Assembly: GCA_003214355.1 (NCBI GenBank)
Contig: QCLS01000002.1
Span: 1-64,000 of the forward strand
Origin: Prochlorococcus sp. AG-418-C09
Lineage (GTDB): Bacteria; Cyanobacteriota; Cyanobacteriia; PCC-6307; Cyanobiaceae
DNA length: 64,000 nt
Reading direction: 5' to 3'
In this document: piece after piece, positions 1 to 64,000 of the stretch
Layout: each line of letters starts with the position of its first letter
Numbering within the stretch: position 1 is the stretch's first letter
Program-made: the position numbers and the translations under genes
The notes under the pieces: model-generated
What the model was told of the DNA's origin: nothing
The model's input: the letters and a program-made list of their open reading frames with translations, nothing else
Databases searched by the model: none

Positions 1-192
1 AACCTGATTTATCATATCGATCTCACTTGTAGAAGAAGTATTATCTATATCCAATAAATATCTCTCTAATTGTTCTTCTTGTTCGATATCTTCAAAACTT
101 AATTCAAGAAAATTTCCAATCTTACTTCCTGAACATGATTGTAGAAAAACTAAAACAGCAAAAAGAATAAACCTCTTATAAAATTTAATCAT
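1..192 (-). CDS. Putative lipoprotein, 3' end cut by the window edge
   Basis: The first 64 codons are visible, starting at an ATG 8 bases downstream of the topA stop on the same strand. The protein starts MIKFYKRFILFAVLVFLQSC: a short basic segment, a hydrophobic helix and a lipobox-like LQSC, as in a signal peptidase II substrate. The visible mature part is acidic and rich in Glu, Ser and Thr. I recognise no domain. The short spacing suggests co-transcription with topA. The function is unknown and the C-terminus is not seen. Confidence 0.7.
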   Translation of the reverse strand, partial: MIKFYKRFILFAVLVFLQSCSGSKIGNFLELSFEDIEQEEQLERYLLDIDNTSSTSEIDMINQV

Positions 193-200
193 CTTAATTT

Positions 201-2801
201 TTAGTTTTCAAGATTATCAAGCTTGGATTTATTTTTTTTTAATTTACTTTTTTTGTTTTTAGTAAAGTCTTTTTTTTCTTCCAATAAATTAAGTACATCT
301 TCTATTTTCAATTTCTCAAGGTTTACATCTTTTGGTAAAGAAATATTCACTTTTCCGTACTTAGCATAAATACCATATGGACCATTTAGGACTTGAATCT
401 TATCCTTTGCTCCTTTTGGTTTTCCTAATTCTTTTAAAACTTCTCTACCACCTCTAGCTAATTTTGGCATAGCAAGAATTTCAAGAGCCCTATTTAAATT
501 AATCTCAAAAACATCATCATCTTTCTTTAAAGACCTATTTTCAGATTCATTCTTATTTTTAATCCATCTTACATAAGGTCCAAATCTTCCTCTGTCTGCT
601 TCAATTATTCCCCCATCTGGATGTTCCCCTAATAGTCTTGGTAAACTTAATAATTTGAGGGCCTGTCCTAGAGTTAAATCATCAGTTCTTAATTCCTTTG
701 GCAGAGAAGCTCGTCTAGGCTTAGCCTCAGTATTTTCAGTTATACCAAGTTGCACATATGGTCCATATGGACCAAATCTTAAAAAGACTTTTTCACCGGT
801 GATTGGATCCTCTCCTAAATCTGAAGGGCCACTCAGAATCTGATCAACTTTCTTTCTATCTAAATCTCCTGGAGTTATATCCATTGGAAGATTACCTTTT
901 GCTTGAATCTCATTACCTTCTTCATCAATTTTGATACCTTCAATCCATGGTCCATTAGATCCAATCCTGACCACACATGGTAAATCATCAAAATCAACTT
1001 GCCTATATGCTTTCCCATCAATATCTCCTTCAGTCTGTTGAACCTTAACTTCCAATCCATTTTTACCTTTGTAAAAAGTTTCTAAATAAGGAAGCCACTC
1101 TAAATTACCTGAAGAGATCTCATCAAGGGAAGATTCCATCTTTGCAGTAAAAGTAGTATCGACTAAATCAGGAAAATGTTCTTCCAAAAGCGCTGTAACT
1201 GCAAATGCTGTAAAGGTTGGAGCCAAAGAATTAGCAGAAATTTGAGCGTACCCTCTATCAATAATAGTGCCAATAATACTTGCATAAGTAGAAGGTCTCC
1301 CGATACCTTCCTTTTCTAAAATCTTTACCAATGCAGCTTCGGTAAATCTCGCGGGAGGCTTTGTCTCATGACAAATAGGCTCATTACTTTTGACATTTAA
1401 TTGCATTCCAATAGACATATTTGGTAAAACAACTTCTTTTTGCTCTAAGGCGGCACTCGGGTCATCACTCCCTTCGACATAAGCCCTGAAGAATCCAGGG
1501 AAATCTATGCTTTTGCCGCTAGCTTTGAATACAGCATCTCCAACAACTATTTCAGAATTAATCATTGTTAGCTTTGCCTCAGCCATTTGACTCGCAACTG
1601 TTCTTTTCCAAATAAGCTCATATAAAGATAAATCACGTCCTTGTAAGTCAGTTTCCGAAGGAGTCTTAAATTTCTCTCCAGCAGGCCTAATCGCTTCATG
1701 TGCTTCCTGGGCGTTAACTGATTTAGAGCTAAATTGACGTGAAGTTCCAGAAAGGAATTCACTACCATATTTGGAAAGAACACAATCTCTTGCCGCATTT
1801 ATTGCTTGCTGCGACAAATGTACAGAATCTGTTCTCATATAAGTTATGTATCCTCTCTCATACAGTCCTTGAGCACATCTCATTGTTTCCCTTGCAGAAA
1901 GACGTAGTTTCCTATTAGCCTCTTGTTGTAATGTGCTGGTAGTAAATGGTGGCACAGGTTTTCTAATCGCAGGTTTCCGTTCAACCTTTTGTACAATCCA
2001 TTTTTTATTTGCAATAGATTCAAGTAAAAAATTTGTTTGCTTTTCATCTAAAACTAGAGATTGATTACCTTTCTTTAAGGAGCCAGTCTTTTCATCAAAA
2101 TCTGAGCCTGATGCAATCCTATTACCCTCAAAACTAAATAACTTTGACTCGAAGGTTATATCATCGCAGGACAAAACAGCCTTTAAATCCCAATATGCAG
2201 CCTTTTTAAAAGCTCTTCTTTCTCTCTCTCTCCTTACTAATAATCTTACAGAAACTGACTGGACACGCCCTGCTGAAAGTCTTGGTGCAACCTTCTTCCA
2301 TAGTAATGGTGACAATTCATAACCAAAAAGCCTATCCAAGATTCTTCTTGTTTCTTGCGCTTGAACTAATTCCATATCAATTTCTCTGGTTTCATCTAAT
2401 GCTTTGTTGATAGCTTGTTTTGTTATTTCGTGAAAAACCATCCTTCTTGTTGGAACTGTCGGCTTGAGAATTTGCAATAAATGCCAGCTTATACTTTCAC
2501 CCTCTCTATCCTCATCAGTAGCTAATAATAATTTCTTAGCACCTTTGAGTGCATTCTTAAGATCCTTAACTATCTTTTTCTTATCTTTAGGGACAACATA
2601 AAGCGGTTCAAAATCCTCAGTAGTATTCACACCGATCCTGGACCATTTTTCTTTTTTTAAAGATGCGGGAATTTCACCTGCACCTTTCGGAAGATCCCTA
2701 ACATGACCCATCGAAGCCAAAACTTCATAATTAGAAGGCAAAAACTTTCTAATAGTTTTTGCTTTTGTGGGGCTTTCAACAATAACTAGTGTGTGTTCCA
2801 A
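201..2801 (-). CDS. topA: DNA topoisomerase I
   Basis: Type IA topoisomerase of 866 aa that relaxes negatively supercoiled DNA through a 5'-phosphotyrosine intermediate. The N-terminal Toprim domain has VIVESPTKAKTI at about residues 6-17 and the acidic DEDREGES at 96-103. The active-site tyrosine is Tyr321 in ITYMRTDS. Instead of Cys4 zinc fingers, the C-terminus carries repeated topoisomerase C-terminal segments with FGPYGPYV, RFGPYVRW and NGPYGIYAKYG motifs, the usual cyanobacterial arrangement. The tail is Lys-rich. The gene is divergent from ndhB across a 163-bp spacer and is followed by a small lipoprotein gene. Assignment is certain. Confidence 0.98.
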   Translation of the reverse strand: MEHTLVIVESPTKAKTIRKFLPSNYEVLASMGHVRDLPKGAGEIPASLKKEKWSRIGVNTTEDFEPLYVVPKDKKKIVKDLKNALKGAKKLLLATDEDREGESISWHLLQILKPTVPTRRMVFHEITKQAINKALDETREIDMELVQAQETRRILDRLFGYELSPLLWKKVAPRLSAGRVQSVSVRLLVRRERERRAFKKAAYWDLKAVLSCDDITFESKLFSFEGNRIASGSDFDEKTGSLKKGNQSLVLDEKQTNFLLESIANKKWIVQKVERKPAIRKPVPPFTTSTLQQEANRKLRLSARETMRCAQGLYERGYITYMRTDSVHLSQQAINAARDCVLSKYGSEFLSGTSRQFSSKSVNAQEAHEAIRPAGEKFKTPSETDLQGRDLSLYELIWKRTVASQMAEAKLTMINSEIVVGDAVFKASGKSIDFPGFFRAYVEGSDDPSAALEQKEVVLPNMSIGMQLNVKSNEPICHETKPPARFTEAALVKILEKEGIGRPSTYASIIGTIIDRGYAQISANSLAPTFTAFAVTALLEEHFPDLVDTTFTAKMESSLDEISSGNLEWLPYLETFYKGKNGLEVKVQQTEGDIDGKAYRQVDFDDLPCVVRIGSNGPWIEGIKIDEEGNEIQAKGNLPMDITPGDLDRKKVDQILSGPSDLGEDPITGEKVFLRFGPYGPYVQLGITENTEAKPRRASLPKELRTDDLTLGQALKLLSLPRLLGEHPDGGIIEADRGRFGPYVRWIKNKNESENRSLKKDDDVFEINLNRALEILAMPKLARGGREVLKELGKPKGAKDKIQVLNGPYGIYAKYGKVNISLPKDVNLEKLKIEDVLNLLEEKKDFTKNKKSKLKKNKSKLDNLEN

Positions 2802-2964
2802 GGAAGTTTCAAGAAATTCAGTTTTTTTTCATAAGGGCATATTATGATTAATTGAATATTTCTCAAGGATTGTTTCTTGAGAATATCAATTAACCTACCC
2901 ACAAATTATAATCAAGTTAATATTAACTATTACATCCTTACAACCAAAACTTCATTTTAAATAA

Positions 2965-4491
2965 GTGCCAAACGAAATCTTTACATTTAATCTAAATGCT
3001 CAGGCAATTATTCCAGAGGCTTTCATCTTATTTGGAATTATTGGTACTCTAATTGTTGACTTAGCAGGAGAGAAGACTGCGTCTAGATGGACTCCACTAA
3101 TATGTTACCTATCATTAAGCAGTGCAATAGGAGCGCTTGCAATTCAATGGAATAATCCAGCTGAAGTTGCTTTCCTCGGCTCATTCATTTCAGATAATCT
3201 CTCTTTGGCATTCAGAGGAATAATCGCTCTCTCAACACTCATTTCTCTTTTAATTAGCTGGCGCTATACGGAGCAGAGTGGTAGTCCAATAGGTGAATTT
3301 GCAGCAATAGTTTTATCAGCCACCCTTGGAGCAATGCTTTTGTGTGGATCCACTGACCTAATAAGTGTATTTATTTCTTTGGAAACTTTATCGGTCGCAA
3401 GTTATTTATTGTCTGGTTACTTAAAAAGAGATCCAAGAAGTTCAGAAGCAGCATTAAAATATCTACTTGTTGGTTCTGCTGCTGCAGCTGTTTATCTTTA
3501 TGGCTCATCCTTACTTTACGGATTAAGTGGCTCAACTAATTTATCGTCAATTGGTACGGAGTTAATTAATAAACCATCATTTATAACATCAATAGCACTT
3601 GTATTCGTCCTCTCTACAGTGGCATTTAAAATTGCAGCTGTTCCATTCCACCAATGGACACCTGATGTTTATGAGGGTTCACCTACTCCAGTCGTAGCAT
3701 TTTTATCTGTAGGTTCCAAAACTGCAGGTTTCGCTTTTGCTATAAGAATATTGGTAACTTCTTTTGCTTCTTTTGACGAACAATGGAAATTACTCTTTAC
3801 AGTTCTTGCGATTCTGAGCATGGCTCTTGGCAATATAGTGGCTTTAGCTCAGACTTCAATGAAGAGAATGCTTGCATATAGTTCAATCGGACAGGCAGGA
3901 TTTGTGATGATAGGGATCGTATCAGGGACACAAGATGGCCTATCGGCGGCAGTTCTTTATTTAGCAGCCTATTTATTTATGAATTTAGGAGCCTTTTCAT
4001 GTGTTATTTTATTTTCTCTCAGAACAGGTTCTGACAACATTTCTGACTATTCAGGTCTTTACCAGAAAGATCCCTTAGTAACCCTTGGTCTTAGCCTTTG
4101 CCTACTTTCTCTTGGAGGGATTCCACCCATGCTAGGTTTCTTTGGAAAGATTTATTTATTCTTTGCAGGATGGGCCAATCATCAATACTTGCTAGTAATT
4201 ATAGGTCTAGTAACCTCCGTAATTTCTATTTACTACTATATTTCCGTTATTAAGATGATGGTTGTGAAAGAGCCACAAGAAGCATCTGAAATAGTTAAAT
4301 CTTATCCAGAAACAAATTGGAATATTGTCGGCTTACCACCACTTCGTTTTGCACTTTATACTTGCCTTGCAGTAACAGCTTTAGGAGGAATTCTATCAAA
4401 TCCACTCTTTAAATTAGCTAATACAGCTGTTTCTGAAACCCCTTTTTTACAGGACATTTTAGCTAGTAGTAGTGTTAATTTATTAAACTAG
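2965..4491 (+). CDS. ndhB: NAD(P)H-quinone oxidoreductase subunit 2 (NdhB)
   Basis: Membrane-arm, Mrp-antiporter-like subunit of the thylakoid NDH-1 complex, used in cyclic electron flow, respiration and CO2 uptake. It is 508 aa and almost entirely hydrophobic, with many transmembrane helices. Typical NdhB/NuoN segments are visible: the [12 protein letters not shown] start region, [20 protein letters not shown] in the middle, [12 protein letters not shown], and [19 protein letters not shown]. Translation begins at GTG (2965); no in-frame ATG gives a full N-terminus. The next gene starts 7 bases after its stop. Confidence 0.97.
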
Positions 4492-4498
4492 AATAATT

Positions 4499-5182
4499 AT
4501 GACTGTAGTTGCTTGCTTAGATAAAGTGTCAAAAACCTACGGGAAAGATAATCTTATAGTAAAAGCACTTGATAATATTAATTTGGAGATCTCGCGTGGT
4601 GATTATTTAGCTGTAATGGGGGCAAGTGGATCAGGTAAAAGTACAGCAATGAATATCCTTGGATGCTTAGATCGACCCTCATCGGGACAATATAAATTAA
4701 ATGGTTCTTCGATAGAAAACTTATCAGATGATGAACTAGCTACCTTAAGGAATCAGGAATTAGGTTTTGTATTCCAACAATTTCATTTATTAGGTGATGC
4801 CACAGCCCTTGAAAATGTCATTCTTCCAATGATTTATGCTGGTGTTAATCAATCAGTGAGAGAGGATAAAGCCAAGGAAGCTCTTTATAAAGTTGGATTA
4901 AAAGAAAGAATGCATAACAGACCAAATCAATTGTCTGGGGGACAGCAGCAAAGAGTTGCAATAGCTAGGGCAATTATTAACAATCCTGCACTTTTATTAG
5001 CTGATGAGCCAACTGGGGCACTTGATTCGCAGACTACAGAGGACGTATTAGATTTATTCGATAGGTTACATAATTCTGGAATAACAATTGTTTTAGTTAC
5101 TCATGAGAATGAAGTTGCTAGTAGGGCAAAGAAAATAGCAAGATTTAAGGATGGCAGAATTATAGAATTTAAATCAAATTAG
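4499..5182 (+). CDS. ABC transporter ATP-binding protein (MacB/LolD/DevA type)
   Basis: Nucleotide-binding subunit of 227 aa. Walker A GASGSGKST is at residues 41-49, the Q-loop at VFQQF (91-95), the signature LSGGQ at 145-149, Walker B LLLADEP at 165-171 and the H-loop His at 202. Overall similarity is to the LolD/MacB/DevA exporter family, whose partners are FtsX-like permeases. No permease gene lies next to it, so the substrate cannot be inferred. It starts 7 bases downstream of ndhB and may be read through from it. It is convergent with the biotin ligase gene, with 2 bases between the stops. Confidence 0.9.
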   Translation: MTVVACLDKVSKTYGKDNLIVKALDNINLEISRGDYLAVMGASGSGKSTAMNILGCLDRPSSGQYKLNGSSIENLSDDELATLRNQELGFVFQQFHLLGDATALENVILPMIYAGVNQSVREDKAKEALYKVGLKERMHNRPNQLSGGQQQRVAIARAIINNPALLLADEPTGALDSQTTEDVLDLFDRLHNSGITIVLVTHENEVASRAKKIARFKDGRIIEFKSN

Positions 5183-5184
5183 AT

Positions 5185-5940
5185 CTAGACCTTAATTACT
5201 TTAATTTGGTTTTTAGATAATAGTCTTAAATTACCAAAAGAATCTATATCTTTAATTTGAAAATTATTATTTCTATATCCTCTTGGAAGATATTGTTTAT
5301 CAATGAATGTATTTGCATCTGAAATAATCCTCTTTCTTTGATAATTGTATTTAATTGCTTGCCCAATTCCAGTCAAAATTTTTGATGTCCAGTAGTGTTC
5401 AGATAATCTATTTTTTTTTAGAACTTTAGATAATGGAATTCCTTCATCTGGAGTCTTGTTATTCAAATTAAATCCAATACCAATTCTTACGTAGAGAATC
5501 TCTTCACCTCTAGTGACAACCTTGGGTAAGAAACCAATCAACTTTTTAGAACCATAAAGGATATCATTTGGCCATTTTAATTTGAGAGATCTTGAATCAC
5601 TATTAGGCGGCAAAAGCTCACAAAACTTACACGCAATTGACAGTGAGAAAACATCTATTAGAAATTCTGAAGAATAAATTGGATAAGCTGCACTTAACCA
5701 TATACCTCCTTTAGGGGAAATCCAATTTCTCTTATGCTGGCCAAAACCGGCTGTCTGTTCTTTTGAAATTATTGCAACTGGAGTAGTTAATTTATCCTTT
5801 TCTTTAAGATAATCATCCAGCTGAAACTCTGTACTATTACATTTCTTTTTGTAGAAAAGTTGCCAATCTGGCAAGTCATTTTTTTCCTTTTTGTAAAAAA
5901 AGGCCGTTTTTGATGACTGTCCAATAACTTTCACAAACAA
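5185..5940 (-). CDS. birA: Biotin--[acetyl-CoA-carboxylase] ligase, monofunctional
   Basis: Attaches biotin to the BCCP subunit of acetyl-CoA carboxylase through biotinyl-5'-AMP. The 251-aa protein lacks the N-terminal winged-helix repressor domain of E. coli BirA, so it should be only an enzyme. The adenylate-binding loop appears as EQTAGFGQHKRNW (61-73), a variant of the usual GRGRxGR. The catalytic segment KWPNDILYGSKKLIG (122-136) holds the conserved Lys. Plant and cyanobacterial ligases are similarly short. It is transcribed alone, convergent with the ABC ATPase. Confidence 0.9.
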   Translation of the reverse strand: MFVKVIGQSSKTAFFYKKEKNDLPDWQLFYKKKCNSTEFQLDDYLKEKDKLTTPVAIISKEQTAGFGQHKRNWISPKGGIWLSAAYPIYSSEFLIDVFSLSIACKFCELLPPNSDSRSLKLKWPNDILYGSKKLIGFLPKVVTRGEEILYVRIGIGFNLNNKTPDEGIPLSKVLKKNRLSEHYWTSKILTGIGQAIKYNYQRKRIISDANTFIDKQYLPRGYRNNNFQIKDIDSFGNLRLLSKNQIKVIKV

Positions 5941-6028
5941 AAAATAGATAATTAATTAGTTTTTTATTTAAATATATATTGCGGGGGTATGCTTTAGATA
6001 ATAATATGAATAAAAAAATTTATAGGAA

Positions 6029-6484
6029 TTGAAAAAAAGTAATCTCGAAACAATAAATAATTGTCTAAAAACTTTTCAGGTCTCCTGGTCTGAACTTGAT
6101 AATCTTATCCAATTAGAGACAAACTGGGAGAAGATTGTAGGTAAAGACCTGGCTCAAGAATGCAGACCACTAAAAATAGAAAAAAATATTCTTACAATAG
6201 TTGCCAATCACCCACAATGGAGGCAGGAATTAATTTACTACAAACATAAGTTAAAGGAATCAATAACTAAAAATGGTATACACTTGAAGAACATCCGAAT
6301 AGTACAAAATTATAACAATGAAGAGAAGAGAAAAATAAATAATTTCAAATTGGAATGGGAAAATCATCCAAGTAGAATAAAAGAATCTCAACTTGTTTTT
6401 TGTAATTTATGCAATTGCCCAACGCCTAAAAGAGAAATTGAAAGATGGGGCAAATGTACCTTTTGTTGGAGAAAAGAGATCTGA
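6029..6484 (+). CDS. DciA-like (DUF721) protein with C-terminal Cys cluster
   Basis: 151-aa protein whose N-terminal ~95 residues match the DUF721/DciA fold (WEKIVGKDLAQECRPLKI, then LTIVANHPQWRQEL). DciA is the ancestral DnaB helicase operator in bacteria without DnaC, and cyanobacteria use this family. The C-terminus adds a possible zinc ribbon: Cys125, Cys128, Cys130, Cys143 and Cys146. The start is TTG (6029) preceded by an AGGA; an in-frame stop lies just upstream (6023-6025), so no longer version exists. It is divergent from birA and convergent with menG. The replication role is inferred from the family. Confidence 0.72.
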   Translation: MKKSNLETINNCLKTFQVSWSELDNLIQLETNWEKIVGKDLAQECRPLKIEKNILTIVANHPQWRQELIYYKHKLKESITKNGIHLKNIRIVQNYNNEEKRKINNFKLEWENHPSRIKESQLVFCNLCNCPTPKREIERWGKCTFCWRKEI

Positions 6485-6493
6485 ATTAAACTA

Positions 6494-7195
6494 TTATTTC
6501 CTAAGCAATAAAATACCCATTTGTCCTCCAAACAAAGTTTTATATTGAACTGAAATAAACCCTATTTTTTTAGAAAGTTTGATTAAGGTATCACCATCAG
6601 GAAACGCTTTAATACTATTCTCAATATATGAATACTCTTCTCCTAAATTAAAAATTCGTGATATGGGTACAACGATTAATCTCAGATATATTTTTTGAAA
6701 CAAGCAAGATAAAGATTTATCCTTTGAATGATTAAAGTCTAGAAATCCAGCCCTTCCTTTATCTTTTAATAAATTAAATACCTTTTCTAAACCTTCCTCA
6801 ACATTTGTGAGGTTCCTCAAACCATATGACATACAAATACCATCAAAAGAATTCTCTGATAGGTCCAATTCAAAAACATCTTTATTTTCCCACTTAATTG
6901 CTTTATGGCCAATCTTTCCTGACCTTCGCCTTGCTATCTCCAGTATTTCATATGCACTATCTATTCCAACAATACTCCCATGTGGAGAAATTCTTTTACT
7001 TATCAGAATTGACATATCACCAGTTCCACAGCATAAATCCGCCCAATCTTCTCCATTAATTGGTCTTAGTAGATTTAATAACTTTCTTTTCCATAGATTA
7101 TGGAAGCCTAAACTCAACAGATTATTTAGAAAATCATACTTCTTTGAAATATTATTAAAAATATTTCGCACGTAATATGATTTCTCATTTGCCAT
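6494..7195 (-). CDS. menG: Demethylphylloquinone/demethylmenaquinone methyltransferase (UbiE/MenG family)
   Basis: SAM-dependent C-methyltransferase of 233 aa performing the last methylation in phylloquinone (photosystem I) biosynthesis in cyanobacteria. It begins with the family segment VRNIFNNISKKYDFLNNLLS, followed by the SAM motif WADLCCGTGD (51-60) and later GICMSYGLRNL, both diagnostic for UbiE. Length is normal. It precedes no obvious partner; hisF lies upstream on the same strand with a 38-bp gap. UbiE of plastoquinone-using phototrophs is assigned to phylloquinone rather than ubiquinone from knowledge of the lineage. Confidence 0.92.
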   Translation of the reverse strand: MANEKSYYVRNIFNNISKKYDFLNNLLSLGFHNLWKRKLLNLLRPINGEDWADLCCGTGDMSILISKRISPHGSIVGIDSAYEILEIARRRSGKIGHKAIKWENKDVFELDLSENSFDGICMSYGLRNLTNVEEGLEKVFNLLKDKGRAGFLDFNHSKDKSLSCLFQKIYLRLIVVPISRIFNLGEEYSYIENSIKAFPDGDTLIKLSKKIGFISVQYKTLFGGQMGILLLRK

Positions 7196-7233
7196 TTTCT
7201 TATAAAACTCTTTTAGTTATCATAATATTTACA

Positions 7234-8004
7234 TTAATAATCAGGTCTTATTAAAAGTTCTTTATTAATAAGAAAAGACTTAATTTCTCTAATTGTCAAT
7301 TTTTGGTCGTGGAGCAAAGATGCCAAAAGCGCCGCAGAAGCTCTCCCCTTAGTTAAAACCTCATATATATCTTCTACGCATCCAGCCCCTCCTGAAGCAA
7401 TTACAGGAATATTTACAGCTCTCGCTACTTGGTTTGTCAATTCTAAATCATATCCCTTTTGAGTCCCATCCCCATCCATTGAAGTAAGAAGAATTTCACC
7501 AGCTCCAAATTCTTCAACTGACTTAGCCCAATCAAGTACATCTAATTTAGTGTTTATTCTTCCTCCTTGAACATAAACTTCCCATCTATTTGGGTTAGAA
7601 CTTTTTCTTCTAGCATCTATAGCAACAACAATACATTGACTGCCATATTCCTGAGAACTTAAAGAAATTATTTTTGGATTTTTTACTGCTGCAGAATTAA
7701 GGCTTACCTTATCTGCCCCTGCCCTTAGCAGTTCATTTATCGATTCAAGTGAATTTATTCCACCTCCCACAGTAAAAGGGATTTTTACTGTTTTGGCTGT
7801 TCTAGAAACTAAATCAATTAAAGTTTTACGATTTTCAAACGTAGCTTTTATGTCAAGGAAAACTAATTCATCTGCACCCTCATCAGAATATCTGCATGCT
7901 AATTCAACCGGGTCCCCAGCATCTCTTAAATTAACGAAATTTACACCTTTAACGACGCGGCCATTTGCAACATCTAAACAAGGAATTAAACGAAGAGCAA
8001 CCAT
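7234..8004 (-). CDS. hisF: Imidazole glycerol phosphate synthase cyclase subunit
   Basis: Makes imidazole glycerol phosphate and AICAR from PRFAR plus ammonia delivered by HisH, in histidine biosynthesis. The 256-aa beta/alpha barrel shows both catalytic aspartates in their motifs: [15 protein letters not shown] near residue 11 and VVAIDARR near 130. The phosphate-binding segments TVGGGINS and ASGGAG are also present. It is divergent from the DUF2862-chlG operon across a 60-bp spacer. Confidence 0.97.
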
Positions 8005-8064
8005 TTTAAACCAAATTGTCCAATTACTGTTAATCTTGCATAATAGCTTCTATTCTAAACCGTC

Positions 8065-8289
8065 ATGGCAAACACAAATTTATTACCAAAAATCGGAAGT
8101 AAAATAAAAATAAATATTGATAAAGTAAACGATAGACTTCCAACAAAACTGCTTGACCAAATCAGCTTAAATCCAAAGGCAATTATAAAAGGTTACAAAA
8201 TGACAGATGGAGGAGGTATTGGCTTAATAGTAAGATTTGAATCTGGGGATATAAATTGGTTCTTTCCAGAAGAAACTGAGCGAGGTTAA
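8065..8289 (+). CDS. DUF2862 family protein
   Basis: 74-aa cyanobacterial protein resembling DUF2862, recognised by its GSKIKINIDKVNDRLP start and the FESGDINWFFPEE ending; a small beta-barrel-like domain is likely. The function is not established as far as I know. It is the first gene of a probable operon with chlG, whose GTG start follows 6 bases after its stop, so a link to chlorophyll or membrane assembly is possible but only contextual. Confidence 0.8.
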   Translation: MANTNLLPKIGSKIKINIDKVNDRLPTKLLDQISLNPKAIIKGYKMTDGGGIGLIVRFESGDINWFFPEETERG

Positions 8290-8295
8290 CTATTA

Positions 8296-9243
8296 GTGAA
8301 TGATCCAAAACAATTATTAGGAATTAAAGGAGCTTCTGAAACTAAAAACATTTGGAAACTCCGCATACAATTGATGAAGCCCATAACTTGGATCCCTTTA
8401 ATATGGGGGGTTATTTGTGGTGCTGCGGCAAGTGGTAACTTTACATGGACGTTTAATAATTTCTTAGCGTCATTAGCTTGCATGCTTATGAGTGGACCTT
8501 TGTTAGCAGGTTATACTCAAACAATAAATGATTTCTTTGATAAAGATATTGATGCTATTAATGAACCCAATAGGCCAATTCCCTCTGGTGCTATTTCTTT
8601 AGCACAAGTTAAGATTCAAATTTGGGTTCTTCTTGCTTTGGGATTAATTGTTGCATATCTGTTAGATATATATGCAAATCATAATTTTCCCTCTGTCTTT
8701 TTATTGGCTTTGGGAGGATCATTAGTCAGTTATATATATTCTGCACCACCACTTAAGTTAAAACAGAATGGCTGGCTAGGGAATTATGCTTTAGGTGCAT
8801 CTTATATAGCTTTACCCTGGTGGGCAGGTCAAGCTTTATTTGGCAAGCTTACATTTATAACTGCAATGCTAACACTTGCATATAGCCTTTCAGGTCTAGG
8901 AATTGCCGTCATAAATGATTTTAAGAGTGTCGAGGGAGATGCAAAATTAGGCTTAAACTCTTTGCCCGTAATATTTGGAATTAGAAATGCAAGTCGTATA
9001 AGTGCAGGACTTATCGACATATTTCAACTTGTTATGGTTGTTGTATTAATTATAATTGGCCAACATTTAGCTTCTGTTATTTTAGTTCTTCTAATAATTC
9101 CTCAAATTACTTTTCAGGAAATGTGGTTACTTAGGGACCCATTAAAATTTGATGTAAAATATCAGGCTAGTGCTCAGCCATTTCTTATTACAGGCATGCT
9201 TATTACAGCTCTAGCAATTGGACACAGTTTTTTAGTTATTTAG
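8296..9243 (+). CDS. chlG: Chlorophyll synthase (chlorophyllide esterification)
   Basis: UbiA-family polyprenyltransferase of 315 aa that esterifies (divinyl) chlorophyllide with phytyl diphosphate in the membrane. The diagnostic first Asp-rich motif is NDFFDKDIDAINEPNRPIPS (residues 77-96). The second region is VINDFKSVEGDAKLGLNSLP. About eight to nine hydrophobic helices are visible. Translation starts at GTG (8296); the N-terminal MNDPKQLLGIKGASETKNIWK matches the family start. It is tightly packed between DUF2862 and the penicillin-binding protein gene, which starts 2 bases after its stop. Confidence 0.96.
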   Translation: MNDPKQLLGIKGASETKNIWKLRIQLMKPITWIPLIWGVICGAAASGNFTWTFNNFLASLACMLMSGPLLAGYTQTINDFFDKDIDAINEPNRPIPSGAISLAQVKIQIWVLLALGLIVAYLLDIYANHNFPSVFLLALGGSLVSYIYSAPPLKLKQNGWLGNYALGASYIALPWWAGQALFGKLTFITAMLTLAYSLSGLGIAVINDFKSVEGDAKLGLNSLPVIFGIRNASRISAGLIDIFQLVMVVVLIIIGQHLASVILVLLIIPQITFQEMWLLRDPLKFDVKYQASAQPFLITGMLITALAIGHSFLVI

Positions 9244-9245
9244 TA

Positions 9246-11006
9246 GTGCTTAAATTTAAGTACAGATTAATATTCTTTGCACCACTTTTTATTTTATTTC
9301 TTTGGATAATTATCCCAATAGCAAATTTAATCAGAATAACTTTGACTTTTGATTTTCTTAATCAATATAGTCCTCAAAATAACTATACATATGAGATTCA
9401 CTCAACCGATAATGAAGTGATTAAAAAATTAAGCAAGAAATTTGATGTCTTTGACAATAAAGAAGAAATACCATATTTTTTAAAACTAGCATTCATTTCT
9501 TCAGAGGATAGAAGGTTTTATTTTCATAATGGGATTGATCTATTTGGATTATCTAGAGCAGTTCTGATTAATTTACGAAGTGGTTATATAAAAGAGGGTG
9601 GAAGCACAATTACCCAACAAGTATCAAGAATAATATTCCTAAATAATGAACTTAGTTTCAAAAGAAAACTACAAGAAATAATTATATCTTTAATAATTGA
9701 CTTGAAATATAGCAAAGAAGAAATTTTAAAAATTTATTTAAATAATATTCATTTAGGTTCAGGGGCTAATGGAGTAAATGAAGCTGCACAAATATATTTT
9801 GGCAAACTAATTAGTGAACTAACTTTGTCAGAAGTTGCTTTATTAGCAGGCCTGGCACCAGCACCATCTTTTTACTCCCCTTTTGAAAATTATGAATTAG
9901 CCATAAAGCAAAGAGATGAGGTTTTGATTTCTATGTATAAAAATCAATATATATCTTTAGATAAGCTTGAGGAAGCTCTATCAGAGAAAATAATACTAAA
10001 TGATGCTGTAGATAAAATAAATGATAAGTTATTGATTAGTTTTATTCTTGAAGAGGCTAATGAGAAGATAAACATTAATGAAATATTGCACTATGATAGG
10101 CACATAATAATAAAAACCAGTATAAACAAAGAATGGTATTTAGAGGCTCAAGAGCTATCTGGTTTTTTAGATCATACAAATACAGAAATAGGATTGATAT
10201 CAATTGAATCTAATACTGGTTTAATTAGAGTTATGATCACCGGAACTCCATCAAATATAAATGAGTTTAATAGAGTTACTTCTGCTATCAGACCATTGGG
10301 TTCAACATTTAAAATTATCCCTTATTTAGCAGCCTTAAAAGAAGGGAAAACTATTGAACATATATTTATCGATGACCCTACATGCTGGGATGATTATTGT
10401 CCAAATAATTTTGAAAGAATTTATAGAGGGGAGATATCAATGGTTGATTCTTTTAAATTTTCTTCAAATATTGTGCCCATAAAAATTGCTGAAGAAGTGG
10501 GATTAAAACAAATCATAAATCTCGCAAATTCCTTGGGGTTAGGTAATTATCAACAGCTAGAGGAGATCTATCCTTTAGCTATAGGAGCTTATGGAGATAG
10601 TCTTATAAATATTACGAATGTATATTCTGCAATTAATAATGATGGTTATTTATTAAGTCCTAGCATTATTGAAAGCATAGAATTTAATAATGGAGAATTA
10701 ATATGGGATCACAAATTAAATTCCCAAAAAATAATTGACAGTAATATAGTAATTGCAATTAATCAAATGCTTGAGCAAACAGTCTCTGAAGGCAGCGGAA
10801 TTGCTGCTTCAATAATTGGAGAAAAGATATACGGTAAAACAGGAACATCAGATAATAATAGAGACTTGTGGTTTATAGGATCGATTAAGAACTTAACAAC
10901 AGGTATATGGTTAGGGCATGATAATAATGATTCCTCGATTTTCTCCAGTGGAGATGCAGCTTACCTTTGGAAAACATTCATAAATAAGATAAAGGACAAT
11001 TTATAA
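9246..11006 (+). CDS. Class A penicillin-binding protein (transglycosylase/transpeptidase), compact
   Basis: Bifunctional peptidoglycan synthase anchored by one N-terminal helix (residues about 8-30). The GT51 transglycosylase domain has SSEDRRFYFHNGID with catalytic Glu87 and EGGSTITQQ (117-125). The transpeptidase domain has the nucleophile in STFK (Ser353), SSN (406-408) and KTGT (531-534). At 586 aa it is shorter than typical PBP1A/1B and lacks a C-terminal accessory domain, closer to a minimal PBP1C-like form. The start is GTG 2 bases after chlG, giving an unusual pigment and cell-wall operon. It is convergent with rsmB. Confidence 0.93.
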   Translation: MLKFKYRLIFFAPLFILFLWIIIPIANLIRITLTFDFLNQYSPQNNYTYEIHSTDNEVIKKLSKKFDVFDNKEEIPYFLKLAFISSEDRRFYFHNGIDLFGLSRAVLINLRSGYIKEGGSTITQQVSRIIFLNNELSFKRKLQEIIISLIIDLKYSKEEILKIYLNNIHLGSGANGVNEAAQIYFGKLISELTLSEVALLAGLAPAPSFYSPFENYELAIKQRDEVLISMYKNQYISLDKLEEALSEKIILNDAVDKINDKLLISFILEEANEKININEILHYDRHIIIKTSINKEWYLEAQELSGFLDHTNTEIGLISIESNTGLIRVMITGTPSNINEFNRVTSAIRPLGSTFKIIPYLAALKEGKTIEHIFIDDPTCWDDYCPNNFERIYRGEISMVDSFKFSSNIVPIKIAEEVGLKQIINLANSLGLGNYQQLEEIYPLAIGAYGDSLINITNVYSAINNDGYLLSPSIIESIEFNNGELIWDHKLNSQKIIDSNIVIAINQMLEQTVSEGSGIAASIIGEKIYGKTGTSDNNRDLWFIGSIKNLTTGIWLGHDNNDSSIFSSGDAAYLWKTFINKIKDNL

Positions 11007-11017
11007 AAAACGGATTT

Positions 11018-12370
11018 TCATCTAAATTTAATTATTGCAGCATAAAACCCATCTTTCTCATTATCTAAATCTGGTAATATTTGCTTCTCTTCAATTAGGA
11101 GAAGTTGTTTATTGTCTTCTATAAATTTTTTAATTAATAGATTATTTTCTGAAGGACAAATTGTACAAGTCGAATAAAGTAATGTTCCACTCTTTTTTAA
11201 TAGAGATAAATTACTTAATAATAATTCTTCTTGTATGGATCTAAGCTCATCAATTTTCTTCTTATTTAATGTCCATCTAGCATCTGGATTTCTTGATAAA
11301 GTGCCAATTCCTGAGCAAGGGGCATCAATCAATATCTTGTCAAAGTAACTTTCAAATTCTGGCTTTAAATTAACTAAATTTGTTGAATCTGCAGTTAAAA
11401 ATTTTATACTTTTTAAATTTAGTCTTTTTAAGTTCTGCGCCAAGATTCGCAACCTTTTTTCAGATCTATCAATTGCCCAAATTTCTCCTTGGTCATTTAT
11501 TAGTTCCGCAAGATGAGTAGTTTTAATACCTGGGGCAGCACAAGTATCGAGGATCTTTTCTCCCTTCTTAGGATTTAAGAGTGGTGCAATCCATTGAGAA
11601 GATCTATTTTGAACAACCCAATGACCTTCTTTATATCCTGGCAATTCCTTAATTGATCCAACTTTACCCTTAATTGTAATTGCATTATTTAAATTCTCTA
11701 TAGGTTCAGCTTTTATATTATTTACCTTAAAGTCCTTAAGACATGAACTAATGTCAGTTTTAAGAATATTAATTCTTAGATCAATTACTGGTTTTTTATT
11801 AAATGCTTTTGCAATTCTTTCTGCTTTAAAATCACCAAACCAATTAATCATTTCTTTTACTAACCAAGTTGGTAAGGATTCAAAATAAGAAATCCTATCA
11901 AGATTATTGTTTGGCACATAAGGTAAATTATCAAGATCTAATTTCTTTATTGCATTTCTTAAGATTGCATTAACCACTCCGGATAATCCTTGTAATTCTG
12001 AATTCTTTGCAATCTCAACAGTAGTAGAGATTGACGCAGGATGAGGGATTTTATCCATCTTTAGAATTTGATAAAGACCAATATGGAGAAGCCACCTTAA
12101 CTTAGGAGGTTGTTTAATATGAGATAATTTCGAAGTATGATCTATCCATAAATCAAGTAATTTTCTATATCTAATACAACCAAAAGACAATTCCGTAATA
12201 AAAGCGATGTCAACTGTCTTAAATTCGTAATTAGCTATTACTTTTTCCAATGCATGATCTGAAAAAGAACCTGCATTTACTCTTAATAAGATCTCCCATG
12301 ATGCTTTCCTTGTTAAGTATCCTTTAGCCAAAATTATCTTTAAAAGACTATCAACAATATAAATATACAA
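11018..12370 (-). CDS. rsmB: 16S rRNA (cytosine-967 C5)-methyltransferase
   Basis: RNA m5C methyltransferase of the Sun/RsmB family, 450 aa. The N-terminal ~140 residues form a NusB-like RNA-binding domain (TRKASWEILLRVNAGSFSDH). The C-terminal catalytic domain has the SAM motif DTCAAPGIKTTHLAEL (275-290) and the two catalytic cysteines in DAPCSG (Cys352) and YSTCT (Cys402). The listed start is a TTG; a second TTG at 12331 would give 437 aa and agrees better with the usual family start, so the N-terminus is uncertain. Confidence 0.92.
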   Translation of the reverse strand: MYIYIVDSLLKIILAKGYLTRKASWEILLRVNAGSFSDHALEKVIANYEFKTVDIAFITELSFGCIRYRKLLDLWIDHTSKLSHIKQPPKLRWLLHIGLYQILKMDKIPHPASISTTVEIAKNSELQGLSGVVNAILRNAIKKLDLDNLPYVPNNNLDRISYFESLPTWLVKEMINWFGDFKAERIAKAFNKKPVIDLRINILKTDISSCLKDFKVNNIKAEPIENLNNAITIKGKVGSIKELPGYKEGHWVVQNRSSQWIAPLLNPKKGEKILDTCAAPGIKTTHLAELINDQGEIWAIDRSEKRLRILAQNLKRLNLKSIKFLTADSTNLVNLKPEFESYFDKILIDAPCSGIGTLSRNPDARWTLNKKKIDELRSIQEELLLSNLSLLKKSGTLLYSTCTICPSENNLLIKKFIEDNKQLLLIEEKQILPDLDNEKDGFYAAIIKFR

Positions 12371-12382
12371 ATTTTTTTAAAT

Positions 12383-12535
12383 TTAAACTAAACTCTTTAG
12401 AGCTGAATTAATCCAAAAGAATCCTAAAACAGAAACTAAAGTAAGATTAAATCCTAAAAACAAATAAACATTCAAATTGTTTAAATTTTTTCTGGAAATT
12501 TCTAGATTAAGAAATTTAAATATATCTTTTTTCAT
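12383..12535 (-). CDS. Small single-helix membrane protein, 50 aa
   Basis: ATG-started ORF of 50 codons: a polar, basic N-terminus (MKKDIFKFLNLEISRKNLNN) followed by one hydrophobic helix of about 22 residues and a short tail ending ALKSLV. It lies in the 459-bp gap between the photolyase-related gene and rsmB, 7 bases downstream of another small ORF and 12 bases before the rsmB start. Tiny cytoplasm-facing basic plus single-helix proteins are typical of picocyanobacteria. No family was recognised; its coding status is supported by composition and spacing only. Confidence 0.55.
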   Translation of the reverse strand: MKKDIFKFLNLEISRKNLNNLNVYLFLGFNLTLVSVLGFFWINSALKSLV

Positions 12536-12543
12536 AGTAAATT

Positions 12544-12726
12544 CTATCTAAAAAGGCCAAGGGCAAACAATTTTGACATTCCATAATTAATTGATCTAGT
12601 CAACTTTATAGGAAAAAGTTCTTCTAATTTATAAAACTGAAATTGATGATTAGCTAAGCTGGACAATTCAGATAGAATTATCATTTTGGTTAATCTTATC
12701 TTCAAAGAAAGTATTCCTAGATTCAT
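12544..12726 (-). CDS. Hypothetical small protein, 60 aa
   Basis: ATG-started ORF of 60 codons with a mixed composition; the C-terminal part (YGMSKLFALGLF) is mildly hydrophobic. It precedes the 50-aa membrane protein by 8 bases on the same strand, which favours a small two-gene unit. I do not recognise it, and a chance ORF cannot be excluded in this AT-rich background. Confidence 0.35.
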   Translation of the reverse strand: MNLGILSLKIRLTKMIILSELSSLANHQFQFYKLEELFPIKLTRSINYGMSKLFALGLFR

Positions 12727-12829
12727 TTTTCAGATCTCATTTAGAAACTAAACTAACATTAAAATTTACATTACGTAATAATCTAATAATCTTTTAATTT
12801 TTCAAATACTTGTCACTTTAAATAAGATA

Positions 12830-14320
12830 TCAATTCAATTTATTTAAAAACTCTGTTGCGACTTTGATATGTATTTCTAACTTATGAGGATTCATTTTAT
12901 CCATATTTCTTGCCATCATAGATAATCTGTATTGATTCCTAAAAAAGTTCTCATGATCTTTTATAAATTTCCAAAATAATCCATCCCATATATTAACCCA
13001 ATCCCCATTCTTATAGTCAGACATCTTTTTTATATAATTAGAACTAGAAATATATGGCTTTGTAGAGAAAATACCTCCATCACTAAATTGACTCATTCCA
13101 TAAACATTAGGCACCATTACCCAATCATAAGAATCAATAAACATTTCCATAAACCACTTATATACTTCATCGGGATGTATTCGACATAAAAGCATGAAGT
13201 TTCCAATAATCATTAATCTTTCTATGTGATGGCAATATCCGAATTGAAGAACATTTTTAATGACATTATCAACTGGCTCAATTCCTGTAGTCGCATCATA
13301 AAAAGATTCAGGCATTGATTTATATTCAAAATTCCAGAAGTTTGTAGTACGCATTTGTGTCCCATATTTTTCATAAACTAAAGAAATAAATTCTCTCCAT
13401 CCAATTACTTGTCTTATAAATCCTTCCAAAGAATTGATTGGAATATTGTTTTTCTCACTAAATAATATTGCTTTTCTAACTATCTCCATTGGAGTTAAAA
13501 GACCAACATTTAAAATGGGTGATAACAGACTGTGCCATAAGAACTGACTATCCTTACTAATAGCATCTTCATAATCGCCGAATAGAAGAAATCTTTGCTC
13601 AAGAAATTCATTTAACCATTCATTAGCTTCTTTAAAAGTAGAAGGATAAAGAAAGCAATCACCTTTACCCCTGTACTTGAATCCTTTTTCATGAATAATC
13701 TTTTCGGCAGCAAGAACAAACCGATTTTTGGCTAATCTTTTGATTTCTGGTACAAATACATTTTTAGGTATTTTCTTTCGATTCTGTTCGTCAAAACTCC
13801 ACTTTCCTCCAATTGGTGATTGATCAGAATTTATCAAAATTTTATGGTCTTTTCTTTGATTCTCATAGAATCTACTCATCAAAGGTTTCTTTGAGTTCGC
13901 AAGAAATGAATTTCTCATTTGATAATTAGTTATAAACATTGGAGATTCAAAGACATTAATTTTTATTTTCAATTTCTCACAAAATTTCTTTAAACGTCTC
14001 ATTATTAAATAATCATGAGGATTAACAATATTGAGGACTCGACACTTATTTTCTAAATATTTGGATAAGTAATCAGTTGTGGAATATGAAGATTTATTTT
14101 CTATGTATAAAACTTTCCTACCTTGCTCTTTTAAATATTCCCTATAAGAATGCATTGATGCTTTTAAAAAAATTAATTTATTTTTATGAAAAACATATTT
14201 ATGATTTTTATCATTCCCAAAAAACAAAGAATCCTCTAATAAAAGAATATCGCAATCGCAGGAAAGCAAGGGATTTTCCTTAAAAAGCTGATTAGGAAAA
14301 ATAATTGAAATTTCTTTCAT
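12830..14320 (-). CDS. Photolyase-related protein (FeS-BCP/DPRP family) lacking the Fe-S cysteines
   Basis: 496-aa flavoprotein of the deoxyribodipyrimidine photolyase-related family (PF04244), which includes bacterial (6-4) photolyases. The N-terminal antenna-type domain reads IIFPNQLFKENPLL. The FAD domain contains EGFIRQVIGWREF (299-311), GYCHHIERLMIIGNF (361-375) and VPNVYGMSQFSDGG (403-416). In cluster-bearing homologues three cysteines lie after the SDY segment near the C-terminus. Here residues 434-450 read SDYKNGDWVNIWDGLFW with no Cys; only Cys363 and Cys379 remain nearby. The start overlaps the DUF2256 stop (ATGA). It probably acts in light-driven DNA repair. Confidence 0.88.
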   Translation of the reverse strand: MKEISIIFPNQLFKENPLLSCDCDILLLEDSLFFGNDKNHKYVFHKNKLIFLKASMHSYREYLKEQGRKVLYIENKSSYSTTDYLSKYLENKCRVLNIVNPHDYLIMRRLKKFCEKLKIKINVFESPMFITNYQMRNSFLANSKKPLMSRFYENQRKDHKILINSDQSPIGGKWSFDEQNRKKIPKNVFVPEIKRLAKNRFVLAAEKIIHEKGFKYRGKGDCFLYPSTFKEANEWLNEFLEQRFLLFGDYEDAISKDSQFLWHSLLSPILNVGLLTPMEIVRKAILFSEKNNIPINSLEGFIRQVIGWREFISLVYEKYGTQMRTTNFWNFEYKSMPESFYDATTGIEPVDNVIKNVLQFGYCHHIERLMIIGNFMLLCRIHPDEVYKWFMEMFIDSYDWVMVPNVYGMSQFSDGGIFSTKPYISSSNYIKKMSDYKNGDWVNIWDGLFWKFIKDHENFFRNQYRLSMMARNMDKMNPHKLEIHIKVATEFLNKLN

Positions 14321-14448
14321 TTCTTAGATCTTCTTATCTTGCATCTATTTGAACAATAAATTACATCATCCCAACAATATTTCCATTTTTTTCTCCATTC
14401 AAAAGTTCTATTACAAACTGGGCAAATTTTACTTGATAAGTTTTTCAA
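14317..14448 (-). CDS. DUF2256 zinc-ribbon protein
   Basis: 43-aa protein (TTG start at 14448) matching DUF2256: KICPVCNRTFEWRKKW at residues 8-23, then KYCWDDVIYCSNRCK. Cys9, Cys12, Cys25, Cys32 and Cys36 can form a small zinc knuckle; the CPVC and YCSNRC motifs are the family hallmark. It overlaps the photolyase start by ATGA and follows the TIGR03643 stop by 8 bases. DUF2256 genes commonly accompany photolyase-related genes, so it may serve the repair enzyme; no biochemical function is known to me. Confidence 0.82.
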   Translation of the reverse strand: MKNLSSKICPVCNRTFEWRKKWKYCWDDVIYCSNRCKIRRSKK

Positions 14449-14456
14449 ATTAAAAT

Positions 14457-14687
14457 CTATTTTTTGTGAATTGACTTAAAACGATCTGAAGACTTAAGAG
14501 ACCTATGCTTTGTTTTACGACCAGAAACACGCTCTCTCCAAATTTTAAAAGATTTTTCTTTAAGATGTTGTCTCATCAATTTGATAGCATCTTTTTCCTT
14601 TAATCCGAATTGAAATTCGATAGCTTCAAATGGAGTTCGGTCTTCCCAGCACATTTCTATAATTCTATCTATTTCTTTTATGTCCAT
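14457..14687 (-). CDS. TIGR03643 family protein
   Basis: 76-aa basic protein with the conserved start MDIKEIDRIIEMCWEDRTPF, the segment FQFGLKEKDAIKLMR and a Ser/Lys-rich tail (SGRKTKHRS). This matches TIGR03643, a helix-turn-helix-like small family found next to photolyase-related genes. It sits 3 bases after the DCC protein stop and 8 bases before DUF2256. Its exact role is unknown; DNA binding or a maturation role in the repair operon is inference. Confidence 0.8.
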   Translation of the reverse strand: MDIKEIDRIIEMCWEDRTPFEAIEFQFGLKEKDAIKLMRQHLKEKSFKIWRERVSGRKTKHRSLKSSDRFKSIHKK

Positions 14688-14690
14688 TTT

Positions 14691-15089
14691 TTAATTCACC
14701 TTTGAAAAATCAGAATTACATGATTTCAGTGTATTACCTCTTCCTGTTATTTTTAATCTATTTCTAGCCCAAAACCTGTAAAAAGCTCTGATGATGACTG
14801 AAATATAAGGAATCTTTGCGGGGGCATATAACCATGACATATCAATTAATTCATAAGCTAAAATAAGTACATCTAAGCCTTTAATTACATTCCCATTACT
14901 TAGGATTCCATGAAGGTTTGACATTGCGTCTTCGTAACTAATCTTTCCAAATTTTATTGATGAATAATCAGAATTACTTATGTCTACAAATTTAATAAAT
15001 TTTGATTTATCTTTTTCCTTTAGAAAGTTTACCTCTCTTAAGCATAAAGGACATTGACCATCATATAAGAAGGTAAGCTTATTTTTCAT
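14691..15089 (-). CDS. DCC-type thiol-disulfide oxidoreductase (DUF393)
   Basis: 132-aa protein with the family motif FLYDGQCPLCLREV (residues 8-21), where Cys13 and Cys16 form the DxxCxxC redox site, followed by a membrane-proximal aromatic segment SWLYAPAKIPYISVIIRAFYRFW. It is the first gene of the four-gene minus-strand operon ending in the photolyase-related protein. DUF393 members are thioredoxin-like; the substrate here is unknown. Confidence 0.88.
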   Translation of the reverse strand: MKNKLTFLYDGQCPLCLREVNFLKEKDKSKFIKFVDISNSDYSSIKFGKISYEDAMSNLHGILSNGNVIKGLDVLILAYELIDMSWLYAPAKIPYISVIIRAFYRFWARNRLKITGRGNTLKSCNSDFSKVN

Positions 15090-15273
15090 TTTTTTAATAG
15101 CCTAAAAACTTATTCAAAAAAATGTGGATCTTTTTTATAATCTAATTAACTATTTGATTTGAGTGTCTCTATAAAAAATAATTTTATTCTTAAATCTAAA
15201 TAAAACAAACTTTATAAAGCCTTAATATTATCCAATCCATTTTTTTATTAAATTGAATTATCTTATTAGTAAT

Positions 15274-15303
15274 AACCATTGATAAAGGGATACATCAATG
15301 GTT
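15274..15303. terminator. Perfect 10-bp inverted repeat, possible 3' hairpin
   Basis: AACCATTGAT (15274-15283) and ATCAATGGTT (15294-15303) are exact reverse complements around a 10-base loop. It begins 14 bases beyond the stop of the 67-aa minus-strand gene and has no long T-run on either side. A transcript-stabilising or termination hairpin for that gene is the simplest reading. The rest of the 228-bp gap to the DCC gene shows no ORF. Confidence 0.45.
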
Positions 15304-15317
15304 TGAATAAATCTTTG

Positions 15318-15521
15318 TTATTCATCTAAAAGATGTACACCTTCTCCAATATCTGATTTAAAGTCGCAATATTTTTCAAAAACTAATCCTACTTTTCTCA
15401 TTGATTCGCCTAATTCATCATTAAATTTTATCCAGTCATCAGAGCTTTGTTCTGGTAATGACCAACCTTGTGTCTCTACCATACTTGTTATTAAGGTATA
15501 GTCCCATTCTATGTAAGCCAT
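15318..15521 (-). CDS. Conserved hypothetical small acidic protein, 67 aa
   Basis: ATG-started, acidic, with no membrane segment. It reads like a folded helical protein (MAYIEWDYTLITSMVETQGW, later ELGESMRKVGLVFEKYCDF) and ends with VHLLDE. I do not recognise a named family. It is isolated: divergent from trmH upstream, with a hairpin just downstream. The balanced composition, unlike random AT-rich translation, supports coding. Confidence 0.65.
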   Translation of the reverse strand: MAYIEWDYTLITSMVETQGWSLPEQSSDDWIKFNDELGESMRKVGLVFEKYCDFKSDIGEGVHLLDE

Positions 15522-15690
15522 TTAAAACACGTAACTGACTAACAATTATAAACTATAATCACTTAAGAAAAGATTTATTGTATTTAGTTAGCTTGAATCA
15601 AAAAGAGATAATGATAATAAGTTAAAAGGAAATATTTTTATGGTTTAATTTGAAGATATTATTATAAATAATAGAGAAAATTGTTTTTTA

Positions 15691-16368
15691 ATGTCAGTAC
15701 TGCCTAGGAGATTTAATAAAATAAAAAAGGTTTTAGATTCGAGGATGCAGAATCTATCTGTTTTGGTTGAAGCTGTTAATAAGCCTCATAATCTTTCTGC
15801 CATTTTAAGAACATGCGATGCTGCTGGTGTTTTTGAGGCAAACTTCATATCAAATAAACAAAACGTTAAAACATATAATTCTACGGCGCAAGGAAGTCAG
15901 AAATGGTTAAAACTTAAAAACCATCAAGATTCAAAATCAGCAGTAAATTCACTAAAAGAAAAAGGTTTTAAATTATTTGGAACGACCTTAAATAAGAATT
16001 CAATTGACTATCGTGAATTAGACTATTCTGATAGCACATGTTTTGTTCTAGGTGCTGAGAAATGGGGCCTTAGTGAAGAGCTGATTTCACAAGTAGACGA
16101 GTGTATATTTATCCCAATGAATGGAATGGTTCAATCCTTAAATGTTTCTGTCGCGGCATCAGTTCTATTATTTGAAGCTGTTAGGCAAAGATACCATCAA
16201 GGACTAATTCCACTTAAGGGAGAAGGCCTAGAAAAAAATTTATATAAAAAAACTTTATTTGAATGGTGTTACCCAGAATTAATAAATCACTATAAAAGTT
16301 CTGCTTTAAGTTACCCAGAATTAAAAGAAAATGGAGAAATCTGTAAATCAGATTTCAATAAAGATTAA
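15691..16368 (+). CDS. trmH: tRNA (guanosine-18 2'-O)-methyltransferase
   Basis: SPOUT-class RNA ribose methyltransferase of 225 aa. All three SpoU motifs are clear: KPHNLSAILRTCDAAGVFEA (motif 1, with the Asn and Arg used in RNA binding and catalysis), FVLGAEKWGLSEEL (motif 2) and IPMNGMVQSLNVSVAASVLL (motif 3). TrmH members of this size methylate Gm18 in the tRNA D-loop. The gene stands alone and is directly convergent with the ABC permease; the two stop codons abut. Confidence 0.92.
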   Translation: MSVLPRRFNKIKKVLDSRMQNLSVLVEAVNKPHNLSAILRTCDAAGVFEANFISNKQNVKTYNSTAQGSQKWLKLKNHQDSKSAVNSLKEKGFKLFGTTLNKNSIDYRELDYSDSTCFVLGAEKWGLSEELISQVDECIFIPMNGMVQSLNVSVAASVLLFEAVRQRYHQGLIPLKGEGLEKNLYKKTLFEWCYPELINHYKSSALSYPELKENGEICKSDFNKD

Positions 16369-17199
16369 TTATTTTTTTATTTCAAGTCCCTCTCCAATAA
16401 ATGATAATCCTAAAACAAGCATAAACATTGCTAATCCTGGAAACAAAGCAGTCCACCAAATTCCTGTGGGTAAAACTTTTAAGGCAAGATTAAGATCCCC
16501 TCCCCATTCAGGCACATCTGCAGGAACTCCTAAACCTAAAAAGCCTAAACTTCCTAATACTAAAACAGCATCAGCAGCATTAAGAGTCAACAGAATAGGC
16601 AAAGGCGTTAACACATTAGGTAAAATATATTTAAAAATAATTCTGACAAAATTTGCCCCAGAGATATTGGCTGCTTCAACAAAAGTTTCATATTTAATTA
16701 AAAATGTCTGATTTCTAATTACTCTGAAATATTGAGGAGAGTAAACAATACACAAAGCAAACGCTGCATTTAAAATTCCTTTACCTAAAACAAATGCCAT
16801 TACGACTGATAAAAGAATTACCGGTATTGCAAAAATAGTATCCATTATTAGAGATAATGACTTATCCAAAATCCCACCAAAATATCCACTTATTAGACCT
16901 AATGGGAGTCCTATAATGATGGAAAAGAACATCGATAAGAATACTATTTCAAGAGCAATGGAAGATCCTTTCAAAGTTCTTATACAAACATCTCTACCTA
17001 AACGATCAGTGCCACATAAATGCTCTAGAGAAGGAGGTGCAGAAATCTGATTATTTATAGCTGAGCTAGAAAAATCAACCAGATTAAAGAATTCAACAGT
17101 TTGCATTAATATAACCACAAAAATATAAAGTATTAAAATTAGGAATCCAATCTTCCTGATATTTCTTGATACTTGAATAGATGGGTTCATATGAATCAA
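16369..17199 (-). CDS. ABC transporter permease, peptide/nickel type (DppC-like)
   Basis: 276-aa inner-membrane permease with about six helices. The N-terminal helix is followed by a periplasmic segment containing EHLCGTDRLGRDVCIR, the hallmark of DppC/OppC permeases. The EAA-loop region reads VEAANISGANFVRIIFKYILP. No matching DppB, binding protein or ATPase gene is adjacent, so the rest of the transporter must be encoded elsewhere. The substrate is probably oligopeptide by family. Confidence 0.9.
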   Translation of the reverse strand: MIHMNPSIQVSRNIRKIGFLILILYIFVVILMQTVEFFNLVDFSSSAINNQISAPPSLEHLCGTDRLGRDVCIRTLKGSSIALEIVFLSMFFSIIIGLPLGLISGYFGGILDKSLSLIMDTIFAIPVILLSVVMAFVLGKGILNAAFALCIVYSPQYFRVIRNQTFLIKYETFVEAANISGANFVRIIFKYILPNVLTPLPILLTLNAADAVLVLGSLGFLGLGVPADVPEWGGDLNLALKVLPTGIWWTALFPGLAMFMLVLGLSFIGEGLEIKK

Positions 17200-17276
17200 A
17201 TCAATCTAAATTAATTATTTAAAATATAACCTTTCTTTAAATAACTAAATAGGTACTTGTTTGAAATCTGAAACCA

Positions 17277-19085
17277 TTACTGATTTAATTTCAACACTGC
17301 CATAAAAGCTTCTTGAGGAACATCAACTTTGCCCATGGCTTTCATCCTTTTTTTCCCTTTAGCCTGCTTCTTTAACAATTTCTTTTTCCTAGAAATATCA
17401 CCTCCATAACATTTAGATAAAACATCTTTTCTAAGTGCGCTAATACTTTCGCTTGCTATAACTCTGCTCCCGATAGAAGCCTGAATAGGAATTCTAAATT
17501 GTTGTTTTGGAATTAATTCTTTTAATTTTTCTACTAGACTCCTGCCAATAGCATATGCTTTATCTTTATGTACAATCGATGTTAAAGGATCAGCCCGTTC
17601 AGAATTAATAAGAACATCTAAACGAACCAAATCATTTTTTTTATAGCCTATAAGTTGATACTCCATAGATGCATACCCCTGGGTTCGGCTTTTCATTTGA
17701 TCAAAAAAATCTGTGACTACTTCTGCTAAAGGGATTTCATATATCAATGTGACCCTATCTGTTGTTATGTACTTCATATCTATAAAAACACCCCTCCTTT
17801 CTTGGCATAATCCCATTAAAGTTCCATTAAACTCATTAGGAGCATATATCTCCATCTTTACATAAGGCTCCTCTATAGATTCTCTTAATTGCGGATCTGG
17901 AATTGTAGAAGGATTATCAATTAAGATCTCTTGGCCATCATTAAGGTTTACCTTATAAATAACTGAAGGTGCTGTAACTATTAAATCTAGGTCATATTCT
18001 CTTTCTAACCTTTCTTGCACAATTTCCATATGTAGTAGACCTAAAAACCCACATCTAAAACCAAAGCCCATTGCACTACTAGTTTCAGGTTCATATTTGA
18101 GTGCTGCATCAGAAAGTTGTAATTTCTGGAGAGACTCCCTTAAATCAGGATATTGATCAGCATCAGTAGGAAATAAGCCGCAAAAAACCATTGGATTAGC
18201 TTCCTTATACCCAGGCAAGGCTTCTTTAGCTGGTGAATTAAAAAGTGTGATTGTATCTCCAACTCTTGCATCTGCAACTGATTTTATTGATGCAGATAAA
18301 TAACCGACTTCCCCTGCATGCAAGTAATCCACTTCTTTCTCATCAGGTGCCATAATTCCTATCTCATCTAATTCATAATATTTATTACTTGCCATTAGTA
18401 AGATCTTATCCTTTGAATTTATTTCACCAGAAATGACCCTAAAGTAAACAATAACTCCTCTATAAGGATCATAATAAGAATCGAATATCAAGGCTTTTGT
18501 TTGATCCTTAGTTCTATCTTCAGGTGATGGTATATTCTCAACAATCTTCTCTAAAATCTGATTAATTCCTTCCCCTGTTTTTGCTGAACAATAAATAGCA
18601 TTTGAAGTATCCAAACCAATTATTTCTTCAATTTCTTTTTTTATTTTTTCTGGATCTGAGCCAGGAAGATCTACTTTATTTAAAACAGGAATTATCTCTA
18701 AATTATTCTCAATTGCTAAATAAACATTTGCCAAAGTTTGTGCTTCAACCCCTTGACTTGCATCAACAACCAAAAGAGCACCTTCACATGCTTGTAATGA
18801 ACGACTAACCTCATATGAGAAATCGACATGGCCAGGGGTATCAATTAAATTTAATATATATTCCTCAGAATTCTTTGCTACATATTTCATTCTTGCAGCT
18901 TGAAGCTTAATGGTTATCCCCCTCTCTCTTTCAAGTTCCATATTATCCAGGAATTGTTCCTGCATATCTCTATTTGAGACAGTACCAGTATCTTGAAGTA
19001 ACCTATCTGCCAGTGTTGACTTTCCATGATCAATATGTGCAATTATGCAAAAATTTCTTATTTTTGAAACTGCAATATCAGTCAT
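17277..19085 (-). CDS. lepA: Elongation factor 4 (back-translocating GTPase LepA)
   Basis: 602-aa ribosome-associated GTPase that remodels post-translocation ribosomes. G1 AHIDHGKST is at residues 16-24, with G3 DTPGHVDF and G4 NKVDLP following. The EF-G-like domains come next, with [20 protein letters not shown] typical of LepA. The C-terminal signature is a basic segment ([18 protein letters not shown]). Length is standard. The gene is separated from mqo by about 43 bp on the same strand. Confidence 0.98.
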
Positions 19086-19128
19086 ATAATTCTAAGTAAC
19101 ACTCTTTTTTCATGATAACTAATCGTCA

Positions 19129-20649
19129 TTATTTGTGGAAACCTAATATCTCATTATTTCTATCAACAACGTTTTTGGAATAATTATTATTCAGAAAATA
19201 CTCAAAAGAAATTAGATGTTTTAATTTTCTTTCTAATAAAGAAACATCTTGCATGAAGAAACAAGATTTGCTTAAAACCTCAATCATTATTTTGACTGCA
19301 GTACTGGCTCCTGGTGAAGCTCCTAGCAAGGCAGATAAAGATCCATCAGATGAATTAACTACCTCAGTTCCAAACTTCAGAACGCCTCCGCTTTTTGTCT
19401 TCTTTATGATTTGAACTCTCTGCCCTGCCTTTTCTAAAACCCAATCACTTGCTTTTGCTGATGGCATCATATTCTGCAAATTACAAATTCTTTCAGAATG
19501 ACTTTGCAAAGATTGGGAAAGAAGATAATTAATTAAGTTAACATTTCTAAATCCAACATCAAGAATTGGTAATAGGTTCTCTCTTCTAAAAGAATTAAAA
19601 AGATCAAAATAAGATCCTTTTTTTAGAAACTTTGTAGTAAATCCTGCAAATGGTCCGAATAACAAAGATTTTTTACCATTAATCCATCTTGTATCTAAAT
19701 GAGGCACTGACATAGGTGGTGATCCTATACTTGCTTTTCCATATACCTTTGCACTATGTCTTTCAGCTAATTCAGAATTATCGCAGATTAGCCATTTACC
19801 GCTAACTGGGAAACCTCCATAATCTTTGGCTTTAGAAATTCCGGACTTTTGCAACAAATTAATAGTTTTTCCACCAGCGCCCAGAAAAACATATTTAGAA
19901 AATAAAGATAGATTCTTACCAGAATTATTTATCTCTAATTCCCAAGAGTTATTATGTATTTTTTTTAGGTTGGTAAGCTCAGTAAGATATTCAATATTAA
20001 AATTTCTTTGAGTTGCTAAATATGCTAAATATTCTTTAGTTAATGCTTCGAAATTAATATCTGTTCCTCTTGCAATCTTTGTAGCGGCAATAATTTCATT
20101 TCTTGGCCTCCCTTCTGTAATAAGTGGGGCCCATTCTGAAATATCTCTAAAGGAGGATGTATATATCATTTCACTAAATTCTCTAAATTGAGTCATTGAC
20201 CTGTACCTTTCATATAAGAATGAACAATTTCTTTCACCACTTACAAAACTTAAATGTGGAACAAATTTCAAGAACTTACTAACATTTATTTTTCCCTTTT
20301 CATAAAGCGATGCCCATAATTCTAGAGATGTTTCAAAGGCTTTATTTATTGATAGCGCTTTGCTTAAATCAAAACTACGATCTTCATTAAGAGGAGTATA
20401 GTTTAATTCACAATTAGCGGCATGACCTGTACCAGCATTATTTAAAACTCCAGTACTTTCTTTTCCAGACGAGTCTAACTTTTCGATTATCAAAATATTA
20501 ATTTCAGGTAAAGCCTCTTTAAGTAATAAAGCAAGAGTAGTACTCATTATGCCAGCACCCACTAAAACCGCATCATAATTAACTTTTTCTATTGATAGTT
20601 TTCTGGTGCTCACTTTTAATAAAACATTTTTCTTTTTGCAAAGAATCAA
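19129..20649 (-). CDS. mqo: Malate:quinone oxidoreductase
   Basis: FAD-dependent peripheral membrane enzyme oxidising malate to oxaloacetate and feeding electrons to the quinone pool. The 506-aa protein has the dinucleotide fold [19 protein letters not shown] near the N-terminus. It then has the Mqo segments [20 protein letters not shown] and [17 protein letters not shown], and the C-terminal [10 protein letters not shown] that closes the FAD site. The true start may be a few residues in ([12 protein letters not shown] precedes the conserved part). It is divergent from nifU-like across a 38-bp gap. Confidence 0.95.
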
Positions 20650-20687
20650 ATTATTCTCTAGTCTAATTATAAGTTAATTTAAAAATT

Positions 20688-20933
20688 ATGAGCACAGAAA
20701 CTTTAGCTTTAACTAATGAAAATGTAGAAAAGGTACTTGACGAGCTTAGACCATTTCTGATATCCGACGGAGGGAATGTTGAAATTGCTGAAATTGATGG
20801 TCCCATAGTCAAGGTAAGATTACAGGGTGCATGTGGAAGTTGCCCAAGTAGTACTATGACTTTAAAGATGGGAATTGAAAGAAAATTAAAGGAGATGATC
20901 CCTGAAATTAGCGAAGTTGTTCAAGTATTATAA
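20688..20933 (+). CDS. NifU-like C-terminal domain protein (Fe-S scaffold/carrier)
   Basis: 81-aa stand-alone NifU C-terminal (Nfu) domain. It has the start [20 protein letters not shown] and the cluster-binding CGSCPSST (Cys49 and Cys52). Such proteins carry [4Fe-4S] clusters to apoproteins and in cyanobacteria are essential for photosystem I cluster supply. Size and motifs are exactly as expected. It is monocistronic as far as the sequence shows. Confidence 0.94.
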
Positions 20934-20959
20934 AAAATCTCCAAAATTATCGGTTTTAC

Positions 20960-21235
20960 CTATTCTTTCTCCCTTTCTTTAATCATTGCAGTTTTATAAT
21001 CCAAACAGTCGATAGGGAGACCTTGACCTATTGATATAAGAAGTGGTGCAAGGATTCCAAGTGTGAATACGAGATTAGACTGATTCACATTATTCTTGCT
21101 CAGAATAAATGTAATTATATAAATAATTGATAAGTAAGCATGCAAAGATAAGAATTCTCTTGGCTTAAGAGCAGGCCATCTTAATGTATTGCCTAAAAAG
21201 TACAAAAAACCAGTCATATATAAAAAAATTATCAT
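20960..21235 (-). CDS. Conserved hypothetical membrane protein, 91 aa
   Basis: ATG-started protein with three probable helices (residues about 1-17, 28-45 and 55-70) and a charged tail KEREKE. Motifs such as GNTLRWPALKPREFLSLHAY look conserved rather than random. No family name comes to mind and no function can be inferred. It is convergent with the NifU-like gene (26-bp gap), and its 5' end faces the promoter of the DUF4278 unit. Confidence 0.7.
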   Translation of the reverse strand: MIIFLYMTGFLYFLGNTLRWPALKPREFLSLHAYLSIIYIITFILSKNNVNQSNLVFTLGILAPLLISIGQGLPIDCLDYKTAMIKEREKE

Positions 21236-21342
21236 CTAAATTCTAGAATTAAGAGGAATACTTAAGAAAAGTAATAAAAAAAAATTTACTTTAAAATATA
21301 ATTAAGCAAAAATTAAATTTTCTCTTAACTAGTGCAAGTATC

Positions 21343-21372
21343 TGGACATTCCAGAGTGACTATGTTTATAAT
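21343..21372 (+). promoter_or_regulatory. Sigma70-type promoter of the DUF4278 unit, with a palindrome over the -35
   Basis: A -35-like TGGACA (21343-21348) and a consensus -10 TATAAT (21367-21372) are separated by 18 bases, predicting a transcript start near 21379, exactly where the first hairpin of the leader begins. The -35 is embedded in a perfect inverted repeat, TCTGGA-CAT-TCCAGA (21341-21355), which could be an operator. The regulator is unknown. Confidence 0.6.
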
Positions 21373-21378
21373 AATTAT

Positions 21379-21450
21379 GTAGCAACAGCTACATTTTCGT
21401 TCACCCTTTTTGGGCGCAGTTCGAGCTATACCAGGGAACGGGGGATAGCC
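21379..21450 (+). ncRNA. Pseudoknotted leader resembling the glutamine-II (downstream-peptide) riboswitch
   Basis: The leader opens with a hairpin GTAGC/GCTAC (21379-21383 with 21388-21392). It then forms P1 CGTTC (21398-21402) with GAACG (21436-21440), enclosing P2 CCC/GGG (21404-21406 with 21412-21414). GCTAT (21425-21429) pairs with ATAGC (21445-21449) across P1, giving an H-type pseudoknot. This layout, the cyanobacterial host and the short downstream peptide gene fit the downstream-peptide motif, shown to bind glutamine. The match is from memory of the consensus; no covariance search was run. Confidence 0.65.
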
Positions 21451-21467
21451 GTTTTGTTAACCTAATC

Positions 21468-21641
21468 ATGACAACACTTACTTACAGAGGAAAAGCCTAC
21501 GTTCAAAACAAAGAAGTTTCTAATAAGAAACTAGTTGAACTAACCTACAGAAGAAACGTTTACAAATCAAGGCAGAACAGTGCTTCTTCAAACGATGAGA
21601 AAGCTGAATTAAACTACAGAGGTATTAATTACCAGAAGTAA
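21468..21641 (+). CDS. DUF4278 family peptide, 57 aa
   Basis: 57-aa peptide made of three imperfect repeats of the L-x-YR(G/R)-x-x-Y type: LTYRGKAY at the start, LTYRRNVY in the middle and LNYRGINYQK at the end. This repeat is the hallmark of DUF4278, common in cyanobacteria and of unknown function. The middle repeat has Arg in place of Gly. It is the only gene of a compact unit with its own promoter, structured leader and terminator, and may be controlled by glutamine level. The ATG lies 18 bases beyond the leader pseudoknot with no clear Shine-Dalgarno. Confidence 0.85.
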   Translation: MTTLTYRGKAYVQNKEVSNKKLVELTYRRNVYKSRQNSASSNDEKAELNYRGINYQK

Positions 21642-21658
21642 GTTTTACAAAACCTCAC

Positions 21659-21685
21659 CACCTCCTTTTAGGGGGTGTTTTTTTT
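21659..21685 (+). terminator. Rho-independent terminator
   Basis: CACCTCC (21659-21665) pairs with GGGGGTG (21671-21677) around the loop TTTTA, with one T-G wobble, and is followed by eight T (21678-21685). It lies 17 bases after the DUF4278 stop and separates this unit from the methyltransferase gene. It is the clearest intrinsic terminator in the window. Confidence 0.9.
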
Positions 21686-21720
21686 GGCTATATTTATAGA
21701 TACAAAATCCACTTATAAAT

Positions 21721-22515
21721 ATGATTAATTCATGCTGTAATCTTTCTACCCAAGACAATAATAAAAAAACGATAGATCACAAAGAGGTGATACAAAATAG
21801 ATATGGATCTGCAGCAATAGAGAAAGAAAGTTGTCTATGTAATCCTGTTCAATTTGATACTAGATATTTAAAAGCTATTCCTCCTGAAATTATTGAAAAA
21901 GACTATGGCTGTGGTGACCCTACAAAATGGGTTAAAAAAAATGATTACGTCCTGGACCTTGGCAGCGGAAGCGGGAAGAATGCCTTCATTTGTTCACAAA
22001 TAGTTGGAAGAGATGGATGGGTAATTGGAGTTGATCAGAACATAGATATGCTCTCTCTTGCAAACAGATCAAAACATTATGTATCAAAGCAAATAGGTTT
22101 TCAAAACACCGAATTCGTTCATGGATCAATAGAAGAACTTGATGCACTAGATAAAAACTCAAACTTCATAATCAAGGATTCATCCATAGATATTATTCTA
22201 AGCAATTGTGTACTAAATCTAGTTAATCCTGATTCGAGAGTAAATCTTTTAAAGAATATCAAAAGAGTACTGAAAATTAATGGAAGAATTGCAATAAGTG
22301 ACATTGTATCCAACAAAAGAGTTCCTCTTCATATGCAAAATGATCCTGATTTGTGGAGTGGCTGTATTAGTGGGGCTTGGTATGAACCAGAATTAATAAG
22401 TGACTTTAAATGCCTAGGCTTTAAAAATCTGAAATTTGCGGAGAGGAGCTCTGAACCTTGGCGTGTTATCGAAGACATCGAATTTCGAACAGTTACTTTA
22501 ACTGGAAATCTTTAA
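21721..22515 (+). CDS. ArsM-like SAM-dependent methyltransferase
   Basis: 264-aa class I methyltransferase with SAM motif DLGSGSGKNAF (79-89) and acidic GVDQNIDML (103-111). Arsenite methyltransferase hallmarks are visible: SNCVLNLV (Cys163), SGCISGAW (Cys215), and upstream cysteines in CLCNPV (38/40) and YGCGDP (64). Their spacing resembles the four-Cys set of algal ArsM as I remember it. It could instead belong to an arsenosugar-type or related pathway. A class V aminotransferase follows 25 bases later, an unusual pairing for arsenic detoxification, and no arsR or arsB is nearby. Confidence 0.75.
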   Translation: MINSCCNLSTQDNNKKTIDHKEVIQNRYGSAAIEKESCLCNPVQFDTRYLKAIPPEIIEKDYGCGDPTKWVKKNDYVLDLGSGSGKNAFICSQIVGRDGWVIGVDQNIDMLSLANRSKHYVSKQIGFQNTEFVHGSIEELDALDKNSNFIIKDSSIDIILSNCVLNLVNPDSRVNLLKNIKRVLKINGRIAISDIVSNKRVPLHMQNDPDLWSGCISGAWYEPELISDFKCLGFKNLKFAERSSEPWRVIEDIEFRTVTLTGNL

Positions 22516-22540
22516 ATCAGATTAAGTTCCTTATAAATTT

Positions 22541-23716
22541 ATGAGTGAAAAGATAAGATCATTATTTCCAAGTTTAGAAAATAAATTTTATTTTAATTAT
22601 GGTGGACAAGGCCCAATGCCTAGTCCGTCTTTGAATGCAATCTTAGAAAGTTGGAATAGGATTCAAGAATTAGGTCCTTTCACAGAAAAAGTCTGGCCTT
22701 ATATCTCCCAAGAAGTTATTAAGACCAAACAAATACTATCAAGACATTTAGGTGTTTCAGTTAAAAATATTGCTTTAACTGAAAATACAACTTCAGGAAT
22801 GGTATTACCTCTTTGGGGTATGAAATTTGATATTAATGATGAATTATTGATTAGTGATTGTGAACATCCAGGAATAGTTGCTGCTGCAAGAGAATTTTGC
22901 ATAAGAAATGATATAGTTTTAAAAATATTTCCCATCCAAAAAATAACCCCTTTAAATAATGAGACATTCATTAATGAGATAAAAAAATATATAAACATTA
23001 ATACAAAAGCCCTTATAATTTCACACATATTATGGAACTTTGGATTTAAGGTACCTTTGAAGGAATTATCTCAAGAGTTAAAACAATACAAAAATGAGAA
23101 TTATTTACTTGTTGATGGGGCCCAAAGTTTTGGGCATATAAAAATTTCTGAAGAGGTTAAGTATTCAGACTTGTATGCTATTACTTCACATAAATGGGCA
23201 TGTGGACCAGAAGGATTAGGTGCTATTTATGCTTCTGATAGGTTCTTAAGTATTACAAATCCTACAATAATTGGTTGGAAATCACTGAAAAGAGAACAAG
23301 GTATTTATGAACCTTATCAAGATCTACTACATGAAGATGCAAGAAAATTTGAAATCGCTACTTCATGTATACCCTTACTCGCTGGATTAAGACAATCTAT
23401 TTCATTATTAGAAAATGATATTACTGAATATGAAAAGCACTTAAAAATAATTAAGCTTAGTAATTATTTATGGTTTGAATTAAAGCAATTTAAGAATATA
23501 AATTTGATTCTAAAGGACAAACTTTCGAATGGGATTGTAAGTTTTGATATAGAAAACATTTCTGACAAAAATAAAATAGTACATGCATTAGGGGAAAAAA
23601 ACATTTGGATTAGACTTGTTGAAGATCCAAAATGGTTTAGGGTTTGTATTCATCAAATAACTACTCAAGAAGAAGTTGGTTTGTTAATCGATGAGATTAG
23701 AAAACTAATTACATAG
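22541..23716 (+). CDS. Class V aminotransferase-fold PLP enzyme
   Basis: 391-aa member of the cysteine desulfurase/isopenicillin-N-epimerase superfamily. It has TENTTSGMVLPLW for phosphate binding (80-92), VDGAQSFGHI with the PLP-pairing Asp192, and the Schiff-base Lys218 in TSHKWACGPEG. There is no obvious catalytic Cys loop in the C-terminal third, so a desulfurase role is doubtful. It probably acts on an amino acid or a modified one. It is downstream of the ArsM-like gene in the same direction and convergent with the SDR gene. Confidence 0.82.
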   Translation: MSEKIRSLFPSLENKFYFNYGGQGPMPSPSLNAILESWNRIQELGPFTEKVWPYISQEVIKTKQILSRHLGVSVKNIALTENTTSGMVLPLWGMKFDINDELLISDCEHPGIVAAAREFCIRNDIVLKIFPIQKITPLNNETFINEIKKYININTKALIISHILWNFGFKVPLKELSQELKQYKNENYLLVDGAQSFGHIKISEEVKYSDLYAITSHKWACGPEGLGAIYASDRFLSITNPTIIGWKSLKREQGIYEPYQDLLHEDARKFEIATSCIPLLAGLRQSISLLENDITEYEKHLKIIKLSNYLWFELKQFKNINLILKDKLSNGIVSFDIENISDKNKIVHALGEKNIWIRLVEDPKWFRVCIHQITTQEEVGLLIDEIRKLIT

Positions 23717-23723
23717 GGAGTGA

Positions 23724-24431
23724 TTACCATGGAATCTCAGATCCATCCCATGCAAAAAAACTGCCACTTTTTGAGGGGTCCTGATGACGAATGACCTCAA
23801 TTAAATATTTGGATGCAGCTTCCACATCAAATAACTTATCTTCAGGTATGAATTTATGAAATGGTTTTGATAAAGGAGTATCTACAGTACCAGGATGCAA
23901 CAAAGTTATTGTAGCTTTAGGAAATTTTCGAGCCCATTCAATACTAAGTGATTTAAATAATTGATTCTGAGCAGCTTTAGCCGCTCTATAGGCATACCAG
24001 CCTCCAGTTTTATTATCTCCAATACTTCCAACTCGCGCGCTAATAGTTGCAAAGTTAAACGCTAAATCTTTTGGGATAAATTCCTCAATGGTTTTTGCAA
24101 GTAAAATTGGAGCAAAAGCATTTATTGAAAAACTATCTATTAAATTATCTTTTTTAATATGCTGTAACCTTTTTTCAGGTTTAAGTTTTGAATTATGCAA
24201 TCTACCAGTTGCATTAATAACTAATCTCAAATCTAACTGACACTTTCTAATATTACTTTTCAAAAACTGTAGAGAATTCTCATTTTCAATATCCAATTGC
24301 CAGAAAGGATCGAAATGATTTTTCTTTCTCCCACATAATACAACTTCCAAATCATTCTCTGAGTTAGATAGATCTGCAGCCAATTGGTTACCTATACCTC
24401 CAGCACCAATAATTAAAGCTAATCCCTTCAT
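23724..24431 (-). CDS. Short-chain dehydrogenase/reductase
   Basis: 235-aa Rossmann-fold oxidoreductase. The N-terminal cofactor motif is LIIGAGGIGNQLA, a GxGGxG variant of the classical TGxxxGxG. Catalytic Ser, Tyr and Lys are seen in FATISARVGSI and GGWYAYRAAKAAQNQ (YxxxK). The segment TLLHPGTVDTPLSKPF follows. It resembles the CsgA/C-factor-like SDR group, whose substrates are poorly defined. No pathway is implied by its neighbours. Confidence 0.88.
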   Translation of the reverse strand: MKGLALIIGAGGIGNQLAADLSNSENDLEVVLCGRKKNHFDPFWQLDIENENSLQFLKSNIRKCQLDLRLVINATGRLHNSKLKPEKRLQHIKKDNLIDSFSINAFAPILLAKTIEEFIPKDLAFNFATISARVGSIGDNKTGGWYAYRAAKAAQNQLFKSLSIEWARKFPKATITLLHPGTVDTPLSKPFHKFIPEDKLFDVEAASKYLIEVIRHQDPSKSGSFFAWDGSEIPW

Positions 24432-24505
24432 CTTTAAATATATAAAGTTGTTGTTATATTTTTAAAACATTTTTTAAACAATCGTGAAATACTAAAAAGA
24501 TTCTT

Positions 24506-26035
24506 CTAATTATATTTCTCTCTCAGTAAATCATAAACAATTTTTCTGTCATCAAAAAAGATCTTTTTATCTTTTATGATCTGATAATCCTCATGCCCTT
24601 TGCCAGCAATCAAAACAATATCTCCAAAATTTGCAATATTAATAGCCTCTTTAATCGCATTGTATCTATTTATATACGTTTTGATTTTTTTTCTATTAGT
24701 TATTCCATTTAAAACATCCTCAATGATTTTGACTGGTTCTTCCATCCTAGGGTTATCTGAAGTAATAAAAATAAAATCAGATAGACTTTCTGCAATTGAT
24801 CCCATTAGTGGCCTTTTTTCTACATCTCTATTTCCTCCGCAACCAAAAACTGTAATTATTTTGCCTTCAGTAATTTCCTTAATAGTCTCTAGAACCTTTC
24901 TTAAACCATCAGGAGTATGTGCATAATCAACTATAACTTCTGGTATTTCAATCTTAAGAGCTTTATTATAAGGACATATTTTTTCCATCCTACCAGGAAC
25001 TCCTGGGAAAGTTCTAACGGCTGCACAAACATCTTTCAGTGGGAAGCCTAATTTATGAATTAAAGTGATGGCCTGAATCGCATTCATCAAATTAAATTGC
25101 CCAACCAATGGTACAAACAACTCAATTCTCTCTAAATTTGAATTCAAAATACAATATGACCCTTCCTTTGTAAATTTCTTACCCGTTACATAAAATAGTT
25201 TCTCATTTTCGGAATCATTCTTTACCTTTTCTATTGATACAATTACTGAATTCTTAGCTAATTCATCGTATAAACTTCTTCCCCATTTATCATCAATGTT
25301 AATAACAACAACGCCTTTTCTTTTATCAAGAAAAGGCGGTTTAAATAATTCCATCTTAGTTTGAAAATATGATTTCATATCTTTATGGTAATCGAGATGA
25401 TCCTGAGAAAGATTTGTAAAAATAGCGGCATTAAATTCACATCCAGATATCCTTTTCTGTGAGATAGCATGAGAACTTACTTCCATAACTGCGTAATCCA
25501 CATTAGCTTGGATTGCTTCATTTAATTTAGGTTGAAGCTTGTCGGCAAAGTCTGTTGTATGGGAGGAGACTTCAGAATAGCCTGGCCATCTATTAAATAA
25601 AGTTCCAAATAATGCTACATCTTTTCCTAATTTCTTTAATATATGTTCCAACAAAAAAGTTATGGTTGTTTTTCCATTAGTTCCTGTTACTCCTATTAAT
25701 TTCAATTTACATGAAGGTCTATTCCAAAATTCTGATATTATTTGACCAAATATATTATGTAATGGCTTTGGCAATACTAACACTTGTGATGTATCAGTTA
25801 TTCCAATAGTCTCGTAAGCTTCTTCGCTAATTATAACTGCATCCGCGCCATTCTTAAGAGCATCTTGCCAATAAACTCCTCCATCCACTTTTGATCCAGG
25901 TAAGCCTAAAAATAAATATCCTTTTGACACATCTTTCGAGCTAAAGCTTATATCTGTTATTTCTGGATTAACTAAAGCTGATTGATAAACTATCCCAACA
26001 GAATCCAATAACTTGTGTAAAGGAATAGATCTCAT
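24506..26035 (-). CDS. murE: UDP-N-acetylmuramoyl-L-alanyl-D-glutamate--2,6-diaminopimelate ligase
   Basis: Mur ligase adding meso-diaminopimelate to UDP-MurNAc-L-Ala-D-Glu in cytosolic peptidoglycan synthesis. It is 509 aa with ATP site GVTGTNGKTT in the central domain, the carbamylated-Lys region, and DNPRMEEP in the C-terminal domain. The DNPR motif specifies diaminopimelate rather than lysine, as expected for a cyanobacterium. A glutaredoxin-like gene lies 9 bases upstream on the same strand. Confidence 0.97.
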   Translation of the reverse strand: MRSIPLHKLLDSVGIVYQSALVNPEITDISFSSKDVSKGYLFLGLPGSKVDGGVYWQDALKNGADAVIISEEAYETIGITDTSQVLVLPKPLHNIFGQIISEFWNRPSCKLKLIGVTGTNGKTTITFLLEHILKKLGKDVALFGTLFNRWPGYSEVSSHTTDFADKLQPKLNEAIQANVDYAVMEVSSHAISQKRISGCEFNAAIFTNLSQDHLDYHKDMKSYFQTKMELFKPPFLDKRKGVVVINIDDKWGRSLYDELAKNSVIVSIEKVKNDSENEKLFYVTGKKFTKEGSYCILNSNLERIELFVPLVGQFNLMNAIQAITLIHKLGFPLKDVCAAVRTFPGVPGRMEKICPYNKALKIEIPEVIVDYAHTPDGLRKVLETIKEITEGKIITVFGCGGNRDVEKRPLMGSIAESLSDFIFITSDNPRMEEPVKIIEDVLNGITNRKKIKTYINRYNAIKEAINIANFGDIVLIAGKGHEDYQIIKDKKIFFDDRKIVYDLLREKYN

Positions 26036-26044
26036 CTTTCTAAA

Positions 26045-26344
26045 TTATCCTTTTAGGATTTCATTAATATTTTTTTGTAACCAATTTCTAAGTTGTATTT
26101 CTTTTAACCTTGGAGAAACAGAGGGCAATTGAATAATTTCTTGGGAATTCTTCATCTTCAAACCCAATACTGGCACTAAATAATCATATTTTCTAAACCT
26201 ATCATCATAAAGATCAAATCTATCAATATCAATTTCTTCAATTTCTAAATCATTAAATAACTTAATCAAATCTATTTTCTTCAGATTGTTTTTAAGTGAA
26301 TCACAAATACAACATCCTTTTCGCACAAAAATTAATAACTTCAT
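26045..26344 (-). CDS. Glutaredoxin-like (DUF836) thioredoxin-fold protein
   Basis: 99-aa thioredoxin-fold protein with an N-terminal CxxC in LIFVRKGCCICDSLK (Cys12 and Cys15) and the later cis-Pro-containing DYLVPVLGL. It matches the DUF836/glutaredoxin-like family. The substrate is unknown. It lies between yidD (11 bases upstream) and murE (9 bases downstream), and all three are probably co-transcribed. Confidence 0.85.
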   Translation of the reverse strand: MKLLIFVRKGCCICDSLKNNLKKIDLIKLFNDLEIEEIDIDRFDLYDDRFRKYDYLVPVLGLKMKNSQEIIQLPSVSPRLKEIQLRNWLQKNINEILKG

Positions 26345-26355
26345 AATATTTATTC

Positions 26356-26592
26356 TTAGTCTGGAACAGGGTCACATCCACAGGGAGTAAACGGATGACA
26401 TTTACATACCCTTTTAACTGTAAGCCACCCCCCCTTCCATGGGCCATGCCTTGAGATTGCGATATATCCATACTCACTACATGTTGGGATGAATCTACAT
26501 TTTGGCCCAAAAAAAGGGGATATTATTTTTCTATAAAAAGAAATAAGAAAGAGAAAAATAGAAACTAATAATTTGTTAAAGAATTTCATCAC
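26356..26592 (-). CDS. yidD: Membrane protein insertion efficiency factor YidD
   Basis: 78-aa YidD (DUF37) protein that assists YidC-dependent insertion. An N-terminal amphipathic/hydrophobic helix precedes the signature [20 protein letters not shown], then [14 protein letters not shown] and the Cys-rich end [14 protein letters not shown]. The usual partners (rnpA, yidC) are not adjacent; instead it is divergent from rpsD across a 93-bp spacer. Confidence 0.95.
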
Positions 26593-26685
26593 TTTGATGT
26601 TGTAAAATAGTAATTCATCAATAAATAGATTAATTCAATTGTATCAATTAATTATTTATTGCAAAATCAAAACTTATTTTAAATT

Positions 26686-27294
26686 ATGTCAAGATACCGC
26701 GGCCCAAGGTTAAGGGTTACGCGTCGCTTGGGAGAACTACCAGGTCTCACCAGGAAGGCTTCAAAAAAGTCAAATCCTCCAGGTCAGCACGGCCAAGCCC
26801 GTCGCAAGCGATCAGAATATGCAATTCGCCTAGAAGAGAAACAAAAACTCAGATTTAATTACGGGGTCTCTGAAAGACAACTTGTACGTTATGTCAAAAA
26901 GGCTCGGGCGCAAGAAGGCTCCACAGGAACGAATCTTTTAAAACTATTAGAAAACAGACTTGATAATGTTTGTTTTAGATTAGGTTTTGGCGGCACAATT
27001 CCAGGTTCTCGCCAACTTGTAAATCATGGACATGTTACTGTCAATGGGAAGGTACTGGATATTGCAGGTTATCAATGCAAGTCGGGAGATGTTATTGGCA
27101 TTAAAGATAACAAAGCAAGTAAAAAACTTGTTGAAGCGAATATAGAGTTTCCTGGCTTGGCAAATGTACCGCCTCATTTAGATTTAGATAAGCCAAAATT
27201 ATCCGGTAAAATAAGCGGGAAGTGTGATCGCGAGTGGGTTGCTCTTGAAATAAATGAATTATTAGTTGTTGAATACTACTCAAGGAAAGTTTAA
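26686..27294 (+). CDS. rpsD: 30S ribosomal protein S4
   Basis: Primary 16S rRNA-binding protein of the small subunit, 202 aa. It starts [20 protein letters not shown] and carries the S4 RNA-binding domain ([21 protein letters not shown], then [17 protein letters not shown]). Codon use is richer in C/G than its neighbours, as usual for highly expressed genes. In this genome it is a single gene, not within an rpsM-rpsK-rpoA cluster. Confidence 0.98.
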
Positions 27295-27319
27295 TGAGCT
27301 TTTCTCTGAGGCATATAAA

Positions 27320-27344
27320 TAGCCCTCACTTAAGTTGGGGGTTA
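27320..27344 (+). terminator. Weak hairpin after rpsD
   Basis: TAGCCCTC and GGGGGTTA can pair (with G-T wobbles) around a self-complementary ACTTAAGT core, 25 bases after the rpsD stop. No T-run follows, so efficient intrinsic termination is doubtful. It could instead be part of the leader of the next gene. Confidence 0.3.
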
Positions 27345-27369
27345 TTAACAATTTGTGTCTTAAGAAAGG

Positions 27370-28533
27370 ATGAAAGATAAACAAAAACAACAAAAACTCC
27401 CTGGTCCAAAAACCATTTCTATTCACCATGGAAAGTCTTTTTCTGAAGAGACTGGGTGTGTTATGCCCCCCATATTTGCAACTTCAACATTTGTACATGG
27501 GAATAAAGGTGAATTTGACTATACGAGATCAGGTAATCCAAATTTTCAGATTTTAGAAAGGATACTAAAAAGAATTGAAGATGCTAAATTTTGCACAGCT
27601 TTTAATTCTGGAATAAGCGCAGTAACAGCAATTGCCTCAAGTTTAAAAAGTGGAGATAAAATTTTATGCGAGTCAAACTTATATGGATGTACAGTTCGAT
27701 TATTTGAAGAAGTTTTTAAGAAATTTGGTATTAATATTTTCTACATAGATTTCACTAGTAAGGGATATAAAGAAGCAATTTTAAAAATAAATCCAAATTT
27801 AATATGGATAGAAAGTCCAACTAATCCACTTTTAAAAATATTAAATATCAGTGAAATATGCAAAATTGCTAATGATAATAAAATTGATGTAGTCGTTGAT
27901 AATACCTTCAGCACCGCTCTAATTCAAAAGCCACTTGAACTTGGAGCAACTATTTCTATGATGAGTACAACAAAATTTATTAACGGTCATAGTGATGCCT
28001 TAGGAGGAGCAGTACTTACAAATAATAAAGAATGGAATCAAAAAATGATTTTCGCCCAAAAGTCCTTAGGATTAAATCCATCTCCTTTCGATTCTTGGTT
28101 AATCACCAGAGGATTAAAGACTCTTCCATTAAGAATAAAAGAACAAACTCAAAATGCAGAGAATATTGTCGAAGAGCTAAGTTCGAATTCATTAATTCTA
28201 AAATTGATTTATCCATATAACACTTCTCACCCTCAATATGATTTAGCTAAAGCTCAAATGAAAATGGGCGGATCAATTATAACTATGCAATTAGACTTAA
28301 ATAAAGAGAAGACTTTCAGATTCTGCAAGAATCTTAAATATTTTTCTCTAGCAGAGAGTCTTGGAGGTATAGAGAGTTTAATTTGTCATCCAGCTACTAT
28401 GACTCACGCATCTATTGATAAAACTACAAAAACAAAATTAGGGATCGATGATTCACTAGTGAGATTATCCATTGGATGTGAAGATTACGATGATCTCATA
28501 ACCGATATTTTAATAGCCCTCAAAGATATTTAA
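27370..28533 (+). CDS. metB: Transsulfuration PLP enzyme (cystathionine gamma-synthase/lyase family)
   Basis: 387-aa Cys/Met-metabolism PLP enzyme. The family motifs are present: YTRSGNP (51-57), the PLP-pairing Asp177 in VVVDNTFSTAL, and Schiff-base Lys202 in STTKFINGHSDALGG. The C-terminus has SLGGIESLICHPATMTH and LVRLSIGCED. Motifs do not separate gamma-synthase from gamma-lyase. Synthesis of cystathionine for methionine is the usual assignment in this lineage. A second homologue follows 1 base after its stop and cysK comes next, forming a sulfur amino-acid operon. Confidence 0.85.
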   Translation: MKDKQKQQKLPGPKTISIHHGKSFSEETGCVMPPIFATSTFVHGNKGEFDYTRSGNPNFQILERILKRIEDAKFCTAFNSGISAVTAIASSLKSGDKILCESNLYGCTVRLFEEVFKKFGINIFYIDFTSKGYKEAILKINPNLIWIESPTNPLLKILNISEICKIANDNKIDVVVDNTFSTALIQKPLELGATISMMSTTKFINGHSDALGGAVLTNNKEWNQKMIFAQKSLGLNPSPFDSWLITRGLKTLPLRIKEQTQNAENIVEELSSNSLILKLIYPYNTSHPQYDLAKAQMKMGGSIITMQLDLNKEKTFRFCKNLKYFSLAESLGGIESLICHPATMTHASIDKTTKTKLGIDDSLVRLSIGCEDYDDLITDILIALKDI

Positions 28534-28534
28534 A

Positions 28535-30010
28535 GTGAGGAATATAATCAAGAAGCCTATTTGGAAGGAATCAGAATTAGGGCTGCCTTTACCAGATAGC
28601 AAACATGCTGTATCGGTTGCTTTACCAACTTGGAAAGATGTTATCGATTATGAGGAAAAAGAGCCTCATTGTATAAACACATTGCAATCAATATACCCTC
28701 GCTTTGGATTAAACCCCTTATTAAAAACCATTGCAAAAGAAATAATCTCTGAGAATAATTCTACAGATTGTAGCGCTTGGCCTTACTCAAATGAATATTT
28801 AGCATTGAAAGCTAAAAATTTTTGTGATACAAAGACTAACTTGAAAAATTCTTTCTTGGCCAAAAGAAATAATATGTACTTCTTAATAACAAATAATGAG
28901 GCCTATGATTATGCTCGAATCTTTTGGCAGCATACCGGCCTAGGAGCTTCTTCAAGAGAAGCCGCAATTAGTTTAGGAATTGAAAATGCACCACCCAAAA
29001 CATTAGTAAAAGAATCATATTCTAAAATAGTTAATAGAATTTCAAGATTTACAGAGACAAGTCCTCAATTTATAAATTTAACTTCTTCAGGTATGTCTGC
29101 TTTTTATACGGCTTTAGAAATAATATACAAAGTATTTCCTAAAAAACCTACTTTACAAATTGGGTTTCCTTATGTTGATGTACTGAAATTACCTAAAAAC
29201 ATTTTTCATGGTGCAAATTTGATAACTGAAGAGAATTGCGATGATATTGAAACTAAAATAATGAAAATTGATCCTGCTGCTCTGATAATAGAGCTACCAA
29301 GTAATCCTATGCTGAAGTGTGCAAATATAAATAAAATTAAAAAGGTCGCCAAGAAATTGAATATCCCAATTATTACTGATGACACTATTGGATCAAATCT
29401 CAATATAAATTCACTTTTAAATTCTGATATGGTCTTTACTTCTCTTACCAAAATATTTTCGGGGAGTGGTGATATTCTCGCAGGATCTTTTATTTTGAAT
29501 CCTAAGAGCCAATGGATTGATAAATTCAAGAATGCTTTAAAAGAAATAAATATTCCAAAATTATCTGATGGGGACATAATTGCATTAGAAAAATCGAGCA
29601 GAGATGTAGATTTAAGAGTCTTCAATCAAAACATTGCTTGCTTAGAACTTAAAAGGAGATTAGAAAATCATGAACATATCAAACAAGTATTTCATCCTGA
29701 AAATTGTCCTAATTTTAACTCGATACTAAAAGAGGATGGAGGTTATGGTTGTTTATTATCATTCGAATTAGCTGGAGGTCTAAAAAAAGCCATAAAATTC
29801 TATGATTCCATAAAAATCTCAAAAGGACCAAGCCTTGGTACACAATTCACCCTTGTTTGTCCTTATGTTCAACTAGCTCACTATAATGAATTGAATTGGG
29901 CTGAGAGCTTTGGAATTCCTTCGCACCTAATCAGAGTATCAGTTGGTTTAGAAGATAAAGAAATCTTGTGGAATATCTTTGATAAAGCCCTTAAGATGGT
30001 AAACCTTTAG
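28535..30010 (+). CDS. Divergent transsulfuration-family PLP enzyme
   Basis: 491 aa, longer than the usual 380-400 because of a roughly 100-residue N-terminal region (start GTG, PIWKESELGLPLPDSKHAVS). It retains the PLP lysine in SLTKIFSGSGD (Lys306), the pairing Asp region ITDDTIGSN and a C-terminal IRVSVGLED. The typical YTRxGNP motif is absent; near residue 133 the sequence is HTGLGASSREAA instead. It is probably a paralogue with an altered substrate, co-transcribed with metB. It is often annotated as cystathionine gamma-synthase, but that is uncertain. Confidence 0.75.
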   Translation: MRNIIKKPIWKESELGLPLPDSKHAVSVALPTWKDVIDYEEKEPHCINTLQSIYPRFGLNPLLKTIAKEIISENNSTDCSAWPYSNEYLALKAKNFCDTKTNLKNSFLAKRNNMYFLITNNEAYDYARIFWQHTGLGASSREAAISLGIENAPPKTLVKESYSKIVNRISRFTETSPQFINLTSSGMSAFYTALEIIYKVFPKKPTLQIGFPYVDVLKLPKNIFHGANLITEENCDDIETKIMKIDPAALIIELPSNPMLKCANINKIKKVAKKLNIPIITDDTIGSNLNINSLLNSDMVFTSLTKIFSGSGDILAGSFILNPKSQWIDKFKNALKEINIPKLSDGDIIALEKSSRDVDLRVFNQNIACLELKRRLENHEHIKQVFHPENCPNFNSILKEDGGYGCLLSFELAGGLKKAIKFYDSIKISKGPSLGTQFTLVCPYVQLAHYNELNWAESFGIPSHLIRVSVGLEDKEILWNIFDKALKMVNL

Positions 30011-30086
30011 TTAAATATTTTAAGAAATAAGTTTACTTTTTTTTGGAATAATAGTTAATATTAAAATATATTCTTTTACTTAAATA

Positions 30087-31073
30087 ATGGCAAAAATTTA
30101 TGAAGACAACAGTTTCGCTATTGGTAATACACCACTAGTGAAATTGAAATCAGTTACTAAGAATGCCAAAGCAACTGTATTAGCAAAAATAGAAGGTAGA
30201 AATCCCGCATACAGTGTGAAGTGCCGCATAGGTGCAAACATGATTTGGGATGCAGAAAAAAGTGGGAAGTTAACAAAAGATAAAATCATTGTGGAACCAA
30301 CTTCTGGCAATACTGGAATAGCTCTTGCATTTACGGCATCAGCCAGGGGATATAAATTAATTCTCACAATGCCGGAATCCATGTCTATTGAAAGAAGACG
30401 AGTAATGGCTGTTCTAGGAGCAGAAATTATTCTTACGGAGGCCTCCAAAGGTATGCCTGGCGCAATTGCTAAAGCGAAAGAGATTGCTGACAGTGACACA
30501 AATAAATATTTCATGCCTGGGCAATTTGATAATCCCGCAAATCCTGAAATCCACTTTAAAACAACTGGGCCAGAGATCTGGGAAGACTGTGATGGAGCAA
30601 TTGATGTTTTAGTTGCAGGAGTAGGTACTGGTGGAACAATTACGGGAGTCTCAAGATTTATCAAAAATGAAAAAGGGAAGAATATTACTTCTGTAGCTGT
30701 AGAACCTTCTAATAGTCCTGTAATCACTCAAACTATCAATGGAGAAGCAGTGAAATCTGGACCTCATAAGATACAAGGAATTGGAGCAGGATTTATCCCC
30801 AAAAACCTTGACTTATCAATTGTGGATAAGGTTGAACAAGTCACAAATGAAGAATCAATAGAAATGGCTTTAAGGCTTGCTAAAGAAGAGGGCTTGTTAG
30901 TAGGTATATCATGCGGTGCTGCTGCTGCTGCTGCTATACGTTTAGCAGAAAAAGATGAGTATAAAGGGAAAACTATTGTTGTGGTATTACCAGATCTAGC
31001 TGAAAGATACTTATCATCGGTAATGTTTACAGAAGTTCCTACAGGAATTATTCAAGAACCAGTTAAAGCCTGA
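30087..31073 (+). CDS. cysK: Cysteine synthase A (O-acetylserine sulfhydrylase)
   Basis: Forms cysteine from O-acetylserine and sulfide. The 328-aa fold-II PLP enzyme has the Schiff-base Lys in [15 protein letters not shown] (about residue 45), the substrate-binding TSGNTGIAL and the phosphate-binding [17 protein letters not shown] (rather than SVKDRIG) is also found in enterobacterial CysK. It is the third gene of the metB-like cluster (76-bp gap) and convergent with queA. Confidence 0.95.
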
Positions 31074-32198
31074 TCAATAATACTCTGAAAAAGCCTCAGG
31101 GGTAATAAACATAGCATCGCCATAAGAGAAAAACCTAAACTTTTCTCTTATGGCTTTTTCATATAAAGTTAGTAATCTTTTTCTCCCAATAATGGCACTA
31201 ACTAATAACAAAAGAGAACTTTTTGGTAAGTGGAAATTAGTAAGTAAAGCGTCTACAACTTTAAACTTATAACCTGGTTTAATAACCAAATCTACATTCC
31301 TCTCTATGGGAATAATATCCTTCCTTATTGGACAGAAACAGCTTTCTAAAGCTCTTACACTTGTTGTCCCAATTGCTATAACTTTATTACCTTTTTTCTT
31401 GACTTTCTTTATTTCCTTAATCACTTTATGGGATACATTAACAAACTCTTTATGTAATTCCAGATCTTTAAGATTTTCCTGATCTATTGGTTTAAAAGTT
31501 CCATAACCGACATGAAGTGTTATTGGCAATATTTTTACACCTTTCCTCTTTAATGATGAAATAACTTCATCACTCAGATGCAATCCTGCTGTAGGCGCAG
31601 CAACCGCTCCTGGGTTCTTTGCATATTTAGTTTGATAAACACTTTCATGAAAAGTATTCTCCTCATTGCTTTTTATATATGGAGGCAATGGAATTTCTCC
31701 GTAATCATCAAGTAACTTGTTCATTAATACAACAGTTGTAATACTTGAAGGAAATTTTATAAATCTTCCACCTGTTTCTTTATCAATACCAACAACTTTT
31801 AGTTCCAACAAATCACCTTTAATCGAGTTTATATATATTGACTTATTAAGCTTCAATTTCTTCGCTGGTTTAGCTAGGCATAACCAAATTGAATTCTCTT
31901 TTCTTTCTAAGACCAATAATTCCAACTGACTTCCGTTATCTAATTCGATTCTTAATCTAGCCTTCATTACTTTGGTGTCATTTACAATAACTAAATCACC
32001 ACTATTAATCTCATCAACAATATCTAAAGTTAATTTGTTTGTAGAACAATCTTGTGAAGACAAAGAATTTCTAACTATCATCATTCTTGACTTATGACGA
32101 ACTTCTTTAGGCCTAGTTGCTATAAGGGAAGTATCAAGTTGATAGTCATATGAATTCAAATAAAAATCCAATTCATCTGTATGTTTTCTAGAATTCAA
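31074..32198 (-). CDS. queA: S-adenosylmethionine:tRNA ribosyltransferase-isomerase
   Basis: Transfers the ribosyl part of SAM to preQ1 in tRNA, making epoxyqueuosine. The 374-aa protein has the segments LDFYLNSYDYQLDTSLIATRP at the start, LVIVNDTKVMKARL, NPGAVAAPTAGLHLSDEVI (the central signature), HVGYGTFKPI and the C-terminal NFHLPKSSLLLLVSAIIGR. Length is normal. The N-terminus may begin a few codons later. It is 8 bases downstream of pdhC and probably co-transcribed. Confidence 0.96.
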   Translation of the reverse strand: MNSRKHTDELDFYLNSYDYQLDTSLIATRPKEVRHKSRMMIVRNSLSSQDCSTNKLTLDIVDEINSGDLVIVNDTKVMKARLRIELDNGSQLELLVLERKENSIWLCLAKPAKKLKLNKSIYINSIKGDLLELKVVGIDKETGGRFIKFPSSITTVVLMNKLLDDYGEIPLPPYIKSNEENTFHESVYQTKYAKNPGAVAAPTAGLHLSDEVISSLKRKGVKILPITLHVGYGTFKPIDQENLKDLELHKEFVNVSHKVIKEIKKVKKKGNKVIAIGTTSVRALESCFCPIRKDIIPIERNVDLVIKPGYKFKVVDALLTNFHLPKSSLLLLVSAIIGRKRLLTLYEKAIREKFRFFSYGDAMFITPEAFSEYY

Positions 32199-32206
32199 TA
32201 AATTAT

Positions 32207-33574
32207 TTAAGAGATCAGAGATTCCGGGGCATTTTCTATTAAATTTGCTAATTCCTTGAGGAAAGATGCTCCATCAGCTCCGTAAATAACTCTATGATCC
32301 GCAGTTAAATTAACTTGCATAACTTTTTTTACCGAAATTGATCCATTTTTATTAGCTACTACAGTTGGTTGAGATGCTGCTATTGCAAGAATTGCACCAG
32401 TTCCTGGAGGTAGTATTGCATCAAAACGGTCTACACCAAACATACCTAGGTTTGATAAGGTAAAGGTTCCTGTCGAATATTCTTCAGGATCTAATTGTTT
32501 TAATCTAGATCTTTTAACCAAATCCTTCCACTCTCTAGACAATTCAAACAAATCTGTTTTGCAGGGATCTCTTAATACTGGAGTTATCAAGCCTCCGTCC
32601 TCCATGGCAACTGCAACTGCAACATTTATCTTCTCTGGATAAGAAATACCATCTGGAGTAAAGAAAGAATTAACTTGGGGATGATTCTTTAAAGTTTTTG
32701 CAACTGCTTTAACTAACAATGCAGTCATAGTTACTCCATTCTGTTTCACTGTTTTATAAAAAGAATCCAATTTATCTGTTTCAATAGAATAACCAACTCT
32801 AAAACATGGAATATTCAAACTTGACTCCATATTTTTATTTACCGCTTTTTGCAAAGTATTAAACTGCACTGTTTCTCCAGGGCTCCCAAAGCTATTACCC
32901 GTTGGAGATGAATTATTTTCAGGAATTATTTGATTATTTGACAACCCTACTGCCTTGTCGCCTTCTCCGATCCAAGGGATAGAGGTAGGTTGCCCCTTAA
33001 CAAGTAAAACATCCTCAGCTTGTATTCTGCCATTTGGACCGGAACCGTTTAATTTAGATAAATCAACGCCCATCTGAGAGGCAATCTTTCTTGCTCTTGG
33101 CGAAGCTACAACTCTTGAAGACTGATTAGTTAATGGGGCGATTGTTTCAGATTTCCTATGAACTTGGACTTCTTTTTTAGCTTTTGAAGTCTCTACAGGC
33201 TTATTAGTTTTCTCTGAATTCTCACTAACTTTTATTTTACTTATTTCATTTTTTTGTGACTTCTCATCCTGAGATTCCCTTTCATCTGGATTAAGGACGA
33301 TCTTATTTTGTTCTTGTATTTCAGCCATTTCTTCTTGGTTCTCTACTATCAATCCAATTGTTTCACCTACTGGAGCGGTACTTCCGGCTGGCATTAATAC
33401 TGCAGCAAGATAGCCATCTTGGAATGATTCAACATCCATGTCAGCTTTATCTGATTCGACGACTAAAACTGATTCACCCCTTTCAACTTTATCTCCTGGA
33501 TTTTTTAACCATTCAACGATCTTTCCCTCAGTCATAGTAGAACTTAAGGCAGGCATAAATATTTCGTGAGACAT
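32207..33574 (-). CDS. pdhC: Pyruvate dehydrogenase E2 (dihydrolipoamide acetyltransferase)
   Basis: 455-aa E2 with a single N-terminal lipoyl domain (lipoyl Lys43 in VESDKADMDVESF) and an Ala/Pro-poor, Glu/Lys-rich linker. The E1/E3-binding domain reads VASPRARKIASQMGVDLSKL and the catalytic CAT domain ends with NLTADHRVIYGADGA (HxxxxGADG active site). It accepts acetyl from E1 and makes acetyl-CoA. LipB, which lipoylates it, is encoded 2.6 kb upstream on the same strand. Confidence 0.96.
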   Translation of the reverse strand: MSHEIFMPALSSTMTEGKIVEWLKNPGDKVERGESVLVVESDKADMDVESFQDGYLAAVLMPAGSTAPVGETIGLIVENQEEMAEIQEQNKIVLNPDERESQDEKSQKNEISKIKVSENSEKTNKPVETSKAKKEVQVHRKSETIAPLTNQSSRVVASPRARKIASQMGVDLSKLNGSGPNGRIQAEDVLLVKGQPTSIPWIGEGDKAVGLSNNQIIPENNSSPTGNSFGSPGETVQFNTLQKAVNKNMESSLNIPCFRVGYSIETDKLDSFYKTVKQNGVTMTALLVKAVAKTLKNHPQVNSFFTPDGISYPEKINVAVAVAMEDGGLITPVLRDPCKTDLFELSREWKDLVKRSRLKQLDPEEYSTGTFTLSNLGMFGVDRFDAILPPGTGAILAIAASQPTVVANKNGSISVKKVMQVNLTADHRVIYGADGASFLKELANLIENAPESLIS

Positions 33575-33698
33575 CAGTGATAAAAGGGAAATAGACTAAG
33601 TTTGTAAGCTTAATAGGAACTTAGTTTTTAACATATTCTATTTTACAAAAAAAAAGGGTAAAACAAAATATGTATTACATAAGGGAAATTAAGTTTTC

Positions 33699-34142
33699 TT
33701 AAAGATTATCAATAGTTTGTATTATTCCATCTTTAACTGTAATTGATACTTGCATTTTCTTTATCAAATTATCTCCAACAGATACATCACAAATACTATC
33801 TACTTGTCCTTGATCTACTATCTGATCCATCTTTAAATCTCTTACTTGTATTTCTTGTTGTAAGAGATTTCTTTTTTGTTCCTCTAATTCATTTCTTTTA
33901 CCTGCAACTTGCTGTTGAATCTTAGCAACCTGTTCCTGAACCCTTGGATCTAAAGGGTTTGCAGATTGAGCTCTAATATTACTAACTACTTGCTGTCCTT
34001 CCTGCTCAAGTTTTGCTAATTGTTTATCCGTTGCAGATATTGCCTTACTTAATTCAGCTTCAGCATCTTGTTTCCACAATGGAGTCACTATAGCTTTTAT
34101 TGCAATATTTCTCTTAATAGAAACAGTTTCTTTTTTTGTCAT
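33699..34142 (-). CDS. YlqD family protein
   Basis: 147-aa protein with a central coiled coil (about residues 28-100, rich in Gln, Glu and Lys: ISATDKQLAKLEQEGQQV) between two small beta-rich ends, consistent with YlqD (PF11068). The function is unknown. The start MTKKETVSIKRNIAIKAIVTP fits the family. It lies downstream of the acyl-activating enzyme (33-bp gap); a 124-bp gap separates it from pdhC. Confidence 0.82.
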   Translation of the reverse strand: MTKKETVSIKRNIAIKAIVTPLWKQDAEAELSKAISATDKQLAKLEQEGQQVVSNIRAQSANPLDPRVQEQVAKIQQQVAGKRNELEEQKRNLLQQEIQVRDLKMDQIVDQGQVDSICDVSVGDNLIKKMQVSITVKDGIIQTIDNL

Positions 34143-34175
34143 AGAAAATTTAAACTTTTTATAATAATAGAGCCA

Positions 34176-36125
34176 TCAAAACAAATTTTCTTTTTTAATT
34201 TGTTTTTTATATATTTCATTTATCTCTTTTTTATAAAGTTCTTCAATATCTCTTCGTTTCTGCTTGAGAGTTTGAGTAAGTAATCCATTTTGAATCGTAA
34301 AGTTATCTACAAAATAACAATCAATAATTTGTTCTTCTTTTCTGGAACCTATTCTATTTTTAAGTAATAAATTCACATTAGACTTTAAGAAATTTTTGAT
34401 TTCTTTATTTTGATTCATTGAAACAAGATCTTTTACTGAATATTTAGTTTTAATGATTTCAAAATTAGGTACTATTAAAGCTGCTAAATTCTTTTTATCT
34501 TGTCCAATTAACTGAACTTGATTAATGAAAGCTGAACTCAATATTTCTGCTTCTAATGGATTTGGCTCAATATTTTCTCCACTTGATAAAACGATAGTAT
34601 CTTTTGCTCTACCTGTTATAACTAAAGATCCATTAGGAATTAGAAACCCAAGATCGCCTGTATTAAACCAACCTTCTTTAGAAAGAACATCATTAGTTGC
34701 TGATTCGTCATAAAGATAACCTGACATGACTTGTGGTCCTCGAACTAAGATTTTTCCAATTTCGTGAAATTTAATTATTCTTTCTTTTTCATCATCTACT
34801 ATCTTTACCTCAGTAAAAGGCAAAGGTTGTCCAGATGTACCTCTAACATTTGACCAAGTTCTTCTACAAGTTAAGACAGGGCTTGTTTCAGTTAATCCAT
34901 AACCAACTAAAACATTAACCCCCAAAGATTCAAAGAATAAATCTACATGCTCTGGCAATGCACCTCCCCCATTAATTGGAAATTTAAGTCTCTCGCCACA
35001 TAATTGACTTAAAATCTTTGGCCATAAAATCAAAGAAGAAACTTTATGTAATGGGAATCTGGAAATAATAGAACAGAATGAAAATATCTTATTGGCAAAG
35101 GAGATTTTATTAATTTGCAAATCTCTAATAGTACGTAAGTCTCTTTTATAGGCAGCACTATTTCTTAACAGAAAACTTATTATTTTTCGTTTCTTATTTG
35201 GCATTTTTTGTAATGCAAGATGAAATCCATCATGTATTGCTTCCCATAACCTTGGAACAGTGGCCATAACAACCGGTTTTATTATCTTGATATCATCTTT
35301 CAAAAATTTTGTAGAAGTGTAATATTGAGAGCAACCACAAGAAAAGAAAAAATATTCTGCGCTTCTTTCATAAGAATGCCAAATTGGTAAAACGCTCAAA
35401 ACAGATGTTCCTGGCTTAGGATCAGCAATAAAAGCTAAATTAATTATTTGATGAAATAAATTCGAATGAGTTAATGGGACACCTTTTGGTTTTCCTGTAG
35501 TTCCTGATGTATAAAGAATAGTTGCTAAGTCATTAATATTTCTATCATTAACCTGAGTTTCATACTCAACCTCCTGAATATTTCTGGATAATTTTAAGAA
35601 TTGATTCCACCCAATTAAATTGTCATCAGTTTCATCCTCCAAACTAATAATAAATTTAAGATTATTCTTAAGTTCATTTCTTTGAGCCAATTTAAGCCAT
35701 ATTTCTTTTGACTGAACTAATAAACCTACAGACTTAGAATGATCAATTATATATTTTAATTCTACAGATGGAGAATTACATCCTCTAACGGCATCTACTG
35801 CTCCAATCCTCATTAATGCTTGATCAACTATTAGCCATCTAGGAGAATTTTCCGAGATCAATGTAACTACATCACCTTTCTTTAGTCCCAGAGCAAAAAA
35901 TGCTCTTGATGCTTTTTCAATGTTATTTGCTAATTCTAAGTAAGATAATTTAACCTTAGATCTTCCTCTAAGATCGTTAACTGCCAACAACTGAGGATGT
36001 TCTTTTTTGAGATAATCCCATATTTGATCTATATGCGAAAGGTTTTCAATAAATTTTCTTCTATTAAGAAATTTATTCTTAGATGAATAATTTCTTTTAG
36101 AACTCCAGTAAGCAAGATTTTTCAT
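34176..36125 (-). CDS. Long-chain acyl-CoA/acyl-ACP synthetase (AMP-forming)
   Basis: 649-aa adenylate-forming enzyme activating free fatty acids. It has the AMP motif LYTSGTTGKPKGVPLTH, the GYGLTETSPVL region and WFNTGDLGFL. Cyanobacterial homologues (Aas) act mainly as acyl-ACP synthetases recycling membrane fatty acids, so that role is likely. An acyltransferase domain is absent. It lies between lipB and ylqD on the minus strand. Confidence 0.92.
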   Translation of the reverse strand: MKNLAYWSSKRNYSSKNKFLNRRKFIENLSHIDQIWDYLKKEHPQLLAVNDLRGRSKVKLSYLELANNIEKASRAFFALGLKKGDVVTLISENSPRWLIVDQALMRIGAVDAVRGCNSPSVELKYIIDHSKSVGLLVQSKEIWLKLAQRNELKNNLKFIISLEDETDDNLIGWNQFLKLSRNIQEVEYETQVNDRNINDLATILYTSGTTGKPKGVPLTHSNLFHQIINLAFIADPKPGTSVLSVLPIWHSYERSAEYFFFSCGCSQYYTSTKFLKDDIKIIKPVVMATVPRLWEAIHDGFHLALQKMPNKKRKIISFLLRNSAAYKRDLRTIRDLQINKISFANKIFSFCSIISRFPLHKVSSLILWPKILSQLCGERLKFPINGGGALPEHVDLFFESLGVNVLVGYGLTETSPVLTCRRTWSNVRGTSGQPLPFTEVKIVDDEKERIIKFHEIGKILVRGPQVMSGYLYDESATNDVLSKEGWFNTGDLGFLIPNGSLVITGRAKDTIVLSSGENIEPNPLEAEILSSAFINQVQLIGQDKKNLAALIVPNFEIIKTKYSVKDLVSMNQNKEIKNFLKSNVNLLLKNRIGSRKEEQIIDCYFVDNFTIQNGLLTQTLKQKRRDIEELYKKEINEIYKKQIKKENLF

Positions 36126-36168
36126 ACTTAAATTTTGAAATCAGAATCTAAAAAATTTTTAATTAATT

Positions 36169-36810
36169 TCATTTTGAAACAAATTTTAAATTAAATTCTT
36201 TCTGAATAATTTTTTTTACAATCTTCTTTACTTCATTAATATTTATATTCTTATTGAAATCAGATATTCTTGTCATTTGGCATTCTTTAATACCGCAAGG
36301 AATAATTTGATTAAAATTCTCTAGATCACAATCAACATTAATTGCGAACCCATGTAAAGTAATCCATCTTTTGCAGCCAATTCCAATTGATGCAATTTTT
36401 TTATCTCCACACCAAACTCCAGTTAATCCAGGTATAGTTTTGCCCTTAATATCAAAATGAGAAAGAATACTAATAATTACTTTTTCAAGTTTTCTTAGAT
36501 ACCAATCTAAATCCTTTTTATAACTGTTTAAATCTAATATTAAATAGATTACTAATTGACCAGGCATATGGCATGTCACCTCGCCTCCACGATTTATAGT
36601 AAAAACATTGTTTTTAGAAAGATTTAATAAATTTTTCCTATTGCCTCCTTTGCCAATTGTGTAACAGAGATTATGTTCCCCTATCCAAGTAAATTGAAGA
36701 TCTGACTTATGATCTATTAAATTCCTTTGATATTCTTCCTGCAATCTAAAAATATCTTCAAAATGTGAAATTTTATGAGGTTCATTAATTATTGATGTTC
36801 TCTTATCCAT
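36169..36810 (-). CDS. lipB: Octanoyl-[acyl carrier protein]-protein N-octanoyltransferase
   Basis: Moves octanoate from ACP to lipoyl domains, the first step of lipoate cofactor assembly. The 213-aa protein has [19 protein letters not shown] (72-90, the HxPGQ motif), the catalytic Lys138 in GDKKIASIG and the catalytic Cys172 in [10 protein letters not shown], matching the E. coli Cys/Lys dyad. Its product E2 substrate is encoded nearby (pdhC). It is divergent from lrtA. Confidence 0.95.
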
Positions 36811-36859
36811 ATTTATGTAAATTTAAAAAAGAGCGTAAGCAATGTATTGGAGGTTAATT

Positions 36860-37444
36860 ATGAAGATTCTAATTCATGGAAGGAATATTGAATTAACAGA
36901 TTCTTTAAAAGAATATACTCATTCTAAAATAACAAAAGCTATTCATCACTTCAAAGAGATAGTTAAAGAGGCTGATATACATCTTTCAATTCAAAAGAAT
37001 CCTAGGGTGGCTTTTCAATGTGCAGAAGTTACAATTTTTGCAAATGGAACTGTTATTAGAGCCCAAGAAAAAACAAATAATCTTTATTCCAGTATTGATC
37101 TTGTTTGTAATAAACTTTGCAGACAACTAAGAAAATACAAGGAAAAAAATAAATCCTCTATTGATCATTCAAAAACCATTAAAAGATCCATCTCTCTCTC
37201 TGATAAAGAAAATACAGACTTAAAAATAGATAGTTTTTTAAAAGCCGGTCTTAAAGGAAATTTACCTGAACCATTAATTAAAAAAAAGTATTTCGAAATG
37301 TTACCTATTTCAATAAATGAGGCAAGAGCTCAATTAGATCTTATTGATCATGATTTTTATGTATTTAAAGATAAAAATAATAATCAATTGCAGGTAATAT
37401 ACAAAAGGAATAGCGGTGGCTACGGTTTAATCCAATCAAAATAA
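36860..37444 (+). CDS. lrtA: Ribosome hibernation promoting factor, long form (LrtA)
   Basis: Long HPF that dimerises and silences 70S ribosomes. In cyanobacteria the homologue is the light-repressed transcript product. The N-terminal HPF domain (MKILIHGRNIELTDSLKEYT) is followed by a linker and the long-form C-terminal domain (MLPISINEARAQLDLIDHDF, then VIYKRNSGGYGLIQ). An upstream in-frame ATG at 36842 would add six residues, but a GGAGG at 36847-36851 sits 8 bases before the ATG at 36860, so that start (194 aa) is preferred. The downstream DeoC-like gene is 8 bases away. Confidence 0.93.
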   Translation: MKILIHGRNIELTDSLKEYTHSKITKAIHHFKEIVKEADIHLSIQKNPRVAFQCAEVTIFANGTVIRAQEKTNNLYSSIDLVCNKLCRQLRKYKEKNKSSIDHSKTIKRSISLSDKENTDLKIDSFLKAGLKGNLPEPLIKKKYFEMLPISINEARAQLDLIDHDFYVFKDKNNNQLQVIYKRNSGGYGLIQSK

Positions 37445-37452
37445 ATCGACCT

Positions 37453-38112
37453 ATGTCAAACAAAGAATATGAATATAGCGAAAAGATTCATGCAACCATA
37501 ATCAATCCATATCTTTCAAAAGATCAATTTGATGTAAATTGTGATTTAATAAAAAAATATAATATTAGAAACATATCAACAAGTCTTTTGTATTTGAAAG
37601 ACTTAAAAGAATCTCTTTTTAACTTCAAAGTTAATATTAAAACCTATATTTCTTATCCGCTTTCTGATTTGCCAAGTAATTGCATAAGTGATTTAATAAT
37701 CTTCGCAAAGGATCATGGAGCAAACGAAATTGAATACATTCCAAAATTCTTTTTATTATCCAAAAAAGATGAAGAGGGTTTTGCCAATGATATAGAAAAG
37801 GTTTCCTTATCGAATTTACCTATCACTTTAATTTTTAATAAAGAGAGGTTGAAAAATAAATATTTTAGAAGAGCTCTTGATATTTCTTTAGAACTAGGTA
37901 TTAAAAATTTTCAATTTGGAGACGGGTTTAGTTCTCAAATTTCTTTTATAAACATAAAAGAATTAATGGATCTATTAAATCAAACTAACTCGATAAAGAT
38001 AGTTGGAGGTATAAATAATTTAAGTCAAGTAGATCAATTATTTAATGCAGGTGTAGATTGTATAGGTTCATCAAATTTCTATGAAATCTTTCGGGAAATT
38101 AAATCCAATTAA
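37453..38112 (+). CDS. DeoC-like aldolase-fold protein, catalytic lysine replaced
   Basis: 219-aa protein resembling deoxyribose-phosphate aldolase over its length (IHATIINPYLSKDQFD at the start, IKIVGGINNLSQVDQLFNAG near the end). In DeoC the Schiff-base Lys lies in an FIKTSTG motif; here the aligned stretch is NFQFGDGFSS, with Gln154 at that place. The second, proton-relay Lys is kept (Lys182 in IKIVGG), while the catalytic Asp region reads EIEYIPKF. It may be inactive as an aldolase or have another role. It is co-transcribed with lrtA and recO, whose ATG follows its stop directly. Confidence 0.75.
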   Translation: MSNKEYEYSEKIHATIINPYLSKDQFDVNCDLIKKYNIRNISTSLLYLKDLKESLFNFKVNIKTYISYPLSDLPSNCISDLIIFAKDHGANEIEYIPKFFLLSKKDEEGFANDIEKVSLSNLPITLIFNKERLKNKYFRRALDISLELGIKNFQFGDGFSSQISFINIKELMDLLNQTNSIKIVGGINNLSQVDQLFNAGVDCIGSSNFYEIFREIKSN

Positions 38113-38892
38113 ATGTCTAATGAAAATAGATTAAGAGGACTATGTATTAAAACAAGTCCACTAGGAGAAAATGATCGTTTAATAACAATTCTTTCTGAAG
38201 AGCAAGGAATTAGTCGATTTGCAGTTCCTGGGGCAAGAAGGCCTAAGAGTAGTTTATCTAGTGCATCTCCACTGACTTATTTGGATCTTCAGATCTTTGG
38301 AAGAAAGGATTTGAAAACTGTTCGACAACTTAAAATAATAAAAAGCTATTGTGGTCTAGGAAAAAATATTGAATGCCTTGCAACGGCTCAAGCAATTACA
38401 GAATTAACTTTTCTACTAGTTGGCAATAATGATGCTCAAAACAACTATCTCTCTACTGTATTAATTCACCTTGATAGAGTTTATGAATACAAGATTACTT
38501 CGGAAAATGATCTAAAGATACTTTCTATATGTCTTCAATCATTAATACATCTTTTAACGATTGGAGGCTTAAGTCTTCCCGTTCATTTCTGTTTTATCAC
38601 TGGGAAAAGAATACAACCTCCAATAGGAAACTGGGAATGGAATTGTTATTTTGTACCAGAGGATGGCTTTTCTTTACTTAAAGATAATAGAACAGTTATT
38701 AAAATTAATGCCTCTGAAATGGCGCTCTTACAAAGACTACTTTTCAAAGAATTACCAATCAAATCAAATGGGGAACTCCTGGGCCCTAAAGAAGCCTGGG
38801 TTAAAATATTATCAATCGTTCAATACTGGATTTTTTCACAACTAGGAAAGGAATTATCATCATTGAAAATTCTTGAAGATATTTACAGATAA
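38113..38892 (+). CDS. recO: DNA repair protein RecO
   Basis: 259-aa recombination mediator that anneals single-stranded DNA and loads RecA with RecR. The N-terminal OB fold starts ENRLRGLCIKTSPLGENDRL, followed by FAVPGARRPKSSLSSASPLTYL. The C-terminal helical part includes LTIGGLSLPVHFCFITGKRI, where RecO usually has a CxxC zinc site; only part of it is preserved. The start codon directly follows the DeoC-like stop. Confidence 0.93.
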   Translation: MSNENRLRGLCIKTSPLGENDRLITILSEEQGISRFAVPGARRPKSSLSSASPLTYLDLQIFGRKDLKTVRQLKIIKSYCGLGKNIECLATAQAITELTFLLVGNNDAQNNYLSTVLIHLDRVYEYKITSENDLKILSICLQSLIHLLTIGGLSLPVHFCFITGKRIQPPIGNWEWNCYFVPEDGFSLLKDNRTVIKINASEMALLQRLLFKELPIKSNGELLGPKEAWVKILSIVQYWIFSQLGKELSSLKILEDIYR

Positions 38893-38959
38893 CAATGAAA
38901 TAATTATTTTTTTAGGAACCCATAATAAAATAAATTTAATTACAGATTAGACTTTTATT

Positions 38960-40117
38960 TTGATTCATATAGCCTGGCTCGGAAAAAAATCTCCATTTTG
39001 TGGGAACGTAAGTTATGGAAATACAACTACTAAAAAACTTAAAGGAAGAGGATATAAAGTAAGTTTTATACATTTTGATAATCCGACAAATAAGGACTTT
39101 TCACCGTCTCACTTTTTAGGAAATAATCCAGAAGTTAGCCTTCCATATCTAATTAAGTCTCAGGTTTATACAATCCCTTCTCCAAGGGCAGAGAGAGACT
39201 TGAGAGAATCACTCGCACTACTTAAACCAGATATAGTCCATGCAAGTCTAACTTTATCCCCATTGGACTTTAGATTACCTGAAATTTGCAAAGAATTAAA
39301 CGTACCTTTAGTAGCTACATTTCATCCAGCATTTGACTCCAAGCTAAGAAACCTTACTGCAAGCACTCAACAAGTCACATATCAACTTTATGCTCCAGCA
39401 TTAGCTAACTATGGCAAAGTAATTGTTTTTTCAAGTTCACAAAAACAATTACTTCAAAAATTGGGCATTGATGAAAACAAATTAGTAATTATTCCCAATG
39501 GAGTCGACCAGAATATATGGAAACCATTGGCTTCATTTTCAAATAAACATAATTTAATTAAAAAGAAGATTGGTCAAGCAAGAGTCTTTTTATATATGGG
39601 AAGAATTGTTAGTGAAAAGAATATAGAAACACTTCTAAAAGCATGGAAACAAGTAAAAAAAACAAACTGTAAATTGCTAATAGTTGGAGATGGACCAATG
39701 AAACCTATTTTAGAGAATAATTTCTCTGATCCTAAGAACAATGACATTATATGGTGGGGAGAAGAGGTTGATTTAGAAACTAGAGTTGCAATCATGCAAA
39801 TCTCAGAAGTATTTTTCTTACCAAGTCTTATAGAAGGTTTGTCGCTATCACTATTAGAGGCAATGTCTACTGGAATTGCTTGCGTAGCAACTGATGCAGG
39901 AGCTGATGGTGAAGTTTTAGAGAATGGTGCTGGAATTACAATCTCTACAGAGAATGTCTCAATGCAATTAAAATCTATAATCCCTATACTTTTAGATCAA
40001 CCATCATTAACAAAAATTCTCGGTAAAAAAGCAAGACAAAGAATTCTTGAAAAATATACTATCGATAACAATATTGATCAGATTGAAAAAGTTTATAAAG
40101 ATCTAAAAGATTTGTAA
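38960..40117 (+). CDS. Glycosyltransferase family 4 protein
   Basis: 385-aa GT-B retaining glycosyltransferase. The N-terminal acceptor domain starts at TTG (38960; MIHIAWLGKKSPFCGNVSYG) and the donor-binding domain has LVIIPNGVDQNIW and FFLPSLIEGLSLSLLEAMSTG (EGLSLSLLE, the nucleotide-sugar EX7E motif). Glycolipid synthesis (for example a galactolipid or glucolipid enzyme) is possible in a cyanobacterium, but the sequence does not fix the acceptor. It follows recO by 67 bp and is convergent with proC. Confidence 0.85.
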   Translation: MIHIAWLGKKSPFCGNVSYGNTTTKKLKGRGYKVSFIHFDNPTNKDFSPSHFLGNNPEVSLPYLIKSQVYTIPSPRAERDLRESLALLKPDIVHASLTLSPLDFRLPEICKELNVPLVATFHPAFDSKLRNLTASTQQVTYQLYAPALANYGKVIVFSSSQKQLLQKLGIDENKLVIIPNGVDQNIWKPLASFSNKHNLIKKKIGQARVFLYMGRIVSEKNIETLLKAWKQVKKTNCKLLIVGDGPMKPILENNFSDPKNNDIIWWGEEVDLETRVAIMQISEVFFLPSLIEGLSLSLLEAMSTGIACVATDAGADGEVLENGAGITISTENVSMQLKSIIPILLDQPSLTKILGKKARQRILEKYTIDNNIDQIEKVYKDLKDL

Positions 40118-40120
40118 GAA

Positions 40121-40936
40121 CTAGCTGAATTCCTTGCTCCTATTATTTGCTGCCATTATAGCTTCTATTAATGCGGACCTAAAACTTCTTTTTTCAAGAA
40201 CTCTCAAAGCTGATATTGTTGTCCCTCCTGGTGAGGTAACCATATTCTTTAAATCTGTTGTTGAAATAGTTGAGTCTCTTAACAATAAGATTGTGCCTAA
40301 AATCATTTCAAGGACTAGTTCTTCAGAAAGATTCTTTTGCAAACCTCCACTTAAACCGCCATCACTCAAAGCTTCAACTATTAAACTAATAATTGCAGGA
40401 GCAGAAGAGGTCAATGCTAGAAAAATATCTAGATAATCCTCATCAAACTCGTAAATCTTACCTGAACTAGCAAAGATCATCTTAATAAATGATTTCTCCT
40501 GTTCCTCAACATGCTTACTAAAAGCAATACCAGATAAACCTTTACCAATAACAATCGGAATATTTGTTACTGCTCTTACACAATGATGATTAGGGAAAAT
40601 AGTTTGTAATTTATTCAAAGAAACACCAGCCAAAATTGAAACAATTGTTTGATTTTTATTATTAGCCAAAGGACTTAATTCCTTAATTGAATTAAGTTGC
40701 TGGGGCTTGACTGATAAAATCTTTATTGGACATTGCCAAACCAAAGAAGCATCTTCAGAGTTTTGATAATAAACATTCACATTGTATTTGTAATTTTCTT
40801 TAATATCTTCGTAGCTCTTTTTAGTTTTTACTAAACAATAAACTCGTTCAGGCTTAACTAACTTTTTATCTAATAATGGAGTAATTATAGCCTTTGCAAT
40901 ATTTCCAAAGCCTACAACTCCAAGCTTCTGAGACAC
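40121..40936 (-). CDS. proC: Pyrroline-5-carboxylate reductase
   Basis: Last step of proline synthesis, using NAD(P)H. The 271-aa protein has the N-terminal dinucleotide motif LGVVGFGNIAKAI, the segment ILSVKPQQL, and C-terminal signatures GLSGGLQKNLSEEL and MVTSPGGTTISALRVLE. Length and motifs are normal. It lies 6 bases downstream of sepF at the end of a long minus-strand run. Confidence 0.96.
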   Translation of the reverse strand: MSQKLGVVGFGNIAKAIITPLLDKKLVKPERVYCLVKTKKSYEDIKENYKYNVNVYYQNSEDASLVWQCPIKILSVKPQQLNSIKELSPLANNKNQTIVSILAGVSLNKLQTIFPNHHCVRAVTNIPIVIGKGLSGIAFSKHVEEQEKSFIKMIFASSGKIYEFDEDYLDIFLALTSSAPAIISLIVEALSDGGLSGGLQKNLSEELVLEMILGTILLLRDSTISTTDLKNMVTSPGGTTISALRVLEKRSFRSALIEAIMAANNRSKEFS

Positions 40937-40942
40937 AATATA

Positions 40943-41515
40943 TTATGAATAAGCAGATAATTTTGAATCTCCCCAGGCTGGCCGAGGAGCTGCATTAGAA
41001 CTAAATTGTCCATTTAATTCTTCTTTATTGGGAATATTAGCTGGTGATGCTTCTTCCTGAAAATAGCTTCTAACATTTACGCAACTTGGTGCAAATAAGA
41101 AAATACTCTCACCTATTCTTTCTTGATGGCCATCAATAGCATAAGTACCCCCAGCAACAAAATCTACTGCCCTTTGAGCTTGATCAGGATCCATCATTGT
41201 CAAGTTAAGGATAACTGTCTTTCTCTCTCTTAAGCATTGAATAGCTTGTGGCATCTCATCAAAACTCCTAGGCTCAATTAGAGTAACCTCAGATGAGGTA
41301 TGAGATATTCCTGGCATGCCAACTACTTTCGAGTTTCTATTATTAATGAAATCAAAAGGATTACCATTGGATAAAGCATTTAAGTTCTTGTTATTTTGCT
41401 TTTGTAAATGCAAGGAGTTTAATTCATCCTCAGTCGCATAATCTAATTCATCAAAATCATCATCCAAGTAATCTTCTCCAGCTACAACAGCTTTTAATCT
41501 TGAAATAAGTGACAC
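40943..41515 (-). CDS. sepF: Cell division protein SepF
   Basis: 190-aa FtsZ-anchoring protein (formerly DUF552; Cdv2 in cyanobacteria). An N-terminal amphipathic helix ([20 protein letters not shown]) is followed by a disordered linker. The conserved C-terminal domain contains [20 protein letters not shown] and [19 protein letters not shown]. The pipX-pipY-sepF-proC order is typical of cyanobacteria. A 155-bp gap upstream holds a short inverted repeat ATAGGT/ACCTAT (41572-41597) that may belong to its promoter region. Confidence 0.95.
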
Positions 41516-41670
41516 CTTTGAATCCCCATGAATTTAAAAACGAGTAATCACCCTTTAAGAAATCCTCCCAGATAGGTTAAAAGGTAAAACCACCTATACT
41601 TAAATAACGCTAGTTACTTATAACTGCAAGTTTATAATCGAATTTCTTATTTAATATTGTTAATTACTAA

Positions 41671-42309
41671 CTAATATATACGCTCTCCAAAAATGAATGA
41701 TCCAATTCTTATCCATGTAGATCCTGCTTTAACAGCCTCCTGCCAATCTTGACTCATCCCCATTGAGCAATCCTTTAATTTAAGGTAATCCGCCAGTTGT
41801 TTGCATTTGCTAAACAAATTAAAGTTCTGATTTGAATCCAGACCTTTCGGATTTATTGTCATTAATCCTTTTATCCTAGTATTTCTTAAATTCTTAATAT
41901 CATTCCAATTATCTATTAATTCACTAGTCTTTATTCCCCCTTTGTTAGGATCATCTGCAAATTTTACTTGTATCATTAAATTTGGAATTTTATCTAATTC
42001 ATAAGACACATTAGAAATCTTCAACAACTTTTCAAATGAATCAACTGAATGAATATAATCAAAATTCTGAACAATCTTTTTTATTTTATTACCTTGAATC
42101 CGCCCAATAAAATGCCAGATAATGTCCCTATTATCTTCTAAGAATTCCTGTTTATTTAAGGCCTCCTGTAATTTACTTTCACCAAAATGCTTTTGACCAA
42201 GGTCATATATATTCTTAATGTCTTCCGACTTGAATCCTTTGCTAACTGCCAAGAGATTAACATTCTCAGGTAATTTTTCTTTAATTTTCAAGAAATTTAA
42301 AGTATGCAA
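41671..42309 (-). CDS. pipY: PLP homeostasis protein PipY (YggS/PLPBP family)
   Basis: Small fold-III PLP-binding protein without known catalysis that controls vitamin B6 and amino-acid homeostasis. The PLP Lys lies in NLLAVSKGFK and FGESKLQEALNK follows; MGMSQDWQEAVKAGSTWIRIG closes the phosphate site. The open frame runs to 42414, but that would bury its start inside pipX. A TTG at 42309, 4 bases after the pipX stop, gives 212 aa and a normal N-terminus. The pipX-pipY pairing is characteristic of cyanobacteria. Confidence 0.93.
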   Translation of the reverse strand: MHTLNFLKIKEKLPENVNLLAVSKGFKSEDIKNIYDLGQKHFGESKLQEALNKQEFLEDNRDIIWHFIGRIQGNKIKKIVQNFDYIHSVDSFEKLLKISNVSYELDKIPNLMIQVKFADDPNKGGIKTSELIDNWNDIKNLRNTRIKGLMTINPKGLDSNQNFNLFSKCKQLADYLKLKDCSMGMSQDWQEAVKAGSTWIRIGSFIFGERIY

Positions 42310-42313
42310 ATCT

Positions 42314-42580
42314 TTAAAGGAATGTTTGTTTAAATAAATTTTCCCATTTTGGCAAATCAACAGAACCACTTCGTCTCGCTTTTTGAAGGTTAAACTCAGC
42401 TTGGTTTCTAGCATCCAAATAAGGAATCACTTCAAAAAGGACTTCTCTCTGATGAACAGTCACTAAAAAAAACATTTTTTGTGCGTATAAAGTTGCATAG
42501 ATATCTCTCCCCTCATTTCCAGGAGACACTTCATACAACATTCCAAATGTCGGGTGGTTTAAATAACGCTCTGAACTCAA
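42314..42580 (-). CDS. pipX: PipX, PII-interacting coactivator of NtcA
   Basis: 88-aa Tudor-like domain protein that bridges PII signalling and NtcA in nitrogen control. It starts SSERYLNHPTFGMLYEVSPG and includes LYAQKMFFLVT and FEVIPYLDARNQAEFNLQKA, the conserved PII/NtcA-binding face. It is found only in cyanobacteria. It lies between the EcfT/CbiQ-like gene and pipY. Confidence 0.96.
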   Translation of the reverse strand: MSSERYLNHPTFGMLYEVSPGNEGRDIYATLYAQKMFFLVTVHQREVLFEVIPYLDARNQAEFNLQKARRSGSVDLPKWENLFKQTFL

Positions 42581-42597
42581 CTGAAATTAAATAATAT

Positions 42598-43512
42598 TCA
42601 TAATGCACCATACTGTTTTCTAAGAAAAATTGCTACGAAAATAAAACATATAGATATTGTATTAAAAATGATAGAGAGTATTCTTGGCCTTTTTATTGAA
42701 TTATATCGACTTATTTTTAAGCTAAAAGATCCTTTAGCTAAAAGAGAATCAGCTCCTTGATCTGTCCTAAGTAAAATATTTAAAAACAATCTTTCGATAA
42801 TATCAAACAAAGTATTAATTGACTTCTTAAAACCCAGCTTACGAAAATTTATAGATCTTACAGATGCTGATTTCAGTATATTCTGAAGTTCTTCTTGGAC
42901 TAGTGGAATAAAGCGTAAGGAAAGTAACAATTGAAATAACCATCTATCAATTGGTAGATTTAATCTTCTTAGGGGTTTCAAATACCAACTTAATGCCCAA
43001 ACTAAATCTTCTTTTAATGTTGTTATTAAAATCAAATTCACACTATGAATGACAGTAAATATTAAAGTTGAGGTTTTTATTCCTAATTCAAAAGCTTTGA
43101 AAGAAAGACTATATGAACCAAGCTTTAAAAGTCCAATTTGAAATGAATTTAATTCTATTAGATTCCAATTATTTTTATTATTCAGTAAAACATCTAATTC
43201 ATATGGATCTCTAATTGGGATATCCAGGGAAGGAATATTAGCTGCAACAAAAGTAGAAAGTATCCCAACAAACAAAGACAGGATACTCACTAAAACGAAA
43301 GATCTCCACCAGACCCTAATTGGAAGAAGACTAGAAAAAGTAATAAAGATCAAACAAACTACCAAAAATAATCTCCAGAAAGGTCCTGCCAATATTGGAG
43401 AAATCAAGAAAATTGAAAGAAGTATAATTTTTAATCGACTGTCAATTAATCTAAGCCAACTTTTATCTCCATGAACGTACTGCCCAATGGGGAATTTTGT
43501 TAATAAATTCAT
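42598..43512 (-). CDS. Energy-coupling factor transporter transmembrane protein (EcfT/CbiQ-like)
   Basis: 304-aa integral membrane protein with an N-terminal GQYVHGDKSWLRLIDSRLKI segment, about five to six helices and the coupling region SLRFIPLVQEELQNILKSASVRSI, as in CbiQ/EcfT. Such proteins couple ATPases to a substrate-binding S component; no S component or EcfA gene is adjacent. Its ATG overlaps the der stop by one base (TAATG), so translation coupling is likely. Confidence 0.88.
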   Translation of the reverse strand: MNLLTKFPIGQYVHGDKSWLRLIDSRLKIILLSIFLISPILAGPFWRLFLVVCLIFITFSSLLPIRVWWRSFVLVSILSLFVGILSTFVAANIPSLDIPIRDPYELDVLLNNKNNWNLIELNSFQIGLLKLGSYSLSFKAFELGIKTSTLIFTVIHSVNLILITTLKEDLVWALSWYLKPLRRLNLPIDRWLFQLLLSLRFIPLVQEELQNILKSASVRSINFRKLGFKKSINTLFDIIERLFLNILLRTDQGADSLLAKGSFSLKISRYNSIKRPRILSIIFNTISICFIFVAIFLRKQYGAL

Positions 43513-44885
43513 TAATCTTTATTAATTAGCTGAATATCATTTCTAGAGGCCTCTTTATCAATAGTCCTTTGCTGTTTTCCTCTCCAAAGTAAAATTAAAG
43601 GTGTACCCTCGAAACCTAGATTAATTCTTATTTGTTTTTCAATATATCGCCTATAAGTTATCCCAAATAATTTAGGATCATTGACAAAAAGGGTAAAGGT
43701 TGGTGGCTTATTGCGTACTTGTGTACCATAATAAATTTTCCCTTGTTTTCCACTTCTCTTAGTAGGTGGACTTCTCCAGGTCATTGCTTCTTTAAGAACC
43801 TCATTAACAACTGATGTTGTTACTCTCCTCCTATGCTGGTTGACCGCATTAATTGCATGCTCAAAAATATTTTGTACTCTTTGACCATTTAATGCCGAAA
43901 TGAAAATCATTTTTGACCAATCAAGAAAGTATAACTTTGCCCTAATTAATTTCTCAGTTGCATAAATTGTAGAACTATTTTTTTCTATTAAGTCCCATTT
44001 ATTAACAACAATAAGGCAGGCTCTTCCCTGTTCCTCAATTCTTCCTGCTAATTTTTGATCTTGTTCGGTTACTCCATCTAACGCATCCAATACTAAAACA
44101 CAAACATCACTCCTATCGATTGACTTGAAGGATCTATTGATTCCAAAAAACTCTGTACCATATTTTACATTCTTCTTTCTTCTTATGCCTGCAGTATCAA
44201 CAATTTTCCAAGTAACGCCATCTTTTTTGTATGTAGTATCAATAGAATCAGTAGTAGTACCACTAACTGCACTAACTATTGCCCGTTTACTACCACAAAT
44301 AGAATTAAGAAGACTAGACTTACCCACATTTGGTCTTCCTATTATTGACATAAGAATCTTTTCTTCAGAATCCACCTCATTAATTGAGGGCAGTTGATCA
44401 ATAACAAGATCCAGGAGGTCACCTGTACCTGAACCATGAATAGATGATACTGGCAATGGCTCTCCCAGTCCTAATTTCCAAAATTCAGAGGCATAAGATG
44501 CGCCTAAAGAAGGAGACTCGCATTTATTGACTGCGAGCAATACCTTGCACCGTGCATTTCTTAACCACTTTGCGATTGAAAGATCACCATCTGTAACTCC
44601 ATTTGTACCATCCACCAAAAAGATTGCCAGACATGATTCTTCCAAGGCTAAGAATGTTTGAGCCTTAATCTCATTTATAAATTCTGAATCATCTTCAAAA
44701 ATCAATCCTCCTGTATCCACCACCTGGAATTCTCTTCCACCCCATTCTGCGTTTTGATAAGTCCGATCTCTAGTAACCCCTGGGGTGTCATAAACAATAG
44801 CATCATTGCTCTGACAAATACGGTTAACTAAAGTAGATTTACCTACATTAGGCCTACCAATAATAGCTATTGTGGGTAATGTCAA
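43512..44885 (-). CDS. der: Ribosome biogenesis GTPase Der (EngA)
   Basis: 457-aa GTPase with two tandem G domains, each with the P-loop GRPNVGKS (near residues 8 and 183), switch regions DTPG and DTAG, and NKCE/NKWD G4 motifs. A C-terminal KH-like domain follows ([16 protein letters not shown]). It is required for 50S maturation. It is co-oriented with the DUF1823 gene upstream (75-bp gap) and translationally coupled to the CbiQ-like gene. Confidence 0.98.
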
Positions 44886-44960
44886 TTAACTAGCCACATT
44901 CCAACTCTATTACAACTATACAAGCAATCTGATTGTTTGAATTGATAAATAATTATAAAT

Positions 44961-45449
44961 TCAGTTAATAGGGAGATCATTCGGATGACCTACAGCAGGG
45001 TGTAATGGAGGTTCCAGAAGTGCTGGCGATTCACCAAATTCACTAATTACATAACCAGAGCTTCTAGCCCAATAGATAAGCCAGTTGACTGCAGTAGCTC
45101 TTCTAGTTCTTCGTGGATAAAGTTCAGAGATCTTATATCCACTAAATCCAAGAACATCTTTTAATCCTTGCTTGTTAATTTTATCAATTGACCGTGTCAA
45201 GTATACAGAGGCTTTTCTCTCAGAAATAACTAAAGGGGCCTGACGGAATAAAGAAGACCAATAAACAGGCGTTTTATAACTTGCATACCAATGATCTGTA
45301 TCATTTTCTTTCTTATAAAAAAGTCTTTCCCAAATTAATTCACAAACAAATCTATCAGAAACTTTATCTTCAAGAATAGAAAATAATAATTGCTTGCTAA
45401 TTTCCCAAGAAAACATTTTTTGAATAAGCTCAAATAATTTAAATTTCAA
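44961..45449 (-). CDS. DUF1823 family protein
   Basis: 162-aa cyanobacteria/plastid-lineage protein matching DUF1823 (segments CELIWERLFYKKE, WYASYKTPVYWSSLF, LGFSGYKISELYPRRTRRAT). The function is unknown. A basic Arg-rich stretch and conserved Trp residues suggest a soluble nucleic acid- or protein-binding domain. Its ATG overlaps the cobI stop by four bases (ATGA), implying coupled translation. Confidence 0.85.
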   Translation of the reverse strand: MKFKLFELIQKMFSWEISKQLLFSILEDKVSDRFVCELIWERLFYKKENDTDHWYASYKTPVYWSSLFRQAPLVISERKASVYLTRSIDKINKQGLKDVLGFSGYKISELYPRRTRRATAVNWLIYWARSSGYVISEFGESPALLEPPLHPAVGHPNDLPIN

Positions 45450-46201
45450 TTACGTAATAGAAGTAATGAGAAATATGGCAGGTTATCAGATTCAATTTTA
45501 TTAGCCTCCTCTACTAACTGATCCTTCATTCCAATGTTAACTGCCACAAAACATTTACCAAGCATCCCTTTTTGCTTTAATAGATCTTTAATAAATGGCC
45601 ATCGTTTACCTATCTTCATAAGAACTAAAACTGTTTTTACATTTAATTCTTTTTCGATTAAATCATAGAATGAATTTTTATCGTTGGGACACTCTAAGAT
45701 TTTAAGAATTTCTCCCTTTTTTAATAAATCAAAATTATATATTGCTGCTGCTGCTGATATAGAAGAAATACCGGGCAAGATTCTAATAAAAACCTCTGGA
45801 TATTTATTTCTTATTACCTTTGCTATATGAGATGAACTTCCATAAATTGTAGGATCTCCAAGGCAGAGTAATACAACCGATTTTCCTTTAAAAATATATT
45901 CAGTTATTAACTTTGATGATTCTTCCCATATTGCCTCTGCATTAAATTCTCTTCTAGCCATAGGAAAAATAATAGGGATTTTTTTCTTAAATCTCGTATA
46001 CTTTTTGACTATTTCAGCTGAATAACTTTTATGATAGTCTCCTGATGTAGGATAAAAAATGATATTTGAAGTTTTAATAGCTTGTATTGCCGCTTTTGTT
46101 AATAGAGAAGAATCACCAGGTCCAACTCCGACAATAGTAAAATTGCCATATGTGCATTTCTTAAAGAGAATTTTTTGTAGATTGCCGATTGATGGTTTCA
46201 T
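45446..46201 (-). CDS. cobI: Precorrin-2 C20-methyltransferase
   Basis: Tetrapyrrole methylase of 251 aa acting in cobalamin (pseudocobalamin in this lineage) synthesis. It has FTIVGVGPGDSSLLTKAAIQ at the N-terminus, LCLGDPTIYGSSSHI and ILPGISSISAAAAIYN in the SAM-binding cleft. Distinction from CbiL (cobalt-precorrin-2 specific) cannot be made by motif. It is isolated from other cob genes in this window and lies between miaE and DUF1823. Confidence 0.9.
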   Translation of the reverse strand: MKPSIGNLQKILFKKCTYGNFTIVGVGPGDSSLLTKAAIQAIKTSNIIFYPTSGDYHKSYSAEIVKKYTRFKKKIPIIFPMARREFNAEAIWEESSKLITEYIFKGKSVVLLCLGDPTIYGSSSHIAKVIRNKYPEVFIRILPGISSISAAAAIYNFDLLKKGEILKILECPNDKNSFYDLIEKELNVKTVLVLMKIGKRWPFIKDLLKQKGMLGKCFVAVNIGMKDQLVEEANKIESDNLPYFSLLLLRN

Positions 46202-46222
46202 AAAAGACTTAAATATTCCTTG

Positions 46223-46828
46223 CTAACTATGTACTCGAGGCAAAGTAAAAGTATTTGATAGGATTTCCGACTCGATTTTGGATAACTGATCTAATCTATA
46301 AGAAGTTTCAATTGGATCAAATTTACTTTGAGCTAAATTCCAATAAACTCCAAAATGTCTCGCCTCACTTTGAATTAGAGATTGATAAAGTTCTTTAAAT
46401 TGATCATCTTGAGAGTTAAGTGCCAATAAAGATAATCTCTCATGACTTCTTGCTTCTATTAAACTAGCAACTAGAAAACTATCTAACATTCTCATAGGTT
46501 CTTCTTTTCTAATATTTTTTGATAGTTCATTTCCATAAGGAGGTGGTTTTAATGCTTTTAGTCCATACCCTTTGGATCTTAAGAAATAAAATATTTTCTC
46601 AAAATGTTCTAATTCCTCTCTCGCAATGGGACTTAGAACCTCAGCTACCTTATTTTCTGAGGGATATCTGAACATTATTTGGATTGCAAAGCCCGCAGCC
46701 TTTCTCTCGCAATGGGCGTGATCAATAAGAATCTCTATTGGGTTAGCCAATGCTAATTCCAGCCAATCTAAAGATGTTAATTCCTTTAGATATTTAATTT
46801 GAAATTGAGGTCTTTTGTATTCTGTCAC
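46223..46828 (-). CDS. miaE: tRNA-(ms2io6A)-hydroxylase MiaE
   Basis: Diiron monooxygenase of 201 aa that hydroxylates the prenyl group at tRNA position 37. The ferritin-like four-helix fold shows ligands in EELEHFEK (Glu72, His75), EARSHERL (Glu125, His129) and SEARHFGVYW (Glu155, His158), and also in HCERKAAGFAIQ. Length is typical of the cyanobacterial version. It is 6 bases downstream of aroQ. Confidence 0.93.
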   Translation of the reverse strand: MTEYKRPQFQIKYLKELTSLDWLELALANPIEILIDHAHCERKAAGFAIQIMFRYPSENKVAEVLSPIAREELEHFEKIFYFLRSKGYGLKALKPPPYGNELSKNIRKEEPMRMLDSFLVASLIEARSHERLSLLALNSQDDQFKELYQSLIQSEARHFGVYWNLAQSKFDPIETSYRLDQLSKIESEILSNTFTLPRVHS

Positions 46829-46834
46829 TTTAAT

Positions 46835-47269
46835 CTATTTCTCTAGATAGCTAATGATCCCATCAAGAGCCAGAAAATAACTTGTGATTCCAAATCCACT
46901 AATTATACCGACTGCCTTATCAGTTAAATAAGATTCCTTGCGAAATTCTTCTCTTTTAAAAATATTAGAAATATGAAGCTCAACAAATGGAATCTTTGAT
47001 CCTACTAAAGCATCTCTAATAGAAACTGATGTATGAGTAAAACCCCCAGCATTTATTAAAATACCTTGGTAATACTTAACAGATTCCTGAATCTTATCAA
47101 CTATCTCTCCCTCGTGATTGCTTTGGAAACAATCCAAGTCAATTCTTTTATCTTTTGCAATCTTGGTCAAATCAGATTCAATTTGTTCTAAGGTTTTGTT
47201 ACCATATATTTCAGGCTCCCTAGTGCCCAAAAGATTAAGATTTGGTCCATTTATTAATAAAATATTCAT
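46835..47269 (-). CDS. aroQ: 3-dehydroquinate dehydratase, type II
   Basis: 144-aa dodecameric enzyme of the shikimate pathway. The N-terminal motif [18 protein letters not shown] carries the catalytic Tyr22 and flexible-lid Arg. [26 protein letters not shown] and [17 protein letters not shown] follow, with the catalytic His in the last one. It is the first gene of the aroQ-miaE-cobI-DUF1823 run. Confidence 0.97.
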
Positions 47270-47367
47270 TAGTAGTAAATGATGATCTTTTAAAATCGTA
47301 TCTATAAAGAAAAAAAAAACAAAAAATTAGCACAAAGTGACCATTAACTGATAAGTTCTAATAGTGG

Positions 47368-47449
47368 GGGTCGGTGCCCGAGTGGTTAAAGGGGGCGGAC
47401 TGTAAATCCGCTGGCTCTGCCTACGTTGGTTCAAATCCAACCCGGCCCA
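47368..47449 (+). tRNA. tRNA-Tyr (GUA)
   Basis: 82 nt without CCA. The acceptor stem GGGTCGG pairs with CCGGCCC and the anticodon stem GCGGA/TCCGC encloses loop CTGTAAA with anticodon GTA (47402-47404). A long variable arm (class II) precedes the T-arm GTTGG-TTCAAAT-CCAAC; the discriminator is A. All tyrosine-tRNA features are present. Confidence 0.96.
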
Positions 47450-47459
47450 CTTTAAATTC

Positions 47460-47531
<72 letters not shown>

Positions 47532-47591
47532 TACCCAAAAGCATTGCTGCAAATAAAGTTACGAGAAATACTATAAAATCAATTATTGGCT

Positions 47592-47717
47592 ATGGGTATC
47601 TGGACATATTCCAAAAATATTACATCTGCTCTAATTCTTTTGACTTCGCACCCAATTTTCTTATTTCTTTTCATATTCCTAATGAGACATTTTAAAGGAC
47701 ACCAAAAGTTTGCTTAA
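47592..47717 (+). CDS. Possible 41-aa single-helix membrane protein
   Basis: ATG-started ORF of 41 codons (MGIWTYSKNITSALILLTSH at the start) with one strong hydrophobic stretch of about 20 residues followed by a basic tail ending GHQKFA. It lies between tRNA-Thr and the convergent proline iminopeptidase gene. No ribosome binding site is obvious, and coding status is uncertain. Confidence 0.35.
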   Translation: MGIWTYSKNITSALILLTSHPIFLFLFIFLMRHFKGHQKFA

Positions 47718-47729
47718 TGGCCCCTATTA

Positions 47730-48689
47730 TTAAGACTCTTCTTTATCATAAAGAGTCTTTACTACTTCAACTAACTTTTTTGCGATTCCTTTTTCACTAA
47801 CAGAGTGGCCTGCATCATTAATAATAAATAACTCAGAATTCTTAAGTTTTTTACTAAGGTCCCATGCACTCCTTACAGGGCAAACGACATCATATCTGCC
47901 TTGAATAATCTTAGTAGGGATTGATTCAATTATTCTTATATTTCGCAAAATATAGTCTTCTTCTAGAAAAATTTTGTTTATAAAATAGTGACACTCTATT
48001 CGTGCAAATGCATCTGCAAAACTATTAGATTGGATTTTCTCTAAATTTATATTCCTTGTAATCAGATGGCTAGTAGCTAGTTCCCAGGCAGTCCATGCAT
48101 TAGCCGCTTTTTTCCTGAGATTATTATCAGATCCAGTTAGATATTTATAGAAGGAACTAATCAAATCATCCCTTTCATTCAAGGGGATAACTGAAATGTA
48201 TCTATCGAATTCATCAGGAAAAATTTCACTTGCACCATGTTGGTAAAACCAAGACAATTCAAAAGATCTGCATAAAAAGATACCTCTTAAAGTTAAGCTA
48301 AGCACTCTTGATGGATAATTAATCGCATATACAAGAGATAAAGTTGACCCCCAAGAACCGCCAAATAAATGCCATTTTTCAATTTTAAAAGTTTCTCTTA
48401 GTTTTTCAATATCTCTAACTAAATCTAGAGTCGTATTTTCTTTTAATTCTGAAAAAGGTTCTGAATACCCACAGCCTCTTTGATCAAACTGAATAATATC
48501 AAATATCACTGGATCAAAATACCTCCTGTACTTTGGCTGACTTCCTCCACCAGGCCCTCCATGAACTACAAGTATTTTTATACCTTCTGGATTCCCTGAT
48601 CTTTCCCAATAAATTTTATGAAGATTACTAACTTGCAGAAACCCTTTTTCTCTTAATTCAATCTGTGGGAACAAAATTTCACTTTCCAT
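47730..48689 (-). CDS. pip: Proline iminopeptidase
   Basis: Alpha/beta hydrolase removing N-terminal proline from peptides. It has the oxyanion-hole motif VVHGGPGGGSQP, the nucleophile elbow GGSWGSTLSL and the C-terminal His in NDAGHSV. The open frame extends to 48791, but the extra 34 residues are hydrophobic and not part of the family. The ATG at 48689 (MESEILFPQIELREKGFL) matches the usual start, giving 319 aa. Confidence 0.93.
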   Translation of the reverse strand: MESEILFPQIELREKGFLQVSNLHKIYWERSGNPEGIKILVVHGGPGGGSQPKYRRYFDPVIFDIIQFDQRGCGYSEPFSELKENTTLDLVRDIEKLRETFKIEKWHLFGGSWGSTLSLVYAINYPSRVLSLTLRGIFLCRSFELSWFYQHGASEIFPDEFDRYISVIPLNERDDLISSFYKYLTGSDNNLRKKAANAWTAWELATSHLITRNINLEKIQSNSFADAFARIECHYFINKIFLEEDYILRNIRIIESIPTKIIQGRYDVVCPVRSAWDLSKKLKNSELFIINDAGHSVSEKGIAKKLVEVVKTLYDKEES

Positions 48690-48835
48690 ATTATTAATAT
48701 AATTAATAAAGTTAGAAAATAATTTAATTGAAAATAGGTGATTATAATAAAATTCAATTTCTTTTCTCATTACTTCTAACATATCTGGCACGCATCTTCT
48801 ATGGTGTTAGATTTATTTAAAGATAGATCTTAAAA

Positions 48836-49696
48836 TTGAACCTAATAATCAAAATATTGAATAGCTGTATAAATTTATTTAAATTTTTATTTTTTTACTT
48901 ATTAACATCAAAATACAAAATATTTACTACGTTCATTTATGTACCTTTTTTATACCTAACTTCTTGGATCATAATTCAACCTTTAAGAATTACAAACATT
49001 AATAAAGAATATTTATCTAATATCATTGAAATTCTTACAATTATTTTATTTTTCATCCTAATTTCAAAATGGTTCCACACACGCTGGGGGATTAGAAAAG
49101 GATGGTATTTAATAGGAATAAAAACAAATAATAAAAAAGTTAAATCAATAACTTATTTTCTTAAAGGAGTTTTGCAAGGATCTATTCTAGTAACGTTAAT
49201 AATAATGCCAATTTTAATTAATGATTGGTATGAATGGCAAAACAGATTATCAATATTTGCAGTATTGAATGCCATATTACTTAGTTTAACTTATGGATTA
49301 GGGGAAGAAATATTTTTTAGAGGATGGCTTCAAGAAGAATTAAAAATACAATTAGGTATAAAGCTAGCAGTAATTATACAGTCCTTAATTTTTAGCTTAG
49401 TTCATGGATTCCAGAATATAGGCCTAACAATTGGTTTATTCTTATTAGGAATACTACTATCTACAAATAAAATTAAAGATAAAGGGTCAATATGGGGTTG
49501 TGTAGGTATTCATGGAGGACTAGTTGGAATATGGTTCCTAATAACTTCAATGCTATCAATCAATGAAAACGCACCATCATGGATAGTGGGATTAGATAAA
49601 ACGAATATAAATCCTTTAGGGGGCTTTTATGGAATTATTCTTATGATTGGATTAATTACTTTTATCAACAATAGCAGATTAGATAATTCAAATTAA
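48836..49696 (+). CDS. CPBP (Abi/CAAX-like) intramembrane metalloprotease
   Basis: 286-aa multi-helix membrane protein with the glutamic-protease/CPBP motifs EEIFFRGWLQEEL (Glu157, Glu158, Arg162), FSLVHGFQN (His190) and a third-motif His in CVGIHGG. Homologues process prenylated or leader-type peptides, or act in immunity and phage-exclusion-like roles; the substrate here is unknown. The start is TTG (48836). It stands alone, divergent from pip. Confidence 0.88.
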   Translation: MNLIIKILNSCINLFKFLFFYLLTSKYKIFTTFIYVPFLYLTSWIIIQPLRITNINKEYLSNIIEILTIILFFILISKWFHTRWGIRKGWYLIGIKTNNKKVKSITYFLKGVLQGSILVTLIIMPILINDWYEWQNRLSIFAVLNAILLSLTYGLGEEIFFRGWLQEELKIQLGIKLAVIIQSLIFSLVHGFQNIGLTIGLFLLGILLSTNKIKDKGSIWGCVGIHGGLVGIWFLITSMLSINENAPSWIVGLDKTNINPLGGFYGIILMIGLITFINNSRLDNSN

Positions 49697-49715
49697 AGGA
49701 AAATTAAATTAAAAC

Positions 49716-49745
49716 TTGACTTGCCAATCAATAAGTTGCTATAAA
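49716..49745 (+). promoter_or_regulatory. Sigma70 promoter of the Cys-rich small-protein operon
   Basis: TTGACT (49716-49721) and TATAAA (49740-49745) are 18 bases apart. The predicted start, near 49752, lies inside a LexA-like box (49748-49763), so repressor binding there would block initiation. The leader to the ATG at 49768 would be about 16 bases. Confidence 0.6.
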
Positions 49746-49747
49746 GA

Positions 49748-49763
49748 TAGTACATTTGTATTA
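49748..49763 (+). promoter_or_regulatory. LexA-like SOS box
   Basis: TAGTACATTTGTATTA. The inner 14 bases match 13 of 14 positions of the cyanobacterial LexA consensus AGTACWNWTGTACT as I recall it. It lies directly downstream of a -10 box and 4 bases before an ATG. Confidence 0.6.
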
Positions 49764-49767
49764 TCAT

Positions 49768-50067
49768 ATGGTATTAAAGAAATTATTCATAGCTCCATAT
49801 CAAAGCGAAAGATATTTCATGCCCGAAGAAGAGTGGGAATATCTTGAGGAGCCAAACTATCAAACTTCCTGCGGGAGTAAAGTTTGCATAACATGCAGGA
49901 AGTTTACATATTCAAGTAATGCACTTTGTGGTTCAATCTTATGTTGCAAATTGCATAAGAAGCTAATTTATCATGGAGAGCACTTAACTCATGCTTGTGA
50001 GCTTTATGAAAAGAATACAAACATTAGTTTGATGAATGAAAGTCCTGAATTTAGTAAAAGAGCATGA
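49768..50067 (+). CDS. Cys/His-rich hypothetical protein, possibly zinc-binding and SOS-controlled
   Basis: 99-aa protein (ATG 49768; the open frame upstream to 49756 crosses the operator). The acidic N-terminal half (MPEEEWEYLEEPNY) is followed by a dense Cys/His region, CGSKVCITCRKF, then LCGSILCCKLHKK and HGEHLTHACELYE, which can form one or two zinc sites. I do not know a named family but the pattern looks conserved. It heads a micro-operon: the next ORF overlaps by ATGA. A LexA-like box covers its predicted transcript start. Confidence 0.75.
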   Translation: MVLKKLFIAPYQSERYFMPEEEWEYLEEPNYQTSCGSKVCITCRKFTYSSNALCGSILCCKLHKKLIYHGEHLTHACELYEKNTNISLMNESPEFSKRA

Positions 50068-50192
50068 AAATTACAGAAATTAAGAAAAAAGAAATTATAA
50101 AGAAGAGTTCAGAAATTAATCTTTATAGGAAATCTAAAATTCTTGCAGATTTTTTTAATGGTGAAGTCATTTGTATTGAGTCAAAATATTAG
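50064..50192 (+). CDS. Hypothetical small basic protein, 42 aa
   Basis: Lys/Ile-rich ORF (MKITEIKKKEIIKKSSEINL at the start, ending VICIESKY) whose ATG overlaps the stop of the Cys-rich gene as ATGA, a strong sign of coupled translation. No family was recognised. If the upstream LexA-like box is real, this protein would be co-induced. Confidence 0.5.
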   Translation: MKITEIKKKEIIKKSSEINLYRKSKILADFFNGEVICIESKY

Positions 50193-50194
50193 CT

Positions 50195-50350
50195 ATGGTA
50201 AAAAACAACCTAATAGATAACATCTTAACCAAAATCTTTCGAGAGAAAAGTAAAATTGAATCAAGAACTTCTTACTTCAAAATGAGAAGCTATTTAGACC
50301 AATTAGATGTTGAGCAATTGCAATCAATTCTAGAGGAATCTGGGAATTAA
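50195..50350 (+). CDS. Hypothetical small protein, 51 aa
   Basis: ATG-started 2 bases after the previous stop, giving a three-gene run with the Cys-rich protein. The sequence has helical, charged character (MVKNNLIDNILTKIFREKSK, later YLDQLDVEQLQSILEESGN) and no membrane segment. The C-terminal LDVEQLQSIL looks like a small helical hairpin. No family was recognised. Confidence 0.55.
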   Translation: MVKNNLIDNILTKIFREKSKIESRTSYFKMRSYLDQLDVEQLQSILEESGN

Positions 50351-50380
50351 ATAAAAAGATTTATATTATTAATATATCTT

Positions 50381-50464
50381 ATGCTCTCAAACGTTTCTGA
50401 TTTAGATATTAATACTGATGACTTAATATATAAAATTTGTAAAAGTGTAAATAGAAACATATAA
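50381..50464 (+). CDS. Possible 27-aa peptide
   Basis: ATG-started short ORF (MLSNVSDLDINTDDLIYKIC at the start), lying 30 bases after the 51-aa gene and 3 bases before the next small membrane ORF. Evidence is only position and an acidic, non-random composition; it may be a chance frame. Confidence 0.25.
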   Translation: MLSNVSDLDINTDDLIYKICKSVNRNI

Positions 50465-50467
50465 ATC

Positions 50468-50635
50468 ATGAATCTAGAGGCCGGATTTCAACTAATAGTT
50501 TTTCTAATTTTGTTTGGAGCTTTCAATTATGTAATGATGTTAAATAGATATGAAAACGACCAAACAAATAAAAAGAAATTACAATTAAAAAGAATTAAAG
50601 AATTGTATCCCAAAAATACATTCATTCATTCATAA
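50468..50635 (+). CDS. Small single-helix membrane protein, 55 aa
   Basis: ATG-started. An N-terminal helix (FQLIVFLILFGAFNYVMML, residues 7-25) precedes a strongly basic cytoplasmic tail (KKKLQLKRIKELYPK). The N-out/C-in layout by the positive-inside rule and the compact size are typical of picocyanobacterial microproteins. No family was recognised. Confidence 0.6.
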   Translation: MNLEAGFQLIVFLILFGAFNYVMMLNRYENDQTNKKKLQLKRIKELYPKNTFIHS

Positions 50636-50745
50636 ATCAATCTGAAGAAATTAACGGATCCAAATGAATTAATATATTAAATATTTTTCAAAGCTTTTTA
50701 AGCTTAGAATCCACAAAAATCGATTTAATTTCTCATAATAGGTTT

Positions 50746-50850
50746 ATGAATAGAAACATAGAAAAAATACGGATGTTTTTGCCTTTTAGCTGGATAATTT
50801 TTGGTATGATTTCATTTGCCTATATTAATGCTCATCTTGTAAATACATAA
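50746..50850 (+). CDS. Small single-helix membrane protein, 34 aa
   Basis: ATG-started ORF with a basic N-terminus (MNRNIEKIR) and one hydrophobic helix (MFLPFSWIIFGMISFAYI), ending AHLVNT. It lies 45 bases before the 118-aa membrane protein gene. Coding is plausible from the balanced positive-inside topology; there is no homology recall. Confidence 0.45.
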   Translation: MNRNIEKIRMFLPFSWIIFGMISFAYINAHLVNT

Positions 50851-50895
50851 ATTCCATTTACCCATTCTAAATCTGAAAATATGTTATTTAATTAA

Positions 50896-51252
50896 ATGAG
50901 AAAAGAAATTGGAAAAACAGAAATACTAGCATCTTCAAGTGGCTGGTTAGCCTTTTTACTGAATTCCTTTCCTGGGGTTGGAACAGGATATATTTATCAA
51001 AGGCGATGGTTCCCATATTTTCTAAATATTGGTGCTTCTACTATTTGGTTCTTTTTAGGGATTTACGTTCTAAGAGGAAATGAACCTACTAATAATCAAA
51101 GAATTATTGGGTTATTAGGTTTCCTATTGATTTCTATAATAACTTCAATGGAAAGTCTATTAGCTCATAAAAGAGCATTAAAAATCATTAAGGAAGAATC
51201 TAATAATTCTAATATTAAAGATAAAAAGAAGAAAAGCTGGTTTAGTAAATGA
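50896..51252 (+). CDS. Conserved hypothetical membrane protein, 118 aa
   Basis: ATG-started. Three probable helices span residues about 14-35, 40-60 and 70-88, and the C-terminal tail is very basic (KDKKKKSWFSK). The segment NSFPGVGTGYIYQRRWFPYF, just before the second helix, looks conserved and resembles a TM2-like turn (Gly-rich, aromatic), but I would not assign the family. The function is unknown. Confidence 0.7.
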   Translation: MRKEIGKTEILASSSGWLAFLLNSFPGVGTGYIYQRRWFPYFLNIGASTIWFFLGIYVLRGNEPTNNQRIIGLLGFLLISIITSMESLLAHKRALKIIKEESNNSNIKDKKKKSWFSK

Positions 51253-51291
51253 ACACTTCTATTTTACTTAAAACATCTTTCTAAACTTTTG

Positions 51292-51459
51292 CTATATCTG
51301 TTTATTTAATTTAGATAGGTTGGCATCCAAAAGAATTGCTCTTAAGCCAAACATCAAAACAGTTAAAATTATAACTGGGATGACCACAAGAAAAATATCA
51401 CTATTCATTTCTGAGTATTGATTATCAAACAACTGGATTAAATATGACTTTAAAGACAT
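51292..51459 (-). CDS. Small single-helix membrane protein, 55 aa
   Basis: ATG-started (51459). A polar N-terminus (MSLKSYLIQLFDNQYSEMNS) precedes one strong helix (IFLVVIPVIILTVLMFGLRAIL) and a short basic tail ending NKQI. It is convergent with the 118-aa membrane protein. The 179-bp stretch upstream (51460-51638) shows no ORF and no clear signal. Confidence 0.6.
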   Translation of the reverse strand: MSLKSYLIQLFDNQYSEMNSDIFLVVIPVIILTVLMFGLRAILLDANLSKLNKQI

Positions 51460-51638
51460 TTTTAAATACCCACTATTAATTTATTAGTAGCAAGAAAAAT
51501 TTTGCATAAAAGAAAATGTTTTATATTTCAAACATTTTTGAAACGCTAAAAATAGATTAAAGTTCAGGACAAGCTTGCATATACACATTTAATTAAAATA
51601 ACTTAGTGAATCTCTTTTTTAAAGTCGATCTCATAAAA

Positions 51639-51911
51639 TCAATTATAAAAGAAAACTATCTCTTTTTCTTTTAGACCTTCCCAGCCAGCATCAACTAATA
51701 GTTTATCCAAGGTTTCTTTATCGAAATGTTTAGATCCTGTTTTTACGCATCTATTTCTCATGGATTTTTTAACGCCGCTTCTAACTCGTTTATTTTCTTC
51801 ATCCATAATTAAATTGTAAAGCTTCAACATTTTTTCAGGTATTCGGGTACCATCCAGATCAATCCCATTAGAAATTGCCTCATCTACAGCTTGTATGCCT
51901 GATTTTTCCAT
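51639..51911 (-). CDS. Conserved hypothetical protein, 90 aa
   Basis: ATG-started soluble protein, helical and charged (MEKSGIQAVDEAISNGIDLD, then LYNLIMDEENKRVRSGVKKS), with a C-terminal segment LDKLLVDAGWEGLKEKEIVFFYN. Composition is clearly that of a folded protein. No family name is recalled. It lies downstream of bcp on the same strand with a 69-bp gap. Confidence 0.7.
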   Translation of the reverse strand: MEKSGIQAVDEAISNGIDLDGTRIPEKMLKLYNLIMDEENKRVRSGVKKSMRNRCVKTGSKHFDKETLDKLLVDAGWEGLKEKEIVFFYN

Positions 51912-51980
51912 AATAATTTTTCAAATCTTGAAAGATAATAGATTATTAATTTTTTTATTTTATTAATTTGAAGGATTTGT

Positions 51981-52430
51981 TTACTGATACTGTATTTGCT
52001 TTAAGACTTTTATAGCTTCTTTAATATGGGCAGGTCCATTTAATAAATCTCTATATATGTGTTTAACAATTCCCCTTCTATCAATTATGTAAGTAACTCT
52101 GCCATCCAATAAACCCATAACTTTGGGAACCCCAAATATCTTTCTTAATGAATCATCAGAGTCACATAGTAATGGATATTGAAGTCTATTCTTATTAGCA
52201 AACGCTAAGTGGCTTGCACTATCTCCATTACTAACTCCCCATACTTCTGCTCCGAGAACTTTGAAAAGATCATACTTATCTCTAAAGCCACAGACTTCAA
52301 TCGTGCATCCAGGAGTATCATCTTTCGGATAAAAGAATAAAACCAAAGGTGACTTTAAGTTTTTATTAGTTCTTTTAATTCCATTCTGATCAAGTAGTAA
52401 GAACTCAGGAACTTTCTCACCTATTTTCAA
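51981..52430 (-). CDS. bcp: Thioredoxin-dependent peroxiredoxin (Bcp/PrxQ)
   Basis: 149-aa peroxiredoxin Q reducing hydroperoxides with thioredoxin. The peroxidatic motif is FYPKDDTPGCTIEVCGF with peroxidatic Cys42 and resolving Cys47, the five-residue spacing typical of PrxQ. The Arg in VTYIIDRRG completes the active site. Length is normal. It is monocistronic. Confidence 0.95.
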   Translation of the reverse strand: MKIGEKVPEFLLLDQNGIKRTNKNLKSPLVLFFYPKDDTPGCTIEVCGFRDKYDLFKVLGAEVWGVSNGDSASHLAFANKNRLQYPLLCDSDDSLRKIFGVPKVMGLLDGRVTYIIDRRGIVKHIYRDLLNGPAHIKEAIKVLKQIQYQ

Positions 52431-52522
52431 TTTAATTACCCAAAATTATATGATAATTATTTATTTGCTGTTTTAGTGGATATCTATAAAATAATTTTGA
52501 AATTAACCTCATTTAGGAAGAA

Positions 52523-52777
52523 TTAAAATTCTATATTTTGATTAGGGGTAAAAACTGAACAGTATTTCTTTACAATAATCTTAGCTTCGCTCTCATCTTG
52601 CCCCATATATTCTAAGTTTAATTTTTCTATGGCATCGAAGGCATTTAATTCATTCAACCTATATCTAGCACAAGTATCTAAAACTTTAAACATTTTTGTA
52701 GTTACTGCATATGAAGGATTAAAAAAAACTATTGCAAAGTTTAATAATAAGAAAAATTTAGTTTTAGAGAAAAGCAT
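52523..52777 (-). CDS. Secreted hypothetical protein, 84 aa
   Basis: Has a signal peptide (MLFSKTKFFLLLNFAIVFFN, cleavage likely after SYA near residue 24) and a mature ~60-residue domain with two cysteines (Cys36 and Cys73) that could form one disulfide. The segment DTCARYRLNELNAFDAIEKL looks helical. No family was recognised. It is a probable periplasmic or lumenal protein. Confidence 0.65.
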   Translation of the reverse strand: MLFSKTKFFLLLNFAIVFFNPSYAVTTKMFKVLDTCARYRLNELNAFDAIEKLNLEYMGQDESEAKIIVKKYCSVFTPNQNIEF

Positions 52778-52886
52778 AGTACAAATAAGAATTTAGAATT
52801 AACTATAGAAATTAATAATCATGGCAAATTTAAGGTTCAAAGGGTTAAATAACTTTATGTGCATAAAATTAAGATACTAAAAAATA

Positions 52887-53027
52887 ATGAAAAGTATTAT
52901 CCAATCACATAAGAAACTAATTTTTTGGTACCAAACCAAATTAAAACTTAGTGACTACCAGCTTCTTTGGTTAGTATTCTTTAAAGGAATTATTGTAACG
53001 ATTGTTATCCAATATTTTTTCTTATAA
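52887..53027 (+). CDS. Small membrane protein, 46 aa
   Basis: ATG-started. A basic amphipathic N-terminal half (SHKKLIFWYQTKLKLSDYQ) precedes one helix (LLWLVFFKGIIVTIVIQYFFL) ending at the C-terminus. It is 49 bases upstream of tatA on the same strand. The tail-anchored type layout suggests a real protein; no family was recognised. Confidence 0.55.
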   Translation: MKSIIQSHKKLIFWYQTKLKLSDYQLLWLVFFKGIIVTIVIQYFFL

Positions 53028-53076
53028 AGATTGATTATCAAAGAAGAACTATCTATAATTTAAAAAAAACTCAGGC

Positions 53077-53370
53077 ATGAATATTTTTGGAGTTGGACTT
53101 CCGGAAGTCACAGTAATTTTAATATTGGCACTTTTAATATTTGGCCCTAAAAAGTTACCTGAATTTGGTCGCCAACTAGGAAAAACTTTAAAAAGTCTAA
53201 AGAAAGCTTCAAATGAGTTCCAAACTGAGGTTGATAAAGTCATGCATGAACCTGAAGAAACTTTAGAAAAAGAAACTAAAATAAAAGATTTAACCCAAAA
53301 TACTAATGATCAAGAAAATTTAGAAAAAGAAACTGAAACAAAAGACATAAACAAAAATACTAATGAATAA
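53077..53370 (+). CDS. tatA: Sec-independent protein translocase protein TatA
   Basis: 97-aa TatA. It has a short membrane helix (EVTVILILALLIF), the FGPKKLPEFGRQLGK hinge and amphipathic helix, and an acidic C-terminal tail with a repeated ENLEKETETKD-like unit. TatA polymers make the Tat translocation pore for folded proteins. TatB/TatC genes are not in the window. The short acidic repeats in the tail are a local duplication. Confidence 0.95.
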   Translation: MNIFGVGLPEVTVILILALLIFGPKKLPEFGRQLGKTLKSLKKASNEFQTEVDKVMHEPEETLEKETKIKDLTQNTNDQENLEKETETKDINKNTNE

Positions 53371-53467
53371 GAGAATTTAGGATCACTCATAAATTAAATA
53401 ATTATCAAAATATACCCAACTTAGTTTCAAATAAACAACTATGGATTATTAATTTAGAATATTCTCA

Positions 53468-53617
53468 ATGGAGTACATACCTCTTAGGCTTATGAATAGT
53501 CAAATGATAAATGAATATTTTGAATCTTTAAGTTATCATCCACCAGTAATGATAATTACAACTTTATTATTTTTTTACATCCGAAGGAAAATAATTATGC
53601 AAGGCAAGAAACTCTAA
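53468..53617 (+). CDS. Small single-helix membrane protein, 49 aa
   Basis: ATG-started ORF. A polar N-terminus (MEYIPLRLMNSQMINEYFES) and a helix (PPVMIITTLLFFYI) precede a basic tail (RRKIIMQGKKL). It lies in the gap between tatA and the convergent 106-aa membrane protein. Coding is plausible by topology; an inner ATG (MNSQ...) is an alternative start. Confidence 0.45.
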   Translation: MEYIPLRLMNSQMINEYFESLSYHPPVMIITTLLFFYIRRKIIMQGKKL

Positions 53618-53621
53618 AATC

Positions 53622-53942
53622 TTATTCATCTATGGGGACTGATTCGGTTTCAATTACATCTTCTAAGTCAATATTACCCTGGGTATTTTCATCTATATAA
53701 GCGTTTATAAAGGTCACAAGAGGTTTGGATCCCCTAAATATTAAAATTGCAGTAGGGAGAGAGCTGATTATCCCAAGAACAGGATTTCTAAAAATAAATC
53801 GTCCTGCTTTTAAATTAAATAAAACTATTAATAAAGAAGGTATAATTATACTGATTATTGTTTTTACAGCGACAATCCAACCAACTCTGTAAATATACCA
53901 GATTGCAATTAATCCAATTGTATATAAAAACAGATAAATCAT
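53622..53942 (-). CDS. Hypothetical membrane protein, 106 aa
   Basis: Three hydrophobic segments (residues about 3-20, 24-44 and 52-70) are followed by an acidic C-terminal tail (DLEDVIETESVPIDE). The Gly/Pro-containing loop FRNPVLGIISSLPTA suggests a conserved core. No family was recognised and the context gives no clue. Confidence 0.62.
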   Translation of the reverse strand: MIYLFLYTIGLIAIWYIYRVGWIVAVKTIISIIIPSLLIVLFNLKAGRFIFRNPVLGIISSLPTAILIFRGSKPLVTFINAYIDENTQGNIDLEDVIETESVPIDE

Positions 53943-54038
53943 AATAACAATATAATCTGGAAATGATTAATTTGTTAAAGAAGGAAATTTAACTATATTC
54001 AATAAATACAAATTTAAGTTACCATAAGTAAAAAATTT

Positions 54039-54254
54039 ATGAGCTTCAAAGAAATAAAGAAATTCCTAATTCACATGCAAGAAGATAAATCTCTAAAAGA
54101 AAATGTTGTTGCATCTTCAACTGCTGATGATATTGCTTTAATCGCTCAAAATCTTGGGTATAAATTTTCAGGTGATGATCTACTAAGATTTAATGGTCAG
54201 AAAGTGGATAAAGTGACAGTCAGAAAAGTAAATCATCCTGGAGAGTACCATTAA
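54039..54254 (+). CDS. Nif11-domain protein without a core peptide
   Basis: 71-aa protein matching the Nif11/TIGR03798 leader family: an N-terminal amphipathic helix (FLIHMQEDKSLKENV), then ADDIALIAQNLGYKFSGDDL, the conserved IAxxxGYxF pattern. Nif11-type leaders in peptide natural products end in a GG cleavage site before a Cys-rich core. Here the C-terminus has no GG and no Cys (VDKVTVRKVNHPGEYH), so it is a stand-alone Nif11 protein or an orphan leader. No lanthipeptide or radical-SAM gene is nearby. Confidence 0.8.
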   Translation: MSFKEIKKFLIHMQEDKSLKENVVASSTADDIALIAQNLGYKFSGDDLLRFNGQKVDKVTVRKVNHPGEYH

Positions 54255-54260
54255 TACTTA

Positions 54261-54761
54261 TTATTGATCTTTGATCCAAATTGCAAGTCCTCCTCCTTTA
54301 CCTCTTGCACACATCCACTTTTTATTTTTATCAATTGCTATTAAAGAGAAAAAAGGGGACTTCAAAGTTTCATTTTTCTGAAACTTTTTTTCTAGTAAAT
54401 TAAGACTTCCCATTTTGAGATAAAAGGAATCAAAATTAAAATTTAATAATGGTCTTTTACCTCTTAAAAAAGCACTCCCAACAAAAACAATTGAAAATAT
54501 TCCAAATTTAATCGAATTTCTAATTATCAAATCAGACCTGTCGTCTGTTAATTCTGATTGATATAGTTCTAAATTTGCTGATAGTACTTGGAGTATAGAA
54601 CTAGAAATATAATTAATATCACTTTGACCATTTCCCCAGACGTATTTAAATTTCCAAATACCACATAAATCAGAGAGATTTATGCCGCTCCCAGCTTTAT
54701 TAGCAATTATTTCATAATTCCTAATATCATCGTAACTAGGTAATTTGATATCTTGGTACAT
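54261..54761 (-). CDS. Conserved cyanobacterial hypothetical protein, 166 aa
   Basis: Soluble beta-rich protein with SDLCGIWKFKYVWG, ANLELYQSELTDDRSDLII and a C-terminal IDKNKKWMCARGKGGGLAIW. The lipocalin/PAP-fibrillin-like order (GxW early, beta strands, a late WxxxR) hints at a small-ligand barrel, but I would not assign it. It is convergent with the Nif11 gene (6-bp gap). Confidence 0.68.
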   Translation of the reverse strand: MYQDIKLPSYDDIRNYEIIANKAGSGINLSDLCGIWKFKYVWGNGQSDINYISSSILQVLSANLELYQSELTDDRSDLIIRNSIKFGIFSIVFVGSAFLRGKRPLLNFNFDSFYLKMGSLNLLEKKFQKNETLKSPFFSLIAIDKNKKWMCARGKGGGLAIWIKDQ

Positions 54762-54856
54762 GTCAAAAGACTAGACGAATTAGAATAACTAACATATATA
54801 TATTTAGTTAATGCAATTAAAATAATAGGAAACTTTTAATTAATTTAAAGAAAGTT

Positions 54857-55477
54857 ATGCTTATCACTAAAAAACTTTGGGAAAATAATTCGGATATTGC
54901 TTTACTCAGCTTAAAAACAAAATTTGTCCAAGGTATAAAGACGGGTAAATTACCTAAGAAAGAATTTCAAGAGTATGTGGCACAAGATAGTTTCTTTTTA
55001 GATAGCTTTGCGAAAGCATATAAATTAGCTATTGATAAATCCTCAAGTGAGAGGTCTAAAGAAATATTATTAAAACTTTTACAAGGTGTTAAAGATGAAT
55101 TAGTTCTTCATGAAACATATTCAGAAAATTGGGGTATAAATTTACAAGAACACAAAATTAAAATCTCGACAAAAAAATATACAGATTTCTTAGAGGATAT
55201 CTCTTTAAACTGTAGTTATATTTATATACTTTGTGCAATGACTCCTTGCATGCGCTTATATGCGTGGCTTGGTAAGAAATTGAAAAGAGACGTGAAAGAT
55301 AATCCTTATAAAGAATGGATAAATACTTATTCTAATTATGATTTTGAGAAACTAGCAAACTCTCTTGAAAATTTGATAGATACTAACGGCAAGCTTAATA
55401 TACAAAAAGCAAATAATATTTATAAAGAGGCAATGACTTTAGAATTTGAATTTTTTCAAAGTTATTCTGATTTTTGA
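54857..55477 (+). CDS. tenA: TenA family protein (thiaminase II / aminopyrimidine aminohydrolase)
   Basis: 206-aa helical-bundle enzyme that salvages thiamin pyrimidine. Active-site Asp44 lies in YVAQDSFFL, and Cys131 in CAMTPCMRLYAWLG corresponds to the catalytic Cys of TenA_C proteins. A late Glu (TLEFEFFQS) fits the catalytic Glu. The next gene, 30 bp on, is thiD, supporting a role in thiamin-pyrimidine supply. No TPP riboswitch is visible upstream. Confidence 0.92.
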   Translation: MLITKKLWENNSDIALLSLKTKFVQGIKTGKLPKKEFQEYVAQDSFFLDSFAKAYKLAIDKSSSERSKEILLKLLQGVKDELVLHETYSENWGINLQEHKIKISTKKYTDFLEDISLNCSYIYILCAMTPCMRLYAWLGKKLKRDVKDNPYKEWINTYSNYDFEKLANSLENLIDTNGKLNIQKANNIYKEAMTLEFEFFQSYSDF

Positions 55478-55507
55478 TTATATTGAATAGAATTACATGT
55501 TGATATT

Positions 55508-56287
55508 ATGTATTCCAAAGTCGTTGTAACCATTGGTGGTAGTGATTCTGGGGGTGGAGCAGGAGTACAAGCAGACTTAAAAACATTTATGGCTCTTAAA
55601 TTACATGGGTGTTCAGTTATAACCTGCGTTACAGCACAGAATAGTCTGGGAGTGGATGGCATTCAAGATATAAAAGCAGACCTAATATCCAGTCAAATTC
55701 AATGCCTATTTAATGATTTTCAAATTAATGCACTCAAAACTGGTATGTTATTAAACAAATGTATTATTGAAACCATTGCTGAAAACATAAGAAAATATAC
55801 TATCCCAAAAATTATCGATCCAGTTATGGTCTCAAGATCAGGATCTAAACTTCTGGAAAATGATGCTATTGATGCCTATGTAGAATTACTTTTCCCTCAG
55901 GCAGAAATTATAACTCCTAATATTTATGAAGCAAACTTACTAACAAATATAGATATCAAGAACAAAGAGGATATAGAACATGCGGGAGAAGTTATTCTTG
56001 ATCTAGGAGTAAAATCAGTATTAATAAAAGGGGGTGGAATTAGAGATCTGAGTGGAAAAGACTTCTTTATTGACAACAAAGGTAACAAGAAATGGTTATG
56101 TCATAAGTTTATTCAAACTCAGAATACTCATGGGAGTGGATGTACATTAAGTGCTGCTATTTGTGGGTATCGAGCATTGGAGTTTAAAACAATGGATTCA
56201 ATAAAACAATCAAAAGTATTTGTTGAGAAATCACTAGATAATTCTTATCAAATTGGCTCTGGGCCAGGCCCCCTTGGTCATTACTGA
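55508..56287 (+). CDS. thiD: Hydroxymethylpyrimidine/phosphomethylpyrimidine kinase
   Basis: 259-aa ribokinase-fold enzyme that phosphorylates HMP and HMP-P in thiamin synthesis. Motifs are TIGGSDSGGGAGVQADLKTF at the N-terminus, DPVMVSRSGSKLL, ITPNIYEANLL and the anion-hole THGSGCTLSAAI with the catalytic Asp/Cys region. It is co-transcribed with tenA. Confidence 0.96.
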   Translation: MYSKVVVTIGGSDSGGGAGVQADLKTFMALKLHGCSVITCVTAQNSLGVDGIQDIKADLISSQIQCLFNDFQINALKTGMLLNKCIIETIAENIRKYTIPKIIDPVMVSRSGSKLLENDAIDAYVELLFPQAEIITPNIYEANLLTNIDIKNKEDIEHAGEVILDLGVKSVLIKGGGIRDLSGKDFFIDNKGNKKWLCHKFIQTQNTHGSGCTLSAAICGYRALEFKTMDSIKQSKVFVEKSLDNSYQIGSGPGPLGHY

Positions 56288-56420
56288 AAGGTTACTTAAG
56301 AAATGGTTTTAACATATTGAGTTTTTCTTTATTTCATAATATTTCAGATTATTTCTAATCAATACACACAATTGTGACAATTAGTTGCTAAGATCTTTAC
56401 ATAACGTAATTTTTTGAGAA

Positions 56421-56531
56421 ATGGATTTCATTACTAAAAAGCAGGGATATGTTCCTTTAAAGGCAATTCCTTACATCTTTTTTCTAGCAATTGTTTTGAG
56501 TATTACAACTTCTACTTCAACTTTTGTGTAA
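56421..56531 (+). CDS. Small single-helix membrane protein, 36 aa
   Basis: ATG-started ORF (MDFITKKQGYVPLKAIPYIF, then a helix FLAIVLSITTSTSTFV). It occupies the 489-bp gap between thiD and the next gene; apart from it, 56288-56420 and 56532-56776 show nothing I can name. The single helix is short with a basic start; coding is plausible only. Confidence 0.45.
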   Translation: MDFITKKQGYVPLKAIPYIFFLAIVLSITTSTSTFV

Positions 56532-56776
56532 ACCTTAGTATATCTATAGTTGAATTTCGGATTTAAATTAAAAACATTGAAGTTTTTCTGTTTTTCCCTT
56601 AATTTTGACGCTTAAATAAATGATCAACTTTAATAACTAGATTTAGTTATATTTGTCCTACCAAAAATCCAGAAAGCAAAATATACTACTTCAATTAAGA
56701 AATACAAATATTTTAAGATTTATTTTTTACAAGTGATAATCTTAGTTTAAATATTATTTTTTCTAATAGATCTTAT

Positions 56777-56980
56777 ATGTTTTTCTTATCTATTCCCCAG
56801 GCATGGCACCTGGCAGGTACATGGTCAGAACAATTACCTGATAACTCAAATCTTATAGGCATGAGCTTGGAAACATTGATGATGACTCTGCATTCAATAT
56901 TCATACCAATTTTATTTTTTATTTGCTTTTACTTATTTAATAAAATGCCTAAAAAAGCTTTAAATAAATCAAAGGGCTAA
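56777..56980 (+). CDS. Hypothetical membrane protein, 67 aa
   Basis: ATG-started. One C-terminal helix (IFIPILFFICFYLF) follows a polar, Trp-containing N-terminal domain (PQAWHLAGTWSEQLPDNSNL), and the tail is basic (KKALNKSKG). The AWHLAGTW segment looks conserved. No family was recognised. It is convergent with the 97-aa gene. Confidence 0.6.
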   Translation: MFFLSIPQAWHLAGTWSEQLPDNSNLIGMSLETLMMTLHSIFIPILFFICFYLFNKMPKKALNKSKG

Positions 56981-56999
56981 TTATATTACTTTTTTGCTT

Positions 57000-57293
57000 T
57001 TACCTAGCAGAACTTCTCCTTACTACTTTCCTTCCACCTGAAGAATCTATACTTTGAGAATCTTGGGTTGAGCTAGATTTCCCGGTTTTATCACTGATAT
57101 CACTTTTATCCAGCTCAGAACAAATGCCTACGACCATGGCAGCTTCAACATGGTCAGGCAAATCACCAATAGTGATTAAAGCTTTAAGAACCAGTTGAAG
57201 CCTAGTTTGTCTATCTATTTCAGGTCTTAGTTTTTTGACTGTACTCCAAAGCTCCGTAGTTACTTCCTTCAAAAGATCACGATCTACTGTCAA
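57000..57293 (-). CDS. Conserved cyanobacterial hypothetical protein, 97 aa
   Basis: Soluble helical protein (MTVDRDLLKEVTTELWSTVK, then PEIDRQTRLQLVLKALITIG) with a Ser-rich disordered tail ending in GGRKVVRRSSAR. It resembles small conserved proteins of marine picocyanobacteria but I cannot name the family. It stands alone. Confidence 0.7.
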   Translation of the reverse strand: MTVDRDLLKEVTTELWSTVKKLRPEIDRQTRLQLVLKALITIGDLPDHVEAAMVVGICSELDKSDISDKTGKSSSTQDSQSIDSSGGRKVVRRSSAR

Positions 57294-57384
57294 GTTAACA
57301 CCTCATTTATTATCTTTAATCTATCAAAAAATTGGTATTAATAATAGATCTTAAACAGAAAATCAATACAAGAGTAAAATTATA

Positions 57385-57585
57385 CTAAGCAAAAGCAAGC
57401 TGTATTAACTTAGGTTTATCCAACTCTAGAGGACATTCTTTAGATTGAAATTTCAAGGATTTACCAAAGTGTTTTTTATTGATAATTACTTTGCTTAGAG
57501 GGCTGGCTAAATTTTTAGCCGTAATAATAGAATTCCATTCTTTTGCTTTAAAAGTAGCGTAAGGGGAAGAGGCTATAGTTCTCAT
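57385..57585 (-). CDS. 66-aa protein under tandem LexA-like boxes (candidate SOS effector)
   Basis: ATG-started basic protein without membrane segments (MRTIASSPYATFKAKEWNSI at the start, SKVIINKKHFGKSLKF in the middle, ending PKLIQLAFA). No family was recognised. Its promoter carries two 16-bp LexA-like palindromes 20 bp apart, so it is likely tightly repressed and induced by DNA damage. Strong double repression is typical of toxic or growth-stopping SOS products such as division inhibitors, but there is no sequence similarity to SulA or YneA that I can see. Confidence 0.65.
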   Translation of the reverse strand: MRTIASSPYATFKAKEWNSIITAKNLASPLSKVIINKKHFGKSLKFQSKECPLELDKPKLIQLAFA

Positions 57586-57594
57586 CTTGTTTCT

Positions 57595-57610
57595 TAATAC
57601 ATCTGTACTA
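57595..57610 (-). promoter_or_regulatory. LexA-like SOS box (proximal)
   Basis: On the minus strand TAGTACAGATGTATTA, 13 of 14 to AGTACWNWTGTACT as I recall it. It covers the predicted transcript start, 9 bases before the ATG of the 66-aa gene. Confidence 0.62.
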
Positions 57611-57638
57611 ACTATAGTACAGATTTACTACTTTGCAA
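57611..57638 (-). promoter_or_regulatory. Predicted promoter of the 66-aa gene
   Basis: On the minus strand, TTGCAA (57638-57633) and TATAGT (57616-57611) are 16 bases apart. One LexA-like box lies between the two hexamers and a second lies directly downstream of the -10. Confidence 0.45.
57615..57630 (-). promoter_or_regulatory. LexA-like SOS box (distal)
   Basis: Plus-strand TAGTACAGATTTACTA, 13 of 14 to AGTACWNWTGTACT. Its centre lies 20 bp (two helical turns) from the proximal box, so two repressor dimers would bind the same DNA face. The 232 bp beyond it (57631-57862) show no ORF. Confidence 0.62.
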
Positions 57639-57862
57639 CTTTTATTTATCTCTTTAATTAAATTTTTTAAACAATTCCCAAAAAAGTCATTAGATAATTC
57701 ATTAATTCTTTATCAATAAAAAAGGAACTATAAGTTTTTTAAATCCCTTTTAGTATCAAAAAAGACCAATTCTTTATTTGTATATTGAAAGCAAAATTTT
57801 ATACCCCGAAACCCCCTTTAAAACCATTTTTTTCTTGAAATAAATATTGACAAGACATTTAT

Positions 57863-58213
57863 TTGAAAAGCTTCTATAAAACATTAAATCACCTCTATAG
57901 TTTTATGTTCTTAAGTAATGCAACAAGGCTCAAAATTCATTCAATAGTTAAAAGGATTTCATTAGACGAAGAAATCTCTTTAGAGGAAAGAATATTGGTT
58001 GAAAAACATGCCTATCATAGTTCCACTATATGGACTTGGTTAAAAAAAGCTAACAGTATGAGAAGATATGGCACACAAAACCAACAAAGCATTAATGGAT
58101 TGATGCAATCGCTGGGCTTAAATGGTTTAGACCAAGAGAATCATTTTGATCCAAAATGTGATGATATCGCTGATTGGTTTAGCGGGTCACCTGATTGGGT
58201 TAGAAGAAGTTAG
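57863..58213 (+). CDS. Conserved hypothetical protein, about 102-116 aa
   Basis: The open frame starts at TTG (57863), but the ATG 14 codons later (MFLSNATRLKIHSIVKRISL) is an equally good start. The protein is soluble, helical and basic at the start, with SLEERILVEKHAYHSSTIWT and an acidic end (DIADWFSGSPDWVRRS). It looks conserved. The SxxNGLMQSLGL segment could be a helix-turn-helix, which is inference. No family was recognised. Confidence 0.65.
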   Translation: MKSFYKTLNHLYSFMFLSNATRLKIHSIVKRISLDEEISLEERILVEKHAYHSSTIWTWLKKANSMRRYGTQNQQSINGLMQSLGLNGLDQENHFDPKCDDIADWFSGSPDWVRRS

Positions 58214-58229
58214 AGATTGTTTAATTTGA

Positions 58230-58343
58230 TTAGTATTGCCAAGCAATAGCATACATTTTGAGGCCAATGATTAGCATTGATGTCCAAAAAAACCATGGAA
58301 TAATCTTTATAGGAATTAAATACTTATTTGAAGCACTATTCAT
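58230..58343 (-). CDS. Small single-helix membrane protein, 37 aa
   Basis: ATG-started (58343; MNSASNKYLIPIKIIPWFFW at the start), a Pro-kinked hydrophobic helix and the end MYAIAWQY. The aromatic-rich, conserved-looking composition supports coding. It lies between two conserved hypotheticals; no family was recognised. Confidence 0.55.
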   Translation of the reverse strand: MNSASNKYLIPIKIIPWFFWTSMLIIGLKMYAIAWQY

Positions 58344-58442
58344 AAATATAAGTCTATTTATAATAGACAAAGATATATGATTATTTCCAAATTGAGAATA
58401 GGTTAATATGCTCTTAAACTATTCGATATTAGATTCTAATCC

Positions 58443-58565
58443 TTAATCAGGTGTATTAATTTGAGTATTTTTTTCTTTTCTTTCCGAACTATCCCAATAT
58501 TCAATTAAAGATTCAAGCTCATTAATCCTCTTTTTAGCATTTGCAATTTTTTCATTTAAAGTCAT
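58443..58565 (-). CDS. Small coiled-coil protein, 40 aa
   Basis: ATG-started (58565). Residues 1-30 (MTLNEKIANAKKRINELESL) have a heptad-like pattern typical of a short coiled coil, followed by a polar tail. It is unlikely to be random because of its amphipathic regularity. The function is unknown. Confidence 0.55.
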   Translation of the reverse strand: MTLNEKIANAKKRINELESLIEYWDSSERKEKNTQINTPD

Positions 58566-58676
58566 TTAGAATTTCAACTCTATATGAAATATGCACTATT
58601 TATCAAAAAATTCAAGCCCCGTTATTATCATTGAATTGATATTGATTATTCTTAGTTGATGAATTAGATGTTGAGA

Positions 58677-59099
58677 CTAAAAATCTACTATTAAAAGAGT
58701 AGCCTCAACTAGTGAAGTTAGTAAGCCAATAAAAACTACATATAAAACATATCCTTTTTTTCTTGGCAATTTAAACAATGAGTAAGCGAGAATACTGGAT
58801 GCGAATAGTCCCATAAATATTATGATTTCTTCATTAAGTTGATTCAAATGTAATTGAACTCCTGAATCCCTTAGAAAAGAAAAGTATTTGGAAATTAATA
58901 TTGTCCCTTCAATGTGATTAAGAAAGAAAAACAAGCTAAAAAGAGAAGAAATTAATATTGATAAAATAATTAAATAACTTACTGGTTTAGTTAATCTATT
59001 CATTGTTTTATTAAAGCTTGTCAACAAAATGAATATTAAAAACGTCATTCCAAATGGTATTAATGGAATTAAAATAGATAGACTAATTGGATTGTCCAT
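58677..59099 (-). CDS. Four-helix membrane protein, 140 aa (NdhF/NuoL-start-like)
   Basis: About four hydrophobic helices (residues 7-27, 40-62, 92-108 and 118-138). The first third (SLSILIPLIPFGMTFLIFIL, then NRLTKPVSYLIILSI) loosely resembles the N-terminus of NDH-1 NdhF subunits, yet the protein ends long before the antiporter core. It may be an NdhF-derived small protein or chance similarity. It is not a degraded gene: the frame is intact and has its own ATG. Confidence 0.6.
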   Translation of the reverse strand: MDNPISLSILIPLIPFGMTFLIFILLTSFNKTMNRLTKPVSYLIILSILISSLFSLFFFLNHIEGTILISKYFSFLRDSGVQLHLNQLNEEIIIFMGLFASSILAYSLFKLPRKKGYVLYVVFIGLLTSLVEATLLIVDF

Positions 59100-59247
59100 A
59101 TAAACTCTTAATTAATATAAGAAATACTAAATTTATATTAGAAAATTAATTCCAAGAAATCATATAAATTAAGCATACTTTTAAAGAATATATACCTATT
59201 GTTTTTTGTGTAAATTAATACCAAAATTATAATAATTGATTAATCTC

Positions 59248-59349
59248 ATGTTAGCTATTTCCGAAATTGTCCTAGCAAGTGCTATGTTCCTAGCCTTAAT
59301 ATATATTGAGGTCATATTTCTTTATTCAAAGACGAATATAGCGAAGTAA
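59248..59349 (+). CDS. Small single-helix membrane protein, 33 aa
   Basis: ATG-started ORF. Residues 2-27 form one helix (LAISEIVLASAMFLALIYIE), followed by a short basic end SKTNIAK. The size and N-out topology recall the small subunits of photosystems or cytochrome b6f, but it matches none that I know. Confidence 0.5.
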   Translation: MLAISEIVLASAMFLALIYIEVIFLYSKTNIAK

Positions 59350-59459
59350 TTGATTGCTTCATTTCGTAGCAAAAATAAATTAAAAAAGATTTAATATTTT
59401 ACATGATCCAAAAATAGATTAAATGTGAGAGAATAAACACAAATTTATATGTTGATTTA

Positions 59460-59600
59460 ATGAACGAATCATCAAACGATAACTTTAATGAACCTGTTTC
59501 GCAGCAGCAGCAGCAGCAGCAGCAGTCTTACTCGGAAGCTAAAATTAATGCCTCTGAGATAGAGAGACTTTATTTGAAAATAAAAGAAGATTGGCTATAA
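59460..59600 (+). CDS. 46-aa protein with eight-Gln run
   Basis: ATG-started ORF. A polar N-terminus (MNESSNDNFNEPVS) is followed by eight glutamines coded by a pure CAG run and a helical C-terminus (YSEAKINASEIERLYLKIKE). The rest of the protein has no low complexity. The C-terminal helix suggests a real small protein. The function is unknown. Confidence 0.55.
   Translation: MNESSNDNFNEPVSQQQQQQQQSYSEAKINASEIERLYLKIKEDWL
59502..59525 (+). repeat. (CAG)8 trinucleotide microsatellite
   Basis: Eight uninterrupted CAG units, in frame in the 46-aa gene. This is unusual in a compact, AT-rich picocyanobacterial genome and is a likely site of length change by strand slippage. A gain or loss of whole units keeps the frame. 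Confidence 0.95.
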
Positions 59601-60009
59601 ATTAGTTTTTAATTTCTAAATTATTTAATTAATAAAGTTTTATCAATAAGTGAACAGATGAGATTCTTTTTTGGAATCAATTGCTACATTATTTTCTTTA
59701 AATCCACCTATGTTTAATCTAGATTATTTATCAGTTTGTTTAAAAAACTAAAACAAATAGAGAAAATTAACGGGCGAATCGCAATGAGTGGATTAATTTA
59801 TTTATTTCTTACAAAAATAATTACTGGTCATATTAACATTTTCAATGGGTTCCAATCCTCAACACTTTAGTTCATTTAAAAGAGCATAAATCAACTTATT
59901 ACTGGATAATTTAAGCCTGTAAAAGCTATTATCATATTTCAGTCTTAAGCTATATCCTAAAAAAGATTAAAAGAAGCTACTAACCTCGCAGAGCTGCTAA
60001 AGTCAATGC
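59601..60009. other. Gene-poor 409-bp stretch
   Basis: No convincing gene. The longest ATG frame is 28 codons (59784-59870) and AT-rich with no supporting signal. A promoter-like end (TATTAT at 60010-60015) belongs to the DUF3104 gene. No repeat or structured RNA was recognised. Confidence 0.5.
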
Positions 60010-60030
60010 TATTATAGTACAAATATACTA
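60010..60030 (+). promoter_or_regulatory. LexA-like SOS box and -10 element of the DUF3104 gene
   Basis: TATTAT (60010-60015) is a plausible -10, and the palindrome TAGTACAAATATACTA (60015-60030) begins at its last base. The palindrome matches 13 of 14 positions of AGTACWNWTGTACT. The predicted start (about 60022) falls inside it and the ATG follows 6 bases later, so the leader is very short. No good -35 is seen. Confidence 0.6.
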
Positions 60031-60036
60031 TAAATC

Positions 60037-60273
60037 ATGATTCATGAAGATTGCCCTCAATTCCTCTCTGTTCAATGTGGAGATTATGTAAAAATAAAAG
60101 GCCCGCCAAGTGCAGTGTCTGATTTATGGACCGGGCAAGTAATAAATTGCATTAGTGGAGCAAGGGATCCTAATGCATGGACATTATTTCAAGTTATAAA
60201 TATTAATAATGGTGAGATTTCAATTATTAATGCAGATACTGTTGAAGAAATATTGAAAAATCATAAAGCATAA
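60037..60273 (+). CDS. DUF3104 family protein, candidate SOS gene
   Basis: 78-aa small beta-rich protein matching DUF3104 of marine picocyanobacteria. It has FLSVQCGDYVKIKG at the start, SDLWTGQVINCISGARDPNA in the middle (the GGARxP-like motif) and FQVININNGEISIINADTV at the end. The fold is probably SH3-like; the function is unknown. A LexA-like palindrome lies over the predicted transcript start. The only possible initiator is ATG 60037. Confidence 0.8.
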   Translation: MIHEDCPQFLSVQCGDYVKIKGPPSAVSDLWTGQVINCISGARDPNAWTLFQVININNGEISIINADTVEEILKNHKA

Positions 60274-60314
60274 TATTGAAATAAGTCTCTGACTTAGCTA
60301 ATAGATTTGAAGTG

Positions 60315-61205
60315 TCAACCGAGTTCTAAACATGCAAGTCCATAAACTTGGTTCATAGGAAAAGGAGGTTGCATACCCTTATACATTCTATATGTTCTAG
60401 AAACCTCGACAAATCCTAAATTCGAGAGCAAGTAATTGGCATATGGATTAAGACTAGAACAATCCAATAAAATGTCACAATCTAGATCCCTAACCAATCT
60501 CCGGATAAGCAATTCAGCTAATGGAGGAGTATCTGCTAAAAGTGGACCAATTCGCCAACCTTTTTTATTATCCTCTAAAATGCAAGGCCTAATCCTCCCA
60601 AAACCATGACACATCCCATTCTTATCAACCAGGGCATTTACTATTCCAAATGAATTACTCAACCAATCATTCAAAAAATGTGGCCTAGGGCTTGGTTCCC
60701 TCTGTGAATCATAGTTTAGAACTGCTTCAGATGAAATCTGATCTCCAGGCACTACATTGAATTCATGTTGAATATCTTTATAAAAGTTTTCCTTGAGGAG
60801 AGTTTTATAACCAGTTAATTTCCATCGATTGGTTTGTGAAGATTTTTTGAACCCCCAAGATTGGTAATCTTGCAATCTATTTGGAGCAGCCTCGAGACCA
60901 ATACAATCAACTCCTTTGAGATAATTCAGAGCATGCTTCCATAAACTAATGCCATATCCTTTGTTTCTAAATTCTTTTTTTACAATAAATAAACCAATAA
61001 ACGCATAAGAAGAATTATATCTTACGCAAGCAATACTCCCAATAGGTTCTCCTTTTAAACATCCTACCCATATCCCCTGATTATCAGTATTCTTGAAGAT
61101 TGATATATCATCATAACCAGGAGCGAACCCCTCTAATTTGGCCCAATCAGTTACTTTCCTAAATTCATTATTATCAATAATCCTAATAGTAAAGTTTTCA
61201 TCCAT
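60315..61205 (-). CDS. Tandem GNAT-type N-acetyltransferase
   Basis: 296-aa protein with two GNAT-like halves. The N-terminal one has the acetyl-CoA motif VKKEFRNKGYGISLWKHAL (the RxxGxG loop). The C-terminal half (YDSQREPSPRPHFLNDWLSN and later GWRIGPLLADTPPLAELLIR) matches the YitH/acetyltransferase-18 type. The substrate is unknown. It stands alone on the minus strand. Confidence 0.85.
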   Translation of the reverse strand: MDENFTIRIIDNNEFRKVTDWAKLEGFAPGYDDISIFKNTDNQGIWVGCLKGEPIGSIACVRYNSSYAFIGLFIVKKEFRNKGYGISLWKHALNYLKGVDCIGLEAAPNRLQDYQSWGFKKSSQTNRWKLTGYKTLLKENFYKDIQHEFNVVPGDQISSEAVLNYDSQREPSPRPHFLNDWLSNSFGIVNALVDKNGMCHGFGRIRPCILEDNKKGWRIGPLLADTPPLAELLIRRLVRDLDCDILLDCSSLNPYANYLLSNLGFVEVSRTYRMYKGMQPPFPMNQVYGLACLELG

Positions 61206-61298
61206 ATTTAATTATTTTAATCTAAATGAATAAAACTAAATGATTTTTTGTTTGAATCAAGTTGCGAAATTAATTAACTATTCAATAATTAAAGGAAA

Positions 61299-61898
61299 TT
61301 ATTTACCGCTTATGTAAAAAATAATTATGCCACTAATAATTCCACCTAAATGTCCATTAAAGCTGACACCTGGCAACAAAGAAAAAATAATTCCAAAAGA
61401 CAATAAAAAAGATAATAATTTAAATATCTCTAAGTTCCTTTTTAAGCCTATATAAATATGCAAAAGACTTTCTTTCCCAAAATAAGAAGACATCATAAGG
61501 AATGAAAATGAGCCATAAATAACACCACTTAGGCCAACTAAAAGATTATTATATTCATAAAAAAAATAATTATCTAATATATACAAATAAATAGTCTGCA
61601 AAGGTATTATGAATAATAATAATAAGATAAACAGTTTATTGTTTTGTGAGTTTAACTTTATAAGAGAATATCTCAGTATTACGATACCAAAAAGATTAGA
61701 TAATAAATGGTTCAAGTCAACATGAACAAAGCTATATAAGAATATTCGCAATGGTTCTCTATATATCTTACCTGACCAATAAGCTAAATCATGAATATCA
61801 AATAATCCGATGATATTAGTAATAAAAAATAAAATTAGTGAGAATAATATAGGTAAAATAAATTGTATTTCTCTTCCTAGAGATTTATAATTAGACAT
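61299..61898 (-). CDS. Rhomboid-family intramembrane serine protease
   Basis: About 199 aa from the ATG at 61898 (MSNYKSLGREIQF); the open frame reaches 61955 but the extra start is not family-like. Six helices are likely. The catalytic Ser is in VGLSGVIYGS (Ser124) and the catalytic His in FNGHLGGIISG (His183). The helix-2 motif HVDLNHLLSNLFG is also present. The substrate is unknown. It is divergent from the aldehyde dehydrogenase. Confidence 0.88.
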   Translation of the reverse strand: MSNYKSLGREIQFILPILFSLILFFITNIIGLFDIHDLAYWSGKIYREPLRIFLYSFVHVDLNHLLSNLFGIVILRYSLIKLNSQNNKLFILLLLFIIPLQTIYLYILDNYFFYEYNNLLVGLSGVIYGSFSFLMMSSYFGKESLLHIYIGLKRNLEIFKLLSFLLSFGIIFSLLPGVSFNGHLGGIISGIIIFYISGK

Positions 61899-62026
61899 TC
61901 TATTCTTATTTAAATAATTAATAAATACCTCAAATAAGTATAAACTAATTAGCAAGCATGATCCATTTTCTTTATAACAAAAACTAATATCTGATATATT
62001 AATAAATTGAACAACTCATTTTCATA

Positions 62027-63418
62027 ATGAATAATAATAAATATGAGTTAATTGAAAGAATAAATTCTTTAAAGGAAAAAGTTGCTTCTGGGAATACGAC
62101 CAGCTATGAATGGCGAATTGAGCAAATAAAAAGAATTGATCTGTTACTGGAAGAAAATAAATCAAGAATTATAAACGCTCTTTTTAGCGATCTTGGCAAA
62201 TCAAAGGTTGAAGCCTTATCTGAAATACTTCTGGTTAAAGAAGAAATTAATTTATTCAGAAGGGAATTACAAAAATGGATGAAGCCAAGATTAATTAATA
62301 CACCTATTTATCTTTTCCCTTCTTCCTCAAGCATAATTTATGAACCTCTTGGATGTGTACTAATTCTAGGTCCCTACAATTATCCTCTTTTATACATATT
62401 GAAACCTTTAGTAAATATTTTTGCAGCTGGTAATACGGCAATTATAAAACCTTCTGAAAAATGTATCCAAACTTCGAAGTTAATCAAAGATTTAACAAAA
62501 AAATACTTTGAGAGTGACACACTTATTACTGTTGAAGGGGGATATGAAGAGGCTGTAACGCTTGCAAATCAAGACTTTGATCACATCTTCTTTACTGGTA
62601 GCAGCAAAACTGGTAAATCAATTATGAAATCCGCCGCTAAAAACTTAACGCCAGTTACTCTTGAACTAAGTGGAACTAACCCAGTAATTGTTTTCAAAAA
62701 TACAAATTTAAAAATTACTGCTAAGCGATTAGTTTGGGGCAAGTTCTTAAACTCTGGACAATCATGTATGGCACCTAATCACATTTTTGTAGATGAAAGT
62801 ATAAAAGACGACCTTATTAGAGAAATAAAAAATTCAATAATAGAATTTTATGGTAAAGATCCTCTCAAATCAAAAGATTTATCAAAGCTAGAAGAAAAGA
62901 ATTTCATAAGAAGTCTATCAATTCTCAAGAAAGCTAAAAATAAAGATCAGATTATTTATGGCGGAGATTTTAATGAAAAACAATTTAAAATTTCCCCAAC
63001 TATTTTGGAAATTGAAAAAGGGAAAGACTCCCTAATTAAAGAAGAGTTATTTAGTTCAATCTTGCCCATTCTAGTATTTAATGATGTGGAATCTATTTTG
63101 AAATTAATTCAAAAATCCCCTAAACCTCTAGCAATTTATATATTTGGAGGTAATAAAATCTTACATAAAAGGATTTCCGAAATGACAAGTTCAGGGTCAA
63201 TTTGTATAAACGATGTAATTATTCCTGTAATTACATCTAATTTGCCATTTGGAGGGGTAGGAAAAAGTGGTATTGGTAAATTCCATGGAGAAGAAGGATT
63301 TAAGAATTTCTCCAATCAAAAATCAATAACTCGCAGAGGGACTTTTCTTGATGTAGTACTTAGATATCCTCCATATGCAAGGATAACTAATATTATGAAT
63401 TTTATTTTTAAGATTTAA
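62027..63418 (+). CDS. Aldehyde dehydrogenase, class 3 / fatty-aldehyde type
   Basis: 463-aa NAD(P)+-dependent dehydrogenase with catalytic Cys247 in NSGQSCMAPNH, general-base Glu213 in LELSGTNPVIV and cofactor motif FFTGSSKTGKSIM. A hydrophobic C-terminus (VLRYPPYARITNIMNFIFKI) resembles membrane-anchored fatty-aldehyde dehydrogenases. Its role is probably oxidation of long-chain or lipid-peroxide aldehydes. Confidence 0.93.
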   Translation: MNNNKYELIERINSLKEKVASGNTTSYEWRIEQIKRIDLLLEENKSRIINALFSDLGKSKVEALSEILLVKEEINLFRRELQKWMKPRLINTPIYLFPSSSSIIYEPLGCVLILGPYNYPLLYILKPLVNIFAAGNTAIIKPSEKCIQTSKLIKDLTKKYFESDTLITVEGGYEEAVTLANQDFDHIFFTGSSKTGKSIMKSAAKNLTPVTLELSGTNPVIVFKNTNLKITAKRLVWGKFLNSGQSCMAPNHIFVDESIKDDLIREIKNSIIEFYGKDPLKSKDLSKLEEKNFIRSLSILKKAKNKDQIIYGGDFNEKQFKISPTILEIEKGKDSLIKEELFSSILPILVFNDVESILKLIQKSPKPLAIYIFGGNKILHKRISEMTSSGSICINDVIIPVITSNLPFGGVGKSGIGKFHGEEGFKNFSNQKSITRRGTFLDVVLRYPPYARITNIMNFIFKI

Positions 63419-63481
63419 TTCATTAATTTGATTTTTCTAGTGCAGGGTTTTAACAAATAAATAGTATCTTCTAAAGCCTTT

Positions 63482-64000
63482 ATGAGACTTAAAAACATAA
63501 TAATCTTATTTTTTATATGCTTCTCGGATTTCCGGCTTGTAGGAGCCCAGCTTATAACCTCCGAAATCAAGGAGTCAAATGGAAATCTGGATTTAATTAC
63601 TAATGATATGAATAGAGTTAAAGTTCATATAGTAAAAGAGGGAGACACTCTCTCAAGTATCTCAGAACTTTATTCAATAGATAAACAATTTATCATAGAA
63701 GCTAATAATCTAGAAAATGAAAATTATATATACATTGGCCAGAATCTAAAAATTACAGATCATAATGAAACCGTAATTCAGCAAAATTTTCACGAAGTGA
63801 AGAAAGGTGATAGTTTGACTGAAATTTCAATAATATATGGCATATCTATTAAAGACCTAATAGAAATTAATAACCTAGATAATCCAAACTCACTTAAGGT
63901 TGGTTCAAAACTAATTTTAAACAAAAATTATTCCGAAATAAATGAGATAGAAATATTAAACGATTTAGAAAGTCTTATCTATGGTCCACTTCAAATTAAT
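63482..64000 (+). CDS. LysM-domain protein, 3' end cut by the window edge
   Basis: The first 173 codons are visible from the ATG (63482). There is an N-terminal hydrophobic signal (RLKNIIILFFICFSDFRLVG, cleavage after GAQ likely), then two LysM repeats: VHIVKEGDTLSSISELYSID and FHEVKKGDSLTEISIIYGIS, each followed by an asparagine-rich loop (EANNLENEN and EINNLDNPN). LysM binds peptidoglycan. Such proteins are often cell-wall hydrolases (for example M23 peptidases) or envelope anchors; the catalytic part lies outside the window. Confidence 0.85.
   Translation, partial: MRLKNIIILFFICFSDFRLVGAQLITSEIKESNGNLDLITNDMNRVKVHIVKEGDTLSSISELYSIDKQFIIEANNLENENYIYIGQNLKITDHNETVIQQNFHEVKKGDSLTEISIIYGISIKDLIEINNLDNPNSLKVGSKLILNKNYSEINEIEILNDLESLIYGPLQIN

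Follow-up and report, generated by a model that had tools for sequence, protein, structure and literature searches.

The window, by which we mean the whole 64,000-nucleotide stretch of Prochlorococcus sp. AG-418-C09 analysed here, carries on its forward strand a small unit made up of a promoter-like site, a palindrome, a riboswitch aptamer, a short open reading frame (ORF) and a terminator, and the genes that flank this unit are ordinary neighbours. The features are as follows.

20688-20933: NifU-like protein, upstream of the unit
21343-21372, forward strand: sigma-70-like promoter with -35 box TGGACA (21343-21348), 18-nt spacing and -10 box TATAAT (21367-21372)
21379-21392, forward strand: NtcA-type palindrome GTAGCAACAGCTAC, an exact match to GTAN8TAC, over the presumed transcription start
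21395-21449, forward strand: Glutamine-II (type 2 glutamine riboswitch) aptamer, RF01704, with P1 CCC/GGG, pseudoknot CGUUC/GAACG and P2 GCUAU/AUAGC
21450-21467, forward strand: 18-nt spacer between aptamer and start codon, in which no terminator was found and no Shine-Dalgarno motif is visible
21468-21641, forward strand: 57-aa DUF4278 protein with three TYRG-like repeats
21659-21685, forward strand: intrinsic terminator CACCTCCTTTTAGGGGGTG followed by T8 (stem 21659-21677, T8 up to 21685)
21721-22515: methyltransferase, downstream of the unit
22541-23716: class-V aminotransferase, downstream of the unit

A covariance-model search of the whole window (cmscan) matched Glutamine-II at 21395-21449 on the forward strand with 59.6 bits against a cut-off of 33, and the E-value of 6.6e-12 for the window excludes a chance match; the alignment spans model positions 1-60 and contains the conserved core CGUUCA..CGCA..GGAACGGGG. 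This search bears out the first-pass annotation, made from the letters alone, which had noted a resemblance to glutamine-II RNAs. The three helices that it had described pair as stated (CGTTC 21398-21402 with GAACG 21436-21440, CCC 21404-21406 with GGG 21412-21414, and GCTAT inside 21423-21429 with ATAGC inside 21444-21449), but their names had been shuffled, since in the published structure CCC/GGG is P1, CGUUC/GAACG is the pseudoknot and the third helix is P2. The aptamer lies in the 5' untranslated region of the short ORF, whose ATG lies 18 nt downstream, and the corresponding gap is 19 nt in the five orthologues compared. Folding energies of single sequences, to which the pseudoknot is invisible, did not distinguish the host and phage RNAs examined from shuffled sequences (z = -0.13, 0.43, -1.44 and -0.47, the last for 21376-21500 of the window).

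The promoter proposed earlier around TATAAT was recovered with 11 of 12 consensus matches; the match is weak by itself, because shuffled sequences yield as many such sites (2 found, 1.9 expected), and a TATAAT-like box is also present in those orthologue leaders that are readable in the right orientation. A transcript start downstream of 21398 is suggested neither by the -10 box at 21367-21372 nor by the published start of yfr6, transcription of which is reported to begin ~20 nt upstream of the motif (PMC2864571). The 8-T terminator was likewise found where it had been proposed, and terminator-like sites are more frequent in the stretch than expected (4 versus 0.4).

Between the -10 box and the aptamer lies an element absent from the first-pass annotation, a palindrome at 21377-21394 that encloses GTAN8TAC, which we take to be the NtcA consensus. 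To place it in context, leaders were collected from the top hits of a genus and a phylum survey, many of them closely related (89 loci, less 4 identical ones and 6 that were not located by the regular expression). GTAN8TAC begins 17-23 nt upstream of the aptamer in all 79 of these distinct best-scoring host loci, at exactly 19 nt in 64 of them, as compared with 196 occurrences in 15,800 shuffled leaders; the six units that had not been located carry it as well, giving 85 of 85. The box of the window lies at a place relative to the promoter that is fixed in the best-scoring units. Among 20 lower-scoring host units (43-58 bits, L240-L259), chosen by hand from the phylum sample hits, the box was found in 11, at -18 to -24 in six and at -34 to -37 in five, and an exact GTAN8TAC was absent within 45 nt in the other nine. 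We therefore discarded the notion of an NtcA box in every type 2 unit and limit the claim to the best-scoring ones, so NtcA coupling is no rule for the whole riboswitch class; some lower-scoring Glutamine-II units, differing in their NtcA boxes, may respond to nitrogen otherwise. A further candidate site at 21338 (GTATCTGGACATTC) was set aside, since it departs from the consensus by one base and visual comparison showed no conservation in the orthologue leaders. The box at 21379-21392 strengthens the earlier suggestion of proximity to the NtcA network, and the position of the palindrome over the presumed start site fits repression under nitrogen shortage.

The encoded protein agrees with the 57-aa triple-repeat DUF4278 peptide originally described. 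It matches PF14105 with 44.3 bits (cut-off 25.3), DUF4278 covers residues 2-55, no other Pfam family was matched and three L-[TN]-Y-R-x-x-x-Y repeats are visible. A search of solved structures gave weak matches only, for the window protein (E about 0.003) and for the phage peptide described below (E about 0.5); those of the window protein are stretches of Gloeobacter Glr2806 and Glr1262. PirA was rejected as a relative, because the match of the window protein is to DUF4278 and PirA is reported to be absent from marine picocyanobacteria (PMC8092223).

In all these respects the window unit is a complete and ordinary example of a kind known from marine picocyanobacteria, in which a type 2 glutamine riboswitch precedes a DUF4278 gene. 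This aptamer class is described as restricted to these organisms, associated with DUF4278 genes and activating expression upon glutamine binding in a Prochlorococcus strain (PMC6316151); the crystal structure paper describes it, from a GFP fusion, as an ON switch that is probably translational (PMC6698751). Weinberg et al. 2010 reported the downstream-peptide motif and its link to yfr6, and in their account a gene preceded by such an RNA appears lowered in nitrogen starvation (PMC2864571). With the RF01704/yfr6 class the window shares the aptamer sequence and helices, a short ORF behind the aptamer, more than one copy per genome and restriction to its own family in the phylum sample; nothing essential differs, and P1 of the window copy is short. 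The PMM1846 unit of Prochlorococcus MED4 is reported with the same three elements, a glutamine riboswitch, DUF4278 and an NtcA motif (PMC6316151), a likeness taken from that description. Synechocystis gifB/IF17 has DUF4278 and a glutamine-sensing leader in common with the window (PMC6316151); its aptamer is type 1, whereas that of the window is type 2, and IF17 has a further part behind its N-terminal DUF4278, the part by which IF17 membership is judged and of which the window protein, consisting of DUF4278 alone, has no counterpart.

RF01704 was found in 118 of 121 genomes of the genus, among them all 42 good genomes, and in 33 of 292 genomes of the phylum sample, all 33 belonging to the window's own family. 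The 57-aa protein was matched in 112 of the 121 genus genomes (E up to 1e-4, partial matches included). The window's assembly has two Glutamine-II copies; the second (G000:C1:121932-121994, L002; 57.6 bits) has CGUCC/GGACG replacing CGUUC/GAACG, a GTAGCAATTGCTAC box upstream, and behind it a 33-aa peptide with one LTYRG repeat, which is presumably yfr6-like.

Taken with the ON logic of the type 2 riboswitch, the host unit very probably places a small nitrogen-related protein under two concordant controls, NtcA and glutamine. With nitrogen in good supply, glutamine would stabilise the CGUUC/GAACG pseudoknot and the 57-aa protein would be translated; when nitrogen is short, glutamine would drop and the switch would return to OFF, and NtcA with 2-oxoglutarate would bind the palindrome over the start site and block transcription. 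The product would hence be made in nitrogen excess, with the two sensors in agreement. This model builds on the aptamer, the NtcA-type box, the promoter-like and terminator-like sites and the ORF found in the window, takes glutamine binding and ON switching from the published work, and adds three elements that we infer, namely translational control, NtcA repression at the box and the target of the protein. As for the last, the window protein in all likelihood is akin to the N-terminal portion of IF17 and serves nitrogen assimilation as a small modulator or partner, and it could perhaps act on glutamine synthetase or one of its partners; a role as direct glutamine synthetase inhibitor is not established, because DUF4278 is reported to be dispensable for the action of IF17 (PMC6316151).

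Two other readings of the host leader were weighed. The palindrome at 21377-21394, which would come first in the transcript, folds into a hairpin of 7 bp, so that it might be a stabilising or protein-binding 5' mRNA hairpin and no NtcA operator; in keeping with this, a 5-bp stem is kept in 74 of the 79 host units, one of which has a compensated GTATC/GATAC form. Yet GTA..TAC is kept in all 79 despite the stem being broken in five, a published unit of the same kind is reported with an NtcA motif (PMC6316151), and the box at -34 to -37 in five lower-scoring units makes a 5' RNA hairpin less likely there, judging from the sequences; we regard the hairpin as unlikely and the operator as the better explanation. 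Control by transcription attenuation instead of translation has the general precedent of other riboswitches on its side, but there is no terminator-like site in 21450-21467, the best terminator follows the ORF, and the spacing from aptamer to AUG is short and nearly constant among the orthologues compared, which together render it very improbable. Translational control fits these same features, the 18- or 19-nt gap and the lack of a terminator-like site between aptamer and ATG.

A second DUF4278 match in the window's assembly led beyond the host. It is a 35-aa peptide on contig C3 (G000:C3), where a gene for the T4-type major capsid protein gp23 (473 bits) is also found; for a 3-kb piece around it, cyanophage P-HM2 is the nearest match. 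On these two grounds C3 was taken as a T4-like cyanophage contig, probably from an infected cell or a co-sequenced phage, so its loci (L004, L229 and L231) should be left out of host gene counts for the assembly. A similar peptide occurs in 28 phage records (23 named as cyanophages and 5 single-cell 'marine virus' records), 17 of which were analysed, without the 9 records that by their names are RefSeq copies and without MA01 and ME01. The gene is unannotated in the GenBank records of MED4-213 and P-RSM3 (L094 and L099), though the ORF is open, and a manA RNA (RF01745, 162-193 bits) lies near the DUF4278 gene in six phage loci (L097, L099, L100, L105, L106 and L107). The window's own 57-aa protein finds no phage, and the idea of a window-type riboswitch or protein in phages was dropped; the aptamer only weakly matches Synechococcus phage S-CBS2 at 70801-70849 (E 0.6), a possible Glutamine-II relative.

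Upstream of the phage peptide lie two units, each consisting of CGTTCATCC followed by GGACGCA..GGAACGG with small variations, and the P2 loop of each is, in different phages, either short or occupied by a whole ORF. The extent of this arrangement was assessed with a 48-nt junction query, which gave matches in 132 of 50,697 phage records (blastn, E up to 1), 129 of them over at least 80% of the query; the records comprise 124 cyanophage by name and 8 'marine virus', with some duplicates among the matches listed. A junction pattern that requires GACGCAAGTA, GGAACGG and CGTTCA, and so fixes the P1 strands and one or two positions in the 3' strands of P2 and puts no constraint on the loops, was found at at least 120 viral loci, and among 300 genomes of the window's family the exact pattern occurred in one only, on C3 of the window's assembly. 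Composite leaders are present at L092-L108, L109-L228 and L232-L238, and at L004 on the reverse strand. A stem of at least 6 pairs lies just upstream of unit 1 in 69 of 90 distinct phage leaders (e.g. L104, L113 and L117), as compared with 5 of 90 shuffled ones; these stems have several different sequences, some with a -10-like box such as GGGTATAATACCC, and look like varied operators. GTAN8TAC is present in 17 of the 90.

The loops were analysed at 98 loci (80 of the at least 120, the 17 phages and L004), with the remaining 40 held out. Unit 1 was readable in 97 and unit 2 in 89 of the 98, and loop lengths fell into two classes with none between: 9-45 nt (62 in unit 1 and 27 in unit 2) and 136-221 nt (35 and 62). 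All 97 long loops are ORFs, in which the ATG follows CGTTCA by 3-15 nt and the stop codon falls between -13 and +18 nt relative to the 3' half, and the two alternative forward frames were open in 0 of 188 cases; the same ORF definition was satisfied by 8 of 1650 and 33 of 3050 shuffled loops, or by 19 of 1650 and 135 of 3050 with the ATG kept. The 40 held-out loci contain 38 long loops, of which 37 are ORFs. The sole exception comes from L216 (6504-6825), whose leader comprises three aptamer units with an ORF-length loop in the middle one; the script read across one of these units. Seven of eight further named phages parse into two units, DSL-LC02 being the one that does not: P-SSM2, S-SSM7, S-CAM3, S-TIM5, Syn1 and S-SM2 have loops with ORFs, and P-TIM68 has two short loops.

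Loop ORFs are included in the GenBank annotation of several phages (e.g. PHM2_179 and PHM2_180 of P-HM2), and they look selected as proteins: the median dN/dS, calculated on whole ORFs including the ends overlapped by the aptamer and over non-independent pairs, was 0.18 (43 pairs) and 0.23 (82 pairs), and all values were below 1. For each kind, one representative hit a PHROG whose function is unknown (phrog_6471 and phrog_504), and all 97 nested ORF proteins form one single-linkage cluster at E 1e-3; the unit 1 and unit 2 kinds may be distant relatives. The gene downstream of the leader encodes a TYRG-type peptide in 85 of the 89 loci (four without an ORF), in 31 of 33 held-out loci and in 6 of 7 further named phages, and a Shine-Dalgarno-like motif precedes it in 79 of the 85. 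No such motif was found before any of the 35 unit 1 ORFs or before 27 of the 62 unit 2 ORFs; the remaining 35 unit 2 ORFs have a Shine-Dalgarno-like tetramer within the preceding aptamer sequence. In 67 of the 97 ORF loops the extended P2 places two or more start-codon bases opposite a pairing partner (a figure without a control). The anatomy as such, coding ORFs within P2 loops and widespread among cyanophages, can be held with high confidence.

Compared with the glnA RNA (type 1, RF01739), the phage composite shares the CGUUC/GAACG P1, the UCC/GGA P2, the AAGUA and GAA strands and P3; it differs in consisting of two units, which in the best fold are connected via P3 and have an inner GAACG-loop-CGUUC hairpin, in having whole ORFs in P2 loops, and in CGC replacing CGG. 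RF01739 reached at least 35 bits in 3 of 16 phage loci and 3 of 8 others (L004 33.9; the rest lower or unmatched). Most ORF-bearing phage units are left unmatched by Rfam, for which the gene-long loop may be the reason. Pairing in P2 is kept across the ORFs. In register, the P2 strands enclosing ORF loops form standard pairs in 82% of positions for unit 1 (17 distinct strand sets) and 91% for unit 2 (30); sliding one strand lowers this to 31-51% and 38-58%, respectively. Cells with a change on both sides numbered 11 and 27 in register, and 9 and 16 at slide -2. Locus-matched flanks beat permuted flanks (0 of 2000 permutations per unit, a control that ignores relatedness). The strand of unit 1 after CGCAAGUA moreover pairs with the strand of unit 2 before GAAGG, as AGUCG/CGACU, AGUCA/UGACU, GGCGG/CCGCC and others (18 distinct; score 12.2 versus 10.1 permuted, 0 of 2000, relatedness uncorrected). 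The phage leader appears to be a composite of two type-1-like glutamine aptamer units.

How the two units are joined can be read in two ways, as a nested double three-way junction in which both share one P3 helix, or as a plain tandem of two complete aptamers or intercistronic hairpins with no helix across the ORFs. The RF01739 alignment of S-H34 runs through both units and places a 44-nt insertion in P3 (43.7 bits), which speaks for the nested form, as do the P2 pairing kept across the ORFs and the co-varying strands of the two units; the tandem, in turn, can point to Rfam matches of single units near the cut-off (L239 35.6, L237 35.4 and L232 35.1 bits) and to the 157 doublet glutamine riboswitches reported as known (PMC9481103). 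The unconstrained consensus fold of 83 distinct composites, 21 of them ORF/ORF, has P1 formed by the outer strands, both P2 helices and the inner GAACG-loop-CGUUC hairpin, the loop of which is 3-5 nt in 83 of 83. P3 was predicted in neither the 83 nor the 21 ORF/ORF composites and appeared only in the 15 short/short ones, a point in favour of the tandem. In these 15 short forms the nested fold was lower in energy than the tandem in every case and was the free optimum in 10, against the tandem, with the energy of the tandem pseudoknot uncounted. Folded alone, the leader of S-N03 (L096) had the nested optimum, and those of S-H34 and MC09 folded otherwise, as the tandem would allow. Searches for variants of CGTTC/GAACG, in P1 or the inner hairpin, yielded 0 and 1 contigs; since the P1 strands are invariant, their partners are not demonstrable by covariation, which leaves these two helices without such proof and the choice between nested and tandem unproved. 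The nested double junction fits the data best, and we consider the tandem rather unlikely.

The phage leader may act as a composite glutamine aptamer in which folding and translation of the enclosed genes are mutually exclusive; in this proposal, tentative though we take it seriously, the ligand and the logic are inferred. The exclusion would follow from the start codons that face P2 partners and from the Shine-Dalgarno-like tetramers within the aptamer. On this proposal the DUF4278 peptide that T4-like cyanophages themselves encode would be preceded by a remodelled glutamine riboswitch with protein genes within its P2 loops, and the phage could swap the enclosed small proteins against the following DUF4278 peptide according to host glutamine. 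Glutamine riboswitches in T4-like cyanophages receive mention in the literature (PMC9964418, PMC9602691 and PMC9004378), and in the titles, abstracts and passages of the open literature searched there is no report of ORFs inside a riboswitch aptamer or helix. The new part is this phage arrangement outside the window, as the type of the window unit is already published.

The window unit documents a known nitrogen switch and adds that the best-scoring type 2 units have an NtcA-type box in almost the same position, so that two nitrogen sensors look wired together in these, though not in every lower-scoring one; the role of DUF4278 proteins stays a testable question. If the phage reading is true, viruses that infect abundant phototrophs of the ocean would have whole genes enclosed by a riboswitch helix, and the expression of viral genes would be linked directly to the nitrogen status of the host.
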